Part shown: in pieces, positions 1 to 64,000 of the stretch
How the letters are laid out: every line of letters begins with the position of its first letter
Numbering within the stretch: position 1 is the stretch's first letter
NCBI RefSeq assembly: GCF_000215955.2
Contig: NZ_AFNV02000018.1
Coordinates: 1-64,000 of the forward strand
DNA length: 64,000 nt
Origin: Salinisphaera shabanensis E1L3A
GTDB lineage: Bacteria; Pseudomonadota; Gammaproteobacteria; Nevskiales; Salinisphaeraceae
Direction: 5' to 3'
Position numbers and translations under genes: made by a program
The notes under the pieces: generated by a model
Databases searched by the model: none
The model's input: only the letters and a program-made list of their open reading frames with translations
What the model was told of the DNA's origin: nothing

Positions 1-191
1 ACAGAACGAATGGTGCACTCCCAGAACTGATAATGCGAGCCAAACATCTACCGTTGTAATACGCCCTTCGACACGTGTGCTGCGTTCCGCGGGCCGTTTA
101 GCTGGATTGCTAGCTGCGACGAATACCCTAGGCGGACTAAGTTACTGCGGCTTTATGAACCACACTACGTATCAGAAGGAGGCGCATTACA
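1..191. other. Left-edge non-coding stretch
   Basis: I find no convincing gene here. The only clear element is the ribosome binding site of the methyltransferase gene near its right end. The base composition is less GC-rich than most of the window, like the gene it precedes. Confidence 0.4.
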
Positions 192-863
192 ATGGCTCTT
201 AATAAAGAAGAATTTCGACAACGCTATGCTCGCTTGGCACCTTTCTATGACGGTGGACTGTGGTTCTATCGCGCGTTCGGTCTTCGAATCGACCATTACC
301 GTAGACAGGCTGTATCCCGCCTCCACTTACTAGCCGGCGAGACAGTGGTGGATCTAGGGTGTGGTACGGGTCTAAATTTCAAGCACCTTCAGGAAAAGGT
401 GGGTCCCCGCGGGCGTATCATTGGCGTAGACCTGACGCCTGAAATGCTAAGCGTCGCCAGACGGCGAGTCGAACGAGCGGGCTGGCTAAATGTTGAGCTT
501 GTCGCGGCCGACATGACGACCTACCGGATCCATGACGCAGACGCGGTATTGGCTACGCTCGCGCTCTCAACGGTCGCCAGCTACGAAACCCTGATCGAGT
601 GTATAGCTACCGGGCTCCCGGCGCATGGACGTATTGCTAACTTCGAACTGCAATGGCCCGATCGGTGGCCGAAATGGCTCGGGCAACTGGGTGTTTTCTT
701 CAATCGTCCGGCGGGCGTAACCTCCGATATTGTTCACCGGCGACCCGCTGAGGCGATCAAGCGACACTTTACGCAATTCGAATGCGAAAGCCTCTACTGG
801 GGGGCGGCCTATGTCTGTTCCGGCTGGCAACCGAAGCCTAGGCACATATCTAGCGCCAGCTAG
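192..863 (+). CDS. Class I SAM-dependent methyltransferase
   Basis: A 223-residue protein with a class I methyltransferase fold. Motif I (VVDLGCGTG, residues 52-60) binds S-adenosylmethionine, and the acidic residue ending the second strand (GVD, D80) should contact the ribose. The N-terminal tyrosine-rich stretch and a C-terminal aromatic patch resemble UbiE or phosphatidylethanolamine N-methyltransferase relatives, but the acceptor cannot be read from the sequence. A strong Shine-Dalgarno (AAGGAGG, 176-182) lies nine bases before the ATG. Codon use is looser (CTA, TTA, AGA-type codons) and less GC-rich than the following genes, suggesting possible horizontal origin. No operon partner is visible in the window. 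Confidence 0.8.
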   Translation: MALNKEEFRQRYARLAPFYDGGLWFYRAFGLRIDHYRRQAVSRLHLLAGETVVDLGCGTGLNFKHLQEKVGPRGRIIGVDLTPEMLSVARRRVERAGWLNVELVAADMTTYRIHDADAVLATLALSTVASYETLIECIATGLPAHGRIANFELQWPDRWPKWLGQLGVFFNRPAGVTSDIVHRRPAEAIKRHFTQFECESLYWGAAYVCSGWQPKPRHISSAS

Positions 864-968
864 GCAGGGTTGGTGCGCGCGTTGGCACACGATCATCTGC
901 GCACCTAAATATTCGTAGCGAGTAACGGCAGCCCCGTTAAACGATTGCTGATGCCAGCATTACAAAAT

Positions 969-1211
969 TTACCCCAACCCACGATCCAACGTTCCCGACT
1001 GAGATGCGTACCTTAGAGGGTCATTTAGAGCAACCGGCATCACCATTGGCGAGGCGTCGTCGTCGAAGGCCGAGAACTCGACATGGGCATGATCGCCCTC
1101 ACCCGGCACCGGCCAGTCGACATGGCTCGCCCACGCCTGGGCACTCACGGCCACGAGCGTTACGAGCAGCACGGCAATCAGCCGCTGCAATCGGCGGTTT
1201 CGAACGATCAT
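969..1211 (-). CDS. Small secreted or membrane-anchored hypothetical protein
   Basis: An 80-residue reading frame starting at the ATG at 1211 (MIVRNRRLQRLIAVLL...). A positively charged start, a hydrophobic stretch (about residues 10-24) and an Ala-x-Ala-like end make a plausible signal peptide. The mature part would be only about 55 residues, rich in Asp, Glu and His, and without cysteine. An upstream in-frame ATG at 1295 would add 28 residues before the signal and is less likely. It lies divergently from the transketolase operon. I do not recognise the family; an envelope or metal-binding role is speculation. Confidence 0.45.
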   Translation of the reverse strand: MIVRNRRLQRLIAVLLVTLVAVSAQAWASHVDWPVPGEGDHAHVEFSAFDDDASPMVMPVALNDPLRYASQSGTLDRGLG

Positions 1212-1298
1212 GGCGCAAAGCCTAGCACAGGCCGGATCGAACCTAGCAGACACGCGGACCTGTACGTCTTTGCTGGCGCTGCCGGCCGCGGCCATTAG

Positions 1299-1320
1299 AT
1301 TGGCTTATTCGAAAGCCAAT
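1299..1320. promoter_or_regulatory. Inverted repeat upstream of the transketolase operon
   Basis: Perfect 8-base arms (ATTGGCTT and AAGCCAAT) flank a six-base centre, followed by an AT-rich run to about 1345 with TTATT-type repeats. This is the only AT-rich patch between the divergent small gene and the transketolase gene, so it is the likely promoter or operator. A LysR-type regulator such as the CbbR encoded at 5524-6465 is a reasonable candidate binder, but that is inferred from position. Confidence 0.4.
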
Positions 1321-1444
1321 AAAGATTTATTTTTGCTTATTTCGGGCCTGTCTCATATTGGCGCTGAAAAAGAGCGCCCGAAGAAGACGCTCGTGTTTGC
1401 GATGCGCGCCGTGCCTGCCGCCGGCCCAGCAGGAGGGTTAATCC

Positions 1445-3514
1445 ATGGACTCAAGCGATCCGCTTGCCAACGCCGTGCCCGCCGCGACCGATCGCGATCG
1501 GCCCGACCGGCGCACGCTCGCCAACGCGATTCGTATTCTCGCCATGGACGCGGTGCAACAGGCTAATTCCGGCCACCCCGGCATGCCGATGGGCATGGCC
1601 GACATCGCCGAGGTGCTGGCCAACGATTTCATGCGGTGCAACCCGTCCAATCCCGGCTGGCCGGATCGTGACCGGCTGGTCGTTTCCAACGGTCATGGCT
1701 GTATGCTGCAATATGCCCTGCTCCATCTGACCGGCTACGACCTGCCGCTCGAACAGCTGCGCCAGTTCCGTCAGCTGCATTCCCGGACGCCGGGACACCC
1801 GGAATACAGGCTCACGCCGGGTGTCGAAACCACTACCGGGCCGCTCGGCCAGGGGCTTGCGAATGCGGTGGGCATGGCGCTGGCCGAAGCGACGCTCGCC
1901 GCCGAGTTCAATCGCGACGGCGAGAACATCGTCGACCACTGGACCTGGTGTCTGGCCGGCGATGGCTGCCTGATGGAAGGCATCTCCCACGAGGCCTGTT
2001 CGCTGGCCGGTCATCTGGGCCTGGGCAAGCTCGTGGTCTTCTACGACGACAACGGTATCTCGATCGACGGCGAAGTCGCCGGCTGGTTCAGCGACGACAC
2101 CGCCCAGCGCTTCGAAGCCTACGGCTGGCAGGTCGTGCCCGACATCGACGGCCACAACGCCGAGGCCATTGCGCAGGCAATAGCCACCGCCCGCGAAGAC
2201 CGCCAGCGCCCCACCCTGATCTGCTGCAAGACGATCATCGGTTGGGGCGCGCCGAACAAACAAGGCACCGAGGGCGTACACGGCGCGGCCCTGGGTGACG
2301 AGGAAATCGCGGCCACGCGCGCCCAGATCGGCTGGGCCGATACCACGCCATTCGCGATTCCCGATAATGTCTATGCGGCCTGGGATAAACGCGCCGCGGG
2401 TGCTGCGTTGGAGGGCGAATGGCAGCAGCGCTACGAGCGTTATGCCGCCGCTCATCCCGAACTGGCCGCGGAGTTCATGCGCCGCCAGGCCGGCGACCTG
2501 CCCGCCGACTGGTCCAAGCACATGATGCGGCATCTGCACCACGTGCAGACCGAAGGCAGCGATACCGCGACGCGCAAATCGTCGAAGGCGATGATCGAAT
2601 TCTTCGCGCCGCGCCTGCCGGAACTGTTCGGCGGCTCGGCCGATCTGTCCGGCTCGAACGGTACCGACTGGAACGGCCATACGGCCGTCGGCAAGCCCGC
2701 CTATCGCGGCAACTATCTGCATTACGGCGTGCGCGAGTTCGGCATGACCGCAATCGCCAACGGTCTGGCTCTGCACGGCGGCTATATCCCGTTCACCGCG
2801 ACGTTTCTGACGTTTTCGGACTATGCCCGCAACGCGGTACGCATGGCTGCACTCATGGGCACGCGCCAGATACTGGTCTATACCCACGACTCGATCGGGC
2901 TGGGCGAAGACGGCCCGACCCATCAATCGGTCGAGCATCTATCCAGCCTGCGGCTGATTCCGAACCTGCATGTCTGGCGCCCCGCCGACGATGTGGAAAC
3001 CGTCGCGGCCTGGATGGCGGCGATCGAGCGCGCCGAGGGGCCGAGCGCATTGGCGCTGTCGCGCCAGGATCTGCCCCATCTGGAGCGCGACGTGCCCGGC
3101 GTCGAGAACATACGCCGTGGCGGCTATGTGTTGCACGAACCGCCGCAGACACCGGAGGCGTTGATTATCGCGACCGGCTCGGAAGTGGCGATTGCAGTAG
3201 CCACCGCCAAGACGCTGGCGGCCGAAGGCCGGGCGATCCGCGTGGTCTCGATGCCCTGTCTCGATCTGTTCGAAACCCAGGATGCGGCCTATCGCGAATC
3301 CGTACTGCCGGCGCATATCGAGGCGCGCGTGGCGATCGAGGCCGGGGTAAGCGCGCTGTGGCGTTATTACGTCGGCCCGCGGGGGCGCGTGCTCGGCGTG
3401 GATCGTTTCGGCGAGTCCGCGCCGGCGGCCGATGTCTACCGCCATTTCGGTCTCACCGAAGCGCATCTGGCCAATGCCCTGCTCGAACTCATCGGCGAGC
3501 CCGAAACCGCCTGA
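1445..3514 (+). CDS. cbbT: Transketolase
   Basis: A 689-residue transketolase of usual length. It moves two-carbon ketol units between sugar phosphates in the Calvin and pentose phosphate cycles using thiamine diphosphate. The cofactor motif begins with G172-D173-G174 and ends at N203 (DDN). The pyrimidine domain (around 370-530) and C-terminal domain follow in the normal order. The ATG has a strong Shine-Dalgarno (AGGAGGG, 1431-1437). It heads a three-gene unit with aldolase and phosphoribulokinase, which implies a role in CO2 fixation, although it could also be the only transketolase of the cell (hence tkt). Confidence 0.95.
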
Positions 3515-3544
3515 CACGAACACGACGAACGCGAGGACACGATC

Positions 3545-4573
3545 ATGGACACAGCCACACTCGAGGACATCGCCCAGCGCATGCTTGCCAACGGCAAGGG
3601 CCTGCTCGCGATCGACGAAAGCACGCCCACCTGCGGCAAGCGATTCGCCGATTACGGCATCGAGAACAGCGAGGACAATCGCCGGGACTACCGGGCCCTG
3701 CTGCTCTCGGCCCCGGGCCTGGGCGAGAACATCAGCGGCGCGATTCTCTATGACGAGACGCTGCGCATGAAAATGGCCGACGGCATGCCGTTCCCGCAGA
3801 TGATGAACGATAACGGCATCCTGCCCGGCATCAAGGTGGATACCGGGGCCAAGGACCTGGCCGGCCATCCCGGCGAGAAAGTCACGGAAGGCCTCGACGG
3901 GCTGCGTGAGCGCCTGGCCGAATATCATGCAATGGGTGCGCGCTTTGCCAAGTGGCGGGCCGTGATCACCATCGGCGACGGCATTCCGAGCCGTGCCTGC
4001 TATCGCGCCAATGCCCATGCCCTGGCGCGCTATGCCGCGCTTTGCCAGGAAGCCGCAATCGTGCCGGTCGTCGAACCGGAGGTCTTGCTCGACGGCGATC
4101 ACACGATCGATCGCTGCTACGAAGTCACCGAGGAAACACTCACCCGGCTGTTCGCCGAACTGCGCGACCAGAACGTGCATCTTCCGGGCCTGATCCTGAA
4201 ATCCAGCATGGTGCTACCGGGCAAGAACGCTGCCCGCCAGGCCGACGTGGGCGAAGTCGCGGCAGCCACCCTGCGCTGTCTGTATGCGAGCGTGCCGGCC
4301 GCCGTGCCGGGCATCGCGTTTCTCTCCGGTGGCCAGAGCAACGAAGACGCGACTGCGCATCTAGACGCGATGAACAAACAGGATGCCGGCGCCGCCCCTT
4401 GGCGGCTGACCTTTTCCTATGCCCGGGCATTGCAGCAGCCCGCGCTGGATACCTGGCGTGGCGATAACGCCAATACCGGCCCAGCCCAGCAGGCGCTGCT
4501 GCACCGGGCCCGCTGCAATCGCGCCGCGGCACAGGGGGAGTACGATCCGTCTCAGGAACGACAGGTCGCCTGA
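3545..4573 (+). CDS. Fructose-bisphosphate aldolase, class I
   Basis: A 342-residue class I (Schiff-base) aldolase that joins or cleaves fructose-1,6-bisphosphate, and in the Calvin cycle can also make sedoheptulose-1,7-bisphosphate. The start GLLAIDEST is typical of the animal/plant-like family, and K219 in LILKSSMV matches the Schiff-base lysine. No class II zinc motif is present. It lies 30 bases after the transketolase gene and 65 bases before phosphoribulokinase. Many bacterial cbb operons use a class II enzyme instead, so this choice is slightly unusual. Confidence 0.93.
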   Translation: MDTATLEDIAQRMLANGKGLLAIDESTPTCGKRFADYGIENSEDNRRDYRALLLSAPGLGENISGAILYDETLRMKMADGMPFPQMMNDNGILPGIKVDTGAKDLAGHPGEKVTEGLDGLRERLAEYHAMGARFAKWRAVITIGDGIPSRACYRANAHALARYAALCQEAAIVPVVEPEVLLDGDHTIDRCYEVTEETLTRLFAELRDQNVHLPGLILKSSMVLPGKNAARQADVGEVAAATLRCLYASVPAAVPGIAFLSGGQSNEDATAHLDAMNKQDAGAAPWRLTFSYARALQQPALDTWRGDNANTGPAQQALLHRARCNRAAAQGEYDPSQERQVA

Positions 4574-4638
4574 ACCGCCCCGCCGCCACAAAAAGCAACA
4601 ACAAGCGATAGTGCGATTGCCCCAACGGGAGGAGCCCC

Positions 4639-5520
4639 ATGTCGATCAAGCATCCCGTATTCGCCGTCACCGGATCGTCGGGTGCCGGCACCTCGACCGT
4701 GCGCGAAGCCATGGAACATATTTTTCGGCGCGACGGCTTTCGGGCCGCGACTGTGGAAGGCGACTGCTTTCACAAATTCGAACGCACCGAGATGAAGCGC
4801 CAGGTGCAGCTCGCCGAGGAGGCGCGTCGCCCGTTCAGCCATTTCGGGCCGGAGGCGAACCATTTCGACAAGCTCGAGGAGCTGTTTCGGGTACATGGTG
4901 AAACCGGCGGCGGCCAGCGGCGTCATTATCTGCACAACGAAGAGGAAGCCGAGCCCTGGGGCCAGGAACCCGGCACCTTCACGCCCTGGGAAGAGGTGCC
5001 CGAAGGCTGTGACCTGCTCTTCTACGAAGGACTGCACGGCGGTGTGACCACCGAGGAGGTCGACGTGGCGAAGCATGTGGATCTGCTGGTCGGCGTGGTG
5101 CCGATCATCAACCTGGAATGGATCCAGAAACTGCACCGCGACAAGCTGGCTCGCGGCTACAGTACCGAAGCAGTAATGGATACCATCCTGCGCCGCATGC
5201 ACGATTATGTGCACTACATCACGCCGCAGTTCTCGCGCACGCATATCAACTTTCAGCGCGTGCCCACCGTGGACACCTCGAACCCGTTCATCAGCCGCTA
5301 TATTCCGGCGCTGGATGAAAGCCTGATCGTGATCCGTTTTCGCGATCCGAAGAAGATCAACGTGGATTTCCAGTATCTGCTGTCGATGATCCACGATTCC
5401 TTCATGTCCCGGCGCAATACGCTGGTGGTGCCGGGCGGCAAGATGGCGTTCGCCATAGAGATCATCATGCAGCCGCTGATCGAGTCGATGGTCACCACCG
5501 GCGTGGTCCGCTACCGCTAG
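4639..5520 (+). CDS. cbbP: Phosphoribulokinase
   Basis: A 293-residue phosphoribulokinase of the proteobacterial (PrkB-like, about 290 residue) class. It phosphorylates ribulose-5-phosphate to ribulose-1,5-bisphosphate, the RuBisCO substrate. The P-loop is GSSGAGTSTV (residues 12-21). The stretch around VEGDCFHKFER and the later YEGLHGG segment are hallmark substrate and metal regions. It is the last gene of the cbbT-aldolase-cbbP unit and converges with cbbR with only three bases between stop codons. PrkB-type enzymes are commonly regulated allosterically by NADH and AMP. Confidence 0.95.
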   Translation: MSIKHPVFAVTGSSGAGTSTVREAMEHIFRRDGFRAATVEGDCFHKFERTEMKRQVQLAEEARRPFSHFGPEANHFDKLEELFRVHGETGGGQRRHYLHNEEEAEPWGQEPGTFTPWEEVPEGCDLLFYEGLHGGVTTEEVDVAKHVDLLVGVVPIINLEWIQKLHRDKLARGYSTEAVMDTILRRMHDYVHYITPQFSRTHINFQRVPTVDTSNPFISRYIPALDESLIVIRFRDPKKINVDFQYLLSMIHDSFMSRRNTLVVPGGKMAFAIEIIMQPLIESMVTTGVVRYR

Positions 5521-5523
5521 CGT

Positions 5524-8083
<2,560 letters not shown>

Positions 8084-8146
8084 CCGCGCATCGCGCGACA
8101 GAACAAGTGCTTTCCGGCAGCCCGACCCGAATCAGGAGATATCGCC

Positions 8147-8569
8147 ATGCGACTCACTCAAGGCACGTTTTCTTTCCTGCCCGATCTCACCGACGAACAG
8201 ATCAAGAAACAGGTCAAATACTGTCTCGACAACGGCTGGGCGGTGAACCTCGAATACACCGACGATCCGCACCCGCGCAACACCTACTGGGAGATGTACG
8301 GCCAGCCCATGTTCGACCTGAAAGACCCGGCCGGGCTGATGATGGACCTGGAAGAAGCCCGCAAGACATTCCCCAACCACTACATCCGGCTCACTGCCTT
8401 CGACAGCACCCATCAATGGGAAACGCCGCGGCTGTCGTTCATCGTCAATCGGCCGCCGGAAGAGCCCGGCTTCCAGGTCACGCGCCAGGAATGGGAAGGC
8501 CGCAAAGTCCGCTACACCATTCACAGCTACGCCACCGATCGCCCGGCGGGACAGCGATACCAGCGTTAG
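8147..8569 (+). CDS. cbbS: RuBisCO small subunit
   Basis: A 140-residue small subunit that caps the octameric large-subunit core. It begins with MRLTQGTFSFLPDLTDEQI, the usual red-type start, and ends with the extended C-terminus (VRYTIHSYATDRPAG...) that in red-type enzymes forms a beta hairpin in the central pore. The Shine-Dalgarno AGGAG lies just upstream. It is separated by 63 bases from cbbL and by 80 bases from cbbX, the latter containing a GC-rich hairpin. Confidence 0.97.
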   Translation: MRLTQGTFSFLPDLTDEQIKKQVKYCLDNGWAVNLEYTDDPHPRNTYWEMYGQPMFDLKDPAGLMMDLEEARKTFPNHYIRLTAFDSTHQWETPRLSFIVNRPPEEPGFQVTRQEWEGRKVRYTIHSYATDRPAGQRYQR

Positions 8570-8576
8570 TCGAACC

Positions 8577-8616
8577 GGCGCGCGTCCGATCTGCCAGCGC
8601 AGGACGGGCGCGCGCC
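8577..8616 (+). other. GC-rich RNA hairpin between cbbS and cbbX
   Basis: GGCGCGCG (8577-8584) can pair with CGCGCGCC (8609-8616), extended by TCC/GGA near the loop with a small bulge. There is no run of T after it, so it is not a standard intrinsic terminator. It may stabilise the upstream cbbLS message or reduce cbbX expression, which would suit an activase needed in lower amount. Confidence 0.5.
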
Positions 8617-8649
8617 TATCCCGATCGCCAGACGTAACAGGAGGCGGCC

Positions 8650-9591
8650 ATGAGTAGCGCAGAAGACACCACCGATCGCAACAAGACCGAGCCGCTGGCC
8701 GACGACGCGCGCGTGGATCTCGACGCGGTGTTCGAAGAATCCCAGATCCAGGAAGTCTTCGACCAGTTGGATCGCGACCTGGTGGGCCTGACCCCGGTGA
8801 AGACGCGGATTCGCGAGATCGCCGCCCTACTGCTGGTCGATCATGTGCGCCGCCAGTTCGATCTCGCCTCGGACACGCCGACCCTGCATATGTGCTTCAC
8901 CGGCAATCCCGGCACCGGCAAGACCACGGTCGCCGAACGCATGGCCCAGATCCTGCACAAGCTCGAGTATGTGCGCGAAGGCCATCTGGTGTCGGTGACG
9001 CGTGACGATCTGGTGGGCCAGTACATCGGCCATACCGCGCCCAAGACCAAGGAAGTCATCAAGCGCGCGATGGGCGGCGTGCTGTTCATCGACGAGGCCT
9101 ATTATTTGTATCGGCCCGAAAACGAGCGCGACTACGGCCAGGAATCGATCGAAATACTGCTACAAGTCATGGAAAACCAGCGCGATGATCTGGTTGTGAT
9201 TCTTGCCGGCTACAAGGATCGAATGGACCGGTTCTTTGAATCCAATCCGGGGTTTCGCTCAAGGATCGCCCATCACGTCGACTTTCCGGACTACGACGTG
9301 GGTGAGCTCTGCTCAATCAGCGAGCTAATGCTTGCAGAGCAGCATTACGTGTTCAGCGACGATGCACAGATGGCGTTCGAGGACTATATCGATCGGCGCA
9401 TGCGCCAGCCGTACTTTGCCAATGCCCGGTCGATTCGCAACGCACTCGATCGATTGCGCTTACGCCAGGCAGCGCGGTTGTTCAAAGCCGGCGGCGCGGT
9501 CACCAAAAAACAGCTGATGACGATCGAGGCCGAGGATGTCCTTGCCAGCCGGGTATTCGGCCTCCCGGTCGAAAGCCGAAGCAGCGATTAA
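8650..9591 (+). CDS. cbbX: Red-type RuBisCO activase, AAA+ ATPase CbbX
   Basis: A 313-residue AAA+ protein. Walker A is GNPGTGKT (residues 85-92, K91), and Walker B ends in D148-E149 of LFIDEAYYL. CbbX hexamers, activated by ribulose bisphosphate, pull on the C-terminus of red-type large subunits to release inhibitory sugar phosphates. Position directly after cbbLS and length match the family. The N-terminal acidic segment (residues 1-35) is typical. An AGGAGG-like site precedes the ATG. Confidence 0.96.
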
Positions 9592-9729
9592 TCGCTACCG
9601 TTCTCGTCTTGTATTGTGTTGTGTGCGACCTTATTTCGATAAATATTTCCCGGCTTCGGATCCAGGTCAAACACTGCCAATGTGGCGTGCACGCGCGGCT
9701 GTGGTGGCGGGCATCGGTCGAAGCCGCTA

Positions 9730-10770
9730 ATGTCGGTGCACATGACAGATACGCTTACTTCGTTTACCGATCGCCGGCGGAATAAGAATTCGGCGCCGCC
9801 ACCGCGCGCGGAATGGCCCGCCTGGCCGATCTATGGCCTGGTCGATGATCTCTATCCCGTCGTTGCGGCGTGGCATGCAAACGGCCATCGCGTTGCACTC
9901 GCTACGCTGGTAAGCATCGTCGGCTCGTCACCGCGCCCGCTCGGCAGCGAAATGGCGATCAACGAACACGGTGAAGTCGCGGGCTATGTATCCGGCGGCT
10001 GCGTGGAAGGCGCGGTCGCGGCTCAGGCGCTTGAGGTATTGAAAACAGGCACGCCGGCCATGCTCGATTATGGCGCGGGTAGCCCGGTGCTGGACGTGCA
10101 GCTGACCTGTGGCGGGCGTATTGGCATCTTCGTTCGCGCGATCGACGATGTGGGCGAGTATGTCGCGCACTGGGGCGAAGCGCGTGAGCGGCGTCAGCCT
10201 CTCGATGTAGCGATCGATCTCGAAAGCGGCACGCATCGCTATGGCCCGGCACACAACGAGGCCAGCCATCGCATATTCCATCAACGTTACCTGCCGACGC
10301 CGCGACTGGTTATTGCCGGCGGCGACCCGGTCACGCTCGCATTGGCACAGCTTGCGCCGACTTTCGGTTATGACGTCTTGTTGCTGCGGCCGTACGGCCC
10401 GCCTGCCCCGCCGCCGAATTCCACACTTGCGCATTACGATACGCGGCCGCTCGCACGCGCACTGGAGGCGCTTACATTAGACGCCTACACTGCGCTTTAC
10501 ACGCTGACGCATGACATCGACGACGACCATTCAGCGCTTGCGAAAGGTTTGGCGTCACCCGCATTCGCGGTCGGCGCTTTGGGAAGCCGCAGCAAGGCAG
10601 CGGACCGAATTGAACGCCTTCGTGCCGCGGGTTTTTCTGTTGAAGCGTTGCAGCGACTGCATACGCCGGCCGGGCTGTCGATCAACGCCCGCGAGCCGCG
10701 CGAAATTGCGCTATCGGTGCTTGCAGAGCTTGTCGCTCTGCGTGCCCGCGTGAGCGCAGCCACGGCGTGA
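9730..10770 (+). CDS. XdhC/CoxI-family molybdenum cofactor maturation protein
   Basis: A 346-residue XdhC-family protein, which binds molybdenum cofactor, promotes its sulfuration or modification and delivers it to xanthine-dehydrogenase-type enzymes. The N-terminal XdhC_CoxI domain has the SGGCVEG motif with C91, and the C-terminal Rossmann domain begins near LVIAGGDPV. The start is set at 9730 (MSVHMTDT); the ATG at 9742 is equally possible because neither has a clear Shine-Dalgarno. Its stop overlaps the GTG of the MocA-like gene, and the three-subunit molybdoenzyme follows, so it is the functional equivalent of PaoD/XdhC for that enzyme. Confidence 0.88.
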   Translation: MSVHMTDTLTSFTDRRRNKNSAPPPRAEWPAWPIYGLVDDLYPVVAAWHANGHRVALATLVSIVGSSPRPLGSEMAINEHGEVAGYVSGGCVEGAVAAQALEVLKTGTPAMLDYGAGSPVLDVQLTCGGRIGIFVRAIDDVGEYVAHWGEARERRQPLDVAIDLESGTHRYGPAHNEASHRIFHQRYLPTPRLVIAGGDPVTLALAQLAPTFGYDVLLLRPYGPPAPPPNSTLAHYDTRPLARALEALTLDAYTALYTLTHDIDDDHSALAKGLASPAFAVGALGSRSKAADRIERLRAAGFSVEALQRLHTPAGLSINAREPREIALSVLAELVALRARVSAATA

Positions 10771-11420
10771 TCGGCGCGATCGTGCTGGCCGGCGGTGCGT
10801 CGACGCGCTATGGCCATGACTCCAAACTGCTGGCGTGGCTGGCCGGCCGAACCGTTATCGCACGCAGCGTGGCTGTGCTCGATGACCAACCGGTCCGGCC
10901 TGTCATTGTCGTTACCGGGCGAGAACGCCAACGCGTACGTCGGGCGGTGCAGGCGCAAGCAACCGGATCTCGCCGGTATCGCTGGGTTCATAATCCGAAC
11001 TACCGCAGCGGTATGGCAGAAAGCCTGCGCTGCGGGCTGGGCGCGTTGCCGACACGCTGCGATGCCGCTCTGATCATGCTGGGCGATATGCCCGGTATCG
11101 AAAAACGCACGATTTCAAGACTCTGTCGTCTTTGGCGGCCGGGTCTGGACTACGTTCGACCGGTGTGTGCTGGCCGACCCGGCCACCCCGTGATCGTTTC
11201 GCGACGGTTGTTCCCCGATCTCGCCCGCCTCGACGGCGATCGCGGCGCCAAAGCCATTCTCGACCAGGTACCCGCGACGCGTTTTCGTGTACTCGACGCC
11301 CCCGCGGGCTGTTTGCGCGATGTCGATACCCCGGCCGCGGCTCGTCGTGCCGAACGTTCTTTCAATCGCGGTCATAGCCAAAACCAAACCGGCACCATTT
11401 CGTCATCGTTTATGGTGTAG
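10767..11420 (+). CDS. MocA-like molybdenum cofactor cytidylyltransferase
   Basis: A 217-residue nucleotidyltransferase. The N-terminus (VLAGGASTRYGHDSKLL) is the nucleotide-binding signature of MobA/MocA proteins, and LGDMPG carries the metal-binding aspartate. MocA attaches CMP to molybdopterin, giving the cytosine dinucleotide form used by PaoABC-like enzymes. The GTG start overlaps the XdhC-type stop (GTGA at 10767-10770), implying translational coupling. The protein has an unusual C-terminal tail of about 20 residues after the conserved part. An uncharacterised NTP-transferase role is possible, but the context strongly favours cofactor maturation. Confidence 0.88.
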   Translation: MIGAIVLAGGASTRYGHDSKLLAWLAGRTVIARSVAVLDDQPVRPVIVVTGRERQRVRRAVQAQATGSRRYRWVHNPNYRSGMAESLRCGLGALPTRCDAALIMLGDMPGIEKRTISRLCRLWRPGLDYVRPVCAGRPGHPVIVSRRLFPDLARLDGDRGAKAILDQVPATRFRVLDAPAGCLRDVDTPAAARRAERSFNRGHSQNQTGTISSSFMV

Positions 11421-11511
11421 GAGTATCGGTATTACCGTTCAGTCCAGACAATAAAACAAAAGCATTCCACCGAGCGACGCGCCGAGCGTTGCCCAAAAAA
11501 CGGAGAAATCC

Positions 11512-12171
11512 ATGAACAACCGTGACACCCGCGGTGCCGCCAGCAACGCTGGCGAACCCAAACATTCGGCATCGCGCCGTCGCTTCATGAAGACGGTCGG
11601 TATGTCCAGCATAGCCGCGGCAACGTCCGGCGCGGGCATTGGCCAGGCGTTTGCCGACGAAGGCGACGCCCCCACGCCGACAACTGCCGATGCGCCCGCC
11701 GCCGGCAAGACGCGTGTATCGTTCACGATCAACGGCCAGATGAAGCAGATCGACGTCGCCCCCAATGTGATTCTTCTCGATGCGATCCGCGACGAACTAC
11801 AGCTCACAGGCACCAAGAAAGGCTGTGACCACGGCCAATGCGGCGCCTGCAACGTGCATGTCAACGGCACCGTCGTCAATTCCTGTCTGAGCCTGGCCGT
11901 GATGCACGACGGCGACGAGATCACGACCGTCGAAGGGCTGTCCAAAGACGGCGAGCTGCACCCGATCCAGCAGGCTTTCCTCGATGAAGATGCCTACCAG
12001 TGCGGTTACTGCACGGCGGGCCAGATGATGACCGCAACCTATGTGCTGGGCAGTTCGCATATTGGCGACAGCGATGATGCCGTACGTGAAGCCATGAGCG
12101 GCAATATCTGCCGCTGCGGTGCGTACAAGAACATCCTTTCGGCGGTTCAATCCACGCGCGGCAAGGTCTAG
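11512..12171 (+). CDS. PaoA-like [2Fe-2S] subunit of periplasmic molybdenum hydroxylase
   Basis: A 219-residue iron-sulfur subunit with a twin-arginine signal (SRRRFMK, residues 21-27) followed by a hydrophobic stretch ending at QAFA, so the assembled complex should be exported by Tat. Eight cysteines bind two [2Fe-2S] clusters: C105, C110, C113 and C125 in the plant-ferredoxin domain, and C164, C167, C200 and C202 in the helical domain. It relays electrons from the molybdenum centre. It is the first of three structural genes and has the order of E. coli paoABC (aldehyde oxidoreductase). An isoquinoline-oxidoreductase alpha subunit is the alternative name. Confidence 0.92.
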   Translation: MNNRDTRGAASNAGEPKHSASRRRFMKTVGMSSIAAATSGAGIGQAFADEGDAPTPTTADAPAAGKTRVSFTINGQMKQIDVAPNVILLDAIRDELQLTGTKKGCDHGQCGACNVHVNGTVVNSCLSLAVMHDGDEITTVEGLSKDGELHPIQQAFLDEDAYQCGYCTAGQMMTATYVLGSSHIGDSDDAVREAMSGNICRCGAYKNILSAVQSTRGKV

Positions 12172-12182
12172 GAGACGTTTCG

Positions 12183-13166
12183 ATGCGAAATTTCGAATAT
12201 CAGAAAGCCGATAGCGTGAATGCTGCAGTGTCGGCCCACGCGGGCCAGCCGTCGTCGTTCGTTGCCGGCGGTACCACCCTGCTCGACCTGGTTAAGATCG
12301 ACATCATGCAGCCCGAGCGCGTCGTCGACGTAAACGGGCTGCCGCTCTACGACGTCGAAGAACTCGACGACGGCCGGCTCAAGATCGGCGCGATGGTGTC
12401 CAATACCGATCTCGCCTACCACCCCAAGGTCGTCGACCAGTACGCGGTGCTTTCCGAAGCATTGCTATCCGGCGCTTCGACATCGCTTCGCAATAAGGCG
12501 ACAACTGGCGGCAACGTCATGCAGCGAGTGCGTTGTCCGTATTTTCGCGACGGCGTATCGGCCTGCAACAAACGTGAACCCGGTTCGGGCTGTGCGGCGA
12601 TCGGCGGGCACAACCGCAGCGTGCACGCCGTGCTGGGCACCAGCGACAAGTGCATTGCCAGCCATCCGTCCGATATGTGCGTAGCCATGGCAGCGATCGG
12701 CGCAACCGTGCTGGTGAGCGGGCCGAACGGCGAGCGCGAGATCGATTTCCTCGACTTCCATCTGCTGCCGGGCGACTCGCCGGAAAAGGAGCATGCGCTG
12801 GAAGCCGACGAATTGATTACTCACGTGGTGCTGGATGCGCCGATCAAGGGTAGCCGCTCGACCTATCTCAAACTGCGCGACCGCGCGTCCTACCAGTTCG
12901 CCCTGGCCTCCAGCGGCGTGATTATCGCGACCGATGGCAACACCATTCGTGATGCCCGGATCGCCATGGGCGGTGTCGGCACCAAGCCCTGGCGCGCACG
13001 CGAGGCCGAGCAGGCGCTCATCGGCCAGCCCGCGACCGAGGCAAGCTTCAAGAAAGCCGCCGAGATCGCTTTCAAGGGCGCTACGCCCTACGAACACAAC
13101 GCGTTCAAGATTCCGCTGGGACAGCAGGCTGTCGTACGCAGTCTCACCAACGCCACCGCGGCCTGA
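12183..13166 (+). CDS. PaoB-like FAD subunit of molybdenum hydroxylase
   Basis: A 327-residue FAD-binding subunit. The FAD motif is FVAGGTTLLDL near residue 30, and TTGGNVMQRVRC near 108-118 is the second conserved FAD segment. Four cysteines (C118, C128, C137, C157) sit where the extra [4Fe-4S] cluster of PaoB-type subunits is bound, which separates this enzyme from ordinary xanthine dehydrogenases. It has no signal sequence, consistent with piggy-back export with the Tat-bearing subunit. It starts 11 bases after the [2Fe-2S] gene. Confidence 0.92.
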   Translation: MRNFEYQKADSVNAAVSAHAGQPSSFVAGGTTLLDLVKIDIMQPERVVDVNGLPLYDVEELDDGRLKIGAMVSNTDLAYHPKVVDQYAVLSEALLSGASTSLRNKATTGGNVMQRVRCPYFRDGVSACNKREPGSGCAAIGGHNRSVHAVLGTSDKCIASHPSDMCVAMAAIGATVLVSGPNGEREIDFLDFHLLPGDSPEKEHALEADELITHVVLDAPIKGSRSTYLKLRDRASYQFALASSGVIIATDGNTIRDARIAMGGVGTKPWRAREAEQALIGQPATEASFKKAAEIAFKGATPYEHNAFKIPLGQQAVVRSLTNATAA

Positions 13167-13185
13167 GGGCAGAGGACAAACAACC

Positions 13186-15408
13186 ATGACTGACAAGATT
13201 CAAGCCAAGATCATCGGCGCGTCCAAGCCGCGTATCGATGGCCCGCAAAAGCTCAGCGGGCAGGCCATGTATGCGGCGGATCATCACCTGCCGAACATGG
13301 CGTATGCCTACGGCGTTTTCAGTACCGTGGCCAGCGGTACGATCGACAATATCGATCTCTCCAAGGCCAAGCAGATGCCGGGGGTGATCGATATCTTCCA
13401 TCACGATCATTTCCCCAGCCTGTATCGCACGCCCAGCAGCTTTGCACAGGAAAACAAAGTTGATGAAACACGCCTGCCGTTCGAGGATGGCAAGGTGTAC
13501 TACCCGGGCCAGTTCGTTGCGCTCGTCGTTGCCGATACGTTCGCGAACGCCCGTGCTGCGGCCTATGCGGTGAAAGTCGCCTACAGCGCCGATGCCGAGC
13601 CCATCGCCACCCTGAGTCAGGCGCTCGAGCGCGGCGACAAGCCGAAGACTGCGGATTCCAGCGGCCATAGCCGCGGCAACCCCGACAGCGCGTTCGAGTC
13701 CTCGGCAAACCAGATCGACGTGACCTATGTCACGCCGATGGAAACCCATAACCCGATGGAAATGCACGCGAGTGTGGCCAATTGGGAGAACGGCGATCTC
13801 GTGCTTTATGAGTCGTCGCAGGGCGTGATCTTCGCGCGCAATGTGATGGCCAAGGTCTTTGGTTTGCCACCGGAGCGGGTCGAAGTCCGCTCGCCGTTCA
13901 TCGGCTCCGGCTTCGGCAGCAAGCTCTGGCTGTGGCCGCATGCGATTGCCGCAGCTGCTGCGGCACGCGAAGTCGGCCGCCCGGTCCAACTGGTGGTGCC
14001 ACGCCAGCAGATGTTCACGACCACGGGCCACCGCCCGCCGACCCAGCAACAGATTCGTATTGGCGCAGACGACAACGGCAAGCTCACAGCGTTAACCCAC
14101 GATTCGGTCAATACCACCTCGATGGTCGATACCTACGTCGAAACCACAGGCAGCTGTACGAAAAGCCTGTACGACTGTGAAAACCTGCGCGTGAGCCATG
14201 CGACCATCGGTGCCAATCACGGCACGCCGACCTCCATGCGTGCGCCGGGCGCTGCACCGGGGCTTTTCGCGCTCGAATCGGCCATGGATGAAATGGCCGA
14301 AAAGCTGAACATGGATCCGCTCGAGTTCCGCAAGGCCAACTACACCGAGCGCGACCAGAGCATGGATCTGCCCTTCTCCAGCATCCATCTCATGGAAGCC
14401 TTCGACAAAGGTGCCGAAAAGTTCGGCTGGTCGAAGCGCAATGCCGAGATCGGCTCGATGGGCGATGGCGACGAGATTCTCGGCTGGGGTATGGCAGCGT
14501 GCAACTGGGAAGCGCTGAAGATGAACTGCGACGCCCGGGTTTCGCTCCGTGCCGACGGCACGGCGTACGCCTCCTGTGCAACCCAGGACATCGGTACCGG
14601 CACGTATACGATCGTGGCCCAAGCTGTCTCGGCGATTACTGGCATACCGCTGGACAAGATCGAGGTGGAGCTGGGCGACTCCAGCTATCCGAGCGGACCG
14701 GTTTCCGGCGGGTCCTGGGCAACGGCGACAACGCTGCCGGCAATCGCAGAGGCCACGCGATCGGCGATTGACGCACTGAAAAGCTACGCCATCAGCGACG
14801 GCGGTGCCTTTGCGGGGGCGAAGTCGGACGACCTGAGCTTCGACGACGGCAAGCTCGTCGATGGTGACGGCAAATCGGTCGCCTACACCGATGTGCTCAG
14901 CCAGCTCAAACTCGCCAATGCCGATGGCGAAGCGCATACGCCCGGCGCGCCGCAAGGCGAATATTCGTTCCGCTCGTTCGGAGCCCACTTCGTCGAGGTG
15001 CGCTGGGACCCGGGCATTTCGCGCCTACGGGTGTCGCGGGTGGTGAGCGCGATCGACGTCGGCCAGATCATCAACGAAAAGACCTCGGCGAATCAGGTCG
15101 AAGGCGCGATCGCCATGGGCATCGGTATGGCGCTGTTCGAAGCCACCGAGTACGACGAAGGCTCGGGCCTGCCGGTGAACAACAACTATGCGGAATATCT
15201 GGTGCCGGTTCATGCCGACCAGCCGGATTCCGTCGATGTGATCCTGCTCGATCATCCGGACTATGCGTTCAACGAATTCGGGGCGCGCGGTATTGGCGAA
15301 ATTGGTATCACCGGTATGGCCGCCGCGGTGGCCAACGCGGTTCATCACGCCACCGGCAAACGCATCCGCGAGTTGCCGATCCGCCTTGAAGAGCTGATGA
15401 GCGCCTAG
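13186..15408 (+). CDS. PaoC-like molybdopterin-binding catalytic subunit
   Basis: A 740-residue molybdenum subunit. The ATG at 13186 is preceded by an AGAGGA site and lies 19 bases after the FAD gene; the longer in-frame opening upstream overlaps that gene and is rejected. Conserved features include GSGFGSK, the RAPGAAPG loop near residue 350, and the catalytic glutamate E705 in RGIGEIG. It oxidises an aldehyde or aromatic heterocycle with water as oxygen donor; by likeness to PaoC, aldehydes are the best guess. The substrate is not readable from sequence. Confidence 0.92.
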   Translation: MTDKIQAKIIGASKPRIDGPQKLSGQAMYAADHHLPNMAYAYGVFSTVASGTIDNIDLSKAKQMPGVIDIFHHDHFPSLYRTPSSFAQENKVDETRLPFEDGKVYYPGQFVALVVADTFANARAAAYAVKVAYSADAEPIATLSQALERGDKPKTADSSGHSRGNPDSAFESSANQIDVTYVTPMETHNPMEMHASVANWENGDLVLYESSQGVIFARNVMAKVFGLPPERVEVRSPFIGSGFGSKLWLWPHAIAAAAAAREVGRPVQLVVPRQQMFTTTGHRPPTQQQIRIGADDNGKLTALTHDSVNTTSMVDTYVETTGSCTKSLYDCENLRVSHATIGANHGTPTSMRAPGAAPGLFALESAMDEMAEKLNMDPLEFRKANYTERDQSMDLPFSSIHLMEAFDKGAEKFGWSKRNAEIGSMGDGDEILGWGMAACNWEALKMNCDARVSLRADGTAYASCATQDIGTGTYTIVAQAVSAITGIPLDKIEVELGDSSYPSGPVSGGSWATATTLPAIAEATRSAIDALKSYAISDGGAFAGAKSDDLSFDDGKLVDGDGKSVAYTDVLSQLKLANADGEAHTPGAPQGEYSFRSFGAHFVEVRWDPGISRLRVSRVVSAIDVGQIINEKTSANQVEGAIAMGIGMALFEATEYDEGSGLPVNNNYAEYLVPVHADQPDSVDVILLDHPDYAFNEFGARGIGEIGITGMAAAVANAVHHATGKRIRELPIRLEELMSA

Positions 15409-15428
15409 CAAATTCGGTGCTTGGTTGA

Positions 15429-15451
15429 GGGCGGCTGCGGCCGCCCTTTTT
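15429..15451 (+). terminator. Intrinsic terminator of the molybdenum hydroxylase operon
   Basis: GGGCGGC (15429-15435) pairs with GCCGCCC (15440-15446) across a four-base loop and is followed directly by five T residues. It lies 20 bases after the stop of the catalytic subunit. Confidence 0.88.
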
Positions 15452-15570
15452 GTATGGACGGTCGCGCGCGCCCGAGCTGAAAATTTTATTCGTCCCTCGC
15501 GTTAAACCTTTGTGCCAAAACGATGTCTCAGACCCATCGCTGCAGGGTATGAATAAGGCAAAACGTGACG

Positions 15571-16236
15571 ATGGACGTATTGATCATCGAATCCGACGAT
15601 CGCCGCGCGATCGATATCGGCGATTACCTGAGCCGCCAGGGCGACGATCCGGACTTTGCTTCGGACGGCGCTTTGGCGATTCGTCTGTGTGATGCGCATC
15701 GCTACGATGCCGTTATTCTCGATCCTGACCCGCCGCGGGTGGATAGCGATGGCCTGTGCACGCGGCTACGCGCGGGGCTGGGCGCAGGGCCGCCGATCAT
15801 CGTGCTTGCCGGTAACGAACGCGTCCCGCGCGAGCCGATCGCGGATGTCGAAAATTGCGTGCTCGCCTCGAATGAATTGCCGGATCTATATGCACGACTC
15901 GAGTCCGCTGTGCACTACAAACGGCGCCGGCTCAAATCCGCGGGTAGTGCCGCCCTGCAGCTCGATCCGGATCGCAGCGCTGCGCACTGTGCCGGCGAGA
16001 CGGTTCCACTGGCGCCAACCAGCTACCGCATTCTGGAGCTTCTGGTACAGGCGCACCCCGATATCGTGCTCAGAGAAACAATCGAAAACGCCGTATGGCC
16101 GGAAGCTCGGCCCGCTTCGGAAGCCGCGCTGCGCGGCCACGTACACCGACTGCGTCAACTGTTGGCCGAGGTGGGCGGCGAATCATTGATCCGTACCGTT
16201 CGCGGCGTGGGCTATCGCTTGAGTGACGCGATCTGA
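15571..16236 (+). CDS. Orphan OmpR-type response regulator with degenerate receiver
   Basis: A 221-residue protein with an N-terminal receiver-like domain (residues 1-112) and a C-terminal winged helix (about 128-220; ends LIRTVRGVGYRLSD, typical of OmpR/PhoB). The expected phospho-acceptor aspartate is present (D51), but the usual Ser/Thr is alanine (A80), the conserved lysine is not found in CVLASNELPD, and one residue of the acidic pair is serine (IIESDD). It may therefore act without phosphorylation. The ATG at 15571 is chosen over a GTG at 15565. No histidine kinase is adjacent. It may control the molybdenum or quinoprotein operon on either side. Confidence 0.85.
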   Translation: MDVLIIESDDRRAIDIGDYLSRQGDDPDFASDGALAIRLCDAHRYDAVILDPDPPRVDSDGLCTRLRAGLGAGPPIIVLAGNERVPREPIADVENCVLASNELPDLYARLESAVHYKRRRLKSAGSAALQLDPDRSAAHCAGETVPLAPTSYRILELLVQAHPDIVLRETIENAVWPEARPASEAALRGHVHRLRQLLAEVGGESLIRTVRGVGYRLSDAI

Positions 16237-16633
16237 GCGCTATGAAGCTGGCCGGCTAATAGGCTACGTGCCGGTATAGGTCCATAGCCGGTCGCCGATG
16301 GCACCGACGCCTTTTCTGAACCAAGGCCGGGCGCACGCCGGCGTTGACGCGCGACGGCGGAAAACAACCGGCAGAGTCAGCTGCTTTTACGCCGACTCGA
16401 ATTGAGGACAGCCGTAAGCAGCGCCTAAAAGCCTAGTGAAACGAGCTGCAAACCGCGCTCGGCTGCCAGCCGCGCGTCGCGCATCTCATTCCAGGCGCTG
16501 AGATGTACTCTCTACAGGCCGAAAACGGCCTGGCACACTTGTACGGCCGCTTCATTGTAGGGTTTGCGCGCTCCGACCCTCTCGGTGCAGTGTAAGCTTG
16601 CGCCTATACAACAAAATACGATGGAGGAGAGCG
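16237..16633. other. Non-coding gap before the quinoprotein cluster
   Basis: About 400 bases without a convincing gene. It contains a small inverted repeat (CAGGCC and GGCCTG, 16515-16532) not followed by T residues. The final part (about 16590-16633) should hold the promoter and ribosome binding site (GGAGGAGAG) for the next gene. No transposon ends were recognised. Confidence 0.4.
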
Positions 16634-17008
16634 ATGAAATATACCCTGCCACTGCTCGTGGCTGGCAGTCTATGCCTGCCCGTGTCGGCATTCGCGGCAA
16701 AAACCCCGGCCCATGATTACCCGACCCAGGCCCGCGTCGAGTATGTCTACGACTGTATGAATCGGTTGGGCGGCGAGAATTACGACACGCTCTATAAATG
16801 CTCTTGCAGCATCGACTATATCGCCGACCAACTGCCCTACGACGACTATGTCACGCTCGATACCTATCAGCGTGGGCAGAACGCCGCGGGTGAACGCCCC
16901 GAGGTGCTGCGAGAGGGCAGTATTGCGCGTGACAGTCGTAGTCAGCTGGCCAAGCTCAAGTCCGAAGCTGACGATCAGTGCCTGATTGATAGCGACGCAC
17001 AGCAATAA
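16634..17008 (+). CDS. Periplasmic hypothetical protein of the quinoprotein cluster
   Basis: A 124-residue protein with a clear signal peptide (MKYTLPLLVAGSLCLPVSAFA, predicted cleavage after AFA). The mature part has four cysteines (in YDCMNR, YKCSCS and near the C-terminus in DDQCL), suggesting two disulfides or a metal site, and it is rich in Tyr and Asp. No haem motif is present. A strong GGAGGAG site precedes the ATG at 16634. It lies 460 bases upstream of xoxF on the same strand and may be expressed separately. The family is not recognised; a role in alcohol oxidation is inferred only from position. Confidence 0.75.
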   Translation: MKYTLPLLVAGSLCLPVSAFAAKTPAHDYPTQARVEYVYDCMNRLGGENYDTLYKCSCSIDYIADQLPYDDYVTLDTYQRGQNAAGERPEVLREGSIARDSRSQLAKLKSEADDQCLIDSDAQQ

Positions 17009-17468
17009 CGACTGCCGTGCGGGCTCTGACTCCTTGGGTGTGTTGCACCGCACTTTCCGTTCGAGAAAAGCCTCAAAATCCGCGTATTTATGCTGCGTCG
17101 CAGCGCGCTACAGGCGAGTTTTGTTGGGGTGGCAATTCGTCCGCCCCAAGAATTCGAGTGCACTGGCATAAGACTTTTGTGTAAGGCGCATACAACCGCA
17201 CGATCCGGCGGTTTGTTTCAGCTGTGCTTGCTGCGCGGCCGCTCAGCCGGTTTGGGACAACTTCCCGCTATTCGAGGTTGGGAAAAACGGAACTTGCAAA
17301 TTCCGATCAAGGGTCGTTTGGCCCGTTGACGCTCGACGTAGCGCGTGCTATCGAAACCGTGAGGGGAAGGATCGGACGCCTCGTTCGTAGTGCCCCGATC
17401 CGGCTGGCCATCCCTGCATAACAACAATGGCCGACGCCTACCAAATTACGTGACGGAGGAGAAACGTC
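17009..17468. other. Long leader region upstream of xoxF
   Basis: A 460-base stretch with no convincing coding frame. It contains the candidate xoxF promoter (17326-17354) and, at its right end, the GGAGGAG ribosome binding site (17456-17462) of the GTG start. The roughly 100 bases between promoter and start could form a regulated 5' untranslated leader, but I did not identify a known riboswitch. Confidence 0.45.
17326..17354 (+). promoter_or_regulatory. Candidate sigma-70 promoter for xoxF
   Basis: A TTGACG -35 box (17326-17331) is followed after 17 bases by TATCGA (17349-17354), with an extended TGC just before the -10 box. The -35 is near consensus, and the weak -10 is helped by the TGn extension. 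It lies about 115 bases upstream of the start codon. Confidence 0.45.
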
Positions 17469-19415
17469 GTGAAATTACAACCCGCCAAGGGGGCTCTTCG
17501 CTTGGCTACGGCTGCTATAGCCGTTTCCTCGCTGATGGGGTCCGGTATCGTTTTTGCCCAAAACGATAATGCTGACAGCCAGAACAGCGATTCAAGCAAA
17601 CAAGACAACACGTCGCAGTCCACTGATCTGGTCCAGCTGCAAAAGGACCCGAGCAACTGGACCATGTGGAGCGGCCAGTACAACGGTCAGCGCTATAGCG
17701 AACTCGATCAGATCAACGCTGAAAACGCGGGGCAGCTGTCCCCGGCATGGACGTTCTCGACCGGCGTCCTGCGCGGCCATGAAGGTGGCCCGCTGGTGAT
17801 CGGCGATACGATGTATATCTCGACGCCTTTCCCGAACAAGGTCTTTGCGCTCGATCTGGAAACGCACGCGATTAAGTGGAAATACGAGCCCACACAGAAT
17901 CCGCAAGTCATTCCGATCATGTGTTGCGATACCGTCAACCGTGGCCTGGCCTACGGCGACGGCAAGATATTCCTCCAGCAGGCGGATACCACGCTGGTCG
18001 CACTGGACCAGAAGACCGGCAAGGTCGAATGGAAGTCGGTTAACGGCGATCCGACCAAGGGCGAAAGCGCGACCAATGCCCCGATCGTGATCAAGGACAA
18101 GGTCTATACCGGTATTTCCGGCGGCGAGTTCGGTGTGCGCGGCCATCTGACGGCCTACAACGTGTCCGACGGCAAGATGGCCTGGCGTGCGTATAGCACC
18201 GGTCCGGACGACACCATGCTCATCGATCCGAAAAAGACGATGAACGCGGTCACTCAAAAGCCTGTTGGCGCGGATACCAGCCTGAAGAGCTGGGGAGGCG
18301 ATCAGTGGAAGATCGGCGGTGGTACGACCTGGGGCTGGATGACCTACGATCCGGAGCTCGACCTGCTCTACTACGGTACCGGCAACCCGGGCACCTGGAA
18401 CCCGACGCAACGCCCGGGTGATAACAAGTATTCCATGACCATCTTCGCCCGCGATCCGGACACCGGTGAGGCCAAATGGCTTTATCAGATGACGCCGCAC
18501 GACGAGTGGGATTACGACGGCGTCAACGAAAAAATTCTGGTCGACCAGAAAATCGATGGCAAGGACCGCAAGCTGGTCGTGCACTTCGACCGCAACGGCT
18601 TCGCCTATACCCAGGATCGGGCGACCGGCGAACTGCTCGTCGCCAAGAAGTACGATCCGGCCGTCAACTGGGCAAGCGGGATCGACATGAAGACCGGTCG
18701 TCCGAAGCTGGTGGATGAATATTCCACCGACGGCAAAGTCGATCAGAACGTCACCGGCATCTGCCCGGCCGCGCTCGGCTCGAAGGACCAGCAGCCCGCG
18801 TCCTACTCGCCGAAGACGGGGCTGTTCTACGTGCCGACCAACCACGTCTGCATGGACTATGAGCCGTCGAAGGTCGACTACACCGCCGGCCAGCCCTATG
18901 TCGGCTCGACCGTTGCGATGTATCCGGGCCCGCAGGACATCGTGAACCCGACGAAAGAGTTCGAAGGCAAGCGCATGGGCACCTTCATCGCTTTCGATGC
19001 GACCACCGGCGAGATCAAGTGGTCGGTACCGGAACGCTTCTCGGTATGGAGTGGCGCCCTGGCCACCGCCGGCGATGTGGTGTTCTATGGCACTCTCGAA
19101 GGCTATCTGAAGGCGATCGATGCCAAGACCGGCAAGGAGCTCTATAGCTTCAAGACCCCGTCGGGCATCATCGGCAACGTCAACACCTGGAAATACGATG
19201 GCAAGCAGTATGTCGGCGTGCTTTCGGGTATTGGTGGCTGGGCGGGTATCGGCATGGCTGCCGGTCTGACCGACCCGAATGCTGGCCTCGGTGCAGTGGG
19301 TGGTTACAAGGACCTCAAGAACTATACCCAGCTGGGTGGTGTTCTGACCGTGTTCACCCTGCCCGATTCCGTCGCCAAGAAAGCGCATACCAGCGAAAAA
19401 GTCGCGTCCAAGTAA
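17469..19415 (+). CDS. xoxF: PQQ-dependent alcohol dehydrogenase, lanthanide XoxF type
   Basis: A 648-residue periplasmic quinoprotein with an eight-bladed propeller that oxidises methanol or another primary alcohol and passes electrons to cytochrome c. It starts with GTG after a strong GGAGGAG site. The signal peptide ends near residue 30 (IVFA). The vicinal cysteines C152-C153 (MCCDTVNRG) form the unusual disulfide next to PQQ. In [12 protein letters not shown]348 is the catalytic aspartate and D350 is the extra aspartate that marks rare-earth-dependent enzymes (MxaF has alanine there). A Ser/Asp/Asn-rich linker follows the signal peptide. No C-terminal cytochrome domain is present. Ethanol or another alcohol cannot be excluded as substrate. 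Confidence 0.95.
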
Positions 19416-19439
19416 AGCGAATTGGTATGACGTAACCGG

Positions 19440-19482
19440 CCCGTATTCGTTGCGCTTCCTGCTCGACGAATACGGGCTTTTT
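19440..19482 (+). terminator. Intrinsic terminator after xoxF
   Basis: An 11-base perfect stem (CCCGTATTCGT at 19440-19450 with ACGAATACGGG at 19466-19476) encloses a 15-base loop and is followed by CTTTTTATT. It stands between xoxF and the cytochrome gene, so xoxF can be expressed far above the downstream genes, which are reached by read-through or by their own promoter. Confidence 0.88.
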
Positions 19483-19528
19483 ATTGGCCGATTTGAATAC
19501 GGCCGAATGTGAAACCGAGGAGATTTTT

Positions 19529-20128
19529 ATGACCCCCACTCGTCAGACGATCGCAGTGACGCTAGTCGCGCTCGCCACATGGTCGTTGAGCTCGACCGTC
19601 CTTGCGGCCGACGACGCACCGATTGTTAACGATTACAGCAATATGGGCGCCGAATACAATCCGTCGGGCGATAGTCAGAGCAGCGATAAATCTGCAGCTG
19701 AAAACACGTCCGATTCGAGCAAGGAGACCGACTCGAAGCAAGCCGCTGCGAACACGGGCGCCGATGGCAAGCCTTACAAGGTCGAATGCGCCGATGGAAA
19801 ATGCAAGGTCAGCGAAGATGTCATGGTGGGCTACGAGAAATTCGGCAGCCACTGTTCACAGTGTCATGCACAGAACGCGGAAGGCAGCACATTCGCGCCG
19901 AGTCTCGTGCAGCGTCTCAAGGGCATGGATCAAGGCCGATTCACGGCGGCTGTTGCAGGGGGTGTCACCCGCCTCGACTCGACCACGGGTCAATACAGCG
20001 TTATGCCGGCCTGGGCGAATAACGAAGATGTGATGAACCATGTTCAACAGATCTGGGCGTTTCTAAAGGCACGCTCGGATGGCGAATTGCCAGCCGGCCG
20101 GCCCCAGCAAATGGACGACAAAAGCTGA
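19529..20128 (+). CDS. Cytochrome c, likely electron acceptor of XoxF
   Basis: A 199-residue secreted c-type cytochrome. The signal peptide ends near residue 27 (VLAA). The haem site is C109-S-Q-C112-H113, and M159 (YSVMPAW) is the likely sixth ligand. Between them lies the usual single-haem fold of XoxG or cytochrome c550 proteins. A Ser/Asp/Lys-rich spacer (about residues 45-75) and an additional C87/C92 pair precede the haem domain. The ATG at 19529 follows a GAGGAGA site; an earlier in-frame ATG would place 15 residues before the signal. It is just downstream of the xoxF terminator and 10 bases upstream of the metallo-hydrolase gene. Confidence 0.88.
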   Translation: MTPTRQTIAVTLVALATWSLSSTVLAADDAPIVNDYSNMGAEYNPSGDSQSSDKSAAENTSDSSKETDSKQAAANTGADGKPYKVECADGKCKVSEDVMVGYEKFGSHCSQCHAQNAEGSTFAPSLVQRLKGMDQGRFTAAVAGGVTRLDSTTGQYSVMPAWANNEDVMNHVQQIWAFLKARSDGELPAGRPQQMDDKS

Positions 20129-20137
20129 TTCGCCCGC

Positions 20138-21076
20138 ATGCGATCTCGGCTCTACGGTGTCTCCGTTGCGGTTGTCTTGCTCAACAGCGCCGTCGCGTTC
20201 GCCGACAGCAGTGCTGCCCCGTTGCAGGTGGCGCGTATAGCCGATGGTGTATTCGTGCATGAAGGCCTGCAAGAAGAGGCGGATGGGCAGAACCGAGGTG
20301 ATATCGCCAACCTCGGTTTCGTGGTCGGCAACAAATGCGTCGCTGTGATCGATACCGGCGGTAGTCCGTCGGTGGGACATGCGCTACGTCGAACGATCGA
20401 CGAATTGACCACCGCACCGGTTTGCTACGTCATCAATACACATATGCATCCCGATCACGCACTTGGTAACAGCGCTTTCGTGGACACGCAAGCGCGTTTC
20501 ATCGCAGCCGCGGGCTTCGCGCCCGGGCTGGCCGCGCGAGGTGCAACGTATCTCGAACGCGCTCAACAAGTGCTCGGCGTTGAAACGAGTGTCGATTGGC
20601 TGGTGATGCCGGACCGGGTAATCAAAAAGACGACGGCGTTGGATCTCGGTGACCGGACGTTGCTACTCAACGTGTGGCCGACCGGCCATACCGACAACGA
20701 TCTCACGGTATTCGACGAAAGCAGCCGTACCCTGTTTACCGGCGATCTGCTATTCGTCGATCGCGTACCGGCAATCGACGCCAGCCTGACCGGTTGGATC
20801 GGCGTACTGGATTCGCTGGACGCGCGCTCCCGTGATGTCGCGCACGTCGTTCCCGGCCATGGGCCGGTCGGCCAACGTCTGTCGGCAATGCTTATGCCGG
20901 AAAAACGCTATCTGAAAACGATACGCCGCGATGTGCAGCAGGCTATCGCTGACGGCTATGACCTCAACTACACGAGCGCGCATGCAGCGCGTGAACAGCG
21001 GGATGAATGGCTGCTGTTCGACGACTATCACGTGCGTAATGTCACCGCCGCCTATACGGAGCTGGAATGGCAATGA
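20138..21076 (+). CDS. Quinoprotein-associated MBL-fold metallo-hydrolase
   Basis: A 312-residue metallo-beta-lactamase-fold protein with an N-terminal signal peptide (about residues 1-22). The metal motif is H102-x-H104-x-D106-H107 (NTHMHPDHALGN), with further ligands in TGHTDND (histidine), LFTGDLLF (aspartate) and the C-terminal VVPGHGP. Such proteins are repeatedly found with quinoprotein dehydrogenases and SoxYZ-like carriers and are named quinoprotein relay system zinc metallohydrolases; by analogy with SoxB-type chemistry they may hydrolyse a carrier-bound product. The reaction is not established. It overlaps the next gene by ten bases. Confidence 0.88.
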   Translation: MRSRLYGVSVAVVLLNSAVAFADSSAAPLQVARIADGVFVHEGLQEEADGQNRGDIANLGFVVGNKCVAVIDTGGSPSVGHALRRTIDELTTAPVCYVINTHMHPDHALGNSAFVDTQARFIAAAGFAPGLAARGATYLERAQQVLGVETSVDWLVMPDRVIKKTTALDLGDRTLLLNVWPTGHTDNDLTVFDESSRTLFTGDLLFVDRVPAIDASLTGWIGVLDSLDARSRDVAHVVPGHGPVGQRLSAMLMPEKRYLKTIRRDVQQAIADGYDLNYTSAHAAREQRDEWLLFDDYHVRNVTAAYTELEWQ

Positions 21077-21963
21077 ACGCTTGGAACCGCTTTCGCTCGA
21101 ACGGAAACCACGTGCTCGGATGGAACCGTAATGCGCTTGTCGCGATATCGGTGTTTATCGTTTTCATGAGTTCGGCCGTTGCCGACGTACAACGACGCGA
21201 CCAGGACGAGGCAGCATGGAAAAGTCTGCGTACCCAGCATTTCGGCGATCGAGCGATCGCCGATGGTGAGACGGTAGTTACGCTCGATGCACCCTATCGT
21301 GCCGAAGATCCTGCCGTGGTGCCTATCACCATCACCGACCTGCGCGCTGGTTCTGATGCGCCAGCGATTCGGAGAATATGGTTGGTAATAGACAACAACC
21401 CGGTACCGATGTCGGCGGCGTTCGAGTTTGGCCCTGCAGCGCGTTCGGCAACGATCGCCATGCGTGTACGGGTCAATTCCTACACCTACATGCGGGCGCT
21501 CGCGGAAACCGACGACGGCCGGCTGTATATGGTCAAGCGCTATGTCAAAGCTAGCGGTGGCTGTTCTGCACCGATCGGTCGGGACCTCGACGCGGCGCGC
21601 GAAAACATGGGTCAGATGCGCTTGCGTCGGGTACGTGTGGACGACACGGACACCACGCGTACCCAACTCATGATTCGCCATCCCAACATCACCGGGCTGC
21701 AGATGGATCAACTGACCCGCTTGGTGGAACCCGCGCATTTCGTGGACGCGATAACGATCCGTAAAGGCGATGCCCTGGTCCTCGATTCGACCATGACATT
21801 CTCTTTAAGCGCCAATCCCAGCTTGCAGTTCAATGTGGCAGACCATGCCGAGGGCGATCTCCATGCCCACGTGCATGACAACAAAGACAACGAATTCGAA
21901 CAAACCTGGCCGGCCGCCACTGGGACCGGCGACAAGACGACAGACGACGGAACGACTTCATGA
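21067..21963 (+). CDS. Quinoprotein-associated fused SoxYZ-like carrier protein
   Basis: A 298-residue secreted protein (N-terminal hydrophobic signal around residues 18-36). The first half resembles SoxY and carries the carrier cysteine in a SGGC motif (C166), here internal instead of at the C-terminus; the second half resembles SoxZ. SoxYZ carries sulfur intermediates on a swinging-arm cysteine. This fused form is known from quinoprotein gene clusters, where its cargo is unknown. Two overlapping starts (21067, 21073) couple it to the metallo-hydrolase gene, and the stop overlaps the next ATG. Confidence 0.86.
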   Translation: MAMNAWNRFRSNGNHVLGWNRNALVAISVFIVFMSSAVADVQRRDQDEAAWKSLRTQHFGDRAIADGETVVTLDAPYRAEDPAVVPITITDLRAGSDAPAIRRIWLVIDNNPVPMSAAFEFGPAARSATIAMRVRVNSYTYMRALAETDDGRLYMVKRYVKASGGCSAPIGRDLDAARENMGQMRLRRVRVDDTDTTRTQLMIRHPNITGLQMDQLTRLVEPAHFVDAITIRKGDALVLDSTMTFSLSANPSLQFNVADHAEGDLHAHVHDNKDNEFEQTWPAATGTGDKTTDDGTTS

Positions 21964-22871
21964 TGGCAAGTACTCGACTCTCACAACACCTCGGCGGTTT
22001 CGCGCTCTTTGCGGCACTCGGGCTATGTGTTGCCCTGCCGGCAATGGCTCAGCGCGATCGCCAGGTCGAAAACCCCGCGGCCGACGCATTAAGAGTATGT
22101 GCCGACCCCAGCAACATGCCGTTTTCCAACGACAAGCGGGAAGGCTTCGAAAACCGTATTGCGGCCTTGTTCGGCGAAAAGCTGGGCGTGCCGGTGGAAT
22201 ACACCTGGATGGCCGAACAGATGGGCTTTGGCCGGAATACGCTCAAGCGCTGGCTACCCGAAAAGAATCGCTACGCCTGCGACCTGATCATCAGCGTTGG
22301 CAGCGCTTTTGAAGTCGGCAAGACCACCCTGCCTTACTATCGCTCGACCTATGCGCTGGCCTATACCAAAGGCCACGGCCTGGACACGATCAAGAAACCT
22401 GCCGATCTGCTGGCTTTGCCCGAGGCCAAGAAGAACGACCTGCGCATCGGTGTTTTCACCGGATCGCCGGCGGGTGACTGGGTCATCCAGAACGGAATGA
22501 TCGGCCAGATCGTGAGCTATCGCGCGCAATCCGGCGGCTATGACAGCAATCCTGCGGATATGGTCACGAAAGACCTGGTGGGCGGCGATATCGATATCGC
22601 CGTGGTTTGGGGCCCGATCGCGGGGTACTACGCCAAGCAGATCGAAAGCCCGGATATCGCGGTCGTCCCGTTTTCGCGCGATGACGGCCCGATGTTCGAC
22701 TTTCCTGTATCGATGGGGGTGCGCTACGGCAACGATGCATGGCTCGAGACCGTACAACGGCTTATCGACGACAACCAGGACGCGATCAACGCCATCCTCG
22801 ACGACTACGGTGTGCCGCGCGTACCGTTGCGCGAAGCCGATCGTCAGGTACAGGAAGACGACGATGATTGA
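21960..22871 (+). CDS. XoxJ-like periplasmic binding protein
   Basis: A 303-residue periplasmic solute-binding-fold protein (signal peptide ending near PAMA, about residue 30; mature start LRVCADPSNMPFSN). It belongs to the quinoprotein-dehydrogenase-associated MxaJ/XoxJ family. XoxJ is thought to help activate or mature XoxF. The ATG overlaps the previous stop (ATGA), and the stop overlaps the next start, so it sits in the middle of a coupled operon. No ABC permease or ATPase is nearby, which argues against transport. Confidence 0.88.
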   Translation: MMASTRLSQHLGGFALFAALGLCVALPAMAQRDRQVENPAADALRVCADPSNMPFSNDKREGFENRIAALFGEKLGVPVEYTWMAEQMGFGRNTLKRWLPEKNRYACDLIISVGSAFEVGKTTLPYYRSTYALAYTKGHGLDTIKKPADLLALPEAKKNDLRIGVFTGSPAGDWVIQNGMIGQIVSYRAQSGGYDSNPADMVTKDLVGGDIDIAVVWGPIAGYYAKQIESPDIAVVPFSRDDGPMFDFPVSMGVRYGNDAWLETVQRLIDDNQDAINAILDDYGVPRVPLREADRQVQEDDDD

Positions 22872-23586
22872 GCGCTATCCAAGCCCTCGCAAAACAATGA
22901 AAAGATTGTTGCTTGCCAGCCTTGTGGTCGCCTGTACCGGCGTATTTGCGGCACCCTCGTCCGGCGAAAAACCGGACGACGATTTCTCGCAGGCAAACCG
23001 GCTGCTGTTCATGACCGACCATCTGCAGAATCTGCAGCCCCCTGCCACGCTCGACTACGAGTTCTCGCATCGGGCCGACGACGGTGAAAGCTACGACGAC
23101 CGTGTCGTACTGGATATCGAACAAGGCGATGGCGCGGGCAAGCAGGTTGCTGTGGACTTTCTCAGCGGCGACCGGCATCGTTATGTGCCGGACGTGGGTA
23201 ATGCCCGCGGCAATCCCATCATCATGATGTTCCTGCAAAACGATGTATCAACGCTTGCGCAGCGTACCGGCGGCAGCTGGCGTTACTTCCAGCGCCAGAT
23301 CAAGTTCGCGCTTCAGGACAAGGCGCAGGTAACGCAGGAAACCGCGCGCTTCGACGGCAATACAGTGGCCGTCAAACGCATTCAGCTCCTGCCCTATGCC
23401 AGCGAAAAGACGCACCGCGAAAAGATGGCGGGCGCCGCCCAGCGGCGTTATACCTTTGTGCTATCCGATGACGTACCGGGCGGCGTGCTTGAAATAAGCG
23501 CAGAAACACCGGCAGCGCAGGGCCAGGTCGCATCACTCGACAAACTGACACTCACCCCGTCGCCCGCCAACGAAGATGTCGGGTAA
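22864..23586 (+). CDS. Periplasmic hypothetical protein in the quinoprotein operon
   Basis: A 240-residue protein. The start at 22864 has an AGGAAG site and overlaps the preceding stop; the ATG at 22897 (MKRLLLASLVV...) would also give a good signal peptide. Cleavage is likely after GVFA. The mature protein has no cysteine and is predicted to be beta-rich, with charged loops and a conserved-looking GGSWRYFQRQ segment. It may be an outer-membrane or periplasmic accessory factor for the dehydrogenase, on position alone. I do not recognise the family. Confidence 0.8.
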   Translation: MIERYPSPRKTMKRLLLASLVVACTGVFAAPSSGEKPDDDFSQANRLLFMTDHLQNLQPPATLDYEFSHRADDGESYDDRVVLDIEQGDGAGKQVAVDFLSGDRHRYVPDVGNARGNPIIMMFLQNDVSTLAQRTGGSWRYFQRQIKFALQDKAQVTQETARFDGNTVAVKRIQLLPYASEKTHREKMAGAAQRRYTFVLSDDVPGGVLEISAETPAAQGQVASLDKLTLTPSPANEDVG

Positions 23587-23627
23587 GCAGATACTGCCTC
23601 TGCCTCAGACAGCGCGCGGTAGTCGCG

Positions 23628-24215
23628 ATGACGACAAAACGCCCTGGCTGGGCTCTGGCAGCATGGGTCACGCTTGGGTTTGCTGCAGCAGCGGCGACTA
23701 CGGGTACTGCCGTCGCCGCCGAGGCCAGAACACTGGTGGTACTGCCGTTCGATATGGTGGACACCAGCCTGCAAGGCGAGCTGAATCATGGCCCCCTGGC
23801 CGATGACGTCGCCCGCCTGAAGCGAACCGAGGCCGTTGTCCAGCGCGCGCTCGCGGCACGTGACGAGTTCGACATCTTGCCCCGCGAGCCGATTGCCGGG
23901 CAGATCGAACAGGCACAACAGAGCTATCGCTATCTCTATGCCTGCAACGGCTGCGAGATCGATCTTGGGCGAGACGCCGGCGCGGAACTCGTGCTTACGG
24001 GTTGGGTACAGAAAGTGAGTAATCTCATCATCAATATCAATGCCACGCTCTACGATGTCGAGCGCGGCGAGGCGGTCGGCGGCGCATCGGTCGATATGCG
24101 CGGCAATACCCACAGCACGTGGCGGGCCGCCGCGCTGTATCTCGTCAACCACAGCTTGCCCGCGAACTACCATTCCCGTCAGGCACCAGAACAGCGAGAC
24201 AGCGCGCCGCCCTAG
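23628..24215 (+). CDS. DUF2380/DUF3280-like periplasmic protein
   Basis: A 195-residue protein with an N-terminal signal (about residues 1-31). The mature part begins ARTLVVLPFDMVDTS, a pattern of DUF2380/DUF3280 proteins that are often encoded beside PQQ-dependent dehydrogenases. Two cysteines (CNGC) near the centre may form a disulfide or bind metal. It is the last gene of the plus-strand quinoprotein operon and converges with the DUF302 gene. Function is unknown. Confidence 0.8.
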   Translation: MTTKRPGWALAAWVTLGFAAAAATTGTAVAAEARTLVVLPFDMVDTSLQGELNHGPLADDVARLKRTEAVVQRALAARDEFDILPREPIAGQIEQAQQSYRYLYACNGCEIDLGRDAGAELVLTGWVQKVSNLIININATLYDVERGEAVGGASVDMRGNTHSTWRAAALYLVNHSLPANYHSRQAPEQRDSAPP

Positions 24216-24236
24216 TCTTTCGACCGCACGGGGCCG

Positions 24237-24746
24237 CTAACGCGCTCGTCTGGCCACCGGCGCGACGATGGGCATGGTGGACGCGTCGATGATCTCGCGT
24301 ATCTGTCGATTGATCGTCTCGGCGAGTGTGTTGAACCCGGGGGCTCCGGTGTCGAGGGGCAGCAGCAGGCTGGCGACGTGCACCCGCTGCGCCTGCTCGA
24401 ATACCGCGATTCGACACGGCATATAGAGAAGATAGTTTGGGTCGATATCGATCACGCGACGGGCGTATTCGAGATTGCAGAAATGCACGATGGTCGCGTC
24501 GGCAAAGTTCGGATGGCCACGGCGCCGGATGGCGTCGCCAATTTCGTTGCGTGCGGTGATGGCGAAATTATGTTGGCCGATTGCCTGCTCGAGATCGAGC
24601 ACGACGTCCACGAAGGCCTTCTCGGCCGGTGCGATACGCTCGTAACGCACGCGCTCTGCCGCGATCGTGCCGGTCGCTGCGATACCAAGCACCAGCCCGA
24701 GCACGAGCAAGACAGCAAGGCGGAAAAGGCGATCGCCTGTGAGCAT
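24237..24746 (-). CDS. DUF302-domain membrane-anchored protein
   Basis: A 169-residue protein with an N-terminal transmembrane helix or signal (about residues 8-30) and a DUF302 domain (about 45-160; the segments HFCNLEYAR and YLLYMPCRIAVFEQ are characteristic). Two cysteines are present. DUF302 proteins are widespread envelope proteins of unknown function, sometimes linked to thiol or metal metabolism. It is convergent with the quinoprotein operon and may be unrelated to it. Confidence 0.82.
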   Translation of the reverse strand: MLTGDRLFRLAVLLVLGLVLGIAATGTIAAERVRYERIAPAEKAFVDVVLDLEQAIGQHNFAITARNEIGDAIRRRGHPNFADATIVHFCNLEYARRVIDIDPNYLLYMPCRIAVFEQAQRVHVASLLLPLDTGAPGFNTLAETINRQIREIIDASTMPIVAPVARRAR

Positions 24747-24785
24747 CTGCCAAATCTAGCAGAGGGCTGAACCGCCTGCGAGCGA

Positions 24786-24872
24786 TGGTGCCGTCGGAGG
24801 GACTTGAACCCCCACAGCCTTTCGGCTACTAGGACCTAAACCTAGCGTGTCTACCAATTCCACCACGACGGC
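24786..24872 (-). tRNA. tRNA-Leu (anticodon UAG)
   Basis: On the minus strand the sequence folds as an 87-base tRNA including an encoded CCA. The acceptor stem GCCGTCG pairs with CGACGGC, a long variable arm of the class II type is present, the T loop is GTTCAAGTC, and the anticodon loop TTTAGGT sits in a CTAGG/CCTAG stem. The anticodon is TAG, reading CUA leucine codons. Confidence 0.97.
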
Positions 24873-25077
24873 GCGCCGGCTATCCTAACCGATCACAAGC
24901 GCTCGCGCAGCCCCTGTTGGCACTTTCACGCCAGGCAGCCGCAACTTGTCATATCAGGGCGTCGACGACGCCCCGGGCACAGGCCACCATCCGTGCCGAT
25001 GTGTGCGGCGCAGAGTTGGCGTGACGGCGTTCGTCCCAGGATGCGCGCCTGCACGTATTGCAGACGCGCTCCCGGTA

Positions 25078-26724
25078 TCAGCCTTCGAGTACCGCGCGAT
25101 CGACGTGGTGCTCTCCGTCGAGTTCGCTGTTCACGCTGTAGTCGATTGGACAATCGACCAACACGACGCCGCCGTACTGATACGCGCGTTCCAGCACTTC
25201 GTGAAGGCTGTCGCCTGCTTCCAGCCGCATACCGCAGGCGCCGTACGCCTGGGCGTAGGCCACGAAGTCGGGATTGCCAAAGTCCATGCCGAAATTTTCG
25301 AATCCGGCGCCTGCCTGTTTCCAGCGAATGAAGCCGTAGGCATCGTCGCGTACTAGCAGAACGACCAGATCCAGCCCCAGACGAACAGCCGTTTCCATGT
25401 CCTGGCTGTTCATCATGAAGCCGCCGTCGCCGCATATTGCGAGAACGCGGCGGTCAGTATGCACCATCTTGGCCGCCATCGCAGCAGCCAGCCCCGCGCC
25501 CATGCTCGCCAGCGCGTTATCCAGTAGCACGGTGTTGTGCTCGAACGCCGGATACATGCGCGCGAACCAGATCTTGTAGATGCCGTTATCGAGGCTGATG
25601 ATGTCGCGCCGACCCATGACCTCACGAACTTCGCGCACGAGGCGTTGGGGCGTGGGCGGGTAGCTGTCGGCGGGCTCGCTTTTGTGCAGCAGCTCGTCGA
25701 CATGGCTGCGCAAGCGCGCCAAGCGGGTCACGTCGAAATGCGTGTCCTCAAGCGCCACACGCAGGCTCTCGAGCGTGTTCGATATATCGCCACTCACTTC
25801 ATGCGCGGGGCTGTAGTACTCGTCCGGATCGGCCGGCATGAAGTCGATATGCAGAATATCCTTGCTCTTGTCCGAGTTCCATACGGCAGGTGGATACTCG
25901 ACCACGTCATAGCCCAGCGTGATGACAAGGTCTGCCTCATCGATCGCGCTGTGCACATAGTCGTGCTTGTGAATGCCCATGCAGAACAGGCTTTGCGGGT
26001 GATCGTCGGCCAAAACGCCCTTGCCCATCTGGGTGCCGATCGCGAATAGACCCGTGGCCTCTACGAACGCCTGCAGTTGTTCGGTAATACGTTTGCGGTT
26101 GGCCCCCGCCGAATAGATGATGATGGGCTGGCGCGCGGCACGAATCATGTCGGCCGCCTGCTCGGTCGCCTGTTCATCGGCATTGGGCCGGCGCAGCGTC
26201 ACCCGTCGCTGGGGCACGCTGGGTTCGATCTCTTCTCCGGCGATGTCTTCGGGCAGCTCGAGATGCACGGCGCCGGGACGCTCGCTCTCTGCCAGCTTGA
26301 ACGCATGCCGAATACAGCGAGGAATCACGCCGCTATCCGTGACCGAATAATTCCATTTGGTGAGCGGTTTGAACGTATCGACCACATCAATGAGCTGGAA
26401 CTTGCCCTGGCGATTGTCGCGCAGCGCTTTCTGGCCGGTGATCGCGAACAACGGCATACCCCCCAGCTGAGCATAGGCGATGCCGGTCAGCAGATTGGTC
26501 GCGCCCGGGCCCAGGGTGGAGAGACACACGCCGGCGCGGCCGGTCAGTCGGCCGTAGGTCGCCGCCATGAATGCGGCGTGTTGTTCGTGGCGCGTGACAA
26601 TCAGGTCGATATCGCTGCCTTTGAGCGACTCGATCAGATCAAGGTTCTCCTCACCCGGTACGCCGAATACATACTCGACGCCTTCTTCCTCGAGGCAGCG
26701 AACGAAAAGATCGGATGCTTTCAA
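25078..26724 (-). CDS. Acetolactate-synthase-like thiamine diphosphate enzyme
   Basis: A 548-residue thiamine-diphosphate enzyme of the acetolactate synthase large-subunit type. E47 in VTRHEQHAAFMA is the catalytic glutamate of the pyrimidine domain, and GDGGFMMNSQDMET near residue 430 begins the diphosphate motif, whose second part reads RDDAYG instead of the common NN. This resembles catabolic AlsS-like enzymes. No regulatory small subunit is adjacent, so a role outside branched-chain amino acid synthesis (acetoin, or another carboligation or decarboxylation) is possible. Translation starts at TTG (26722-26724) behind an AAGGAA site. Confidence 0.85.
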   Translation of the reverse strand: MKASDLFVRCLEEEGVEYVFGVPGEENLDLIESLKGSDIDLIVTRHEQHAAFMAATYGRLTGRAGVCLSTLGPGATNLLTGIAYAQLGGMPLFAITGQKALRDNRQGKFQLIDVVDTFKPLTKWNYSVTDSGVIPRCIRHAFKLAESERPGAVHLELPEDIAGEEIEPSVPQRRVTLRRPNADEQATEQAADMIRAARQPIIIYSAGANRKRITEQLQAFVEATGLFAIGTQMGKGVLADDHPQSLFCMGIHKHDYVHSAIDEADLVITLGYDVVEYPPAVWNSDKSKDILHIDFMPADPDEYYSPAHEVSGDISNTLESLRVALEDTHFDVTRLARLRSHVDELLHKSEPADSYPPTPQRLVREVREVMGRRDIISLDNGIYKIWFARMYPAFEHNTVLLDNALASMGAGLAAAMAAKMVHTDRRVLAICGDGGFMMNSQDMETAVRLGLDLVVLLVRDDAYGFIRWKQAGAGFENFGMDFGNPDFVAYAQAYGACGMRLEAGDSLHEVLERAYQYGGVVLVDCPIDYSVNSELDGEHHVDRAVLEG

Positions 26725-26831
26725 ACTGATTTCCTTTTGGCCTTTTGCTCTCGGCTATAGCCCGTCGCGACAGGCCTTTGTCTTTCGTGCAAATACCGTA
26801 GCGGCTGAGCCGTGGCCTGTCGTTCGGTCAA

Positions 26832-27272
26832 TTAGCGATTCTCGGCAGCGACCACGGCCACGGTCAGCCGCGACACGCAAAGATGTCGGTCCTGTTCGTC
26901 GAACAGATCGGTCTGCCAGACATGTGTACTGCGCCCGACGCGAATGGGTGTACAACGCGCACGAACCGAGCCACTGGACGCGCCACGTAGATGGCTGGCG
27001 TTGAGCTCTATGCCCACACATACGAACTTATCGCGATCGACGCACATGTTGGCGGCCACGCTGCCCATCGACTCCGAAACGGCACAAGAAATACCACCAT
27101 GCAGCAAACCGAACGGTTGGCGTGTGCGCTCGTCGATCTCGAAGCGCGCTTCGATCATATCGTCAGTGACGTCCGTATAGACCATGCCGAGCCGCGAGAT
27201 CATGTCGCGATCGTTGACGGCGTTTAAACGGTCCAGATCCATGGGGCCATACCAGTATTTCGACACCTGCAC
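26832..27272 (-). CDS. Hotdog-fold PaaI-type acyl-CoA thioesterase
   Basis: A 146-residue hotdog thioesterase. The motif FGLLHGGISCAVSESMGS (residues about 53-70) is the active-site segment of the PaaI/MenI/EntH group, with glutamate as the general base. It hydrolyses acyl-CoA or aryl-CoA esters; the substrate is not evident. Translation starts at GTG (27270-27272) with AGGAG five bases upstream. It is divergent from gloA and about 105 bases downstream of the acetolactate-synthase-like start. Confidence 0.85.
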   Translation of the reverse strand: MQVSKYWYGPMDLDRLNAVNDRDMISRLGMVYTDVTDDMIEARFEIDERTRQPFGLLHGGISCAVSESMGSVAANMCVDRDKFVCVGIELNASHLRGASSGSVRARCTPIRVGRSTHVWQTDLFDEQDRHLCVSRLTVAVVAAENR

Positions 27273-27349
27273 ACTCCTGTTTCATGTCATCCCTTGGCTC
27301 GGGCATAGTAGTACAGGCCACGCATTCAAATCGAACCAAAGGATACGCA

Positions 27350-27862
27350 ATGACGTTCAATACCGAAGAAGCGCCCGGCGTGCATACCGATGTGCCGAGC
27401 GAAACCGAGGGATTCGTGTTCAACCATACGATGGTGCGCATCGTTGATCCGGAAGCATCCCTGGCCTTCTATAGCAAGGTTTTCGGTATGCGGTTACTGC
27501 GCAAGGTCGACATGCCGGAAGGTGAATTCACGCTTTACTTTCTTGCCTGCACCGGCAACGACGATGTCCCGGAGGACAAGGACGCGCGTGCGAAATACGT
27601 GAATGGGCGAGAAGGCGTGCTCGAACTGACCCACAACTGGGGCACGGAGAAAGACCCGCAGGCCAGCTACCACAATGGCAACGACGAGCCGCAGGGTTAC
27701 GGTCATATCTGTTTCACCGTGCCGGATCTACAGGCTGCCTGCGAATGGATGGACGCCAATGATGTAGCGTTCAAGAAACGCCCCGAGGACGGGCGCATGA
27801 GCCATATCGCTTTCGTGTTAGACCCCGACGGGTACTGGATCGAACTCGTCGGCCGAAAATAG
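27350..27862 (+). CDS. gloA: Lactoylglutathione lyase (glyoxalase I)
   Basis: A 170-residue glyoxalase I. It isomerises the methylglyoxal-glutathione hemithioacetal to S-lactoylglutathione. FNHTMVRIVDPE contains the first metal ligand (H26), and the motifs ELTHNWG and GYGHICFTVPD carry the next Glu and His ligands, with the final Glu in YWIELVGR. The ATG at 27350 behind AAGGATA was chosen; a longer frame overlaps the divergent thioesterase start. It is monocistronic. Confidence 0.95.
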   Translation: MTFNTEEAPGVHTDVPSETEGFVFNHTMVRIVDPEASLAFYSKVFGMRLLRKVDMPEGEFTLYFLACTGNDDVPEDKDARAKYVNGREGVLELTHNWGTEKDPQASYHNGNDEPQGYGHICFTVPDLQAACEWMDANDVAFKKRPEDGRMSHIAFVLDPDGYWIELVGRK

Positions 27863-27958
27863 CGCAACTGCCCGCGGCTGCCGCTTCGCGCGGCGGCTGC
27901 GGCTTTCGCCACGCATCACGGCGGGCCAGGTGAGATCTCGCCGCAACGAACAGGCAAC

Positions 27959-27982
27959 AAAAAACCCGCACGTTGGCGGGTT
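27959..27982 (-). terminator. Intrinsic terminator of the queC/tRNA-Lys transcript
   Basis: Read on the minus strand, CCCGC pairs with GCGGG (arms 27976-27980 and 27965-27969) and six T residues follow. It lies a few bases beyond the 3' end of tRNA-Lys. Confidence 0.75.
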
Positions 27983-27986
27983 AAAT

Positions 27987-28062
27987 TGGTGGGCCGTGCA
28001 GGATTCGAACCTGCGACCAATTGATTAAAAGTCAACTGCTCTACCAACTGAGCTAACGGCCC
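27987..28062 (-). tRNA. tRNA-Lys (anticodon UUU)
   Basis: A 76-base tRNA on the minus strand including encoded CCA. The acceptor stem GGGCCGT pairs with ACGGCCC, the D arm contains AGCTCAGTTGGTAGAGC, the anticodon loop is CTTTTAA, and the T loop is GTTCGAATC. The anticodon TTT decodes AAA and AAG. It is 44 bases downstream of queC and probably shares its transcript. Confidence 0.98.
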
Positions 28063-28106
28063 GTATTGGGCGCGCATGATACCCGATTCGTTTCGGAAAA
28101 TCAGCG

Positions 28107-28799
28107 CTAGGATTGATAAATTGTTGGATCCGTTACGCCGGCTTGTTCGAAACCTGCACGTCGGAGTCGACATGCGTCGCAGCGACCGCAGGCGCGGCCC
28201 AGCATATCGGCCTGATAGCAAGACACGGTGCGCGCATAATCAACGCCCAGCGACAGCCCTTTACGAATAATATCGGCCTTGCTGAGATCGATTAACGGCG
28301 TTTGCACCGAGACGAAATTTCCGTCCTGAACCGCCGCCTTGGTTGCCAGCCGCGCCAGCCGTTCGAATGCCTCGATAAACTCGGGCCGGCAGTCGGGGTA
28401 TCCGGAATAATCGACCGCATTCACACCAATATAGATCGCCTGCGCGCCAAGTACTTCGGCCCAGCCCAGAGCTACGGAAAGAAATACCGTGTTACGCGCT
28501 GGTACATAAGTTGCCGGGATATCGTTGGCCGGGGTTTCAGGTACGGCGATATCGGGGTCGGTTAGTGCCGAGCCACCTATCCCATCGAAATCGAGACGTA
28601 CGCATTTATGCTCAGCGATCCATTCATGGTCGGCAACATAGGATTGTGCCGCGGCCAGTTCGGCTGTATGGCGCTGGCCGTAGTCGAAGCTGAGCGCGTA
28701 GCAATCGTAGCCATCCGCCCTGGCTTGGGCGAGGCATGTCGTGGAATCGAGTCCGCCTGAAAACAGGACGACGGCCGGTGTTCGTGTCGGCTCGGTCAT
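28107..28799 (-). CDS. queC: 7-cyano-7-deazaguanine synthase
   Basis: A 230-residue QueC enzyme. It converts 7-carboxy-7-deazaguanine to preQ0 with ATP and ammonia in queuosine biosynthesis. The PP-loop is SGGLDST (residues 14-20). Near the C-terminus the cysteines in VSCYQAD and ACGRCDACR form the zinc site. Downstream of the Tol-Pal genes it is a frequent neighbour in proteobacteria (often with queE). Confidence 0.96.
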
Positions 28800-29038
28800 G
28801 ATCGAGAACAGCGCTTTCCGCGCCTCCCCTTCGTGTGAAACGTGTCTGGCAACGCAGGTACAAGCGTGGCGTTAGCGCCAGATAACGAAGACGCCGCCTA
28901 CCGATACGGTCGGGCCGCGAATACCGGCGCACGGTAAGAGCCCGAATGCGTGGGCAACAGCTGCCTTCTTCCCTATACGAGCCGCCGCCTACATGAACCC
29001 GTGTATGCGTCGGAGCGCACGCGTCAGCAAGTCACCCG
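28800..29038. other. Gap between cpoB and queC
   Basis: About 240 bases with no gene or clear terminator seen. It separates the Tol-Pal operon from queC and must contain the queC promoter unless transcription reads through. Confidence 0.35.
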
Positions 29039-29794
29039 CTACCCGTCCAGGCCTTGTAGTCGCTTGCGTGCCATTTCCGCAACATTGCTATCCGGATACT
29101 GGTCTACAACACGCTTGAGGGTTCCGTACGCGTTATCGGTCTCGCCGCGCTCGTCCTGGATGACACCAATCTTGTATAGCGATCCCGGAACCTTGTCGCT
29201 TGCACGGAAGCGGTTGACGACTGTCTGAAATGCTTCGAGAGACGCATCGTAATTACGCTTAACGTAATTTGCTTCGCCCAGCCAGTACCACGCGTTGTCG
29301 CTGTAGCTGCTTTCCGGGTTCTGTTGAATAAACCCCTTGAAAGCGCCGATCGCGGCGTCGTAATCGCCGGATTTGAGCTTGTCGAACGCTGCCGTATAGG
29401 ATTTCTCGACCTCGGGATCCTGGCTTACCGTACCGTAGTCCGCCTGGGCATCGCCCGCGGCATCGCCGCTGCCCGCACCGGCGCCGCCGTTTTCGAGTGC
29501 GCTCATGCGTTTGTCGAGGTTCTCGTACAGGTCGCGCTGACCCTGCTCGTTCTGGCGCAGCTGATACTTGAGCGTATCAACCTGTCCCTGGAGATCGCGA
29601 ACCTCGGACTGCAGACGTTGAACATCCTGGAATAACGAAAACAGATTCGGTCCACCGTTATTGCTGGCTTGCGCGAGCATGATCGGCTGGTCCTGTGCGG
29701 CGTCCGCCGATGCGGCCAACGCCGGCCGGGAGGTCATCCCGGCCGACGCGGCTACGGCAAACGTCACGAGTGCTATCGGTAGTGCGTGACGCAT
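29039..29794 (-). CDS. cpoB: Tol-Pal system coordinator CpoB (YbgF)
   Basis: A 251-residue periplasmic protein with a signal peptide (about 1-27), an N-terminal coiled coil (about 50-105, a trimerisation domain) and C-terminal TPR repeats from about residue 130 (AFDKLKSGDYDAAIGAFKGF, then YWLGEANY). CpoB links peptidoglycan synthesis by PBP1B with Tol-Pal-driven outer membrane constriction. It is the last gene of the tol-pal block, 11 bases after pal. Confidence 0.93.
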   Translation of the reverse strand: MRHALPIALVTFAVAASAGMTSRPALAASADAAQDQPIMLAQASNNGGPNLFSLFQDVQRLQSEVRDLQGQVDTLKYQLRQNEQGQRDLYENLDKRMSALENGGAGAGSGDAAGDAQADYGTVSQDPEVEKSYTAAFDKLKSGDYDAAIGAFKGFIQQNPESSYSDNAWYWLGEANYVKRNYDASLEAFQTVVNRFRASDKVPGSLYKIGVIQDERGETDNAYGTLKRVVDQYPDSNVAEMARKRLQGLDG

Positions 29795-29804
29795 GATTCG
29801 CTAC

Positions 29805-30386
29805 TTACTTGGTGTAGATGAACTCGACACGACGGTTCTGCGAGTACGCCGACTCGTTCGAGCCGAGCTCGGCCGGGCGTTCCTCACCGAACGACAGCGT
29901 CGACAGCTGTCCAGAATTTGCACCCGAGAGCTGCAGCGCCTGCTGCACGGACTCGGCACGACGCTCGCCCAGAGCGACGTTGTATTCACGCGTGCCGCGT
30001 TCGTCGGTATGACCTTCCAGACGCAGTTTCACGTTGGGGTGCTGGCTCAGATAACGACCGTGGGCCTGAATAGCCTGCGAGAAGCGCGACGGAATGGCGC
30101 TCTGATCGAGATCGAAATAGATGATGCGCGTCGACAGCGGATTGTTCGGGTCCGTGAACATCGCGCGGTCGGCCGGGTCGATGCCTTCAAGTCCGCGTAC
30201 GTCGATATCGCGGCCGGAGTTCATGCCCATGCCCTGGTCGCCTTGACCGCCCATGCCGGCGGCGGGCAGATCGTCCCCATCACGAAGGTTTTTCTTACCG
30301 CCACAAGCGGCCAGCACAAGCATGGCCGCCATAAGCAGTGCGATCAGCGAAAACCGCTGCCCCATTTTCATCGTCATTTTATTCAT
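29805..30386 (-). CDS. pal: Peptidoglycan-associated lipoprotein Pal
   Basis: A 193-residue outer membrane lipoprotein. The lipobox VLAAC gives a lipidated C28. The C-terminal OmpA-like domain (about 85-193) includes GHTDERGTREYN, which binds peptidoglycan, and a linker with Gly, Met and Asp precedes it. Starts at 30386 or at the in-frame ATGs at 30377 and 30371 would all leave a working signal. Its neighbours are tolB upstream and cpoB downstream. Confidence 0.95.
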   Translation of the reverse strand: MNKMTMKMGQRFSLIALLMAAMLVLAACGGKKNLRDGDDLPAAGMGGQGDQGMGMNSGRDIDVRGLEGIDPADRAMFTDPNNPLSTRIIYFDLDQSAIPSRFSQAIQAHGRYLSQHPNVKLRLEGHTDERGTREYNVALGERRAESVQQALQLSGANSGQLSTLSFGEERPAELGSNESAYSQNRRVEFIYTK

Positions 30387-30460
30387 TTTCTAACAAACTC
30401 CTTGTGGACTGGTCGGCTCTGAAGTTTCGAGCCGATTCTTTAACAGATGGAACGATGGCC

Positions 30461-31771
30461 TTAGTAGCCCAGCGGGCCCCACGCCGGTTCACGTACTTCG
30501 CCGCTTTGGGAAAGACGGGAACGGGTCTGGCCGTCGGTGGATACGGTGGCCAATTCGTTGTTGCGGCCCTGGCGGGCATAGATGATGGCTTGGCCGTTCG
30601 GCGCGAAATCCGGGCCATCGTCGAGCGGGCCTTCGCTTACGATACGGATATTATTGTTCTGAAGATCCATAACCGCAATACGGAAACCGTTGCCGCCCTT
30701 CTGAACCATCGTGATCTGGTCGCCGTCCGGCGAATAGCTGGCGCGCTGGTTGCTGTCGCCTTCGAACGTGAGCCGTTGAACCTGGCTGCCATCGCTGCGC
30801 ATCTGATAGACCTGCGGCTTGCCACCACGATCGGAAGTGAAAGCAATACGGCTGCCGTCCGGCGACCAGCTCGCTTCGGTGTCGATCGCGCCATTGTTGG
30901 TTAGCTGTGTGAGCTGATTGGTCGTCAGGTCATAGCTATAGATATCGGGATTGCCACGATAGGACAGGGTCATAGCCAGGCGCCGACCATCGGGCGACCA
31001 GGCCGGCGCACCGTTGATACCTTCGCGAGAAGAGATTTCGCGGATATTACCGGACGCGAGGTCCTGTACGCGCAGGCTGCTGCGTCCACGATTGATATCG
31101 AAGGCGACATACGCGAGCTTCGTACCATCCGGAGACCAGGCCGGCGACATGATCGGGTCACGGGACGAATATACCGTGGCCGGGTTGTTGCCATCGTAAT
31201 CCGACACGATCAGGCGATAGCGTAGCGCGCCGTTTTCCTTCGCCATCGTGATGTAGGCGATACGCGACAGGAAATAGCCTTTTTCGCCGACGAACTTCTC
31301 GTAAATGAGGTTCGCCACGGTGTGGGCTGCGTCGCGCAGTTCGTTACGGCCGGCGTTGATCTGGAAGCTGGCGATCGAACGGCCCTGGTAGACGTCTAGA
31401 AGATCGAAGGTGATTCGATAACCGCCCTGCCCGTTGGCAGCCGCCGAGCCGACCACGAGGTTATCCACCGACGAACTGCGCCAGGTCTGATAGTTGACTT
31501 CGTTCGCATTCGTTGGCTTTTCGGCCATGTTGCGGCGCTCAGTCACGTCGAATAGGCCGGTGGACTCGAGATCGTCGCTGGCGACTTGGGCAACGTCGAC
31601 CGGTAGCGCGGCGCCGCTGTTGCCGAAAGGCGCAATCGCGATCGGGATGGCGCTCTGCGAGCTGTCGGTGATGTCCACTTGTAGCGCGGCCTGGGCAGGC
31701 GTTGCCACAGCCATTGTCATCGCAATCAGCGCGGTCAAGGCCGCGTAGGTTCTAACGAGAGTTTTTTTCAT
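30461..31771 (-). CDS. tolB: Tol-Pal system translocation protein TolB
   Basis: A 436-residue periplasmic protein. The signal peptide ends near AQA (residue 28). The N-terminal alpha/beta domain (about 30-165) is followed by a six-bladed WD40-like propeller with repeated SWSPDG or AWSPDG elements. TolB shuttles between Pal and TolA in outer membrane constriction. Its start overlaps the tolA stop by four bases. Confidence 0.97.
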   Translation of the reverse strand: MKKTLVRTYAALTALIAMTMAVATPAQAALQVDITDSSQSAIPIAIAPFGNSGAALPVDVAQVASDDLESTGLFDVTERRNMAEKPTNANEVNYQTWRSSSVDNLVVGSAAANGQGGYRITFDLLDVYQGRSIASFQINAGRNELRDAAHTVANLIYEKFVGEKGYFLSRIAYITMAKENGALRYRLIVSDYDGNNPATVYSSRDPIMSPAWSPDGTKLAYVAFDINRGRSSLRVQDLASGNIREISSREGINGAPAWSPDGRRLAMTLSYRGNPDIYSYDLTTNQLTQLTNNGAIDTEASWSPDGSRIAFTSDRGGKPQVYQMRSDGSQVQRLTFEGDSNQRASYSPDGDQITMVQKGGNGFRIAVMDLQNNNIRIVSEGPLDDGPDFAPNGQAIIYARQGRNNELATVSTDGQTRSRLSQSGEVREPAWGPLGY

Positions 31772-32871
31772 TGATCCGGCTCGAAATTGAACTCGATTTC
31801 AGAAGAGAAGACGCTGTCGGAGGGCGCACGCGGCAGCGGGTCGGACTTGCGAATCGCCTGTTCGACCGAGCGGTCGACCGCAGCGCTGCCACAAGACCCG
31901 AGTAGGCGGAAACCGGTGATCTGGCCGCCGGGCAACTGCTTTACCCGTACTTTACAGGAAATATTGCGCGCGCCCGGGGGGCGCAACCAGTTTGCCTCCA
32001 CGCGGTCCTTGATCGCTTGAATATACGCGCCCAGCGCCTGCGAATTCGCGGCGTTCCGACGACCGGCGGCTTCCTGTTGCATGGCTTCGCGCATCGATGC
32101 CTCCCGCGCTGCCTGTTCGGCCGCCGCACGGCGCTGAGCCTCTGCCCGCGCCTTGCGCGCCGCTTCTTCCCGCGCCTGTTTCGCGGCTTCGGCTTTGCGT
32201 TGCTCGGCTTCGCGCTGTGCTTGAGCCTTCGCCTCGCGGGCCGCTTCGGCCTTTGCCTGTTTTTCCGCCTCGGCTTTCTTGCGGGCGGCTTCCGCTTCGG
32301 CCTTGCGTTGTGCTTCAGCTCTGGCTTGTGCTGCCGCTTCGGCTTGCGCTTTCTTCTCAGCCTCCGCCTTGGCTTTGGCTTTACGCGCTGCTTCGGCCTT
32401 GGCTTTTTCAGCCGCCTCTGCCTCGGCTTTTCGTTTGGCCTCGGCTTCAGCCTTGGCCTTGCGTTGTGCCTCGGCTTTTTCACGCGCGGCTTCGGCGGCG
32501 GCTTCTTTCGCCTCACGTGCCGCTTCGGCCTTTTCATCCGCGGCTTTCTGAGCAGCCGCCTCCTTTGCGGCCTGTGCTTTTTCGGCGGCTGCTTTCTCGG
32601 CCGCCGCTTTCTGCGCAGCCTTGTCCTCTTCCGGCTCTGGCTCGGCGGGCTCGGATTCAGGCGCTGCCGCCGGTGATACCGGGTCCGGCATATCAGTACT
32701 GACCGAATCGGGGTTCACAACGGAGGCGTTAACAATCTTCTGGCCGTGATTACCCCGCGACGCTGCGTCGGTGACGAAATTCACGCCCACGATCAGCGCT
32801 AACGCAATCAGTACGTGCAGGCCGATCGCGAGGAAGACCGAACGCCAGTTCTCCGCGAATTTTTCCCACAT
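31768..32871 (-). CDS. tolA: TolA cell envelope integrity protein
   Basis: A 367-residue inner membrane protein with one N-terminal transmembrane helix (about 10-32), a very long Ala/Lys/Glu-rich helical region (about 75-270) that spans the periplasm, and a C-terminal globular domain (from about 275; AYIQAIKDRVEANWLRPPG) with two cysteines. It transmits the proton motive force from TolQR to TolB-Pal. The start is two bases after the tolR stop. The low-complexity repeat region is highly biased in base composition, but this is normal for tolA. Confidence 0.95.
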   Translation of the reverse strand: MWEKFAENWRSVFLAIGLHVLIALALIVGVNFVTDAASRGNHGQKIVNASVVNPDSVSTDMPDPVSPAAAPESEPAEPEPEEDKAAQKAAAEKAAAEKAQAAKEAAAQKAADEKAEAAREAKEAAAEAAREKAEAQRKAKAEAEAKRKAEAEAAEKAKAEAARKAKAKAEAEKKAQAEAAAQARAEAQRKAEAEAARKKAEAEKQAKAEAAREAKAQAQREAEQRKAEAAKQAREEAARKARAEAQRRAAAEQAAREASMREAMQQEAAGRRNAANSQALGAYIQAIKDRVEANWLRPPGARNISCKVRVKQLPGGQITGFRLLGSCGSAAVDRSVEQAIRKSDPLPRAPSDSVFSSEIEFNFEPDQ

Positions 32872-32873
32872 CG

Positions 32874-33311
32874 TCAGCGGTCGTCCTCACTGTCGTCGAT
32901 GTTATCGGTCAACAAACCCACCTGTTCGGCGCCGGCACGTTGAAGCATGACCATACCGCGCACGACATTGGCGTAGCTACCGGAGCCGTCGCCCTTAACC
33001 GCAACCGGCGCATCCGGGCGCTCACGAATCACACGCGAGGCGATATCGGTGACCTCGTCGCCGGCCAACGGCTGATCGGGGTTCGCGCCCACGTTGAGAT
33101 AAAGCTCGCCATCACGCGTGACCGACAACACGATGGGGTCGTTATCTTCGGTATCCAGCACTTGCGCGGACGCGTCGGGCAGATCGACGTCGACGCCGGT
33201 TGTCAGCAGCGGCGCGGTCACCATGAAGATAATCAGCAGCACGAGCATGACGTCGATATACGGTACGACGTTGATCTCGCTGGCCAGCCGACGTTTTCCT
33301 CGAATAGACAT
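32874..33311 (-). CDS. tolR: TolR proton channel and periplasmic subunit
   Basis: A 145-residue ExbD/TolR protein. The single transmembrane helix (about 15-36, starting NVVPYIDVMLVLLIIF) carries the essential aspartate D20, which conducts protons with TolQ. The periplasmic domain follows. It sits between tolQ and tolA. Confidence 0.96.
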   Translation of the reverse strand: MSIRGKRRLASEINVVPYIDVMLVLLIIFMVTAPLLTTGVDVDLPDASAQVLDTEDNDPIVLSVTRDGELYLNVGANPDQPLAGDEVTDIASRVIRERPDAPVAVKGDGSGSYANVVRGMVMLQRAGAEQVGLLTDNIDDSEDDR

Positions 33312-33340
33312 ATTCAGTTATTCCGAAAACAGGCGACAGC

Positions 33341-34096
33341 TTAAAGTTCTGGCGGGGTGCGCGTCGGCTCGGGCGCCGGACGTGGCTTTTCAGGTGCTGC
33401 GCGCTGGGTCGGTGTGGCCGAATTCATGCCGCGCTCGACGATGCCGGACATCTCTTCCATGAACGTCTGGAAGCGATTTTCGATGAAATCGACCTTATTG
33501 CTGAAGAAGTTGTAGGCCACGACCGCGGGGATTGCCGCGAACAGACCCATGGCTGTTGCAATGAGCGCTTCGGCAATACCCGGTGCGACCATCGACAGGC
33601 TGGCCTGCTTGACGTTACCCAGGGCGATAAACGCACTCATGATGCCCCAAACGGTGCCGAACAACCCCACGTAGGGGCTGATCGAACCTACCGTGGCCAG
33701 CATGGCCAGACCGCGTTCGAGACGCTCCAGCTCACGCGAAAGCGCCACGCGCATGGCCCGCTGTACCGACGGCACGATCTCCTGCGGCGTGGCATGGCCG
33801 GCGTTGCGTTGCCGGCGCAGTTCGTCATAGCCATTCTTGAACAGCGACGGCATGCCGCGACTGGTATCGGCCTGAGCCTGGGTCTCGGCGTAGATGTCCT
33901 TGAGGTTCCCGCCTGACCAAAAGCGGTCTTCAAACCACTCCATGTCGTTCTGAGTCTGGCTGAGCAGACGTCGTTTGCTGAAGATGACGATCCAGGAGGC
34001 AACGGATGCCAACAACAACGCCAACATGACGAGTTTGACGAGCAGGCTTGCCTGCATGACCAGTCCCCACAGGGACATGTCCGTCGCAACGTTCAT
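33341..34096 (-). CDS. tolQ: TolQ proton channel subunit
   Basis: A 251-residue MotA/TolQ/ExbB protein with three transmembrane helices (about 13-35, 140-160 and 170-195). The ATG at 34096, preceded by AAGGAGATG, fits the family start [19 protein letters not shown]; a longer frame upstream runs into ybgC. The start overlaps the ybgC stop (ATGA). The C-terminal tail after residue 225 is Pro-rich and longer than usual. Confidence 0.96.
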   Translation of the reverse strand: MNVATDMSLWGLVMQASLLVKLVMLALLLASVASWIVIFSKRRLLSQTQNDMEWFEDRFWSGGNLKDIYAETQAQADTSRGMPSLFKNGYDELRRQRNAGHATPQEIVPSVQRAMRVALSRELERLERGLAMLATVGSISPYVGLFGTVWGIMSAFIALGNVKQASLSMVAPGIAEALIATAMGLFAAIPAVVAYNFFSNKVDFIENRFQTFMEEMSGIVERGMNSATPTQRAAPEKPRPAPEPTRTPPEL

Positions 34097-34509
34097 TGCA
34101 TCTCCTTTTGCAAAAATTCCGGCACTGCGCAGGGCCGGAAATCGTGGATTCTGACACACGCCACAGTGAATCGTGCCTGAATAAGCAGACTATTTTTACA
34201 ATGAATGGTCTGCTCGAAAATGATGCGTGCACGACGCCGTTCCGCTACGCGGGTTACGACCTCGATCTCGTCGTCCAGTCGGGCCGGTGCCTTGAACTGC
34301 AGATTGGCATCCGCCAGCGTGAACACGATACCGAACTGCTCTGCGAGGGCGGTATGACTGTGCCCGTGAGCCTCGAGCCAACAGGTGCGCGCGCGTTCCA
34401 GATACTTCAGATAGTTGGCGTGATAAACGACGCCGCTGGCATCCGTGTCTTCGTAGAACACACGCACGCGATAGGTCGTCTCTTCTTGAGTGGTGCCCGT
34501 TTCAGACAT
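34093..34509 (-). CDS. ybgC: Tol-Pal-associated acyl-CoA thioesterase YbgC
   Basis: A 138-residue hotdog thioesterase of the 4-hydroxybenzoyl-CoA thioesterase type. [21 protein letters not shown] contains the catalytic aspartate in the standard D-x3-VYH arrangement. It heads the Tol-Pal genes in many proteobacteria and is linked to phospholipid metabolism. It overlaps ruvB upstream by 8 bases and tolQ downstream by 4, so ruv and tol genes are probably co-transcribed. Confidence 0.95.
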
Positions 34510-35557
34510 CGGTTGGCGGATCGGTGAACAGGTCTGCGGCAGCTGGCGCGCGTGGGGCCGGCTGCGGCAGACCGAAATGGCGATAACTGGCCTGGGTCGC
34601 CAGACGACCGCGCGGCGTGCGCATCATGAAACCTTGTTGAATGAGATAGGGTTCGATGACGTCCTCGATGGTCTCGCGTGCTTCGCCGATCGCAGCAGCC
34701 AGGCTTTCCACGCCTACCGGCCCACCGTCGAATTTTTCGATAAGAGCGCCGAGCAGCTTGCGATCCATAATATCGAAGCCGTTATCGTCGACTTTGAGCA
34801 TGTCCATCGCCTGACGCGCGACCGCGTGGCTGATGCGCCCGTCCGCGCGCACTTCGGCGTAGTCGCGTACCCGACGCAGCAGTCGGTTGGCCACGCGGGG
34901 GGTACCGCGTGCACGCCGTGCGATTTCCGCTGCCCCGGAATCGTCGATCGATACTTCGAGGATTGCCGCTGAACGCTCGACGATACTGGCGAGGTCCGTG
35001 TGCGAGTAGAACTCCAATCGTTGCGCGATGCCGAAGCGGTCGCGCAGTGGTGATGTCAGCGCGCCGGCACGCGTGGTCGCGCCCACCAACGTAAACGGCG
35101 GCAGATCAAGTTTGATCGAGCGTGCGGCCGGGCCTTCGCCGATCACGATATCGATCTGATAATCCTCGAGCGCCGGATAAAGCACTTCTTCGACGACCGG
35201 CGACAGCCGATGAATTTCATCGATGAACAGCACGTCGTTGGGCTCGAGATTGGTCAACAGCGCGGCCAGATCGCCCGGCCTTTCCAGCACCGGACCGGAG
35301 GTCTGGCGAAATCCGACCTGCATTTCGTTGGCGATCACGTGGGCGAGCGTGGTCTTGCCCAGCCCGGGCGGGCCGAAGATCAGGACATGATCGAGCGCTT
35401 CGCCGCGGGCGCGGGCTGCGCTGACGAAAATCTCCATCTGCTCACGCACGCTGGCCTGACCGATATATTCGGCCAATCCGCGTGGGCGCAGCGCGCGGTC
35501 GAAGCGCACCTCGTCGCCCTGGGCGCTCGCACCGATCAGGCGTTCGGGCTCTTCCAT
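34502..35557 (-). CDS. ruvB: Holliday junction branch migration helicase RuvB
   Basis: A 351-residue AAA+ motor. Walker A is [10 protein letters not shown] (residues 62-71, K68), Walker B is LFIDEIHRL, and sensor motifs and the C-terminal winged helix (from about 265) follow. With RuvA it drives branch migration of Holliday junctions. The C-terminal tail is Pro/Ala-rich and slightly longer than in E. coli. One base separates it from the ruvA stop. Confidence 0.98.
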
Positions 35558-35558
35558 A

Positions 35559-36182
35559 TCAGCGCACTGCCCGGCGCAGCGCTTCTCGAATGAGCGCTTC
35601 GCTATCCAGGCCTTCGGCGTCGATGCCCTTGAGCAGTCGATCCGATTCCGCGGGTTTGTAGCCGAGCGAGGTCAACGCCTGACGTGCCACCGCCTGTGCA
35701 TCATTGGCTGGTGCGTTATTTTCAGATGCCGGCGCCAGCGCCGGTGCAAGCGCGCTGCCCGAGAGTTTGTCGCGCATTTCCACCAGCAGTCGGGCTGCGG
35801 TCTTCTTGCCGACGCCGGGCAGGCCGGTGAGCCGTGCCGCATCGTCGGCTTCGATCGTAGCCACGAAATCGGCGACGCTCATGCCCGACAGTATGGTCAG
35901 TGCCAGCTTCGCACCGACGCCAGACACCTTGATCAGCTCGCGAAACAGGCTGCGCTCTTCGGCGGTGGCAAAGCCGTATAGCAGCATCGCATCTTCGCGC
36001 ACTACCATCTGGGTCAGCAGTGTTACTTCGCCATGACTTGCGTTGTCGCCGGGCCGCCGGCCTTCGCCGAGCGCGAAAAATGTCGATAGCGGCGCTTCGA
36101 CCTCGTAACCGACACCGCCCACGTCGATAACCAGACGGGGCGGCTGCTTTTCGATGATGCGTCCGCGTAGTTGTCCAATCAT
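35559..36182 (-). CDS. ruvA: Holliday junction DNA helicase subunit RuvA
   Basis: A 207-residue RuvA with an N-terminal OB fold ([15 protein letters not shown]), central helix-hairpin-helix motifs ([15 protein letters not shown] and [13 protein letters not shown]) and a C-terminal RuvB-binding domain (about 160-207), joined by an Ala/Pro/Asn linker. It overlaps the ruvC stop by four bases. Confidence 0.97.
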
Positions 36183-36691
36183 GCTCGGCGGCCCGTTGTG
36201 CTGGCAGCGATCTTCATGCGAGCTGCACTGCGGCTATGGTGGATATGGCATACCGCAACGCCGGCCGCATCTGCGGCATCGGCTTGCAGCGGCGTCGTTA
36301 CGCCCAGCAACATGCGAACCATATGCTGGATCTGGGTCTTGTCTGCATGACCGCGACCCACGATCGCCTGTTTGATCTGAGTCGGCGTATATTCGGATAC
36401 GGGCAGGCCTTTGGCCGCGCCGGCACAGATCGCCGCTCCCCGAGCTTGTCCGAGTTTGAGAGCGCTCGACGCATTGCGGGAAACGAACACGTCTTCGATG
36501 GCCATTTCATCCGGCCGATATTGCTCGATGATTTCGCTCAAGCGTTCGAAGATCAGGCCGAGGCGCACCGCAAACGCGGCGCGCGGCAAACGGATACAGT
36601 CGATGATGATCGAGCGCGGCAGCGCGCCTGCCTCGACCACGGCAAAGCCTGTCACCGTGGAGCCCGGATCGATACCCAGAATACGTGCCAT
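36179..36691 (-). CDS. ruvC: Holliday junction resolvase RuvC
   Basis: A 170-residue resolvase. The ATG at 36691 gives MARILGIDPGS with catalytic D8; E in MAIEDVFV and the aspartates of DAADAAGVAVCH complete the acidic active site. A longer in-frame start lies inside yebC and is rejected. The gene is seven bases from the yebC stop and overlaps ruvA. Confidence 0.97.
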   Translation of the reverse strand: MARILGIDPGSTVTGFAVVEAGALPRSIIIDCIRLPRAAFAVRLGLIFERLSEIIEQYRPDEMAIEDVFVSRNASSALKLGQARGAAICAGAAKGLPVSEYTPTQIKQAIVGRGHADKTQIQHMVRMLLGVTTPLQADAADAAGVAVCHIHHSRSAARMKIAASTTGRRA

Positions 36692-36698
36692 GCCGCCG

Positions 36699-37448
36699 TC
36701 AGGCCGGCGCGCCGGACAGGGTTTCTTCGTCGAGCTCGACGTTGCTATAGACGTTCTGTACGTCATCGAGATCTTCGAGCGCATCGAGCAGCTTGAGGCA
36801 GCTTTGGGCGTCTTCGCCCTGCAGTTCGACCGTGGTGGCAGGACGCATGGTGACATCGCCCGCATCCGGCGCAAACCCGGCTGCTTCGACCGCCGCCTTC
36901 ACCGTGTTGTAGTCGTCCGGCGCGGTCAGTACATCGAAGGAACCGTCTTCGTACTCGACGAGATCCTCCGCGCCCGCATCGAGCGCCGGGGCAAGCACGT
37001 CTTCGTCGTCGTTATCCGGGCCGTAGGTCAATACGCCCTTGCGATCGAACAGATAAGCTACCGAGCCATCGGCGCCCAAATTGCCGCCATTGCGATTGAA
37101 CGTATAGCGCACCTCGGAGACCGTACGGTTCTTGTTGTCGGTCATGCAGTCGACCATGATCGCCACGCCGTTGGGGCCGTAGCCCTCGTAACGAATTTCT
37201 TCGTAGTTGTCAGCCTGACCGTCGCCCGTGCCGCGTTTGACGGCCCGTTCGATATTGTCCTTGGGCATGTTGGCAGCCAACGCCTTGTCCCAGGCCAGCC
37301 GCAGTCGCGGATTATCGTTCGGATCGCCGCCACCCATACGGGCTGCGACCGTGATTTCACGAATGATCTTGGTAAAGACCTTACCGCGCTTTTTGTCCTG
37401 GGCGTTCTTGCGGTGCTGAATATTCGCCCATTTACTATGGCCTGCCAT
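36699..37448 (-). CDS. yebC: YebC/PmpR family regulator
   Basis: A 249-residue protein with the family start MAGHSKWANIQHRKNAQDKK and three-domain layout. YebC-type proteins are DNA-binding regulators, and some members help ribosomes through proline-rich stretches. The ATG at 37448 is used; a 32-residue upstream extension lacks conservation. It lies directly upstream of ruvC, the common arrangement. Confidence 0.95.
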   Translation of the reverse strand: MAGHSKWANIQHRKNAQDKKRGKVFTKIIREITVAARMGGGDPNDNPRLRLAWDKALAANMPKDNIERAVKRGTGDGQADNYEEIRYEGYGPNGVAIMVDCMTDNKNRTVSEVRYTFNRNGGNLGADGSVAYLFDRKGVLTYGPDNDDEDVLAPALDAGAEDLVEYEDGSFDVLTAPDDYNTVKAAVEAAGFAPDAGDVTMRPATTVELQGEDAQSCLKLLDALEDLDDVQNVYSNVELDEETLSGAPA

Positions 37449-37547
37449 AAAGCCTCTTCGTTGCGCTGCAAACCGTTCGGGGATTCTACCAGCCGCAGAA
37501 CGCAGCCGGCGTGTTACTACACGGCGCGCTTTCGCACGCCGCACTGA

Positions 37548-39524
37548 TCAGATCTCGATCTGGATACCCAACTCGACCACACGCTCGGGCGGGATTCGAT
37601 AATAAGAGGTCGCGCGCGTGGCGTTGAGCGCCATGAAGGCGAACATATGCTCGCGCCAGACCATCATGCCCGGCACTTCGCTGGTGGGTATGAGCGACTC
37701 TCGGCCCACATAGACCGTGGTCTGGTCGAGATCCACCTCAAGACCGAATTCACCCGCAAAACGCAGTGCGACCGGCACATTGCTCGCCTGCATGAAACCG
37801 TAGTACACCTGCACGCGATAGACACCGTGGCCGAGATCATCGATCTTGAGACGGTCGGCTGCGGGAACACGCGGCACATCGAGCGTGTTGACGGTGAGCA
37901 GAATCACCTGCTCATGCAGAACGCGGTTATGGCGCAGATGATGCAGTAACATCGGCGGCGTCTTGCTCGTCGCCTCGGTCATGAAGACGGCCGTGCCGTC
38001 GATACGCATCGGCAGTTGGTCGAGTGATTCGATGAACTCGTCGAGCGGTTCCGTATCACTCTGCAGCTGGCGACCGACAAGCTCGCGTCCGCGCCGCCAG
38101 GTACCCATGATGAAAAAGATCACACCGGCCACGAGCAGCGGATACCAGCCGCCATCCGGCACCTTGAACATATTCGCGCCGAGAAACGCGAGATCGACGA
38201 TAAGAAGGGCCACGGCGATGGCACCGGCGGTGCGCGGGAACCAGCCCCAACGATAAGCGACGAAGAACGCCAGAATGGTCGTGATCACCATATCCATGGA
38301 GACGGCTACGCCATAGGCTGCGGCGAGATTACTCGACGAACGAAACCCCAGGACCAGGCCGATGGTTGCAAACATCAGAATCCAGTTCATGAACGGGATA
38401 TAAACCTGCCCGTACGATTCGTGTGATGTCTGAACGATATTCAGGCGCGGTAGTTGGCCGAGTTGTACGGCTTGTCGGGTCAGCGAGAACACCCCGGAAA
38501 TCACTGCCTGCGATGCGATCACGGTCGCCAGCGTGGCCAGGCCCACCACAGGATAAAGCGCCCAATCCGGCGCCATCTGATAAAACGGCTGCGTGATGTC
38601 CGCGTTTTCCAGCATCATCGCGCCCTGGCCGAAATAGTTCAGTAGCAATGCCGGCAGCACGAGGAAAAACCACGCCAGGCGAATAGGTGCGAGACCGAAG
38701 TGGCCCATATCCGCGTATAACGCCTCGCCGCCGGTTACCACCAAAAAGACCGTGCCCAGCACCAGAAATCCGGCGAGACCGTTGTCCGCGAAGAAGCTGA
38801 TCGCGTACGTCGGGTTGATGGCCGCAAAAACCGACGGGTGATGAATGATGCCGTTAATGCCGAGCAAACCCAGCACGACGAACCAGACCATCATGACGGG
38901 GCCGAACAGCGATCCCACCGCCGCCGTGCCGCGTTTCTGGATCAGGAACAGACCGATGAGAATCGCGATCGTTATCGGCACGATATACGGCTTGAATGCC
39001 GGGGTGGCGACTTCGAGCCCTTCGATTGCGCTCAATACCGAAATGGCGGGCGTAATCGTGCCGTCACCGTACAAAAGCGCTGCGCCGAACAAGCCCAGCA
39101 ACATCAGAATGTAACGGCGGCTTTTCTTTTCGGTCTTCCAGGGATTGAGCAAGGCGACGAGGGCGATAATGCCGCCCTCGCCGTTGTTGCTCGCGCGCAT
39201 CACCACGGCCAGGTACTTGATCGAGATCACGATGATCAACGACCAGAACAGCAGCGACAGTACGCCGAAAATATTGGCCGGCACAACGGAAATGCCGTCA
39301 TGCGAATAGAATGCTTCACGCAAGGCATAAATCGGGCTTGTGCCGATATCGCCATATACGATGCCGAGGGCGGCAAGGCATAGGAACGGCAACGACTGAT
39401 GGCTTTTGCCATTGTCATCGTTGCCGCCGTTGTGCTGACCGTCGTCTGCCGAGGGGTCAGTCCGCTCGTCCGCGCCGTTCTTGCTACCTTTTGCTAACGA
39501 GCGGTCTTCTTCCTCGCCGGCCAT
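37548..39524 (-). CDS. kup: Low-affinity potassium transporter Kup
   Basis: A 658-residue Kup (Trk D) potassium/proton symporter. About twelve transmembrane segments start at residue 45 (LPFLCLAALGIVYGDIGTSP is the family hallmark), and a soluble C-terminal domain of about 150 residues follows. The N-terminus is preceded by an unusually acidic, Asp/Asn/Gly-rich tail of about 40 residues. It lies seven bases from the lpd stop, which may be accidental clustering. Potassium uptake would fit a halotolerant lifestyle. Confidence 0.95.
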   Translation of the reverse strand: MAGEEEDRSLAKGSKNGADERTDPSADDGQHNGGNDDNGKSHQSLPFLCLAALGIVYGDIGTSPIYALREAFYSHDGISVVPANIFGVLSLLFWSLIIVISIKYLAVVMRASNNGEGGIIALVALLNPWKTEKKSRRYILMLLGLFGAALLYGDGTITPAISVLSAIEGLEVATPAFKPYIVPITIAILIGLFLIQKRGTAAVGSLFGPVMMVWFVVLGLLGINGIIHHPSVFAAINPTYAISFFADNGLAGFLVLGTVFLVVTGGEALYADMGHFGLAPIRLAWFFLVLPALLLNYFGQGAMMLENADITQPFYQMAPDWALYPVVGLATLATVIASQAVISGVFSLTRQAVQLGQLPRLNIVQTSHESYGQVYIPFMNWILMFATIGLVLGFRSSSNLAAAYGVAVSMDMVITTILAFFVAYRWGWFPRTAGAIAVALLIVDLAFLGANMFKVPDGGWYPLLVAGVIFFIMGTWRRGRELVGRQLQSDTEPLDEFIESLDQLPMRIDGTAVFMTEATSKTPPMLLHHLRHNRVLHEQVILLTVNTLDVPRVPAADRLKIDDLGHGVYRVQVYYGFMQASNVPVALRFAGEFGLEVDLDQTTVYVGRESLIPTSEVPGMMVWREHMFAFMALNATRATSYYRIPPERVVELGIQIEI

Positions 39525-39531
39525 TCAACGA

Positions 39532-40968
39532 TTACTTCTTGCGCTTCGGCGGGAAGTGAATCGGCCGACCATCGACGGCGAGCGCGGTTTCGTGAACCGT
39601 TTCGCCAAGCGTCGGGTGGCCATGAATGATGCGTGCGATATCCTCGCTGGAGGCCTTGTACTCCATCGCAACGACCATTTCCTGGACGAGCTCGGACACG
39701 TAAGGCCCGATCATGTGCACGCCGAGAATTTCGTCCGTTTCCGCATCTGCGATCATCTTGATGAAGCCGCCTTGCTGGCCGAGCGCTTTTGCACGGCCGT
39801 TGGCTGCGAACGGCACCTGACCCACACGATATTCCGTGCCCGCCGATTTCACCTGTGCTTCGCTCTTGCCGACCCAGGCCATCTCGGGGTGCGTATAAAC
39901 CACCGAGGGAATCACGTCATAGTTCAGATGTGGCTTCTGACCGGCGAGGATCTCGGCGACCGCGACACCCTCTTCCATGCCCTTGTGGGCAAGCATCGGG
40001 TTGCCGATGACATCGCCGACGGCATAGACCCCCGGCAGGCTGGTACGGAAATTGTCGTTGACGTCGACAAAGCCCTTGTCATCGAGTTCCACACGCGCGC
40101 CTTTCGCACACAGGTCTTTCGTGTGTGGACGCCGGCCCACCGCAACGATGAGACGGTCGAAAGTCACGTTATGCGACTCATCGCCCTGGGTGTACTTGAC
40201 CTCGACGCCCTTCTTGGTTGCCTTGGCCTCGGTTACTCGTGCGCCCAGCTGAATATCCAGGCCCTGTTTTTTAAACGACTTCAGCCCTTCTTTGGCCACA
40301 TCCCGATCAGCGATCGGCATGAATTCATCGACCGCTTCCAGCAGCGTTACATCACTGCCCAGACGCGACCAGACACTACCGAGTTCCACGCCGATATAGC
40401 CGGCGCCGATCACACCCAGCTTTTTCGGCACCTCGTCGAACTCGAGTGCGCCCCAGGAATCGACGATGCGTTCCCCGTCGAACGGCGCGATATCGAGTTC
40501 AACCGGCTCGGAACCGGCGGCGATGATGATGTTCTTCGCGGTGAAGGTGTCTTCCTTGCCGTCGTGCCCGACGAACAGAACCTCACCGGAATCCACGACC
40601 TGCCCGCTTCCAGCAAACGATTTGACACCGTTGGCCTTGAACAGACTGGAGATACCCCCGGTCAACTGCGATACGACACCGGCCTTGCGCTTTTGCATCT
40701 GAGCAAGATCGAGCTCGACCTTGCTCGCCTTGATGCCGTGATCGCCGAACTCGTTGTTCGCGCGATCATAGAGCTCGCTCGACTCCAGCAGCGCCTTCGA
40801 GGGGATACAACCTGCGTTCAGACAGGTACCACCCAACGACGGCTTGTCGTTGAGATCCAACCATTTGTCGATACAGGCCACGTCCATACCCAGCTGGGCT
40901 GCGCGAATGGCAGCCACATAGCCGGCCGGACCTGCGCCGATAACGACGACATCAAATTCCTTGCTCAT
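39532..40968 (-). CDS. lpd: Dihydrolipoyl dehydrogenase (E3)
   Basis: A 478-residue flavoprotein disulfide reductase. The FAD motif is VVVIGAGPAGYVAA, the redox pair is C49/C54 in GGTCLNAGCIPSKALL, and the NAD motif is GVIGAGYIGVELGSVW. The C-terminal HGHPTLGETVHE supplies the catalytic His-Glu pair. It reoxidises lipoamide of the 2-oxoglutarate dehydrogenase complex; position after sucAB suggests a dedicated E3. Confidence 0.97.
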   Translation of the reverse strand: MSKEFDVVVIGAGPAGYVAAIRAAQLGMDVACIDKWLDLNDKPSLGGTCLNAGCIPSKALLESSELYDRANNEFGDHGIKASKVELDLAQMQKRKAGVVSQLTGGISSLFKANGVKSFAGSGQVVDSGEVLFVGHDGKEDTFTAKNIIIAAGSEPVELDIAPFDGERIVDSWGALEFDEVPKKLGVIGAGYIGVELGSVWSRLGSDVTLLEAVDEFMPIADRDVAKEGLKSFKKQGLDIQLGARVTEAKATKKGVEVKYTQGDESHNVTFDRLIVAVGRRPHTKDLCAKGARVELDDKGFVDVNDNFRTSLPGVYAVGDVIGNPMLAHKGMEEGVAVAEILAGQKPHLNYDVIPSVVYTHPEMAWVGKSEAQVKSAGTEYRVGQVPFAANGRAKALGQQGGFIKMIADAETDEILGVHMIGPYVSELVQEMVVAMEYKASSEDIARIIHGHPTLGETVHETALAVDGRPIHFPPKRKK

Positions 40969-41009
40969 GCTTTTCCTTGCAATAACGTGTAGCGGCTACG
41001 AGTGCGGGC

Positions 41010-42344
41010 CTAAACCTGCAGCAACAGCCGGGCCGGATCCTCGATGAGTTCCTTGATCGTACGCAGGAACAGCACCGCGTCGCGGCCGTCGATCAAACGA
41101 TGATCGTAGGACAGCGCGAGCTGCATCACCGGGCGGATGACGATCTCGCCGTCAACGACCACCGGCTTTTCGTTGGTCGCGTGCATGCCGAGAATCGCGG
41201 CCTGCGGCGGGTTGATGATTGGCGTCGACAGCAGCGAACCGAACACACCGCCATTGGTGATCGTGAAGGTGCCGCCACTCATCTCGTCCATGGTGACCTT
41301 GCCTTCCTGTGCACGCTTGCCGAGATCGCGAATCGTCGATTCGATCTGGGCATACGATTGCTGGTCGGCATCGCGCAGTACCGGCACGAGCAGGCCGCGC
41401 GGCGAGGATACGGCTACGCCGATGTCGTAGAAGCCGTGATAGACGATGTCGCCTTCATCGATCGAGGCATTCACGATCGGGAAACGCTTGAGCGCCTCTA
41501 CCGCGGCCTTGACGAAGAACGACATGAAGCCAAGACGAACTTCGTGATCCTTCTCGAACTTGTCCTTGTACTGGTTGCGCAGAGCCATGACCGCTTGCAT
41601 GTCGACCTCGTTAAAGGTCGTAAGCATGGCGGTGTTCTGGCTGGCATCCAGCAGGCGTTCGGCGATGCGCTGACGGATCCGGGTCATCGGCACGCGCTGT
41701 TCGGTACGCTCGTTCGGCGCATCCGCCAAAGCCTGGCGATCGGCCTGTTCAGACACCGCCTGCTCTTCGCGCTCCGAGTCGCCGCGCGGCGAAGATTTTT
41801 CTTCGCTCTTGTCGGCTTTCGAACTGCTCTTGGCGTCGATGGCTTTCTGGACGTCCGCCTTGGTAATACGGCCATCCTTGCCGGTACCTTCGACATTGCG
41901 CGCGGCAACGTCATTCTCATCCATCAACTTTTTGGCCGCCGGGCTGGCGACGGCTTCGTCGTCGCCATCGTCCGATTTTTCCGATTGGTCGTCATCGGAC
42001 GATTGATCCTTGTCCTCGCTGGCGTCCTTTTCGTCGGCGCTATCGGCGGCTTTCTGATCATCGTCGGCGTCGCCGTCTCCGCCATCATCACCGGCGCCCG
42101 CGCCATCGCCTTCCTCGACGATAGCAAGCACGTCGCCTGCCTTGACCGTGTCGCCGGCTGAAACCTTGATTTCGGCGAGCACGCCGGCGGATGTGGATGG
42201 CACCTCAAGAACGACTTTATCGGTCTCGAGGTCGACGAGATTCTCGTCGCGGCCGACCTTGTCGCCCTTGTTTTTCTGCCATTCACCCACGGTGGCTTCG
42301 CTGACGGATTCCGGAAGCTCCGGGACTTTGACTTCTGTGGCCAT
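41010..42344 (-). CDS. sucB: 2-oxoglutarate dehydrogenase E2, dihydrolipoyl succinyltransferase
   Basis: A 444-residue E2 component. The N-terminal lipoyl domain (1-76) has the lipoylated lysine in [11 protein letters not shown]; a peripheral-subunit-binding domain (about 135-170; [15 protein letters not shown]) and the catalytic acyltransferase domain (about 210-444) with [13 protein letters not shown] follow. Linker one (about 80-130) is not the usual Ala/Pro type but almost purely Asp, Glu and Ser with Lys. It lies 65 bases after sucA and 42 before lpd. Confidence 0.97.
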
Positions 42345-42408
42345 GCTTGTCGTTTCCTAACTTGTCGAGTTCGTTGGCGTGAGTCCGCGTACTAGCGCGC
42401 GGCCGAAA

Positions 42409-45306
42409 TCACTTCTTCTTGGACCGGGACTTGCGCGTTTGCGCCTTACCCTTGTCGACCAGGCGCTCGCCGCCGGTAAGACCGGCTTCGACCACTGCCT
42501 CCTGCTGTTTGACGTGCAGCTTGTGATAGCCGACCGCCGTGGTCGCCGCACCCGGGCGCGTGGCATAAAGCAGTTCATGACGCTCGGCCAGGGGTACCTG
42601 CAAGCGGTGCTTGATCTGATACCAGGCGCCCTGGTTTTCCGGCTCTTCCTGGCACCACACCACTTCCTCAGCGTTCTTGTAGCGATCCAGCACCGCCGCG
42701 TAGTCGTTCGCCGGGAACGGATAGAGCTGTTCGATACGCACGAGCGCGACGTTATCGAGTTCGCGCTCTTCGCGCGCCTGATAGAGGTCGTAGTACACCT
42801 TGCCGCTACAGAACACCACACGCTCGATGGCATCGTCATCGATGCTGTCGGGCTCGTCGATGATGAAGTTGAACTGGCCGTCGGCGAGATCTTCCAGCGT
42901 CGAGGTCGACAGGCGGTGGCGCAACAGGCTCTTCGGCGTGAGCACGACCAGCGGCATACGCAGGTCCCGCACCATCTGCTGGCGCAGCAGGTGGAACCAT
43001 TGTGCCGGCGTGGACGGCACGCACACGATCATGTGGCGCTCGGCGCAGAGCTGCAAAAACCGCTCGAGCCGGGCCGACGAATGCTCGGGGCCCTGGCCCT
43101 CGTAGCCGTGTGGCAAGAACATGACCAGCCCGCAGAGGCGGCCCCACTTGGCCTGACCGCTCGAAATGAACTGATCGATGATGACTTGGGCACCGTTGAC
43201 GAAGTCGCCGAACTGGGCTTCCCAGATCGTAAGCGTCGACGGGTCCGCGGTTGAGTAACCGTACTCGAAACCGAGCACGCCGGCCTCGGAGAGCAACGTG
43301 TCGTTGACGGTAAACACGGCACTGTCACGCCCAACGTGCTTCAACGGAATGAACTTCTGGCCATCCTTCTGGTTGTAAAGAACCGAATGGCGGTGAAAGA
43401 ACGTACCGCGGCCCGAGTCCTGACCGGAGAGACGCACGTTGAAGCCATCGTCGAGCAGGCTCGCATACGCCATATGCTCGGCGAAGCCCCAATCGATACG
43501 CGAAGCGCCCGCGGCCATTTTGCCGCGATCGTCGATGATGCGCTGAGCGCGCTTATGCAGCTCGAAGCTGTCGGGCAAATCGTGCAAGCGTGATGCCAGA
43601 CGCTGCAGCGTTTCCACGGGCACCGACGTGTCGACTACGTCCGACCAGCGTTGGCGGCTATAACGGGCCCAATCGACCGTATGTTCGTTACCAACCAGGC
43701 CCAGCGTGGTGCGCGAGATATTCTTGCCTTCGTCGAGGCCGTCGCGATATGCGTCGGCCAGCTTCTGTGCTTCTTCGCCGTCGATCAGGCCTTCCGATTC
43801 CAGCTTGCCCGCATACAGCAGGCGGGTGGTCTCCATCTGTTTGACCTTCTGGTACATCATCGGCTGGGTCACCGCCGGCTCATCGGCCTCGTTATGGCCG
43901 TGACGGCGATAACAGATCATGTCGATGATGACGTCCTTGCCGAACGTCTCTCGATAGTCCATCGCCAGACGGGTGACGAAAACTACGGCTTCGGGGTCGT
44001 CCCCGTTGACGTGGAAGACCGGCGCTTCGAGCATTTTTGCGATGTCGGTGCAGTACTGCGACGTACGCGAAAACTCGCCGAGCTTCGCGGTGATCGGGTT
44101 CTGCATCGTGAAGCCGAGCTGGTTGTTCACCACCAGGTGCACCGTGCCCCCTGTCGCATAACCCTCGGCCTGCGACAGCTGCAGCGTTTCCATGACGATG
44201 CCCTGACCGGCGAACGATGCATCGCCATGGATGAGCACCGGCAAAATCGTGTCGCCGTCGTCGTCATGGCGGCGCTCCTGGCGCGCCTTGACCGAGCCCT
44301 GGACGACTGGGTTGACGGCTTCCAGATGCGACGGATTGAAAGCCAGCACGAGATGGACGCGTTCGTCCTCGATCTCGATATCGGTCGAAAAGCCGAGGTG
44401 ATACTTCACGTCGCCCGACATTTCAAGGTCGTCGAGGTCGTAGTCGCCCTCGAATTCGGCAAACAACTCTTTCGGCGACTTGCCAAGAATGTTGACCAGC
44501 ACGTTCAAGCGGCCGCGATGAGCCATGCCGATGACGATCTCGTCGACATGACTGCGAGCGGCCGAACGCACGACTTCGTCGAGCGCCGGAATCATGCTGT
44601 CCGCGCCTTCCAGCGAGAAGCGCTTCTGGCCGACGTATTTGGTATGCAGGTAGCGCTCGATGCCTTCAGCCGCGGTGAGCTGGCGCAGCACTTCGCGCTT
44701 TTCTTTTTCGTTCAGGCGCGGCTTGTCGACACTGGCTTCAAGCCGACGCTGAATCCACCGTTTCTGGCGCGTGTCGGTGATATACATGTACTCGGTGCCG
44801 ATCGTGCCCGTGTACACGCGCTTACAGATATCGATGATATCGCGCAGCGGCAGTTCGTCGGCTTCGGTAAACAGCGAGCCGGTATTGAACACCGTGCCCA
44901 TATCCGCCTCGCCCAAGCCATGGAAAGCCGGATCGAGGTCGGGAACGGTCGGCGGCTGATACAGACCGAGGGGGTCGAGATCGGCCGCCTGGTGACCGCG
45001 CATGCGGTAATAGTTGATCAGTCGCAGAACGCCCGCCTGCTTCTGAGCCGCGCGTTGCGACATGCTGGCTCGCGGGCGAGCGCCCTGGCCGGCCGAAGCC
45101 TGGGTATCGACGAAGGAATCCCGAATCGGGCCGTGCGCGACGTCTTCCGCGCCATCGCCGTTGAGACTCTTGAAATAGTCGCGCCAGCTGGGCTCGACTG
45201 AGTCCGGATCCTTCAGGTATTGCTCGTAGTAGGACTCGACGTATGCTGCATTGCCGCCGAATAGCGGGGAATTTTCGATGAACTTGTCGTTAAGTTCGCT
45301 TTTCAT
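42409..45306 (-). CDS. sucA: 2-oxoglutarate dehydrogenase E1
   Basis: A 965-residue thiamine-diphosphate E1 enzyme of the TCA cycle. The ATG at 45306 (MKSELNDKFIENSPLFGG) was chosen; a 20-residue upstream extension lacks the family start. The N-terminal segment NAAYVESYYEQYLKDP docks E2. GMAHRGRLNVLVNILGK and HGDASFAGQG are signature motifs. The C-terminus ends in a Lys/Arg-rich tail. Confidence 0.97.
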   Translation of the reverse strand: MKSELNDKFIENSPLFGGNAAYVESYYEQYLKDPDSVEPSWRDYFKSLNGDGAEDVAHGPIRDSFVDTQASAGQGARPRASMSQRAAQKQAGVLRLINYYRMRGHQAADLDPLGLYQPPTVPDLDPAFHGLGEADMGTVFNTGSLFTEADELPLRDIIDICKRVYTGTIGTEYMYITDTRQKRWIQRRLEASVDKPRLNEKEKREVLRQLTAAEGIERYLHTKYVGQKRFSLEGADSMIPALDEVVRSAARSHVDEIVIGMAHRGRLNVLVNILGKSPKELFAEFEGDYDLDDLEMSGDVKYHLGFSTDIEIEDERVHLVLAFNPSHLEAVNPVVQGSVKARQERRHDDDGDTILPVLIHGDASFAGQGIVMETLQLSQAEGYATGGTVHLVVNNQLGFTMQNPITAKLGEFSRTSQYCTDIAKMLEAPVFHVNGDDPEAVVFVTRLAMDYRETFGKDVIIDMICYRRHGHNEADEPAVTQPMMYQKVKQMETTRLLYAGKLESEGLIDGEEAQKLADAYRDGLDEGKNISRTTLGLVGNEHTVDWARYSRQRWSDVVDTSVPVETLQRLASRLHDLPDSFELHKRAQRIIDDRGKMAAGASRIDWGFAEHMAYASLLDDGFNVRLSGQDSGRGTFFHRHSVLYNQKDGQKFIPLKHVGRDSAVFTVNDTLLSEAGVLGFEYGYSTADPSTLTIWEAQFGDFVNGAQVIIDQFISSGQAKWGRLCGLVMFLPHGYEGQGPEHSSARLERFLQLCAERHMIVCVPSTPAQWFHLLRQQMVRDLRMPLVVLTPKSLLRHRLSTSTLEDLADGQFNFIIDEPDSIDDDAIERVVFCSGKVYYDLYQAREERELDNVALVRIEQLYPFPANDYAAVLDRYKNAEEVVWCQEEPENQGAWYQIKHRLQVPLAERHELLYATRPGAATTAVGYHKLHVKQQEAVVEAGLTGGERLVDKGKAQTRKSRSKKK

Positions 45307-45421
45307 AGAGTAAGGCCCATGGCCGTGTCGAGACGCCGGGATCGTCTCGTTCAAACCGTGCCGCAACGACGCCTGCCGGCGGACGCCGTGATGGCAACGT
45401 ATGATAACAAACCGTACCGTT

Positions 45422-45441
45422 GCCCGTGACCCAACACGGGC
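45422..45441 (-). terminator. Hairpin just after galU, possible weak terminator
   Basis: GCCCGTG and CACGGGC form a seven-base stem with a six-base loop just beyond the galU stop on the minus strand. No T run follows, so it may be only an RNA-stabilising or Rho-assisted end. Confidence 0.3.
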
Positions 45442-45446
45442 CGATT

Positions 45447-46352
45447 TCAGTCGGTGCGGCTCGTGTCGTTGTCATCGTCCCAACCTGCCGTAAGGTTCTT
45501 CAGGTAGCTGCGGAACTCGTCGCCGATCTCGTGGTGCTGCAACCCCATTTCGACGTTGGCCTTGAGATACCCGAATTTGCTGCCGCAATCATAGCGCGTG
45601 CCCTCGAATTCATAGGCCAGCACAGTCTGCTCGCCCATCAAGGCCTCGATAGCATCGGTCAGCTGAATCTCACCGCCGGCCCCCGGTTGGGTCTTGTCCA
45701 GCAACCGGAATATGCGCGGGGTGAGAATGTAACGCCCGACCACTGCGAGATTCGACGGTGCCTTGTCCGGATCCGGCTTTTCGACGATGCCGCGAATTTC
45801 CGATAGCCCGGGACCGATCGGCTCGACTTCCACGATGCCGTATTTGTAGGTTTCTTCCCACGGTACGCGCTGCACTGCGAGTACGCTCGTGCCGTATTCC
45901 TGGTAGACGCGCTGCATCTGCGCCATGCAGGGCTGAAAAGAGCCTGCAATCAGATCGTCGGCGAGAATCACGGCGAAATCCTGGTCGCCCACGGCGGGCA
46001 GCGCGCAATTGATCGCGTGGCCCAGGCCCATCTGTTCGGGCTGGCGGATATAGACACAGCTGATTCCAGGCGGTAGCACGTCCTTGACGGCTTTGAGCAA
46101 TTCTTCCTTGCCCTTGGCTTCGAGCGTCGCCTCCAACTCATAGTCACGATCGAAATGATCCATGATCGAGTTCTTGGTATGGCTGGTGATGAACACCATT
46201 TCCTCGGCGCCGGCGGCAATCGCTTCCTTGACCGCATACTGGATCAGCGGCTTGTCTACCACCGGCAGAATTTCCTTGGCACTGGCCTTGGTCGCCGGCA
46301 AAAAACGTGTGCCCAGTCCTGCGACCGGGAACACCGCCTTACGAATACGCAT
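45447..46352 (-). CDS. galU: UTP-glucose-1-phosphate uridylyltransferase
   Basis: A 301-residue GalU that makes UDP-glucose for exopolysaccharide and envelope glycans. The N-terminus PVAGLGTRFLPATKASAKE is the nucleotide-binding signature, VVDKPLIQYAVKEA follows, and the sugar-phosphate site includes EGTRYDCGSKFGYLKA. The length is normal. It stands alone between the MaoC-like gene and sucA, but its product would feed the polysaccharide operon at the right end of the window. Confidence 0.96.
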   Translation of the reverse strand: MRIRKAVFPVAGLGTRFLPATKASAKEILPVVDKPLIQYAVKEAIAAGAEEMVFITSHTKNSIMDHFDRDYELEATLEAKGKEELLKAVKDVLPPGISCVYIRQPEQMGLGHAINCALPAVGDQDFAVILADDLIAGSFQPCMAQMQRVYQEYGTSVLAVQRVPWEETYKYGIVEVEPIGPGLSEIRGIVEKPDPDKAPSNLAVVGRYILTPRIFRLLDKTQPGAGGEIQLTDAIEALMGEQTVLAYEFEGTRYDCGSKFGYLKANVEMGLQHHEIGDEFRSYLKNLTAGWDDDNDTSRTD

Positions 46353-46390
46353 AGTCGATCCTTTGGCTTTTCAGCCCTACGAATTGGTGT

Positions 46391-47269
46391 CTAGAGATAG
46401 CGGATATCGCCGAGCAGATGGACGATATCGCCGTTGGCGTTAGTCAATGCAAAATCTGCGCCCTGCTCATGCACGCTATAGGCAAAGCGCGCCTGGCTGG
46501 GCAGAAAGACCGGCTTCTTGAAACCCAGCGACAGGGTATAAGCCGACTTTTCCAGCTTGGGTTCGAGTTCGGCGGCCGCCCGGGCCTTGGTCCACATCCC
46601 GGTGGCGATCGCGCGCGGAAAGCCGAACAGTTTCGCGCTCCACGGACTCAGATGAATCGGATTGTAGTCGCCTGCCGCGCTGGCGTAACGACGGCCGATA
46701 TTCTCGGGCACGTCCCAGGTGGTTTGCTCGTCGGGCTCGAAGCCAAGACCGTCGTCGCGTTTCTTCTTCGCGGACTTGGGCACATTCGTTTTCTGGCGCG
46801 AGAGCATGACACTGTCTTCTTGCCAGATGAGTTCGCCGGCACGATCACGAACCCGCGTGACCAGATCGAACTCGACGCCCTTTTCCACCTCGCGGTGCCC
46901 GCCGACGCTGACCTCGATATGGAGCTTCTCTGCCGTTTCGATCGCCCGGTATTGGGTGATGTCATTGCGCAGGTGAATCAGGCCGAGCAGCTTCAGCGGG
47001 AAGCGCTTGTGCGTGAGCACGGCCATGTGCATCGGAAATGCCAGCACATGCGGATACGTGACCGGCAGGTGCGGCCCATGCTGGAAGCCACACACCTTGC
47101 GATACTTGGCCAGTTCTTCAGCGCGAACTTCCAGATCGGGTAGTTCCGCAACGATCGGCGGAATGGTTTCATCGCCGGCCAGGCCACCTGACAGCGTGGT
47201 CGCTGCGCGCAGGTAGGACGGAGTGACCGCCGGGAGAGAATCGTATTCGAGCCGGGTTTCGTTCGCCAT
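46391..47269 (-). CDS. MaoC-like acyl dehydratase domain protein
   Basis: A 292-residue protein with a C-terminal MaoC-like hotdog domain (from about 180). The segment YASAAGDYNPIHLSPWSAKLFGFP contains the Asp/His dyad of (R)-specific enoyl-CoA hydratases, and RAIATGMWTKARAAAEL follows. The N-terminal half is a less conserved hotdog-like half, as in double-hotdog enzymes. It may hydrate enoyl-CoA in fatty acid or polyhydroxyalkanoate metabolism. The substrate is unknown. It lies 38 bases upstream of galU. Confidence 0.85.
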   Translation of the reverse strand: MANETRLEYDSLPAVTPSYLRAATTLSGGLAGDETIPPIVAELPDLEVRAEELAKYRKVCGFQHGPHLPVTYPHVLAFPMHMAVLTHKRFPLKLLGLIHLRNDITQYRAIETAEKLHIEVSVGGHREVEKGVEFDLVTRVRDRAGELIWQEDSVMLSRQKTNVPKSAKKKRDDGLGFEPDEQTTWDVPENIGRRYASAAGDYNPIHLSPWSAKLFGFPRAIATGMWTKARAAAELEPKLEKSAYTLSLGFKKPVFLPSQARFAYSVHEQGADFALTNANGDIVHLLGDIRYL

Positions 47270-47333
47270 CGCCTATTGGGTCAGAGTGCTTTAGAAAGGA
47301 CGTTAACCCCTTTACTGGGGCGAAACAACACGC

Positions 47334-48161
47334 TCAGTCATTGGATAACGTCGGCTTCTCGCCGGCCAGCTCCGCACGCCGGTTGGCCACCATCGTGGCG
47401 AACTCTTCGGGTAGATCCTCTGCGAGCAGGCGATCCCAGTAATCGATCGCACGATGGGTATCGCCGCGCTCGGCCGCGGCCAGTCCGAGATACCACAACG
47501 CCTCGCGACTTTGCGGGTCGAGCTCGAGCAACTGTTCGTACAGCGTTTTTGCCCGCCCTTGCAGATCGTCGGTCGACGCCAGCGTCGCCTGTGCCTCGGC
47601 CGCGATGATTGGTGGACGTGGCGCCGGCATCGCGGCATTGAGGGCGCGATAGCCCTGGGCCGCGGCCGCGTAGTTTCCGGTCGCTTCATGCGTGCGGGCG
47701 AGCATCGCCTGCGCGCGCATATCGTCGGGGTGTTCTGCAACGCGCTGCTCGAGTTCCCCGATCATGGCGGTCAGGCTTGGGGTATCACCACCGGCAAGCG
47801 ACTGATAATTGCCGATCTGCCAGTAGACCGCGCTCGAACCGCCAATGAGTACAACCAACACCAGAAGTGTTGCCAGCCACGGGCGGCGTGCCGTCTGGGC
47901 GGACGGTGCGATCGCAGGCGTGTTGTCGATATCGTCCAGCAGGCGTGCACCGAGCTCGTCTTTTTCGATCTCGGCATCGCGACGGCTGAGTCGGCCGGCG
48001 GCTACCTCGCGTTCGATCTCGGCGTAGCGCTGGTGATAGATCGTGATATTGGCGTCCCGACGCTTGTCGGGTGTCGGCGTGCTCGCGCGCCACAGCGGTA
48101 CGAGCACGAATACAATACTGGCGGCGACCAGTATCGCCGCGAAAACAAGGAATTCGGTCAT
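47334..48161 (-). CDS. ccmI: Cytochrome c biogenesis protein CcmI
   Basis: A 275-residue membrane protein with two transmembrane segments (about 3-22 and 98-115) joined by a cytoplasmic leucine-zipper-like loop and followed by periplasmic TPR repeats. CcmI hands apocytochrome c to the CcmF/CcmH ligation machinery. It overlaps the ccmH stop by four bases and closes the ccm operon. Confidence 0.93.
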   Translation of the reverse strand: MTEFLVFAAILVAASIVFVLVPLWRASTPTPDKRRDANITIYHQRYAEIEREVAAGRLSRRDAEIEKDELGARLLDDIDNTPAIAPSAQTARRPWLATLLVLVVLIGGSSAVYWQIGNYQSLAGGDTPSLTAMIGELEQRVAEHPDDMRAQAMLARTHEATGNYAAAAQGYRALNAAMPAPRPPIIAAEAQATLASTDDLQGRAKTLYEQLLELDPQSREALWYLGLAAAERGDTHRAIDYWDRLLAEDLPEEFATMVANRRAELAGEKPTLSND

Positions 48162-48631
48162 GAACGCTCTTTGGACGAGGCGGAATCTGTGGGTTGCGTC
48201 TGTTCGTCGAGTACGCGTGTGAGCCGGTCCCGATCAAGCGATGGGCGTTCGGGTGGCGCCTCGCGGCGACGTCGCATCATCAAGACCACGACGAGAAGAC
48301 CGATGGCCAACAGTACGAACGGACCGATCCACAGAATGAGGGTCGCAGAGTCCAGCGGCGGGTCGTAGAGCACCCATTTGCCGTAACGGTCGACGAGATA
48401 CTGCTTGATCTCGGCATCACTGCGCCCTTGCGCGATCTGTTTTTCGACGATCGTGCGCAGATCCTTGGCCAGCGGTGCATCGGACTCCGCGATACTACGG
48501 TTCTGACAGATCAGACAGCGCAACTCCGCGTTGAGTTCGTGATAGCGCGCCAGCTGGTCGCCTTCCAGATCCACCGCCTGAGCGTTGACCATCGCAAGCA
48601 ACAAAACCAAAGCCGCAAATAAACGCATCAC
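48158..48631 (-). CDS. ccmH: Cytochrome c biogenesis protein CcmH
   Basis: A 157-residue thiol-disulfide protein. The signal peptide or anchor (1-18) is followed by the active site C39-L-I-C42 in LRCLICQNRSI, and a transmembrane helix (about 104-124) lies near the C-terminus. It reduces apocytochrome haem-binding cysteines before ligation. It overlaps ccmG and ccmI by four bases each. Confidence 0.96.
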   Translation of the reverse strand: MMRLFAALVLLLAMVNAQAVDLEGDQLARYHELNAELRCLICQNRSIAESDAPLAKDLRTIVEKQIAQGRSDAEIKQYLVDRYGKWVLYDPPLDSATLILWIGPFVLLAIGLLVVVLMMRRRREAPPERPSLDRDRLTRVLDEQTQPTDSASSKERS

Positions 48632-49167
48632 GAATCCGCACCCTTGAGCTGCTCTAGCTTGGGTATGAGCGTGGCGTTCATTTCCTCACGCGTGATCGGG
48701 CCGACCACCTTGTAACGAATGATGCCCTCGGCATCGATTACAAAGGTCTCCGGCACTGCCGAGACGCCCCAGTCGATACCCACCGCGCCGCTCGGATCGA
48801 AGGCCACCACCGCAAACGGGTTGCCGTAGCGCCCCAGCCAGCGCAGCGCATCTTCCTCCGTGTCCTTATAGTTCAAACCGACCACTGGCACCCCGGTACG
48901 CCGGGAAACCGCAGTGATCAGTTCGTGCTCGGCTCGGCAGGCCACACACCAGCTCGCCCATACATTGACCAGCGTGACCGAGCCTTTGAGATCGGCTGCG
49001 CTGATGCGTTCGCGGTCCGAGGCCAGGGTCGGCAGATCGAAGGCCGGCGCCGGTTTGTCGATGAATGCCGACGGTAGAATATCCGGCCGTCGCGTAAGCC
49101 CGTAGCCGAGCAGCACGATGAGTACGAATACAACCAGAACAGGAACGATGAGCCGCCAGCGCATCAT
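48628..49167 (-). CDS. ccmG: Thiol:disulfide interchange protein CcmG (DsbE)
   Basis: A 179-residue membrane-anchored thioredoxin-fold protein. One N-terminal transmembrane helix (about 5-24), and the active site is C74-V-A-C77 in WASWCVACRAEH. The glutamate and C-terminal cis-proline region (VSAVPETFVID) are conserved. It keeps CcmH reduced for cytochrome c maturation. Its start overlaps the ccmF stop. Confidence 0.96.
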   Translation of the reverse strand: MMRWRLIVPVLVVFVLIVLLGYGLTRRPDILPSAFIDKPAPAFDLPTLASDRERISAADLKGSVTLVNVWASWCVACRAEHELITAVSRRTGVPVVGLNYKDTEEDALRWLGRYGNPFAVVAFDPSGAVGIDWGVSAVPETFVIDAEGIIRYKVVGPITREEMNATLIPKLEQLKGADS

Positions 49168-51134
49168 GCAGTCGCCGGGTTGAGGCCGCGATCGACCGCA
49201 ACAGCCTTGTCAGCGGTCGCTCGGCGGCGATAGTAACGTTTGTCGGAAAGTGCAATAAGGCCGCCCAAGGCCGCGATGAAACCGCCGGCCCAGATCCAGC
49301 GCACGAAAGGCCGATGATAGATCCGCACACTCCAGGCGTCCCCCGATAAGGGCTCGCCGAGCGAGACATACAAATCGCGGGTGAATCCGATATCGATACC
49401 GGATTCAGTCATGGTCTGGCCGGCCGCGTTGTAGCGACGCTTGGCGGGATAGAGCTCGGCGATTTGCTCGCCGTCTTTACGCACGATGAAATCGCCGATC
49501 TCAGCAGTGAAATTTGGTCCATCGACGTGACGGGTGCCCACGAACGTGAAGTCGTAGCCCACCATCTCCGTGCTTTCGCCGGGCGCGAGGCGCACGTCGT
49601 GCTCACTGCCAAAACCACTCACCAGACTCACGCCGATAACGAAGATGCCGACGCCTGCATGCGACAAGGCCATGCCGACGACATTGCGCGGCAACATCAC
49701 GCGCCGACCGCGGCTGCGACGCACGATATCCTCGAATGCGGTCGCGATCGCCCAGCAACCCAGCACACACCCTGCGACTGCCACGAGCGCGCCGGTGCCA
49801 ACGGTGAGCAGTGGTAACGCGACGCCGACGGCGATCGATATCAGCAACGGCGCCCATAGACGCGAACGCAGCACATCGGCACGCGTGCGCTTCCAGGCCA
49901 TGACGGCCGCCGCACCAATCAGCACCACCAGCGGCGCGGTCAACGGGATGAAGACCTTATTGAAATACGGCGGCCCCACCGAAATTCGACCCATGCCCAG
50001 CGAGTCGGCCAGAATCGGGTAGAGCGTGCCCAGCAACACGCCCGCGGCGGCAACCACGAGGAAGATATTGTTGAGCAGCAGCAACCCCTCCCGGGACAGC
50101 GCCGCGACGGGCTCGCGGCCCGATTCGAACTGGGCTGCACGCAACGCGTAGAGCAGCAGCGAACCGCCGACCACCACCGCGAAGAACGTCAGAATATAGA
50201 TGCCGCGGGTCGGGTCGGTCGCAAAAGCATGTACCGATATCAGCACACCGGAGCGCACTAGGAATGTACCGAGTAGCGACAATGCAAACGCAGTGATCGC
50301 GAGCAGCACCGTCCAGCTTTTGAAAATGCCGCGTTTTTCGGTCACCGCGAGCGAATGGATCAAGGCGGTGCCGACGAGCCAAGGCATGAACGAAGCGTTT
50401 TCGACCGGATCCCAGAACCACCAGCCGCCCCAACCGAGTTCGTTATAAGCCCACCAGCTGCCCAGCGTCACGCCGATGGTCAGAAACACCCAGGCGGCTG
50501 TTGTCCAAGGCCGCGTCCATCGCGTCCATGCACTATCGACGCGTCCTGTAATCAGCGCGGTGATTGCAAACGCAAACGCCACCGCAAAGCCGACATAGCC
50601 CATATAGAGCATCGGCGGATGCACGACCAGCCCGGGATCCTGCAGCAGCGGGTTGAGGTCGCGTCCCTCCACGGGCGCTGGGAACTGACGCTCGAACGGA
50701 TTGGACGTAAACAGCGTGAACAGGAGAAACCCGACGCTTACTGCGCCCATCACCGCCAACACGCAACTGGCGACTTCGCGGGGCAGCGTACGACTGGCCA
50801 GCGCAACGGCAAGGCTCCAGCAGGCCAGCAGCGTCATCCACAGTAGTAGTGACCCTTCATGCGCGCCCCAGATCGCCGCCAGGCGATAGAACCATGGCAG
50901 TTGCGTATTCGAGTTGGCTGCCACATAGGCCACCGAAAAATCGTTGGCATAGAAGGCGAAGCCCAGGGCGACGAAGGCAATGCCCATCATCACGAACTGG
51001 CCGATCGCTGCGGGCGCGGCGACCGCCAAACAGTCCGCGCGCGAACGCCACACGCCATACAACGGCAATACGGTCTGGAGCGTGGCCAGACCGAGGGCAA
51101 GAATGAGCGCAAATTGGCCGATCTCGGGAATCAT
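49164..51134 (-). CDS. ccmF: Haem lyase CcmF
   Basis: A 656-residue polytopic membrane protein (about 14-15 helices). The tryptophan-rich WWD motif is GWGGWWFWDPVENASFMPWL. It holds haem and attaches it to reduced apocytochrome with CcmH and CcmI. Its neighbours are ccmE and ccmG, each overlapping by four bases. Confidence 0.97.
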   Translation of the reverse strand: MIPEIGQFALILALGLATLQTVLPLYGVWRSRADCLAVAAPAAIGQFVMMGIAFVALGFAFYANDFSVAYVAANSNTQLPWFYRLAAIWGAHEGSLLLWMTLLACWSLAVALASRTLPREVASCVLAVMGAVSVGFLLFTLFTSNPFERQFPAPVEGRDLNPLLQDPGLVVHPPMLYMGYVGFAVAFAFAITALITGRVDSAWTRWTRPWTTAAWVFLTIGVTLGSWWAYNELGWGGWWFWDPVENASFMPWLVGTALIHSLAVTEKRGIFKSWTVLLAITAFALSLLGTFLVRSGVLISVHAFATDPTRGIYILTFFAVVVGGSLLLYALRAAQFESGREPVAALSREGLLLLNNIFLVVAAAGVLLGTLYPILADSLGMGRISVGPPYFNKVFIPLTAPLVVLIGAAAVMAWKRTRADVLRSRLWAPLLISIAVGVALPLLTVGTGALVAVAGCVLGCWAIATAFEDIVRRSRGRRVMLPRNVVGMALSHAGVGIFVIGVSLVSGFGSEHDVRLAPGESTEMVGYDFTFVGTRHVDGPNFTAEIGDFIVRKDGEQIAELYPAKRRYNAAGQTMTESGIDIGFTRDLYVSLGEPLSGDAWSVRIYHRPFVRWIWAGGFIAALGGLIALSDKRYYRRRATADKAVAVDRGLNPATA

Positions 51135-51595
51135 CGTTTCGCCTGCATATTGGTCGGCATGCAGCTCTCGCCTGATTCATCTTTCATCGCATCCGCCACA
51201 TCCGGCGACATATAGTTCTCGTCGTGCTTGGCCAACACTTCGTCTGCGACGAACTGGCCGGACTCATTGAGTTCGCCATAGGCGACAATGCCCTGCCCCT
51301 CGCGAAACAGATCGGGCAACGTACCGCGGAACTGCACTGGAACGCTCGCCTGGCAATCCGCGAGCGTGAAGCGCACCAGCAAGTCATCGCTGTTGCGATC
51401 CACCGATCCATTCTCGACCAGCCCGCCGATACGAAAGCGTGTATGCGTGGGCACATCGCCAGCCACGATTTCACTCGGCTGATAAAAATAGAGGATATTT
51501 TCGCTGAACGCGGTCAGCGCAAGCGCGGTGGCAGCGGCCAGACCGACGAACAGACCGCCGACCAGCATCAGGCGACGACGTCGTGTTCTAGTCAT
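51131..51595 (-). CDS. ccmE: Haem chaperone CcmE
   Basis: A 154-residue membrane-anchored OB-fold chaperone. After an N-terminal helix (about 9-30) the soluble domain carries H124 in LAKHDENYM, which binds haem covalently, and Y128, a haem ligand. The ATG at 51595 overlaps the ccmD stop; a longer frame runs into ccmD and is rejected. Confidence 0.96.
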   Translation of the reverse strand: MTRTRRRRLMLVGGLFVGLAAATALALTAFSENILYFYQPSEIVAGDVPTHTRFRIGGLVENGSVDRNSDDLLVRFTLADCQASVPVQFRGTLPDLFREGQGIVAYGELNESGQFVADEVLAKHDENYMSPDVADAMKDESGESCMPTNMQAKR

Positions 51596-51752
51596 CGTAT
51601 TCCTCGTTCTTGATCCGCCGTGCGATATGTCGGTGCACGAGCACCGGTGTGACGATGTTACCGACAATCACGATTGCGGCTATGGCGTAGCTGCCCCACA
51701 CATACGGTGCGTATCCACCCATCGCCCAGAACTGTTGCCACGATTCATGCAT
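51588..51752 (-). CDS. ccmD: Haem exporter protein CcmD
   Basis: A 54-residue small protein starting MHESWQQFWAMGGYAPYVWGS, with one transmembrane helix (about 18-38) and a charged C-terminus. CcmD stabilises CcmC-CcmE and aids haem release. It is identified by size, the Trp/Tyr-rich start and its place between ccmC and ccmE. It overlaps both neighbours by eight bases. Confidence 0.93.
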   Translation of the reverse strand: MHESWQQFWAMGGYAPYVWGSYAIAAIVIVGNIVTPVLVHRHIARRIKNEEYDD

Positions 51753-52497
51753 CGGAAAAAACCTTTTTGGCCCAACGACTACGCCGTTCCCGCCAAAGCA
51801 GTTGCGCACGCATGTTCCAGAGCGTGAGCCACCCGAACATCAGCGTGAAGCCCAGTGCTGCACACAGCAACGGCCACAGCATGTCCATTTCCATCGCCGG
51901 ACGACCGAAACGCGTGACCGTCGGCCCCTGATGCAGGGTATTCCACCACTCCACGGAGTAATGAATGATCGGCACATTGATCACTCCGACCACCGACAGC
52001 AACGCACAGGCCCGGGCGGCCGTACGCGGCGACTCGATCGCGTTATGCAGAGCGATCACGCCCAGATACAGAAACAACAGGATCAGTTCGGAGGTCAGGC
52101 GTGCGTCCCAGACCCACCAGGTGCCCCACATCGGCTTGCCCCAGATTGCCCCCGTCACGAGTGCCAGGAACGTAAAGCTCGCCCCCACCGGTGCGGCAGC
52201 CACGAGAAAAATCTCGGCCAGCTTGAGACGCCAGACAAGGGCCACCACGCCGGCGATTGCCATGCTCGTATAGCCGAACAGCGACAGCCAGGCGCTCGGC
52301 ACATGAATGTAGAGAATACGAAACGCATCCCCCTGCTGATAATCCACGGGCGCATTCACCAGCCCGCCATACACACCGTATGCCGCCAGCAGCACGCCAG
52401 GCACCGCCAGCGCGATCGCGATCGGCCGGCTGACTCGATAGAAGTACGGCAGCGATCCAAAGCGGTGCAGCCAGAGCATGAACGCGGACTTAGCCAA
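51745..52497 (-). CDS. ccmC: Haem transporter CcmC
   Basis: A 250-residue membrane protein with six helices and the WWD motif GTWWVWDARLTSELILLFLY. It transfers haem to CcmE in the periplasm. Periplasmic histidines (in YIHVPSAW and IHYSVEWWNTLHQG) ligate the haem. It is separated from ccmB by a 141-base gap, the only break in this operon. Confidence 0.96.
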   Translation of the reverse strand: MAKSAFMLWLHRFGSLPYFYRVSRPIAIALAVPGVLLAAYGVYGGLVNAPVDYQQGDAFRILYIHVPSAWLSLFGYTSMAIAGVVALVWRLKLAEIFLVAAAPVGASFTFLALVTGAIWGKPMWGTWWVWDARLTSELILLFLYLGVIALHNAIESPRTAARACALLSVVGVINVPIIHYSVEWWNTLHQGPTVTRFGRPAMEMDMLWPLLCAALGFTLMFGWLTLWNMRAQLLWRERRSRWAKKVFSDA

Positions 52498-52638
52498 AAC
52501 GTCTAGACCGTTGCGTTGCGGGTTGAATGTGTATTGCGTCGACGCATAGTTTCTCTTCGCGATACGCGCTATGTATTGATCTAGAGCAATAATCCCGACT
52601 TAACATGGCCTTGGACCACGAACAGCCGCAGGATTTCC

Positions 52639-53307
52639 CTACTCCAGACTGATTTTCAATGCCGCCGCAATGGCAAACGGTGCGGTGGTAATACCGAGCA
52701 CGAGCAGCGCGCCCAGAAGATACAGTGCGCCCGCAGCAGGCAGTCCTGCGATCGCTGCACGCATTGCCCCGGCGCCGAAAATCAAGATCGGTACATAGAG
52801 CGGAAAAATCAGCAGGCTCAACAGCAGCCCGGCGCGCGGCAGGCTCAACGTCAACGCCGTACCAATGGCACCGACCAGGCCGAGCGTTGGCGTACCCAGC
52901 AACAGGCTGGCCATGATAACGGGTACAGCGCTTGCAGGCACGCCCAGCAACAAAACCAGCAAAGGCGACGCCAGAACGAAAATCAGTCCGCTGGCAAGCC
53001 AGTACGCCAATACTTTCGCCAGCGCAATCAACGCCAGCGGCTCGGGCGACAGCACGTATTGCTCGAGTGTGCCGTCTTCGTAATCGGGCTTGAACAGACG
53101 CTGCAATGACAGCAGTGCGGCCAGTAACACCGCCATCCAGATCAAGGCCGGTGACACGGTGACGAGAATGGCCGCATCGGCACCCGTACCCAGTGGAAAC
53201 AGGGCCACTACCAGCACGAAAAACAGCAGGTGATGCACCAGCACGCCGCGCTGGCGAAACGCCAGCAGCAGATCACGCCGCAGCACCGCCCAGAAAACAC
53301 TCAGCAT
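52639..53307 (-). CDS. ccmB: Haem exporter permease CcmB
   Basis: A 222-residue permease with six predicted transmembrane helices and the family start VLRRDLLLAFRQRG. It pairs with the CcmA ATPase to release holo-CcmE from CcmC. It overlaps ccmA by seven bases. Confidence 0.95.
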   Translation of the reverse strand: MLSVFWAVLRRDLLLAFRQRGVLVHHLLFFVLVVALFPLGTGADAAILVTVSPALIWMAVLLAALLSLQRLFKPDYEDGTLEQYVLSPEPLALIALAKVLAYWLASGLIFVLASPLLVLLLGVPASAVPVIMASLLLGTPTLGLVGAIGTALTLSLPRAGLLLSLLIFPLYVPILIFGAGAMRAAIAGLPAAGALYLLGALLVLGITTAPFAIAAALKISLE

Positions 53308-53939
53308 GGCGACAGCTCGATCGAGCGTACCGGCACATCCGGCAACGTCAACGCTTCATGTGTCGTGAACACGGCAATGCCGCCGGCACTGACGTGGGTG
53401 GCGATACGTGCACACAGCACCGCGCGCGACTCGACATCGAGCGCTGAGGCCGGCTCGTCCAACAGCCAAAGCGGCGCATCAGTGAGCCACAGGCGAGCGA
53501 GCGACACCCGGCGCTTCTGCCCGGCGGACAGCCGCCCACAAGGGCGATGCGCCAATCGCTTGAGGCCCAGATCGGCCAACGTTGCGCGAATACGCTTTTC
53601 CGGCACGCGCCGCCCGCACAGGCGCATCAGTACATCAAGGTTTTCGACCGGGGTAAGCGCCGCGTTGAGTGCGTTGTCGTGCCCGACGAAACACAACTCG
53701 TCTTTCAACAGGAGCGCGTCGTCGGCTGGACGGTCGCTCGCCGACTCCCAAATGACTTCACCGGATAGTGGCTGCTGTAAGCCGCTGAGCGTGCGTAATA
53801 ACGTGGTCTTGCCAGCGCCGTTCTCGCCGAGAATACGCGCCGCCTCGCCGCCCACAAGCGCGATATCCAGCCCTGCGAATAGCGCTCGCTCGCCGCGCCC
53901 ACAGCTCAGATTTCGGATGCCGAGTCGCGGCCGCGTCAT
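53301..53939 (-). CDS. ccmA: Haem exporter ATPase CcmA
   Basis: A 212-residue ABC ATPase. Walker A is GENGAGKTTL (residues 38-47), the signature is LSAGQKRRVSLARL, and Walker B is LWLLDEPASALD. It is the first gene of the cytochrome c maturation operon, transcribed leftward, and starts about 35 bases from tRNA-Leu, so tRNA and ccm genes may share a transcript. Confidence 0.96.
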   Translation of the reverse strand: MTRPRLGIRNLSCGRGERALFAGLDIALVGGEAARILGENGAGKTTLLRTLSGLQQPLSGEVIWESASDRPADDALLLKDELCFVGHDNALNAALTPVENLDVLMRLCGRRVPEKRIRATLADLGLKRLAHRPCGRLSAGQKRRVSLARLWLTDAPLWLLDEPASALDVESRAVLCARIATHVSAGGIAVFTTHEALTLPDVPVRSIELSPC

Positions 53940-53973
53940 AATTCGCTTGAAAAAGCGGCATAAAGCCGATGAC

Positions 53974-54060
53974 TGGTGCCCGGAGCCGGACTCGAACCGG
54001 CACGGCCGTTAGGCCAAGGGATTTTAAGTCCCATGCGTCTACCAATTTCGCCATCCGGGC
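53974..54060 (-). tRNA. tRNA-Leu (anticodon UAA)
   Basis: An 87-base class II tRNA on the minus strand including encoded CCA. The acceptor stem GCCCGGA pairs with TCCGGGC, the anticodon stem-loop is GGGACTTAAAATCCC with anticodon TAA, the variable arm is long, and the T loop is GTTCGAGTC. It decodes UUA and UUG. Confidence 0.98.
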
Positions 54061-54480
54061 GCGAGCGCGGGATTCTAGGGTGTGTTGACGTTCCCGTCGA
54101 GGTTGCGAACGGCGGCTACGGGCAGGCGACGATGGTCCTGTTACCGAAACCCGGTGCGCCGCTTTGACCAAAGCCAGCTCCCTCACCGTTCAAATGCACA
54201 AGGGTATTGACTTGGCACGTTTTATCGCCCGTCCAAGTATGGCTCGCGATAGAACGCCTTTTTGCGTATTTGCACGTATGAACCCCGCTGCTCGCAGCAG
54301 CGAACGCGTCAACACCGCGCGCCAGCTTCATAGCGCTGCGCCCGGAGTCTGGCATTTCGCAGGCCGAACTGATATTCAAAATATAATCGACATTCAGAAC
54401 AACAACGTTGCAGCCGTTAACGTTGGGGCGCCACACAGGCGGCAGATACATTAAACTGTGCGCACGGGGACTTGAGGGGG
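54061..54480. other. Control region between tRNA-Leu and the polysaccharide operon
   Basis: A 420-base divergent gap without a convincing gene. It contains an inverted repeat ACTTGG-N17-CCAAGT (54210-54238), a TATAAT hexamer at 54382-54387 without a good -35 partner, a CAACGTTG palindrome and a repeated ACGTTG nearby, and a GAGGGGG site at 54474-54480. It probably holds the promoter and operators of the exopolysaccharide genes. Confidence 0.5.
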
Positions 54481-55419
54481 ATGGGCGTTGTGCTGACTGA
54501 TTTGCGAATCGCGTTATCGATGGCCGGTTTGGCCGTTTTGCTTGGTGCCTGTGCCGGCGCCCCGGGCCCGGGCGATCAATCCGTCCCGACGCCCTCCTCG
54601 GCGCCCCCGATCGCTGCCTCACCCTCGTCGACGAATACGTCGACTACCCCTTTACCGGCGGCGCAGGCCCAATCGACCGAAACGACTGTAGCGGACGACC
54701 CGCAGGGCGTGGTCATCGGCGCGGGCGATATCGTCGAAATGCGAATGTTCGGCCAGCCCGATATGAACACGCAGGGGTTCGTTTCCGACAGCGGCGAGAT
54801 ATCGCTGCCGCTGCTGGGCGTTGTCGATATCGGCGACCTGACGCCGAACGCGGCACAAAGCCGTATCGAATCCGCTTACCGCGAGCGCGGCTATTTTCGC
54901 GATCCACAGATCAGCCTGACGCTGGTCGAACACCGCAGCCAGCAGGTTGCCGTACTCGGCGCGGTCAACCAGCCGGGCCGTTTCTCGCTGTCGAGCCGTA
55001 CCACGTTGCTCGATGCGCTGGCCGAGGCAGGCGGAATCACCGCGCGCGGCGCACGCACTGTGGTCGTGATTCGCGGTGACGATCAGAACCGCGAACGTGT
55101 CGATATCGAGGCGCTGGTCTCAGGCGGCGGTGTGGCGAGCGATGACGTGCTGCACGCGGGCGATACGATTTACGTGCCGCAGGCGCCGCTGTTCTATATC
55201 TATGGACAGGTCCAGCGCCCGGATGCCTATGCGATTCAGCCCGGCATGACCGTTATCCAGGCGATCTCGACCGGCGGGGGTCTGACCGACCGCGGCTCCA
55301 ATTCACGCTTCACCATTCATCGCAAATCGCAAGACGGCTCCGTGCAGACACTGGATGCATCGCCGACTACCCGCGTACAGGCCGACGATGTGATCTTCGT
55401 GAAGGAGCGCTTCTTTTGA
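54481..55419 (+). CDS. Wza-like polysaccharide export lipoprotein
   Basis: A 312-residue outer membrane polysaccharide export protein. The lipobox LLGAC gives C24 as lipidation site, then a Ser/Pro/Thr-rich linker (to about residue 70), the polysaccharide export domain (about 76-160, starting VIGAGDIVEMRMFGQPDM) and two SLBB domains (about 165-300). The ATG at 54481 is very close to the GAGGGGG site, so a GTG at 54490 with better spacing may be the true start. It forms the outer membrane channel for the polymer and leads the operon. Confidence 0.93.
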   Translation: MGVVLTDLRIALSMAGLAVLLGACAGAPGPGDQSVPTPSSAPPIAASPSSTNTSTTPLPAAQAQSTETTVADDPQGVVIGAGDIVEMRMFGQPDMNTQGFVSDSGEISLPLLGVVDIGDLTPNAAQSRIESAYRERGYFRDPQISLTLVEHRSQQVAVLGAVNQPGRFSLSSRTTLLDALAEAGGITARGARTVVVIRGDDQNRERVDIEALVSGGGVASDDVLHAGDTIYVPQAPLFYIYGQVQRPDAYAIQPGMTVIQAISTGGGLTDRGSNSRFTIHRKSQDGSVQTLDASPTTRVQADDVIFVKERFF

Positions 55420-56831
55420 GCACACAGATCGATCGCCCGCTCATTCCGGGCATGCATGCCACACCGACCGTAGGCCAGATCTGGCGCGCCGTGCACGCGC
55501 GCTGGCGCACGGTTGCGATTACCGTGGCCGTTTTCCTCGTGCTAGCGATCATCGCATCGCTTTTCGTCAAGAGTTACGAGGCCCGCGCCTCACTGGTGAT
55601 CGAGTTTCCAAGTCTCGATCCGCTGACCGGCCAGGCGCGCTCGACCGCGCTTGCCGACAGTTATCGGGCCACCCAGATCGACCTGATGACCAGTCAGAAC
55701 GTGATGCTCGGCGTCGTCGATGAACTGGGTCTTGCGGATGATCCGGAGACCAGTGCCGACTTCGACGTGGACGACAGCGGTGACGGGCCGCTGCGCCAGC
55801 GACTGGCATCCAACCTCGGCGAGCAGGTCGAGGTTCGTGCCGGTGAGGTCAGTCAATTGCTGGTGGTCTCGTATCGCGGAGACGATCCGAAGCGAAGCGC
55901 GGCCATCGTCAATGCGGTGATCGATCAGTACATGAAAGCCAGCGAGAATATGGCCACGGACCCCGCGCGCCAGCGACTGGGCCAGTACTCCACGTTCCTC
56001 GACGGGTTGCGAGCCAAGGTCGATGAGGCCCAGGACGAGCTCACCCAGGCCCGTCAGCGCTTCGGCGTAATCGACTCGACGGCCGCCGAAAATGTCGATA
56101 CCAGCCGCCTCAACGATCTCGGCACGCGCTTGAACGCCGCACAGGGACGATTGCAGTCCGCCCAGGCCGAAGTCGATCAGATCGAGGCGGCCCGTTCCAG
56201 CGGCCAGCCGATTACGGCCCAGGCCGACGTGCTCGACAGCAACGTGGTGCAGGACCTGAAAAACCGCCTCGCCGGCTTTCTGGCCGAACGTGCCGAGATT
56301 GCAGAATCTCTTGGCCCGAACCATCCGCGTATTCGCGCCATCGACGGCCAGATCGGCACCGTACGGGCGCGTCTGCGCGATGAGATCGATGCCTATCTCG
56401 CGGCCGCCCGTCAGAGCGTGAAGGTTGGGCGCGGCGAGGTGGATGCCCTGCAGGGCAACTACGACGCCGCACGCGCGGACGTCATGGACAAGCAGACCAA
56501 GCGAGCGCGGCTCGACAGCTATCGGCGGCGTCTGGACAGCGCTTCGCAGGTCTACGAGGCAGCGCTGTCGAGCTACGACCAGGTGCTCGGGGGCAGCGAG
56601 CTTACGGCTCAGAACGTGTCGGTCATCACCCGCGCAATCGCGCCCACCAAGACCGCGGGCCTGAGTCTCAAGCGCAAACTCCTTCTGGCCGTGATTCTGG
56701 GCTTGATCGTCGGCGTGATGATCGCCCTGCTTCAGGAGCTTCTCGATCGCCGTGTACGCGCGGCCGAGGATATCGAACGCGAATTGGAGCTCCCGGTTCT
56801 GGGTGAACTCGAATACGGAGCCCAGCGATGA
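55416..56831 (+). CDS. Wzz/GumC-like polysaccharide co-polymerase
   Basis: A 471-residue inner membrane chain-length regulator with transmembrane helices near residues 33-55 and 423-443 and a long coiled-coil periplasmic domain between (about 190-390). It contains no kinase domain; the kinase-like partner is the next gene. It starts with TTG overlapping the previous stop (TTGA) and overlaps the next gene by four bases. Confidence 0.92.
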   Translation: MSTQIDRPLIPGMHATPTVGQIWRAVHARWRTVAITVAVFLVLAIIASLFVKSYEARASLVIEFPSLDPLTGQARSTALADSYRATQIDLMTSQNVMLGVVDELGLADDPETSADFDVDDSGDGPLRQRLASNLGEQVEVRAGEVSQLLVVSYRGDDPKRSAAIVNAVIDQYMKASENMATDPARQRLGQYSTFLDGLRAKVDEAQDELTQARQRFGVIDSTAAENVDTSRLNDLGTRLNAAQGRLQSAQAEVDQIEAARSSGQPITAQADVLDSNVVQDLKNRLAGFLAERAEIAESLGPNHPRIRAIDGQIGTVRARLRDEIDAYLAAARQSVKVGRGEVDALQGNYDAARADVMDKQTKRARLDSYRRRLDSASQVYEAALSSYDQVLGGSELTAQNVSVITRAIAPTKTAGLSLKRKLLLAVILGLIVGVMIALLQELLDRRVRAAEDIERELELPVLGELEYGAQR

Positions 56832-57445
56832 CAAACGAGCCACAGCGCGAACACATGCAGCTACATAACGATGTGTTTGCCTTTCACGGCCCGCACACCC
56901 GGGCGGCGGACACGCTGCGCGCCACGCTTGCACGCATCGTGCTCAGCGACAGCCATGCCAAGTGTCTGGCCGTGGTTAGCTGCTCGTCGAACGCAGGCCG
57001 TAGCGTAGTCGCGGCAAATCTTACCGTGCTGCTGGCCCGATCCGGCCAGCGGACCGTACTGATCGATGCAGCCCGCCAGCGCGCGCAACAACATCTGCTT
57101 TTCGGCATCGAGCCGGATTTTCGCGTGGCGCAAATTACCGCCGTGCCCGGCCTGACCGTCATGCGCGCGACCGACAGCCATCCATCGCTGGCCGATACCC
57201 TGGTGGATGCGCCCGCGCAGTTTGCACAGCTCATCACCGACTTGCGCGCTGAATACGACTGCATCGTGATCGACACCGCGGACCATCCGGACGATCTGGA
57301 TGCGATCTCGGCGGCGGGTATGAGCGACGGTGCCTTGGTCGTCGTCCAGCGAGACGGCACGCGCCTGCAACGGCTACGCAAACTCACCACAGAACTCAAA
57401 GACAGCGCGTCGACGATATTGGGCACCGTGCTCACAGACAGTTGA
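56828..57445 (+). CDS. BY-kinase-like ATPase with altered Walker A
   Basis: A 205-residue CpsD/CapB-like P-loop protein, the usual partner of Wzz/GumC proteins. The Walker A position reads SSNAGRS (residues 53-59): R58 stands where these kinases have the invariant lysine (GEGKS/T). Walker A' is VLIDAARQ and Walker B-like is CIVIDTADHPDD. The C-terminal tyrosine cluster that is autophosphorylated in BY-kinases is missing. It is therefore probably inactive as a tyrosine kinase and may act as a structural or nucleotide-sensing regulator. Confidence 0.85.
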   Translation: MTNEPQREHMQLHNDVFAFHGPHTRAADTLRATLARIVLSDSHAKCLAVVSCSSNAGRSVVAANLTVLLARSGQRTVLIDAARQRAQQHLLFGIEPDFRVAQITAVPGLTVMRATDSHPSLADTLVDAPAQFAQLITDLRAEYDCIVIDTADHPDDLDAISAAGMSDGALVVVQRDGTRLQRLRKLTTELKDSASTILGTVLTDS

Positions 57446-57450
57446 TACGC

Positions 57451-58740
57451 ATGGCGCTGCCGGCCGACAACGATACCCGTTTCTCCTGGCTGCTTATCGC
57501 CGTGTTCTGGGCAACGCTGGCGTTTGCGCTGCTGCCCGACGGCCTCGACTGGGCGCGCGACACGACCCTGGAGAACGCCCAGCAGGGTTCGCTGATCCGG
57601 CGCCTGCAATGGATGTCGCCCTTCATGATCTGCGCGCTCATCGTTTGGCTTCGACGCGGCGTGGCGTGGCGTGTTGTGCGCCACGTCGACCCATTTCTAT
57701 TGCTGTTCGTCGGCTGGGCCATCCTCAGCCTGGGCTGGTCCGATTATCCGGACGTGACCGTGCGCAAGCTCGTGCTGCTGATCGGCACTCTCCTGATCGC
57801 GCTTGCATTTCAGGTCGCGGCCTGGCGCCCGGCGCGGCTACGCCAGCATACCCGTGCTTGTCTGACGGCCGTGGTCGTGGCATCGATCGTTGCCGTCTTC
57901 GTGATTCCGCATATCGCACGCGTGGCCGGCTACGACAACGCCTGGACCGGTATCACTCGCAGCAAGAACCATCTGGGCATGGCCGCAGGTTTGATGATGG
58001 TGCTGTGGATGCATGGGTTCGCGATCGGTGAGGTACGCGCGCTGCCCGCGCTGGCCTGGGCGGCGCTCGCGGCGCTAACCCTGATCATGGCGCGCAATGC
58101 CACGGCCCTGCTGTGCGTAGTGGCCGTACTGCCGCCCCTATGGCTGTTCTTTCGACCGGTCGTCTCGCTACGCAGGCTGTTCTTGCGAAGTATGCTTGCG
58201 CTCGCGGCGGTCATCGTCAGCACCTGCTTCGTCGTGCTTGTTACCTACGGCGTGCCCGGTTGGCGCGATATCGTTTCGCCTGTGGCAAACGCGGTCGGTC
58301 GCGATGTGACGTTTACCGGACGCCTGGAAATCTGGCGGCTCGTGTATGCCGAAGTCGTGAAACATCCCTGGCTGGGGACCGGCTTTCAGGCGTTCTGGCT
58401 TGGCGCGGGCGGCCCGGCCCCCTGGGTGACACAGGATCTTTACGGCGGGCTCTGGCAGGCGCACAACGGCTATCTGGATGTGGTCAACGAACTGGGGATT
58501 TCGGGGCTGCTTCTTGCGCTGGGTTTCTGGGCCAACACGATTCGCCGTGGCGTGACATTGTTGCCTGCGTGGCGTGCGGAAGCCGCCTGGGTACTGGCAT
58601 TCATGGTGTTCCTGGCGATCGCCAATATCGCTGAATCCAGTTTTTTCCGACCGATCCATTTCATGTTTCTGCTATCGATCCACGCGAGCCTTGCGCTTGC
58701 ACGCCTGCGCGCGATCGATCCTTCGGATGAATCGCAATGA
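57451..58740 (+). CDS. O-antigen ligase/Wzy-type polymerase
   Basis: A 429-residue polytopic membrane protein (about ten helices) with the Wzy_C-type segment TFTGRLEIWRLVYAEVVKHP and a following WLGTGFQAFW, found in O-antigen ligases and polymerases. In an exopolysaccharide operon it most likely polymerises repeat units. The ATG at 57451 is preferred over the overlapping TTG at 57442. Its stop overlaps the next ATG. Confidence 0.88.
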   Translation: MALPADNDTRFSWLLIAVFWATLAFALLPDGLDWARDTTLENAQQGSLIRRLQWMSPFMICALIVWLRRGVAWRVVRHVDPFLLLFVGWAILSLGWSDYPDVTVRKLVLLIGTLLIALAFQVAAWRPARLRQHTRACLTAVVVASIVAVFVIPHIARVAGYDNAWTGITRSKNHLGMAAGLMMVLWMHGFAIGEVRALPALAWAALAALTLIMARNATALLCVVAVLPPLWLFFRPVVSLRRLFLRSMLALAAVIVSTCFVVLVTYGVPGWRDIVSPVANAVGRDVTFTGRLEIWRLVYAEVVKHPWLGTGFQAFWLGAGGPAPWVTQDLYGGLWQAHNGYLDVVNELGISGLLLALGFWANTIRRGVTLLPAWRAEAAWVLAFMVFLAIANIAESSFFRPIHFMFLLSIHASLALARLRAIDPSDESQ

Positions 58741-60182
58741 TCAACCGACTCGGCGTCCTGGGTGGTTCCATTCTTGCCAGACGGCTCGCCCTGGGCTGCG
58801 TGTTATCACTGGCCGCCGGATCGGCAAGCGCTGCCCTCACCGCCGAGGTGATCCTGCCGCCGATCGAGGCGGCCGAGGCCAATGCCAGCGTATTCGCCAC
58901 CCCGCTCGCCGCCACCGGTTCGAGCGTTTATACCGTCAACGTCGAGCCCGGCACACGCGCCGTGCCGTTACACCACTTCGGCTTTCATACCGTCGTGCGA
59001 AAAGGCGTGCGCGATGCCGACGGCCGCTGGTCGTGGCGCTCGCACCTGCTCGATGCCGATACCGCGAATGACCCTTATCACACCGCGGCGTCGATCGGGC
59101 TCGACCGCAAAGGCTTCGTGCATGTCGCCTACGACATGCACAACCTGCCCTGGCAATATTCGGTCTCGGCACAACCGGAAGCTATCGACCGTTTCGTCTT
59201 TCGTGGCCAGCGTGTTTCCGAGAAAGCGCGCTGGGGCAGCCAGAACAGACGCGTCGAGTTCCCTGCGCCGGGCACCGCCGCCATTCCGGGCACCCAGGTC
59301 ACCTATCCATCGTTCTTCAACGATCGTGACGGTCGGCTCTATGTCACCTATCGCTATGCCGTGCGCCCGGCGCGGACATGGTCACAACGACTGTTCTCCG
59401 GTGGACTTGCCCGCTATGACGAGACCTCCCGTAGCTGGAACGCCATTGGCGGCGATTTGAGCGTGGGCCGCGACGACATCCAACTGCCGCCTGGTCGTGC
59501 GGAGTATGTCAGCCAACCGTTCATCAGCGAGCCGGGCTGGTGGGTCTATCAGATGCGCCTGGCCTTCGACGCCGACAACGGCATGCATGTGGCCTGGCTC
59601 TGGCGCCGTGGTGACTCTGGCGTAGATCAGAACTTCGCCAGCTATGCGTATATGCCTGCCGGCAGCGATACGGCCTATAACGCGGCGGGTAAGCGCTACC
59701 AGCTGCCTATCGATCTCGCCGCGGCCAGCCGTGTGGCGCCGCGACGTATCGCCGAGCTGGCGCCGGATGGTCTCTATAGCCCGGCCCGTATCAGCGTCAG
59801 CGCAGACGGCCACCCGGTGGTCGCGCTGCAGTCGGTGCACGGGCCGCGTTATCGATCCCGGCTCGCGGATGGTCAGTGGTCCGATCCCGAGCCCGTGCCG
59901 AATCAGGCATTCGAACAGCACTACGACGCCAGTGGCCATGAGTGGGCGTTCGCGACCGGACTGACGGTATTGCGTCGCACGGTCGACCGCAGTGGCCGCC
60001 CCACGGGCGCATGGCAAACGCTCTACAAGGGCGATGCACGCGACGGGACTGCGCTGTGTCATACTCGGGCCATCCCGGCGCCCGAAGGCAGCGGTGCGGT
60101 GTTCTATATCCACGCCAATGTGCTCGACGACGGCAAGTGTCGCGACGATCGCGTGACGATTGTCCGGCTGAGTACGCAATAA
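58737..60182 (+). CDS. Secreted BNR-4 repeat protein, possible polysaccharide lyase
   Basis: A 481-residue secreted protein. The signal peptide ends near SASA (residue 32). The rest is a BNR_4-type seven-bladed propeller like ulvan-lyase families PL24/PL25. H115 (DPYHTAAS), H135 (YDMHNLPW), Y190 (VTYPSFF) and R206 (VTYRYAVR) lie at spacings (20 and 16) that match the catalytic His-His and Tyr-Arg pairs I recall for PL25, though the distance between the pairs differs. It may trim or degrade the polymer made by this operon. It overlaps the polymerase-like gene. Confidence 0.78.
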   Translation: MINRLGVLGGSILARRLALGCVLSLAAGSASAALTAEVILPPIEAAEANASVFATPLAATGSSVYTVNVEPGTRAVPLHHFGFHTVVRKGVRDADGRWSWRSHLLDADTANDPYHTAASIGLDRKGFVHVAYDMHNLPWQYSVSAQPEAIDRFVFRGQRVSEKARWGSQNRRVEFPAPGTAAIPGTQVTYPSFFNDRDGRLYVTYRYAVRPARTWSQRLFSGGLARYDETSRSWNAIGGDLSVGRDDIQLPPGRAEYVSQPFISEPGWWVYQMRLAFDADNGMHVAWLWRRGDSGVDQNFASYAYMPAGSDTAYNAAGKRYQLPIDLAAASRVAPRRIAELAPDGLYSPARISVSADGHPVVALQSVHGPRYRSRLADGQWSDPEPVPNQAFEQHYDASGHEWAFATGLTVLRRTVDRSGRPTGAWQTLYKGDARDGTALCHTRAIPAPEGSGAVFYIHANVLDDGKCRDDRVTIVRLSTQ

Positions 60183-60183
60183 C

Positions 60184-61341
60184 GTGTCGATGCGCGTACT
60201 CATTCATGCCCCCTGGCCCGCCGAATACACGGCCGAACTCGCAGCCGCGCTGGGCGCGCGCGACGACATCGAACGTCTGTGTCTGGTCGTGCGCCGCGAT
60301 TTTGCCTATGCAGAGGCCGCCGGCTGTGCCGTGGCGCGCTGTTATCCCGCGGCACGGATCAAGCGCGGCCGCTTGCAGAAACTCACGGCGCATGCGGTCG
60401 CGCTGGCACGCACCGCGGCCTGTATCTGGCGTGAACGCCCGGATGTCCTGCATGTTCAGGCTCTGCACCAGCCGCTGCTCGACTGGCCGCTGCTCGTCAT
60501 CGCGCGTCTGCGCGGGGCACGACTGGTGTGGACCGCGCACAACAGCCTGCCGCACGAGAGCGGTCGCTTCGATGCCGCGCTGTTTCGCCGCATTTATCGC
60601 CATGTCGATGCCGTGATCGCCCATACGCGTTTCACCGCCGACACCCTGGTCCGCGAACTCGATGTCCGTAACGCGAAAGTGCATGTAATCGCCCACGGCC
60701 CGCTCACACTCGGCGCAGCGCCGGCACCGGCGCGGGACCAGGCGCGCCGGGCGCTGGGCATCGCCGACGATACGTTCATGCTGCTACTGTTCGGCCGGCT
60801 GCGCCCCTACAAGGGCCTCGACCTGCTGCTGGCGGCGCTCGACAGACTGCAGGACCCCTATATGCATCTGGTCGTGGCCGGCGAAGATGCTTTCGGCGAT
60901 GCCACAGGCCAGCTGCAAGGACGTGATGACGTCAGCGCGGATCTGCGCCGCGTGGACGATGAAAGCACGGCTCGGTATTTCGCTGCAGCCGATCTGGTGG
61001 TGCTGCCCTATCGGCGTATCGATCAATCCGGTGTGCTAATGCTGGCGCTCACGTATCGCAGCGCCGTGTTGGCCAGTGATATCGGCGGGTTGGCCGAATC
61101 CATCGATAACGAACGCACCGGGTTTCTGCTCGACCCGGTCGATGCCGAAACGCTCGCGGCACGGCTGGCCGATATCAAATCCCGCCCGGACGCACTGGCC
61201 GATGTCCGCCGCCAGATCGCCGCGGACGAAGACGGCCAGCGTGGCTGGCCGACCCTGGCCGAACGTACCGCAGACGTTTATCGAAGCGCCATCTCGCGCG
61301 GCGGCGCAAGCTCCAACACCGATCAATCAAGAAGACCATGA
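60184..61341 (+). CDS. GT4-family glycosyltransferase
   Basis: A 385-residue GT-B glycosyltransferase. The C-terminal half has the GT4 pattern LLLFGRLRPYKGLDLLLAAL, LPYRRIDQSGVLMLALTY and ASDIGGLAE, binding a nucleotide sugar. The N-terminal half supplies the acceptor site. GTG at 60184 and ATG at 60190 are both possible starts. It presumably adds a sugar to the lipid-linked repeat unit; donor and linkage are unknown. Confidence 0.9.
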   Translation: MSMRVLIHAPWPAEYTAELAAALGARDDIERLCLVVRRDFAYAEAAGCAVARCYPAARIKRGRLQKLTAHAVALARTAACIWRERPDVLHVQALHQPLLDWPLLVIARLRGARLVWTAHNSLPHESGRFDAALFRRIYRHVDAVIAHTRFTADTLVRELDVRNAKVHVIAHGPLTLGAAPAPARDQARRALGIADDTFMLLLFGRLRPYKGLDLLLAALDRLQDPYMHLVVAGEDAFGDATGQLQGRDDVSADLRRVDDESTARYFAAADLVVLPYRRIDQSGVLMLALTYRSAVLASDIGGLAESIDNERTGFLLDPVDAETLAARLADIKSRPDALADVRRQIAADEDGQRGWPTLAERTADVYRSAISRGGASSNTDQSRRP

Positions 61342-61351
61342 AGATGCCGGC

Positions 61352-62569
61352 ATGAGCGCCCAGACCCAAGCAAACGAGCACGCGCCCACCCGCGCCCACG
61401 TGCTGATCATCGTCGAGAACCTGCCGTTGCCTTTCGACCGGCGTGTCTGGCAACAGGCCGGCGCATTGCGGGATGCGGGCTATGCGGTATCGATCATCTG
61501 CCCGACCGCCGAAGGCTATCGGGAGCGCTATGTCGAAATCGACGGCATCGCCATTCATCGTCACCCGCTGCCGAACCTGCCCGGCGCTGGCTGGGCGTAT
61601 CCGCTGGAATATGCCGCAGCGTTGTTCTGGCAGCTGCGCTTGACGACACGTATCGCCCGCCGGCGGCGCGTCGACGTGATCCATGCCTGCAACCCGCCCG
61701 ACACCATCTTTCTCGTGGCCGGGCTCGCACGGCCTTTCGGCGTACGCTTCCTGTTCGATCATCACGACCTCTGCCCGGAGCTGTTCGTGGCGAAGTTCGG
61801 GCGCAGCGGGGTGATGTATCGCCTGATGCGCGCGCTGGAGCGCGCCACCTTCGCGCTCGCCAAGGTATCGATCGCGACCAACGACTCGTTCAAGCAGATT
61901 GCCTGCACGCGCGGCGGCATGGCCGAGGAAGACGTTTTCGTGGTGCGTAGCGGGCCCAACCTCGACCGTATCCGGGCCCTCGATCCCGACCCGTCCTTGC
62001 GCAAGGGGCGCGCCCATCTGGTCGGTTATGTCGGTGTCATGGGCGAACAGGAAGGTTTGGACGATCTGCTGCGTATGGTCGCCGATATCGTGCATGAGCG
62101 CGGGCGCACGGATATCCAGTTCTGCCTGGTCGGTTTTGGCCCGTCGTTGAAGAGCCTGCGCACGCTCGCAAAACAGCTGCTCATCGACGAATACGTGGAT
62201 TTCCCGGGCCGTCTGGACGGCGATGCACTCATGCGTGTGCTCTCGTCGGCCGATATCTGTATTAGCCCTGATCCCAAGAACGAGATGAACGACCATTCCA
62301 CGATGAACAAGATTCTGGAATACATGGCGCTGGGCAAGGCGCTTGTCCAGTACGACCTCATCGAAGGCCGCGCCTCGGCGGCCGATGCGGCGCTGTATGC
62401 CCGTGCCGGTGATCGTCGTGATTTCGCTGACAAGATACTCGAGCTGATCGATGACCCGGCGCTGCGACAGCAACTGGGTGATATCGGCCGACGCCGTATC
62501 GAGGACCTGCTCGCCTGGCATCACGAAGTGCCGAAGCTGCTGGCGGCCTACGACCGCGTGCTGTCATGA
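61352..62569 (+). CDS. GT4-family glycosyltransferase
   Basis: A 405-residue GT-B glycosyltransferase with ENLPLPFDRRVWQQAGALRD near the N-terminus and LVGYVGVMGEQEGLDDLLRM at the start of the nucleotide-sugar domain; SSADICISPDPKNEMNDHST matches the EPS GT4 family. The ATG at 61352 is chosen since earlier in-frame codons lie inside the previous gene. It overlaps the GT2 gene by four bases. Confidence 0.92.
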   Translation: MSAQTQANEHAPTRAHVLIIVENLPLPFDRRVWQQAGALRDAGYAVSIICPTAEGYRERYVEIDGIAIHRHPLPNLPGAGWAYPLEYAAALFWQLRLTTRIARRRRVDVIHACNPPDTIFLVAGLARPFGVRFLFDHHDLCPELFVAKFGRSGVMYRLMRALERATFALAKVSIATNDSFKQIACTRGGMAEEDVFVVRSGPNLDRIRALDPDPSLRKGRAHLVGYVGVMGEQEGLDDLLRMVADIVHERGRTDIQFCLVGFGPSLKSLRTLAKQLLIDEYVDFPGRLDGDALMRVLSSADICISPDPKNEMNDHSTMNKILEYMALGKALVQYDLIEGRASAADAALYARAGDRRDFADKILELIDDPALRQQLGDIGRRRIEDLLAWHHEVPKLLAAYDRVLS

Positions 62570-63507
62570 GCGGGTGTGATCTTAAGCCGAGCCAGCCGCC
62601 GTCGATTCTGGTGATTTCACCGGTGCGCGACGAAGCACGATTCATCGAGGCAGCAATCGATAGCCTTAGCGCGCAAACGATACGGCCGACGGCCTGGGTG
62701 ATCGTCAACGACGGCTCGAGCGACGACACCGCTGCAATCGCCAGGTCGCGAGCGGCCGAGACCGATTTCATTCATGTGGTGGACAAGCCGGATCGCGGTC
62801 ACCGCCAGGTCGGCTCCGGCGTGATCGAGGCCTTCAATTACGGTCTCGCAGCCGCCCCGGTGAGCGACTGGGACTTCATCGTCAAGCTAGATGCGGATAT
62901 CACCTACGGCCCACGCTATATCGAACGCATGCTCGCCGAATTTGCCGCGGACGAAAAACTGGCTGCGGTGTCGGGACGGGTGTACCGGCCCGAGCCGGGC
63001 GGCGATGTCGAGGAACGCAAGAGCCCCGACATGGTGTGTGGGCCCTTCAAGTTCTATCGACGCGCAGCCTTCGAAGCCATCGGTGGCTTCGAGCAGACGC
63101 TGCAATGGGACGGCATCGATATCCACCGCGCCCGCATGACCGGCTGGCGTACCCGCAACATCTCCGATCCCGATGCCCGCATCCATCATCATCGGCTGAT
63201 GGGGTCGTCGCAGGTGAGCATCGTCCACGGCCGGCTACGCTGGGGGCGCGGCATTCATTTCATGGGCTACCACCCGGCCTATGCGGTCGCATCGGGCGTC
63301 TATCGCATGCGTGACTGGCCCTATGTGGTGGGCGGACTGCTGATTATTGCTGGCTATTTCAGTGCAGCCGCGCGCGGTGCCGAGCGTTATCCCGATCCCG
63401 CCTTTCGGGCCGATCTGCGTCGTTGGCAGCGGCGGCAGCTCGCCGGGCTGCCGCGCGCTCTACTGCGTGCGGGGCTGCGTCGCGGTAGTAAAAGGCGCGG
63501 GCCATGA
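62566..63507 (+). CDS. GT2-family glycosyltransferase
   Basis: A 313-residue GT-A glycosyltransferase. VISPVRDEARFIEAAIDSL and VNDGSSDDTAAIA form the nucleotide-binding part, and LDADITYGP contains the DxD metal motif. A short hydrophobic stretch near residue 260 may associate it with the membrane. The stop overlaps the next ATG. Confidence 0.92.
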   Translation: MSGCDLKPSQPPSILVISPVRDEARFIEAAIDSLSAQTIRPTAWVIVNDGSSDDTAAIARSRAAETDFIHVVDKPDRGHRQVGSGVIEAFNYGLAAAPVSDWDFIVKLDADITYGPRYIERMLAEFAADEKLAAVSGRVYRPEPGGDVEERKSPDMVCGPFKFYRRAAFEAIGGFEQTLQWDGIDIHRARMTGWRTRNISDPDARIHHHRLMGSSQVSIVHGRLRWGRGIHFMGYHPAYAVASGVYRMRDWPYVVGGLLIIAGYFSAAARGAERYPDPAFRADLRRWQRRQLAGLPRALLRAGLRRGSKRRGP

Positions 63508-64000
63508 TGAAGCTCGGTACCCGTACATTTTCGGCACCGATTTTCCATGGGTTGATCTATGGCGGGCTGAGCACCGCCCTGCTGCTGCTGATCGCGACGT
63601 TCTCCGAACAGGGCGTCAGTGAAAACGATCGTGAACTCGCCGCACTGGCGTTCGTGACCATCGGCCTGGTGTTCAGCCGCTACAACCTGATCTGGAAGTG
63701 GCATGTCGGGCGCGCCGGATCGATCGGCACCGGCGTCATGATCAGCTGGTTTCTGTGTGCTGCGGGACTGGTATTCCTGGGCTTTCTGACCCGGCGCACC
63801 GGCGAATACGAGCGCCGCGTGATCCTGCTCTGGCTCGTGCTTACTCCCATGCTGTTCGTACTGGTGCATCACATCATTCGGTATGCCTTCTTCCGGTTCT
63901 TTCCGGATTCCATGAAATCGCGCACCGCGGTCATCGTATTCGTGAGCGAAGACGCACAACGCCTGGCCCATATTCTCGGCGCGCTCGACGTGCCCAAATT
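63504..64000 (+). CDS. Polyprenyl sugar-phosphate transferase, N-terminal part (WcaJ-like)
   Basis: The first about 165 residues of a gene cut by the right edge. Four to five transmembrane segments (about 12-33, 45-62, 76-97, 105-128) are followed by a cytosolic Rossmann-like start (RTAVIVFVSEDAQRLAHIL), the layout of WcaJ/CpsE-type initiating transferases, which place the first sugar phosphate on undecaprenyl phosphate. The catalytic C-terminal domain is outside the window, so the assignment rests on layout and context. Confidence 0.75.
   Translation, partial: MMKLGTRTFSAPIFHGLIYGGLSTALLLLIATFSEQGVSENDRELAALAFVTIGLVFSRYNLIWKWHVGRAGSIGTGVMISWFLCAAGLVFLGFLTRRTGEYERRVILLWLVLTPMLFVLVHHIIRYAFFRFFPDSMKSRTAVIVFVSEDAQRLAHILGALDVPK

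Follow-up and report, generated by a model that had tools for sequence, protein, structure and literature searches.

Fused SoxYZ-like carriers encoded together with MBL-fold hydrolases at quinoprotein loci, which the initial annotation of the locus described here had named as an established pairing, are indeed already known. Both protein families are named in NCBIfam (TIGR04557 for the carrier, TIGR04559 or TIGR04558 for the hydrolase) and have been discussed in papers of 2024 (PMC11237559) and 2026 (PMC12997753), with PMC11582611 cited as well. In the 2026 review, PP_2677 and PP_2678 of P. putida are presented as exactly such a carrier/hydrolase pair. Their RB-TnSeq phenotypes were minimal in tests made without rare earths, and it was proposed that they help to form disulfides, stabilise the cofactor or protect PQQ against sulfur (PMC12997753). 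In the 2024 study, a fused SoxYZ-S4 was found with xoxF, and SoxYZ-S2 with a PQQ-ADH and soxH; the authors suggested that these proteins might shield methanol dehydrogenase against thiosulfate or else take part in carbon metabolism (PMC11237559).

Genetic information is available from M. extorquens AM1, in which transposon mutants were selected that no longer produced formaldehyde through XoxF1; insertions recurred in xoxF1, xoxG, xoxJ, orf6, orf7, pqq and lut genes. The table of genes with at least four insertions holds no SoxYZ/MBL entry, and loss of orf6/orf7 was found to impair lanthanide-dependent methanol growth (PMC7391723). In addition, the XoxF1 enzyme of M. extorquens sets formaldehyde free in vivo and depends on the cytosolic pathway (PMC6414531). 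The pair is therefore not the main aldehyde route in M. extorquens, and if it acts on aldehydes at all, it more likely clears them than carries out an indispensable step. In such a screen, a phenotype of the pair could be masked by redundant copies; as published, the genetics do not suggest that XoxF activity depends on the pair.

The window analysed here is a stretch of 64,000 nucleotides from Salinisphaera shabanensis E1L3A, in which both reading frames of the initial annotation were recovered (Table 1). They lie within a collinear block on the plus strand that leads from a small cysteine-containing protein through xoxF, an xoxG-like cytochrome gene, the hydrolase, the fused carrier, xoxJ and a secreted protein to a DUF3280 protein, and the gene order is identical in Salinisphaera sp. 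UBA6602 (L041), the closest of the named relatives. The core of this block, xoxF-xoxG-hydrolase-carrier-xoxJ, is the operon of a lanthanide-type methanol dehydrogenase. Together with the TIGR04557 and TIGR04559 matches, the XoxF neighbour bears out the earlier description of a carrier and hydrolase in an alcohol oxidation operon. The hydrolase stop codon overlaps a carrier ATG in an ATGA at 21073-21076, so the carrier may start at 21073 and not at 21067; a second ATGA (21960-21963) joins the carrier to xoxJ. Promoter and terminator scans remained at chance level. The two secreted proteins without a Pfam match, labelled c6 and c13 in Table 1, recur in other genomes, c6 beside the carrier and c13 beside c6 and the carrier. 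Synteny with a Methylobacterium sp. DB0501 locus (L109: pqqD, pqqE, c13, c6) makes them the probable counterparts of M. extorquens orf6 and orf7, and the transposon selection would therefore have resolved the neighbours of the module and passed over the pair. Upstream of the xox block, positions 8650-15408 encode CbbX, XdhC- and MocA-like factors and a PaoABC-related molybdenum aldehyde oxidoreductase (11.5-15.4 kb), which still adjoins the xox block in L041, L308 and L309 and is a possible second aldehyde oxidation route.

Table 1. Coordinates of the features in the window and of related MBL homologues at other loci (locus given before the position).
Feature	Position	Strand	Basis
Small secreted protein (c6), 124 aa, CSCSID motif, probable orf6 homologue	16634..17008	+	Cluster, neighbourhood, sequence
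xoxF, predicted lanthanide-type PQQ methanol dehydrogenase	17469..19415	+	Best PDB matches, residue positions
c-type cytochrome, xoxG-like	19484..20128	+	TIGR03874 nearest family (79.5 bits, cut-off 161.8); adjoins xoxF
MBL-fold hydrolase, quinoprotein relay system zinc metallohydrolase 2 (TIGR04559), 312 aa, N-terminal signal sequence	20138..21076	+	391 bits (curated cut-off 280, E 2e-117); Pfam Lactamase_B; model pLDDT 96
HxHxDH codons (H102-H107) of the hydrolase	20441..20458	+	Invariant ligands
Fused SoxYZ-like carrier (TIGR04557), 298 aa (296 aa if start at 21073)	21067..21963	+	279 bits (curated cut-off 140, E 2e-83, full profile 1-226); Pfam SoxY 57-166, SoxZ 193-281; SoxY and SoxZ folds
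C166 codon of the carrier, arm motif SGGCSAP	21562..21564	+	Sequence; invariant
xoxJ-like periplasmic binding protein (TIGR03871)	21960..22871	+	256 bits (cut-off 212)
Secreted protein (c13), 240 aa, probable orf7 homologue	22864..23586	+	Neighbourhood, sequence
DUF3280 protein, last of the collinear block	23628..24215	+	Pfam PF11684, E 1.8e-36
MBL homologue with R-C-x-x-C	L143:10675-11637	+	
MBL homologue with R-C-x-x-C	L092:3184-4149	+	
MBL homologue with R-C-x-x-C	L113:10927-11868	+	
MBL homologue with R-C-x-x-C	L117:5366-6289	+	
MBL homologue with R-C-x-x-C	L103:4030-4983	-	

The dehydrogenase of the block is predicted to be an XoxF lanthanide methanol dehydrogenase, with XoxF 6dam (911 bits) and 6oc5 as its best PDB matches. 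Its catalytic aspartate is D348, the second aspartate two residues on, D350, is presumably the lanthanide aspartate typical of XoxF, and C152-C153 are adjacent cysteines. The hydrolase retains the HxHxDH motif that had been reported as intact and, with H184, D203 and H241, a complete two-metal MBL ligand set (H102, H104, D106, H107, H184, D203, H241). All seven ligands were found to be invariant in an alignment of 70 homologues from which two low-scoring paralogues were left out. Its model is closest to an uncharacterised Burkholderia MBL protein (8d2z) and to chlorothalonil hydrolytic dehalogenase (6uxu), at Z 32.6 each, followed by B1/B2 lactamases and alkylsulfatases; these matches fix the fold of the predicted zinc hydrolase and not its substrate. 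Assignment to glyoxalase II (TIGR03413, 26.8 bits against a cut-off of 200.8) or to the subclass B1 metallo-beta-lactamases (NF033088, 58.8 bits against 200) was rejected. Persulfide dioxygenases are absent among the sequence and structure matches listed for the hydrolase, which excludes nothing. At several betaproteobacterial or related loci, an additional MBL homologue beside the carrier has lost the HxHxDH ligands and carries an R-C-x-x-C motif instead (Table 1), with an intact hydrolase also present in L113, L103 and L117 and a motif resembling R-C-x-x-C in L310. These homologues are possibly pseudo-enzymes with a thiol-redox role; a survey of 369 genomes of the class, with 30 loci read, yielded no further CxxC pseudo-hydrolase.

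The carrier holds one cysteine in its whole chain, C166, and both G164 and C166 are invariant across 87 aligned homologues. This SGGC cysteine had been described as internal and as standing in place of the C-terminal arm of true SoxY. The internal position is correct, with 132 residues following C166 (in homologues the cysteine lies 118-141 residues from the chain end), but the proposed replacement is ruled out by alignment with SoxY (PDB 2ox5) and by the structural match: C166 is the aligned arm cysteine, corresponding to the GGC cysteine that ends SoxY, and it closes the SoxY-like domain. The SoxY arm is thus kept in the carrier and has been turned internal through fusion to SoxZ. In the predicted model (mean pLDDT 87), residues 48-167 match SoxY and residues 181-285 match SoxZ, and confidence falls to 73 at residues 161-170, as may be expected for a mobile arm. 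The GGC is retained in both carrier subtypes, as VKASGGCSAP in most carriers of the XoxF type and as GGGC in the PedH type. Membership among true SoxY proteins (TIGR04488, 76 bits against a cut-off of 125, with a GGC that is not C-terminal) was rejected, as was membership among true SoxZ proteins, for which the score is under the cut-off.

The genomic distribution links the pair closely to quinoproteins. In a sample of 398 genomes of the phylum, a fused carrier without an internal stop was present at least once in 44, and a PQQ alcohol dehydrogenase over the cut-off accompanied it in all 44, against 95 of the 398 overall (Fisher p 3e-32, phylogeny ignored). A hydrolase gene directly adjoins 40 of 54 carriers in the same orientation, mostly upstream in the TIGR04559 type and downstream in the other type. 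Counted on sampled dehydrogenases and not on every one, the lanthanide-type enzyme occurs in 42 of the 44 carrier genomes and in 21 of 40 sampled carrier-less genomes. Furthermore, among 41 relatives of the S. shabanensis genome, all 14 that combine a TIGR04558 hydrolase over the cut-off with a type-I dehydrogenase of 722 bits or more have a carrier, and none of the other 27 does; within the genus, seven genomes have the carrier and seven lack it. At a larger scale, the carrier is spread over hundreds of genomes, with at least 576 confirmed relatives in one scan. An exception to the co-occurrence is L140 (G364:C8:202149-202994), a TIGR04559 hydrolase (384 bits) whose genome has neither a fused carrier nor a TIGR03075 dehydrogenase that exceeds the limit. 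Fused carriers with a GGC arm also occur on IMG/VR viral contigs (L311-L319) amid phage genes for DnaB helicase, terminase and single-strand binding protein, and the flanking sequence retrieved shows neither a hydrolase nor xoxF; viral SoxYZ fusions had been mentioned previously (PMC11237559).

A second pair is encoded elsewhere in the same genome (C34; L003:8741-10557). Its carrier is divergent (111 bits, below the cut-off) and keeps GGGC, its hydrolase belongs to TIGR04558 (400 bits), and the pair adjoins a gene for a zinc alcohol dehydrogenase and one for an S-(hydroxymethyl)glutathione synthase. The relatives G405 and G401 have a block with a PedH-type dehydrogenase and PedF cytochromes between this second carrier and an M48 protease gene. 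G000, G400 and G403 lack the whole block, and there the M48 reading frame overlaps that of the carrier. Loss here and gain in G405/G401 are both compatible with this pattern, and XoxF remains in G000, G400 and G403. In these three genomes both genes of the second pair are open and constrained, with dN/dS of 0.37-0.45 for the carrier, whose GGC is kept, and of 0.18-0.21 for the hydrolase, which is under clear purifying selection. The formaldehyde-related neighbours of the pair weigh little as evidence, because formaldehyde genes are expected near xox in any C1 gene cluster.

Our tentative first choice, held with less than even confidence, is that the pair forms an auxiliary periplasmic thiol-adduct relay on lanthanide-type PQQ alcohol dehydrogenases, here XoxF, with an aldehyde as the likeliest cargo. 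Both proteins, which begin with signal sequences, would be exported to the periplasm, where the SoxY-like half may expose C166 at the tip of a flexible GGC arm and its SoxZ-like counterpart, by analogy with Sox, may dock partner enzymes. C166 would covalently pick up a small electrophile or adduct that arises while the alcohol is oxidised. The two-metal MBL hydrolase would remove it and restore the thiol, which is the task of SoxB in thiosulfate oxidation. The cargo would be the aldehyde product, a possibility already raised in the initial annotation: formaldehyde for XoxF, and for PedH/ExaF other aldehydes. It would be bound as a thiohemiacetal that, if oxidised, could become an acyl thioester hydrolysable by an MBL enzyme. 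Several observations count for such a relay: both subtypes retain the arm cysteine, which the alignment predicts to be equivalent to the cysteine by which SoxY binds its substrate; the two-metal site is conserved; and the hydrolase adjacency, the dehydrogenase in every carrier genome and the match with 14 relatives point the same way. A transposon table without SoxYZ/MBL is also as expected of a clearance role. Against an aldehyde relay stands the slight RB-TnSeq phenotype, obtained without rare earths (PMC12997753). A more elaborate version, a carbon-based Sox cycle in which the lanthanide PQQ dehydrogenase itself would oxidise the carrier thiohemiacetal to a thioester and the MBL hydrolase would free acid and thiol in the periplasm, is considered unlikely.

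The closest rival is sulfur scavenging, in which C166 would bind thiosulfate, sulfite or sulfane sulfur threatening the PQQ of the lanthanide enzyme and a SoxH-like hydrolase would free sulfate. To our knowledge, every characterised SoxY carries sulfur, which together with the SoxY homology counts for this idea and against an aldehyde cargo. Protection of the quinoprotein from thiosulfate or other sulfur compounds has been proposed, with reference to reports that SoxH can replace SoxB in Sulfurimonas CVO and that methanol use in Hyphomicrobium is inhibited by thiosulfate (PMC12997753, PMC11237559). The alkylsulfatases among the structural neighbours of the hydrolase are likewise in its favour. 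The genomic surroundings speak in two directions: in a Pfam scan of 132 neighbouring proteins, mostly products of unrelated genes, three rhodaneses were found, but no other sulfur family is among the 25 commonest, and a regular sulfur gene neighbourhood is lacking. In addition, a hand count showed that separate SoxY or SoxZ is missing in 21 of the 44 carrier genomes, and none was found in the S. shabanensis genome. The carrier is therefore independent of the Sox pathway, although protection would not need separate Sox subunits. Furthermore, the carrier is absent where only other PQQ dehydrogenases occur, whose PQQ should need protection too, unless the lanthanide raises PQQ electrophilicity. 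Altogether, sulfur scavenging is judged somewhat unlikely; as cargo, a sulfur adduct is about equally compatible with the evidence, and the aldehyde is placed slightly ahead because of the near-exclusive tie to aldehyde-making enzymes, the independence from Sox, the survival of a pair next to formaldehyde-related genes and the apparent dispensability for XoxF activity.

A role in maturation, in which the carrier would aid formation of the adjacent-cysteine disulfide or the insertion of PQQ or lanthanide into the dehydrogenase, was put forward in the 2026 review (PMC12997753) and would agree with the operon shared with xoxF and xoxJ and with the near-exclusive tie to lanthanide-type genomes. 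Adjacent cysteines, however, were found in all 52 dehydrogenases sampled from carrier genomes and in all 49 from carrier-less genomes, so the pair is not explained by them, and disulfide formation as the specific target of the carrier is rejected. The lanthanide-type enzyme is also owned by about half of the sampled carrier-less genomes, the table of genes with at least four insertions lists xoxF1, xoxG, xoxJ, orf6 and orf7 but no SoxYZ/MBL entry, the second pair persists without its dehydrogenase, and the hydrolase would have no obvious task. A maturation role is thus distinctly unlikely. Finally, electron transfer between quinoprotein and cytochrome, for which the family name 'relay system' and the rank of cytochrome c as commonest neighbouring Pfam family (6 of 132) could be invoked, is very improbable, as a lone conserved cysteine without a conserved partner makes a poor redox relay and the cytochrome gene adjoining xoxF already fills this known role.

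These results add to the published picture the genome comparisons that tie the carrier to lanthanide-type dehydrogenases, the universality of the adjacent cysteines, and the persistence of a second pair without an adjoining dehydrogenase. With them, the published disulfide idea loses specificity, an essential maturation role is weakened, and the cargo question is narrowed to a carbon or a sulfur adduct on a single cysteine.

Compared with known systems, the carrier is a further member of TIGR04557, now in a Salinisphaera XoxF operon. It shares the SoxY-SoxZ fusion, the GGC arm and the adjoining MBL hydrolase and PQQ dehydrogenase with PP_2677 of P. putida and with SoxYZ-S4 and SoxYZ-S2 (PMC11237559), and nothing substantial differs. 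As judged from its predicted ligands, the hydrolase likewise resembles the PP_2678-like, SoxH-like members of TIGR04559 in its complete two-metal set and its place directly upstream of the carrier, again with no substantial difference. The likeness to Sox thiosulfate oxidation (SoxYZ and SoxB) is one of outline, comprising a GGC thiol arm, a two-metal hydrolase and oxidising partner enzymes, whereas the internal arm, the fused subunits, the MBL fold instead of SoxB and the link to an alcohol dehydrogenase set the pair apart. With glyoxalase II, the hydrolase has the MBL fold in common and scores far below the cut-off of that family. By analogy, the chemistry proposed for the relay would be the same as in glutathione-dependent formaldehyde oxidation (Gfa, class III alcohol dehydrogenase and S-formylglutathione hydrolase), namely thiol adduct formation, oxidation and thioester hydrolysis, but with a periplasmic protein as the putative carrier and a quinoprotein as the possible oxidant.
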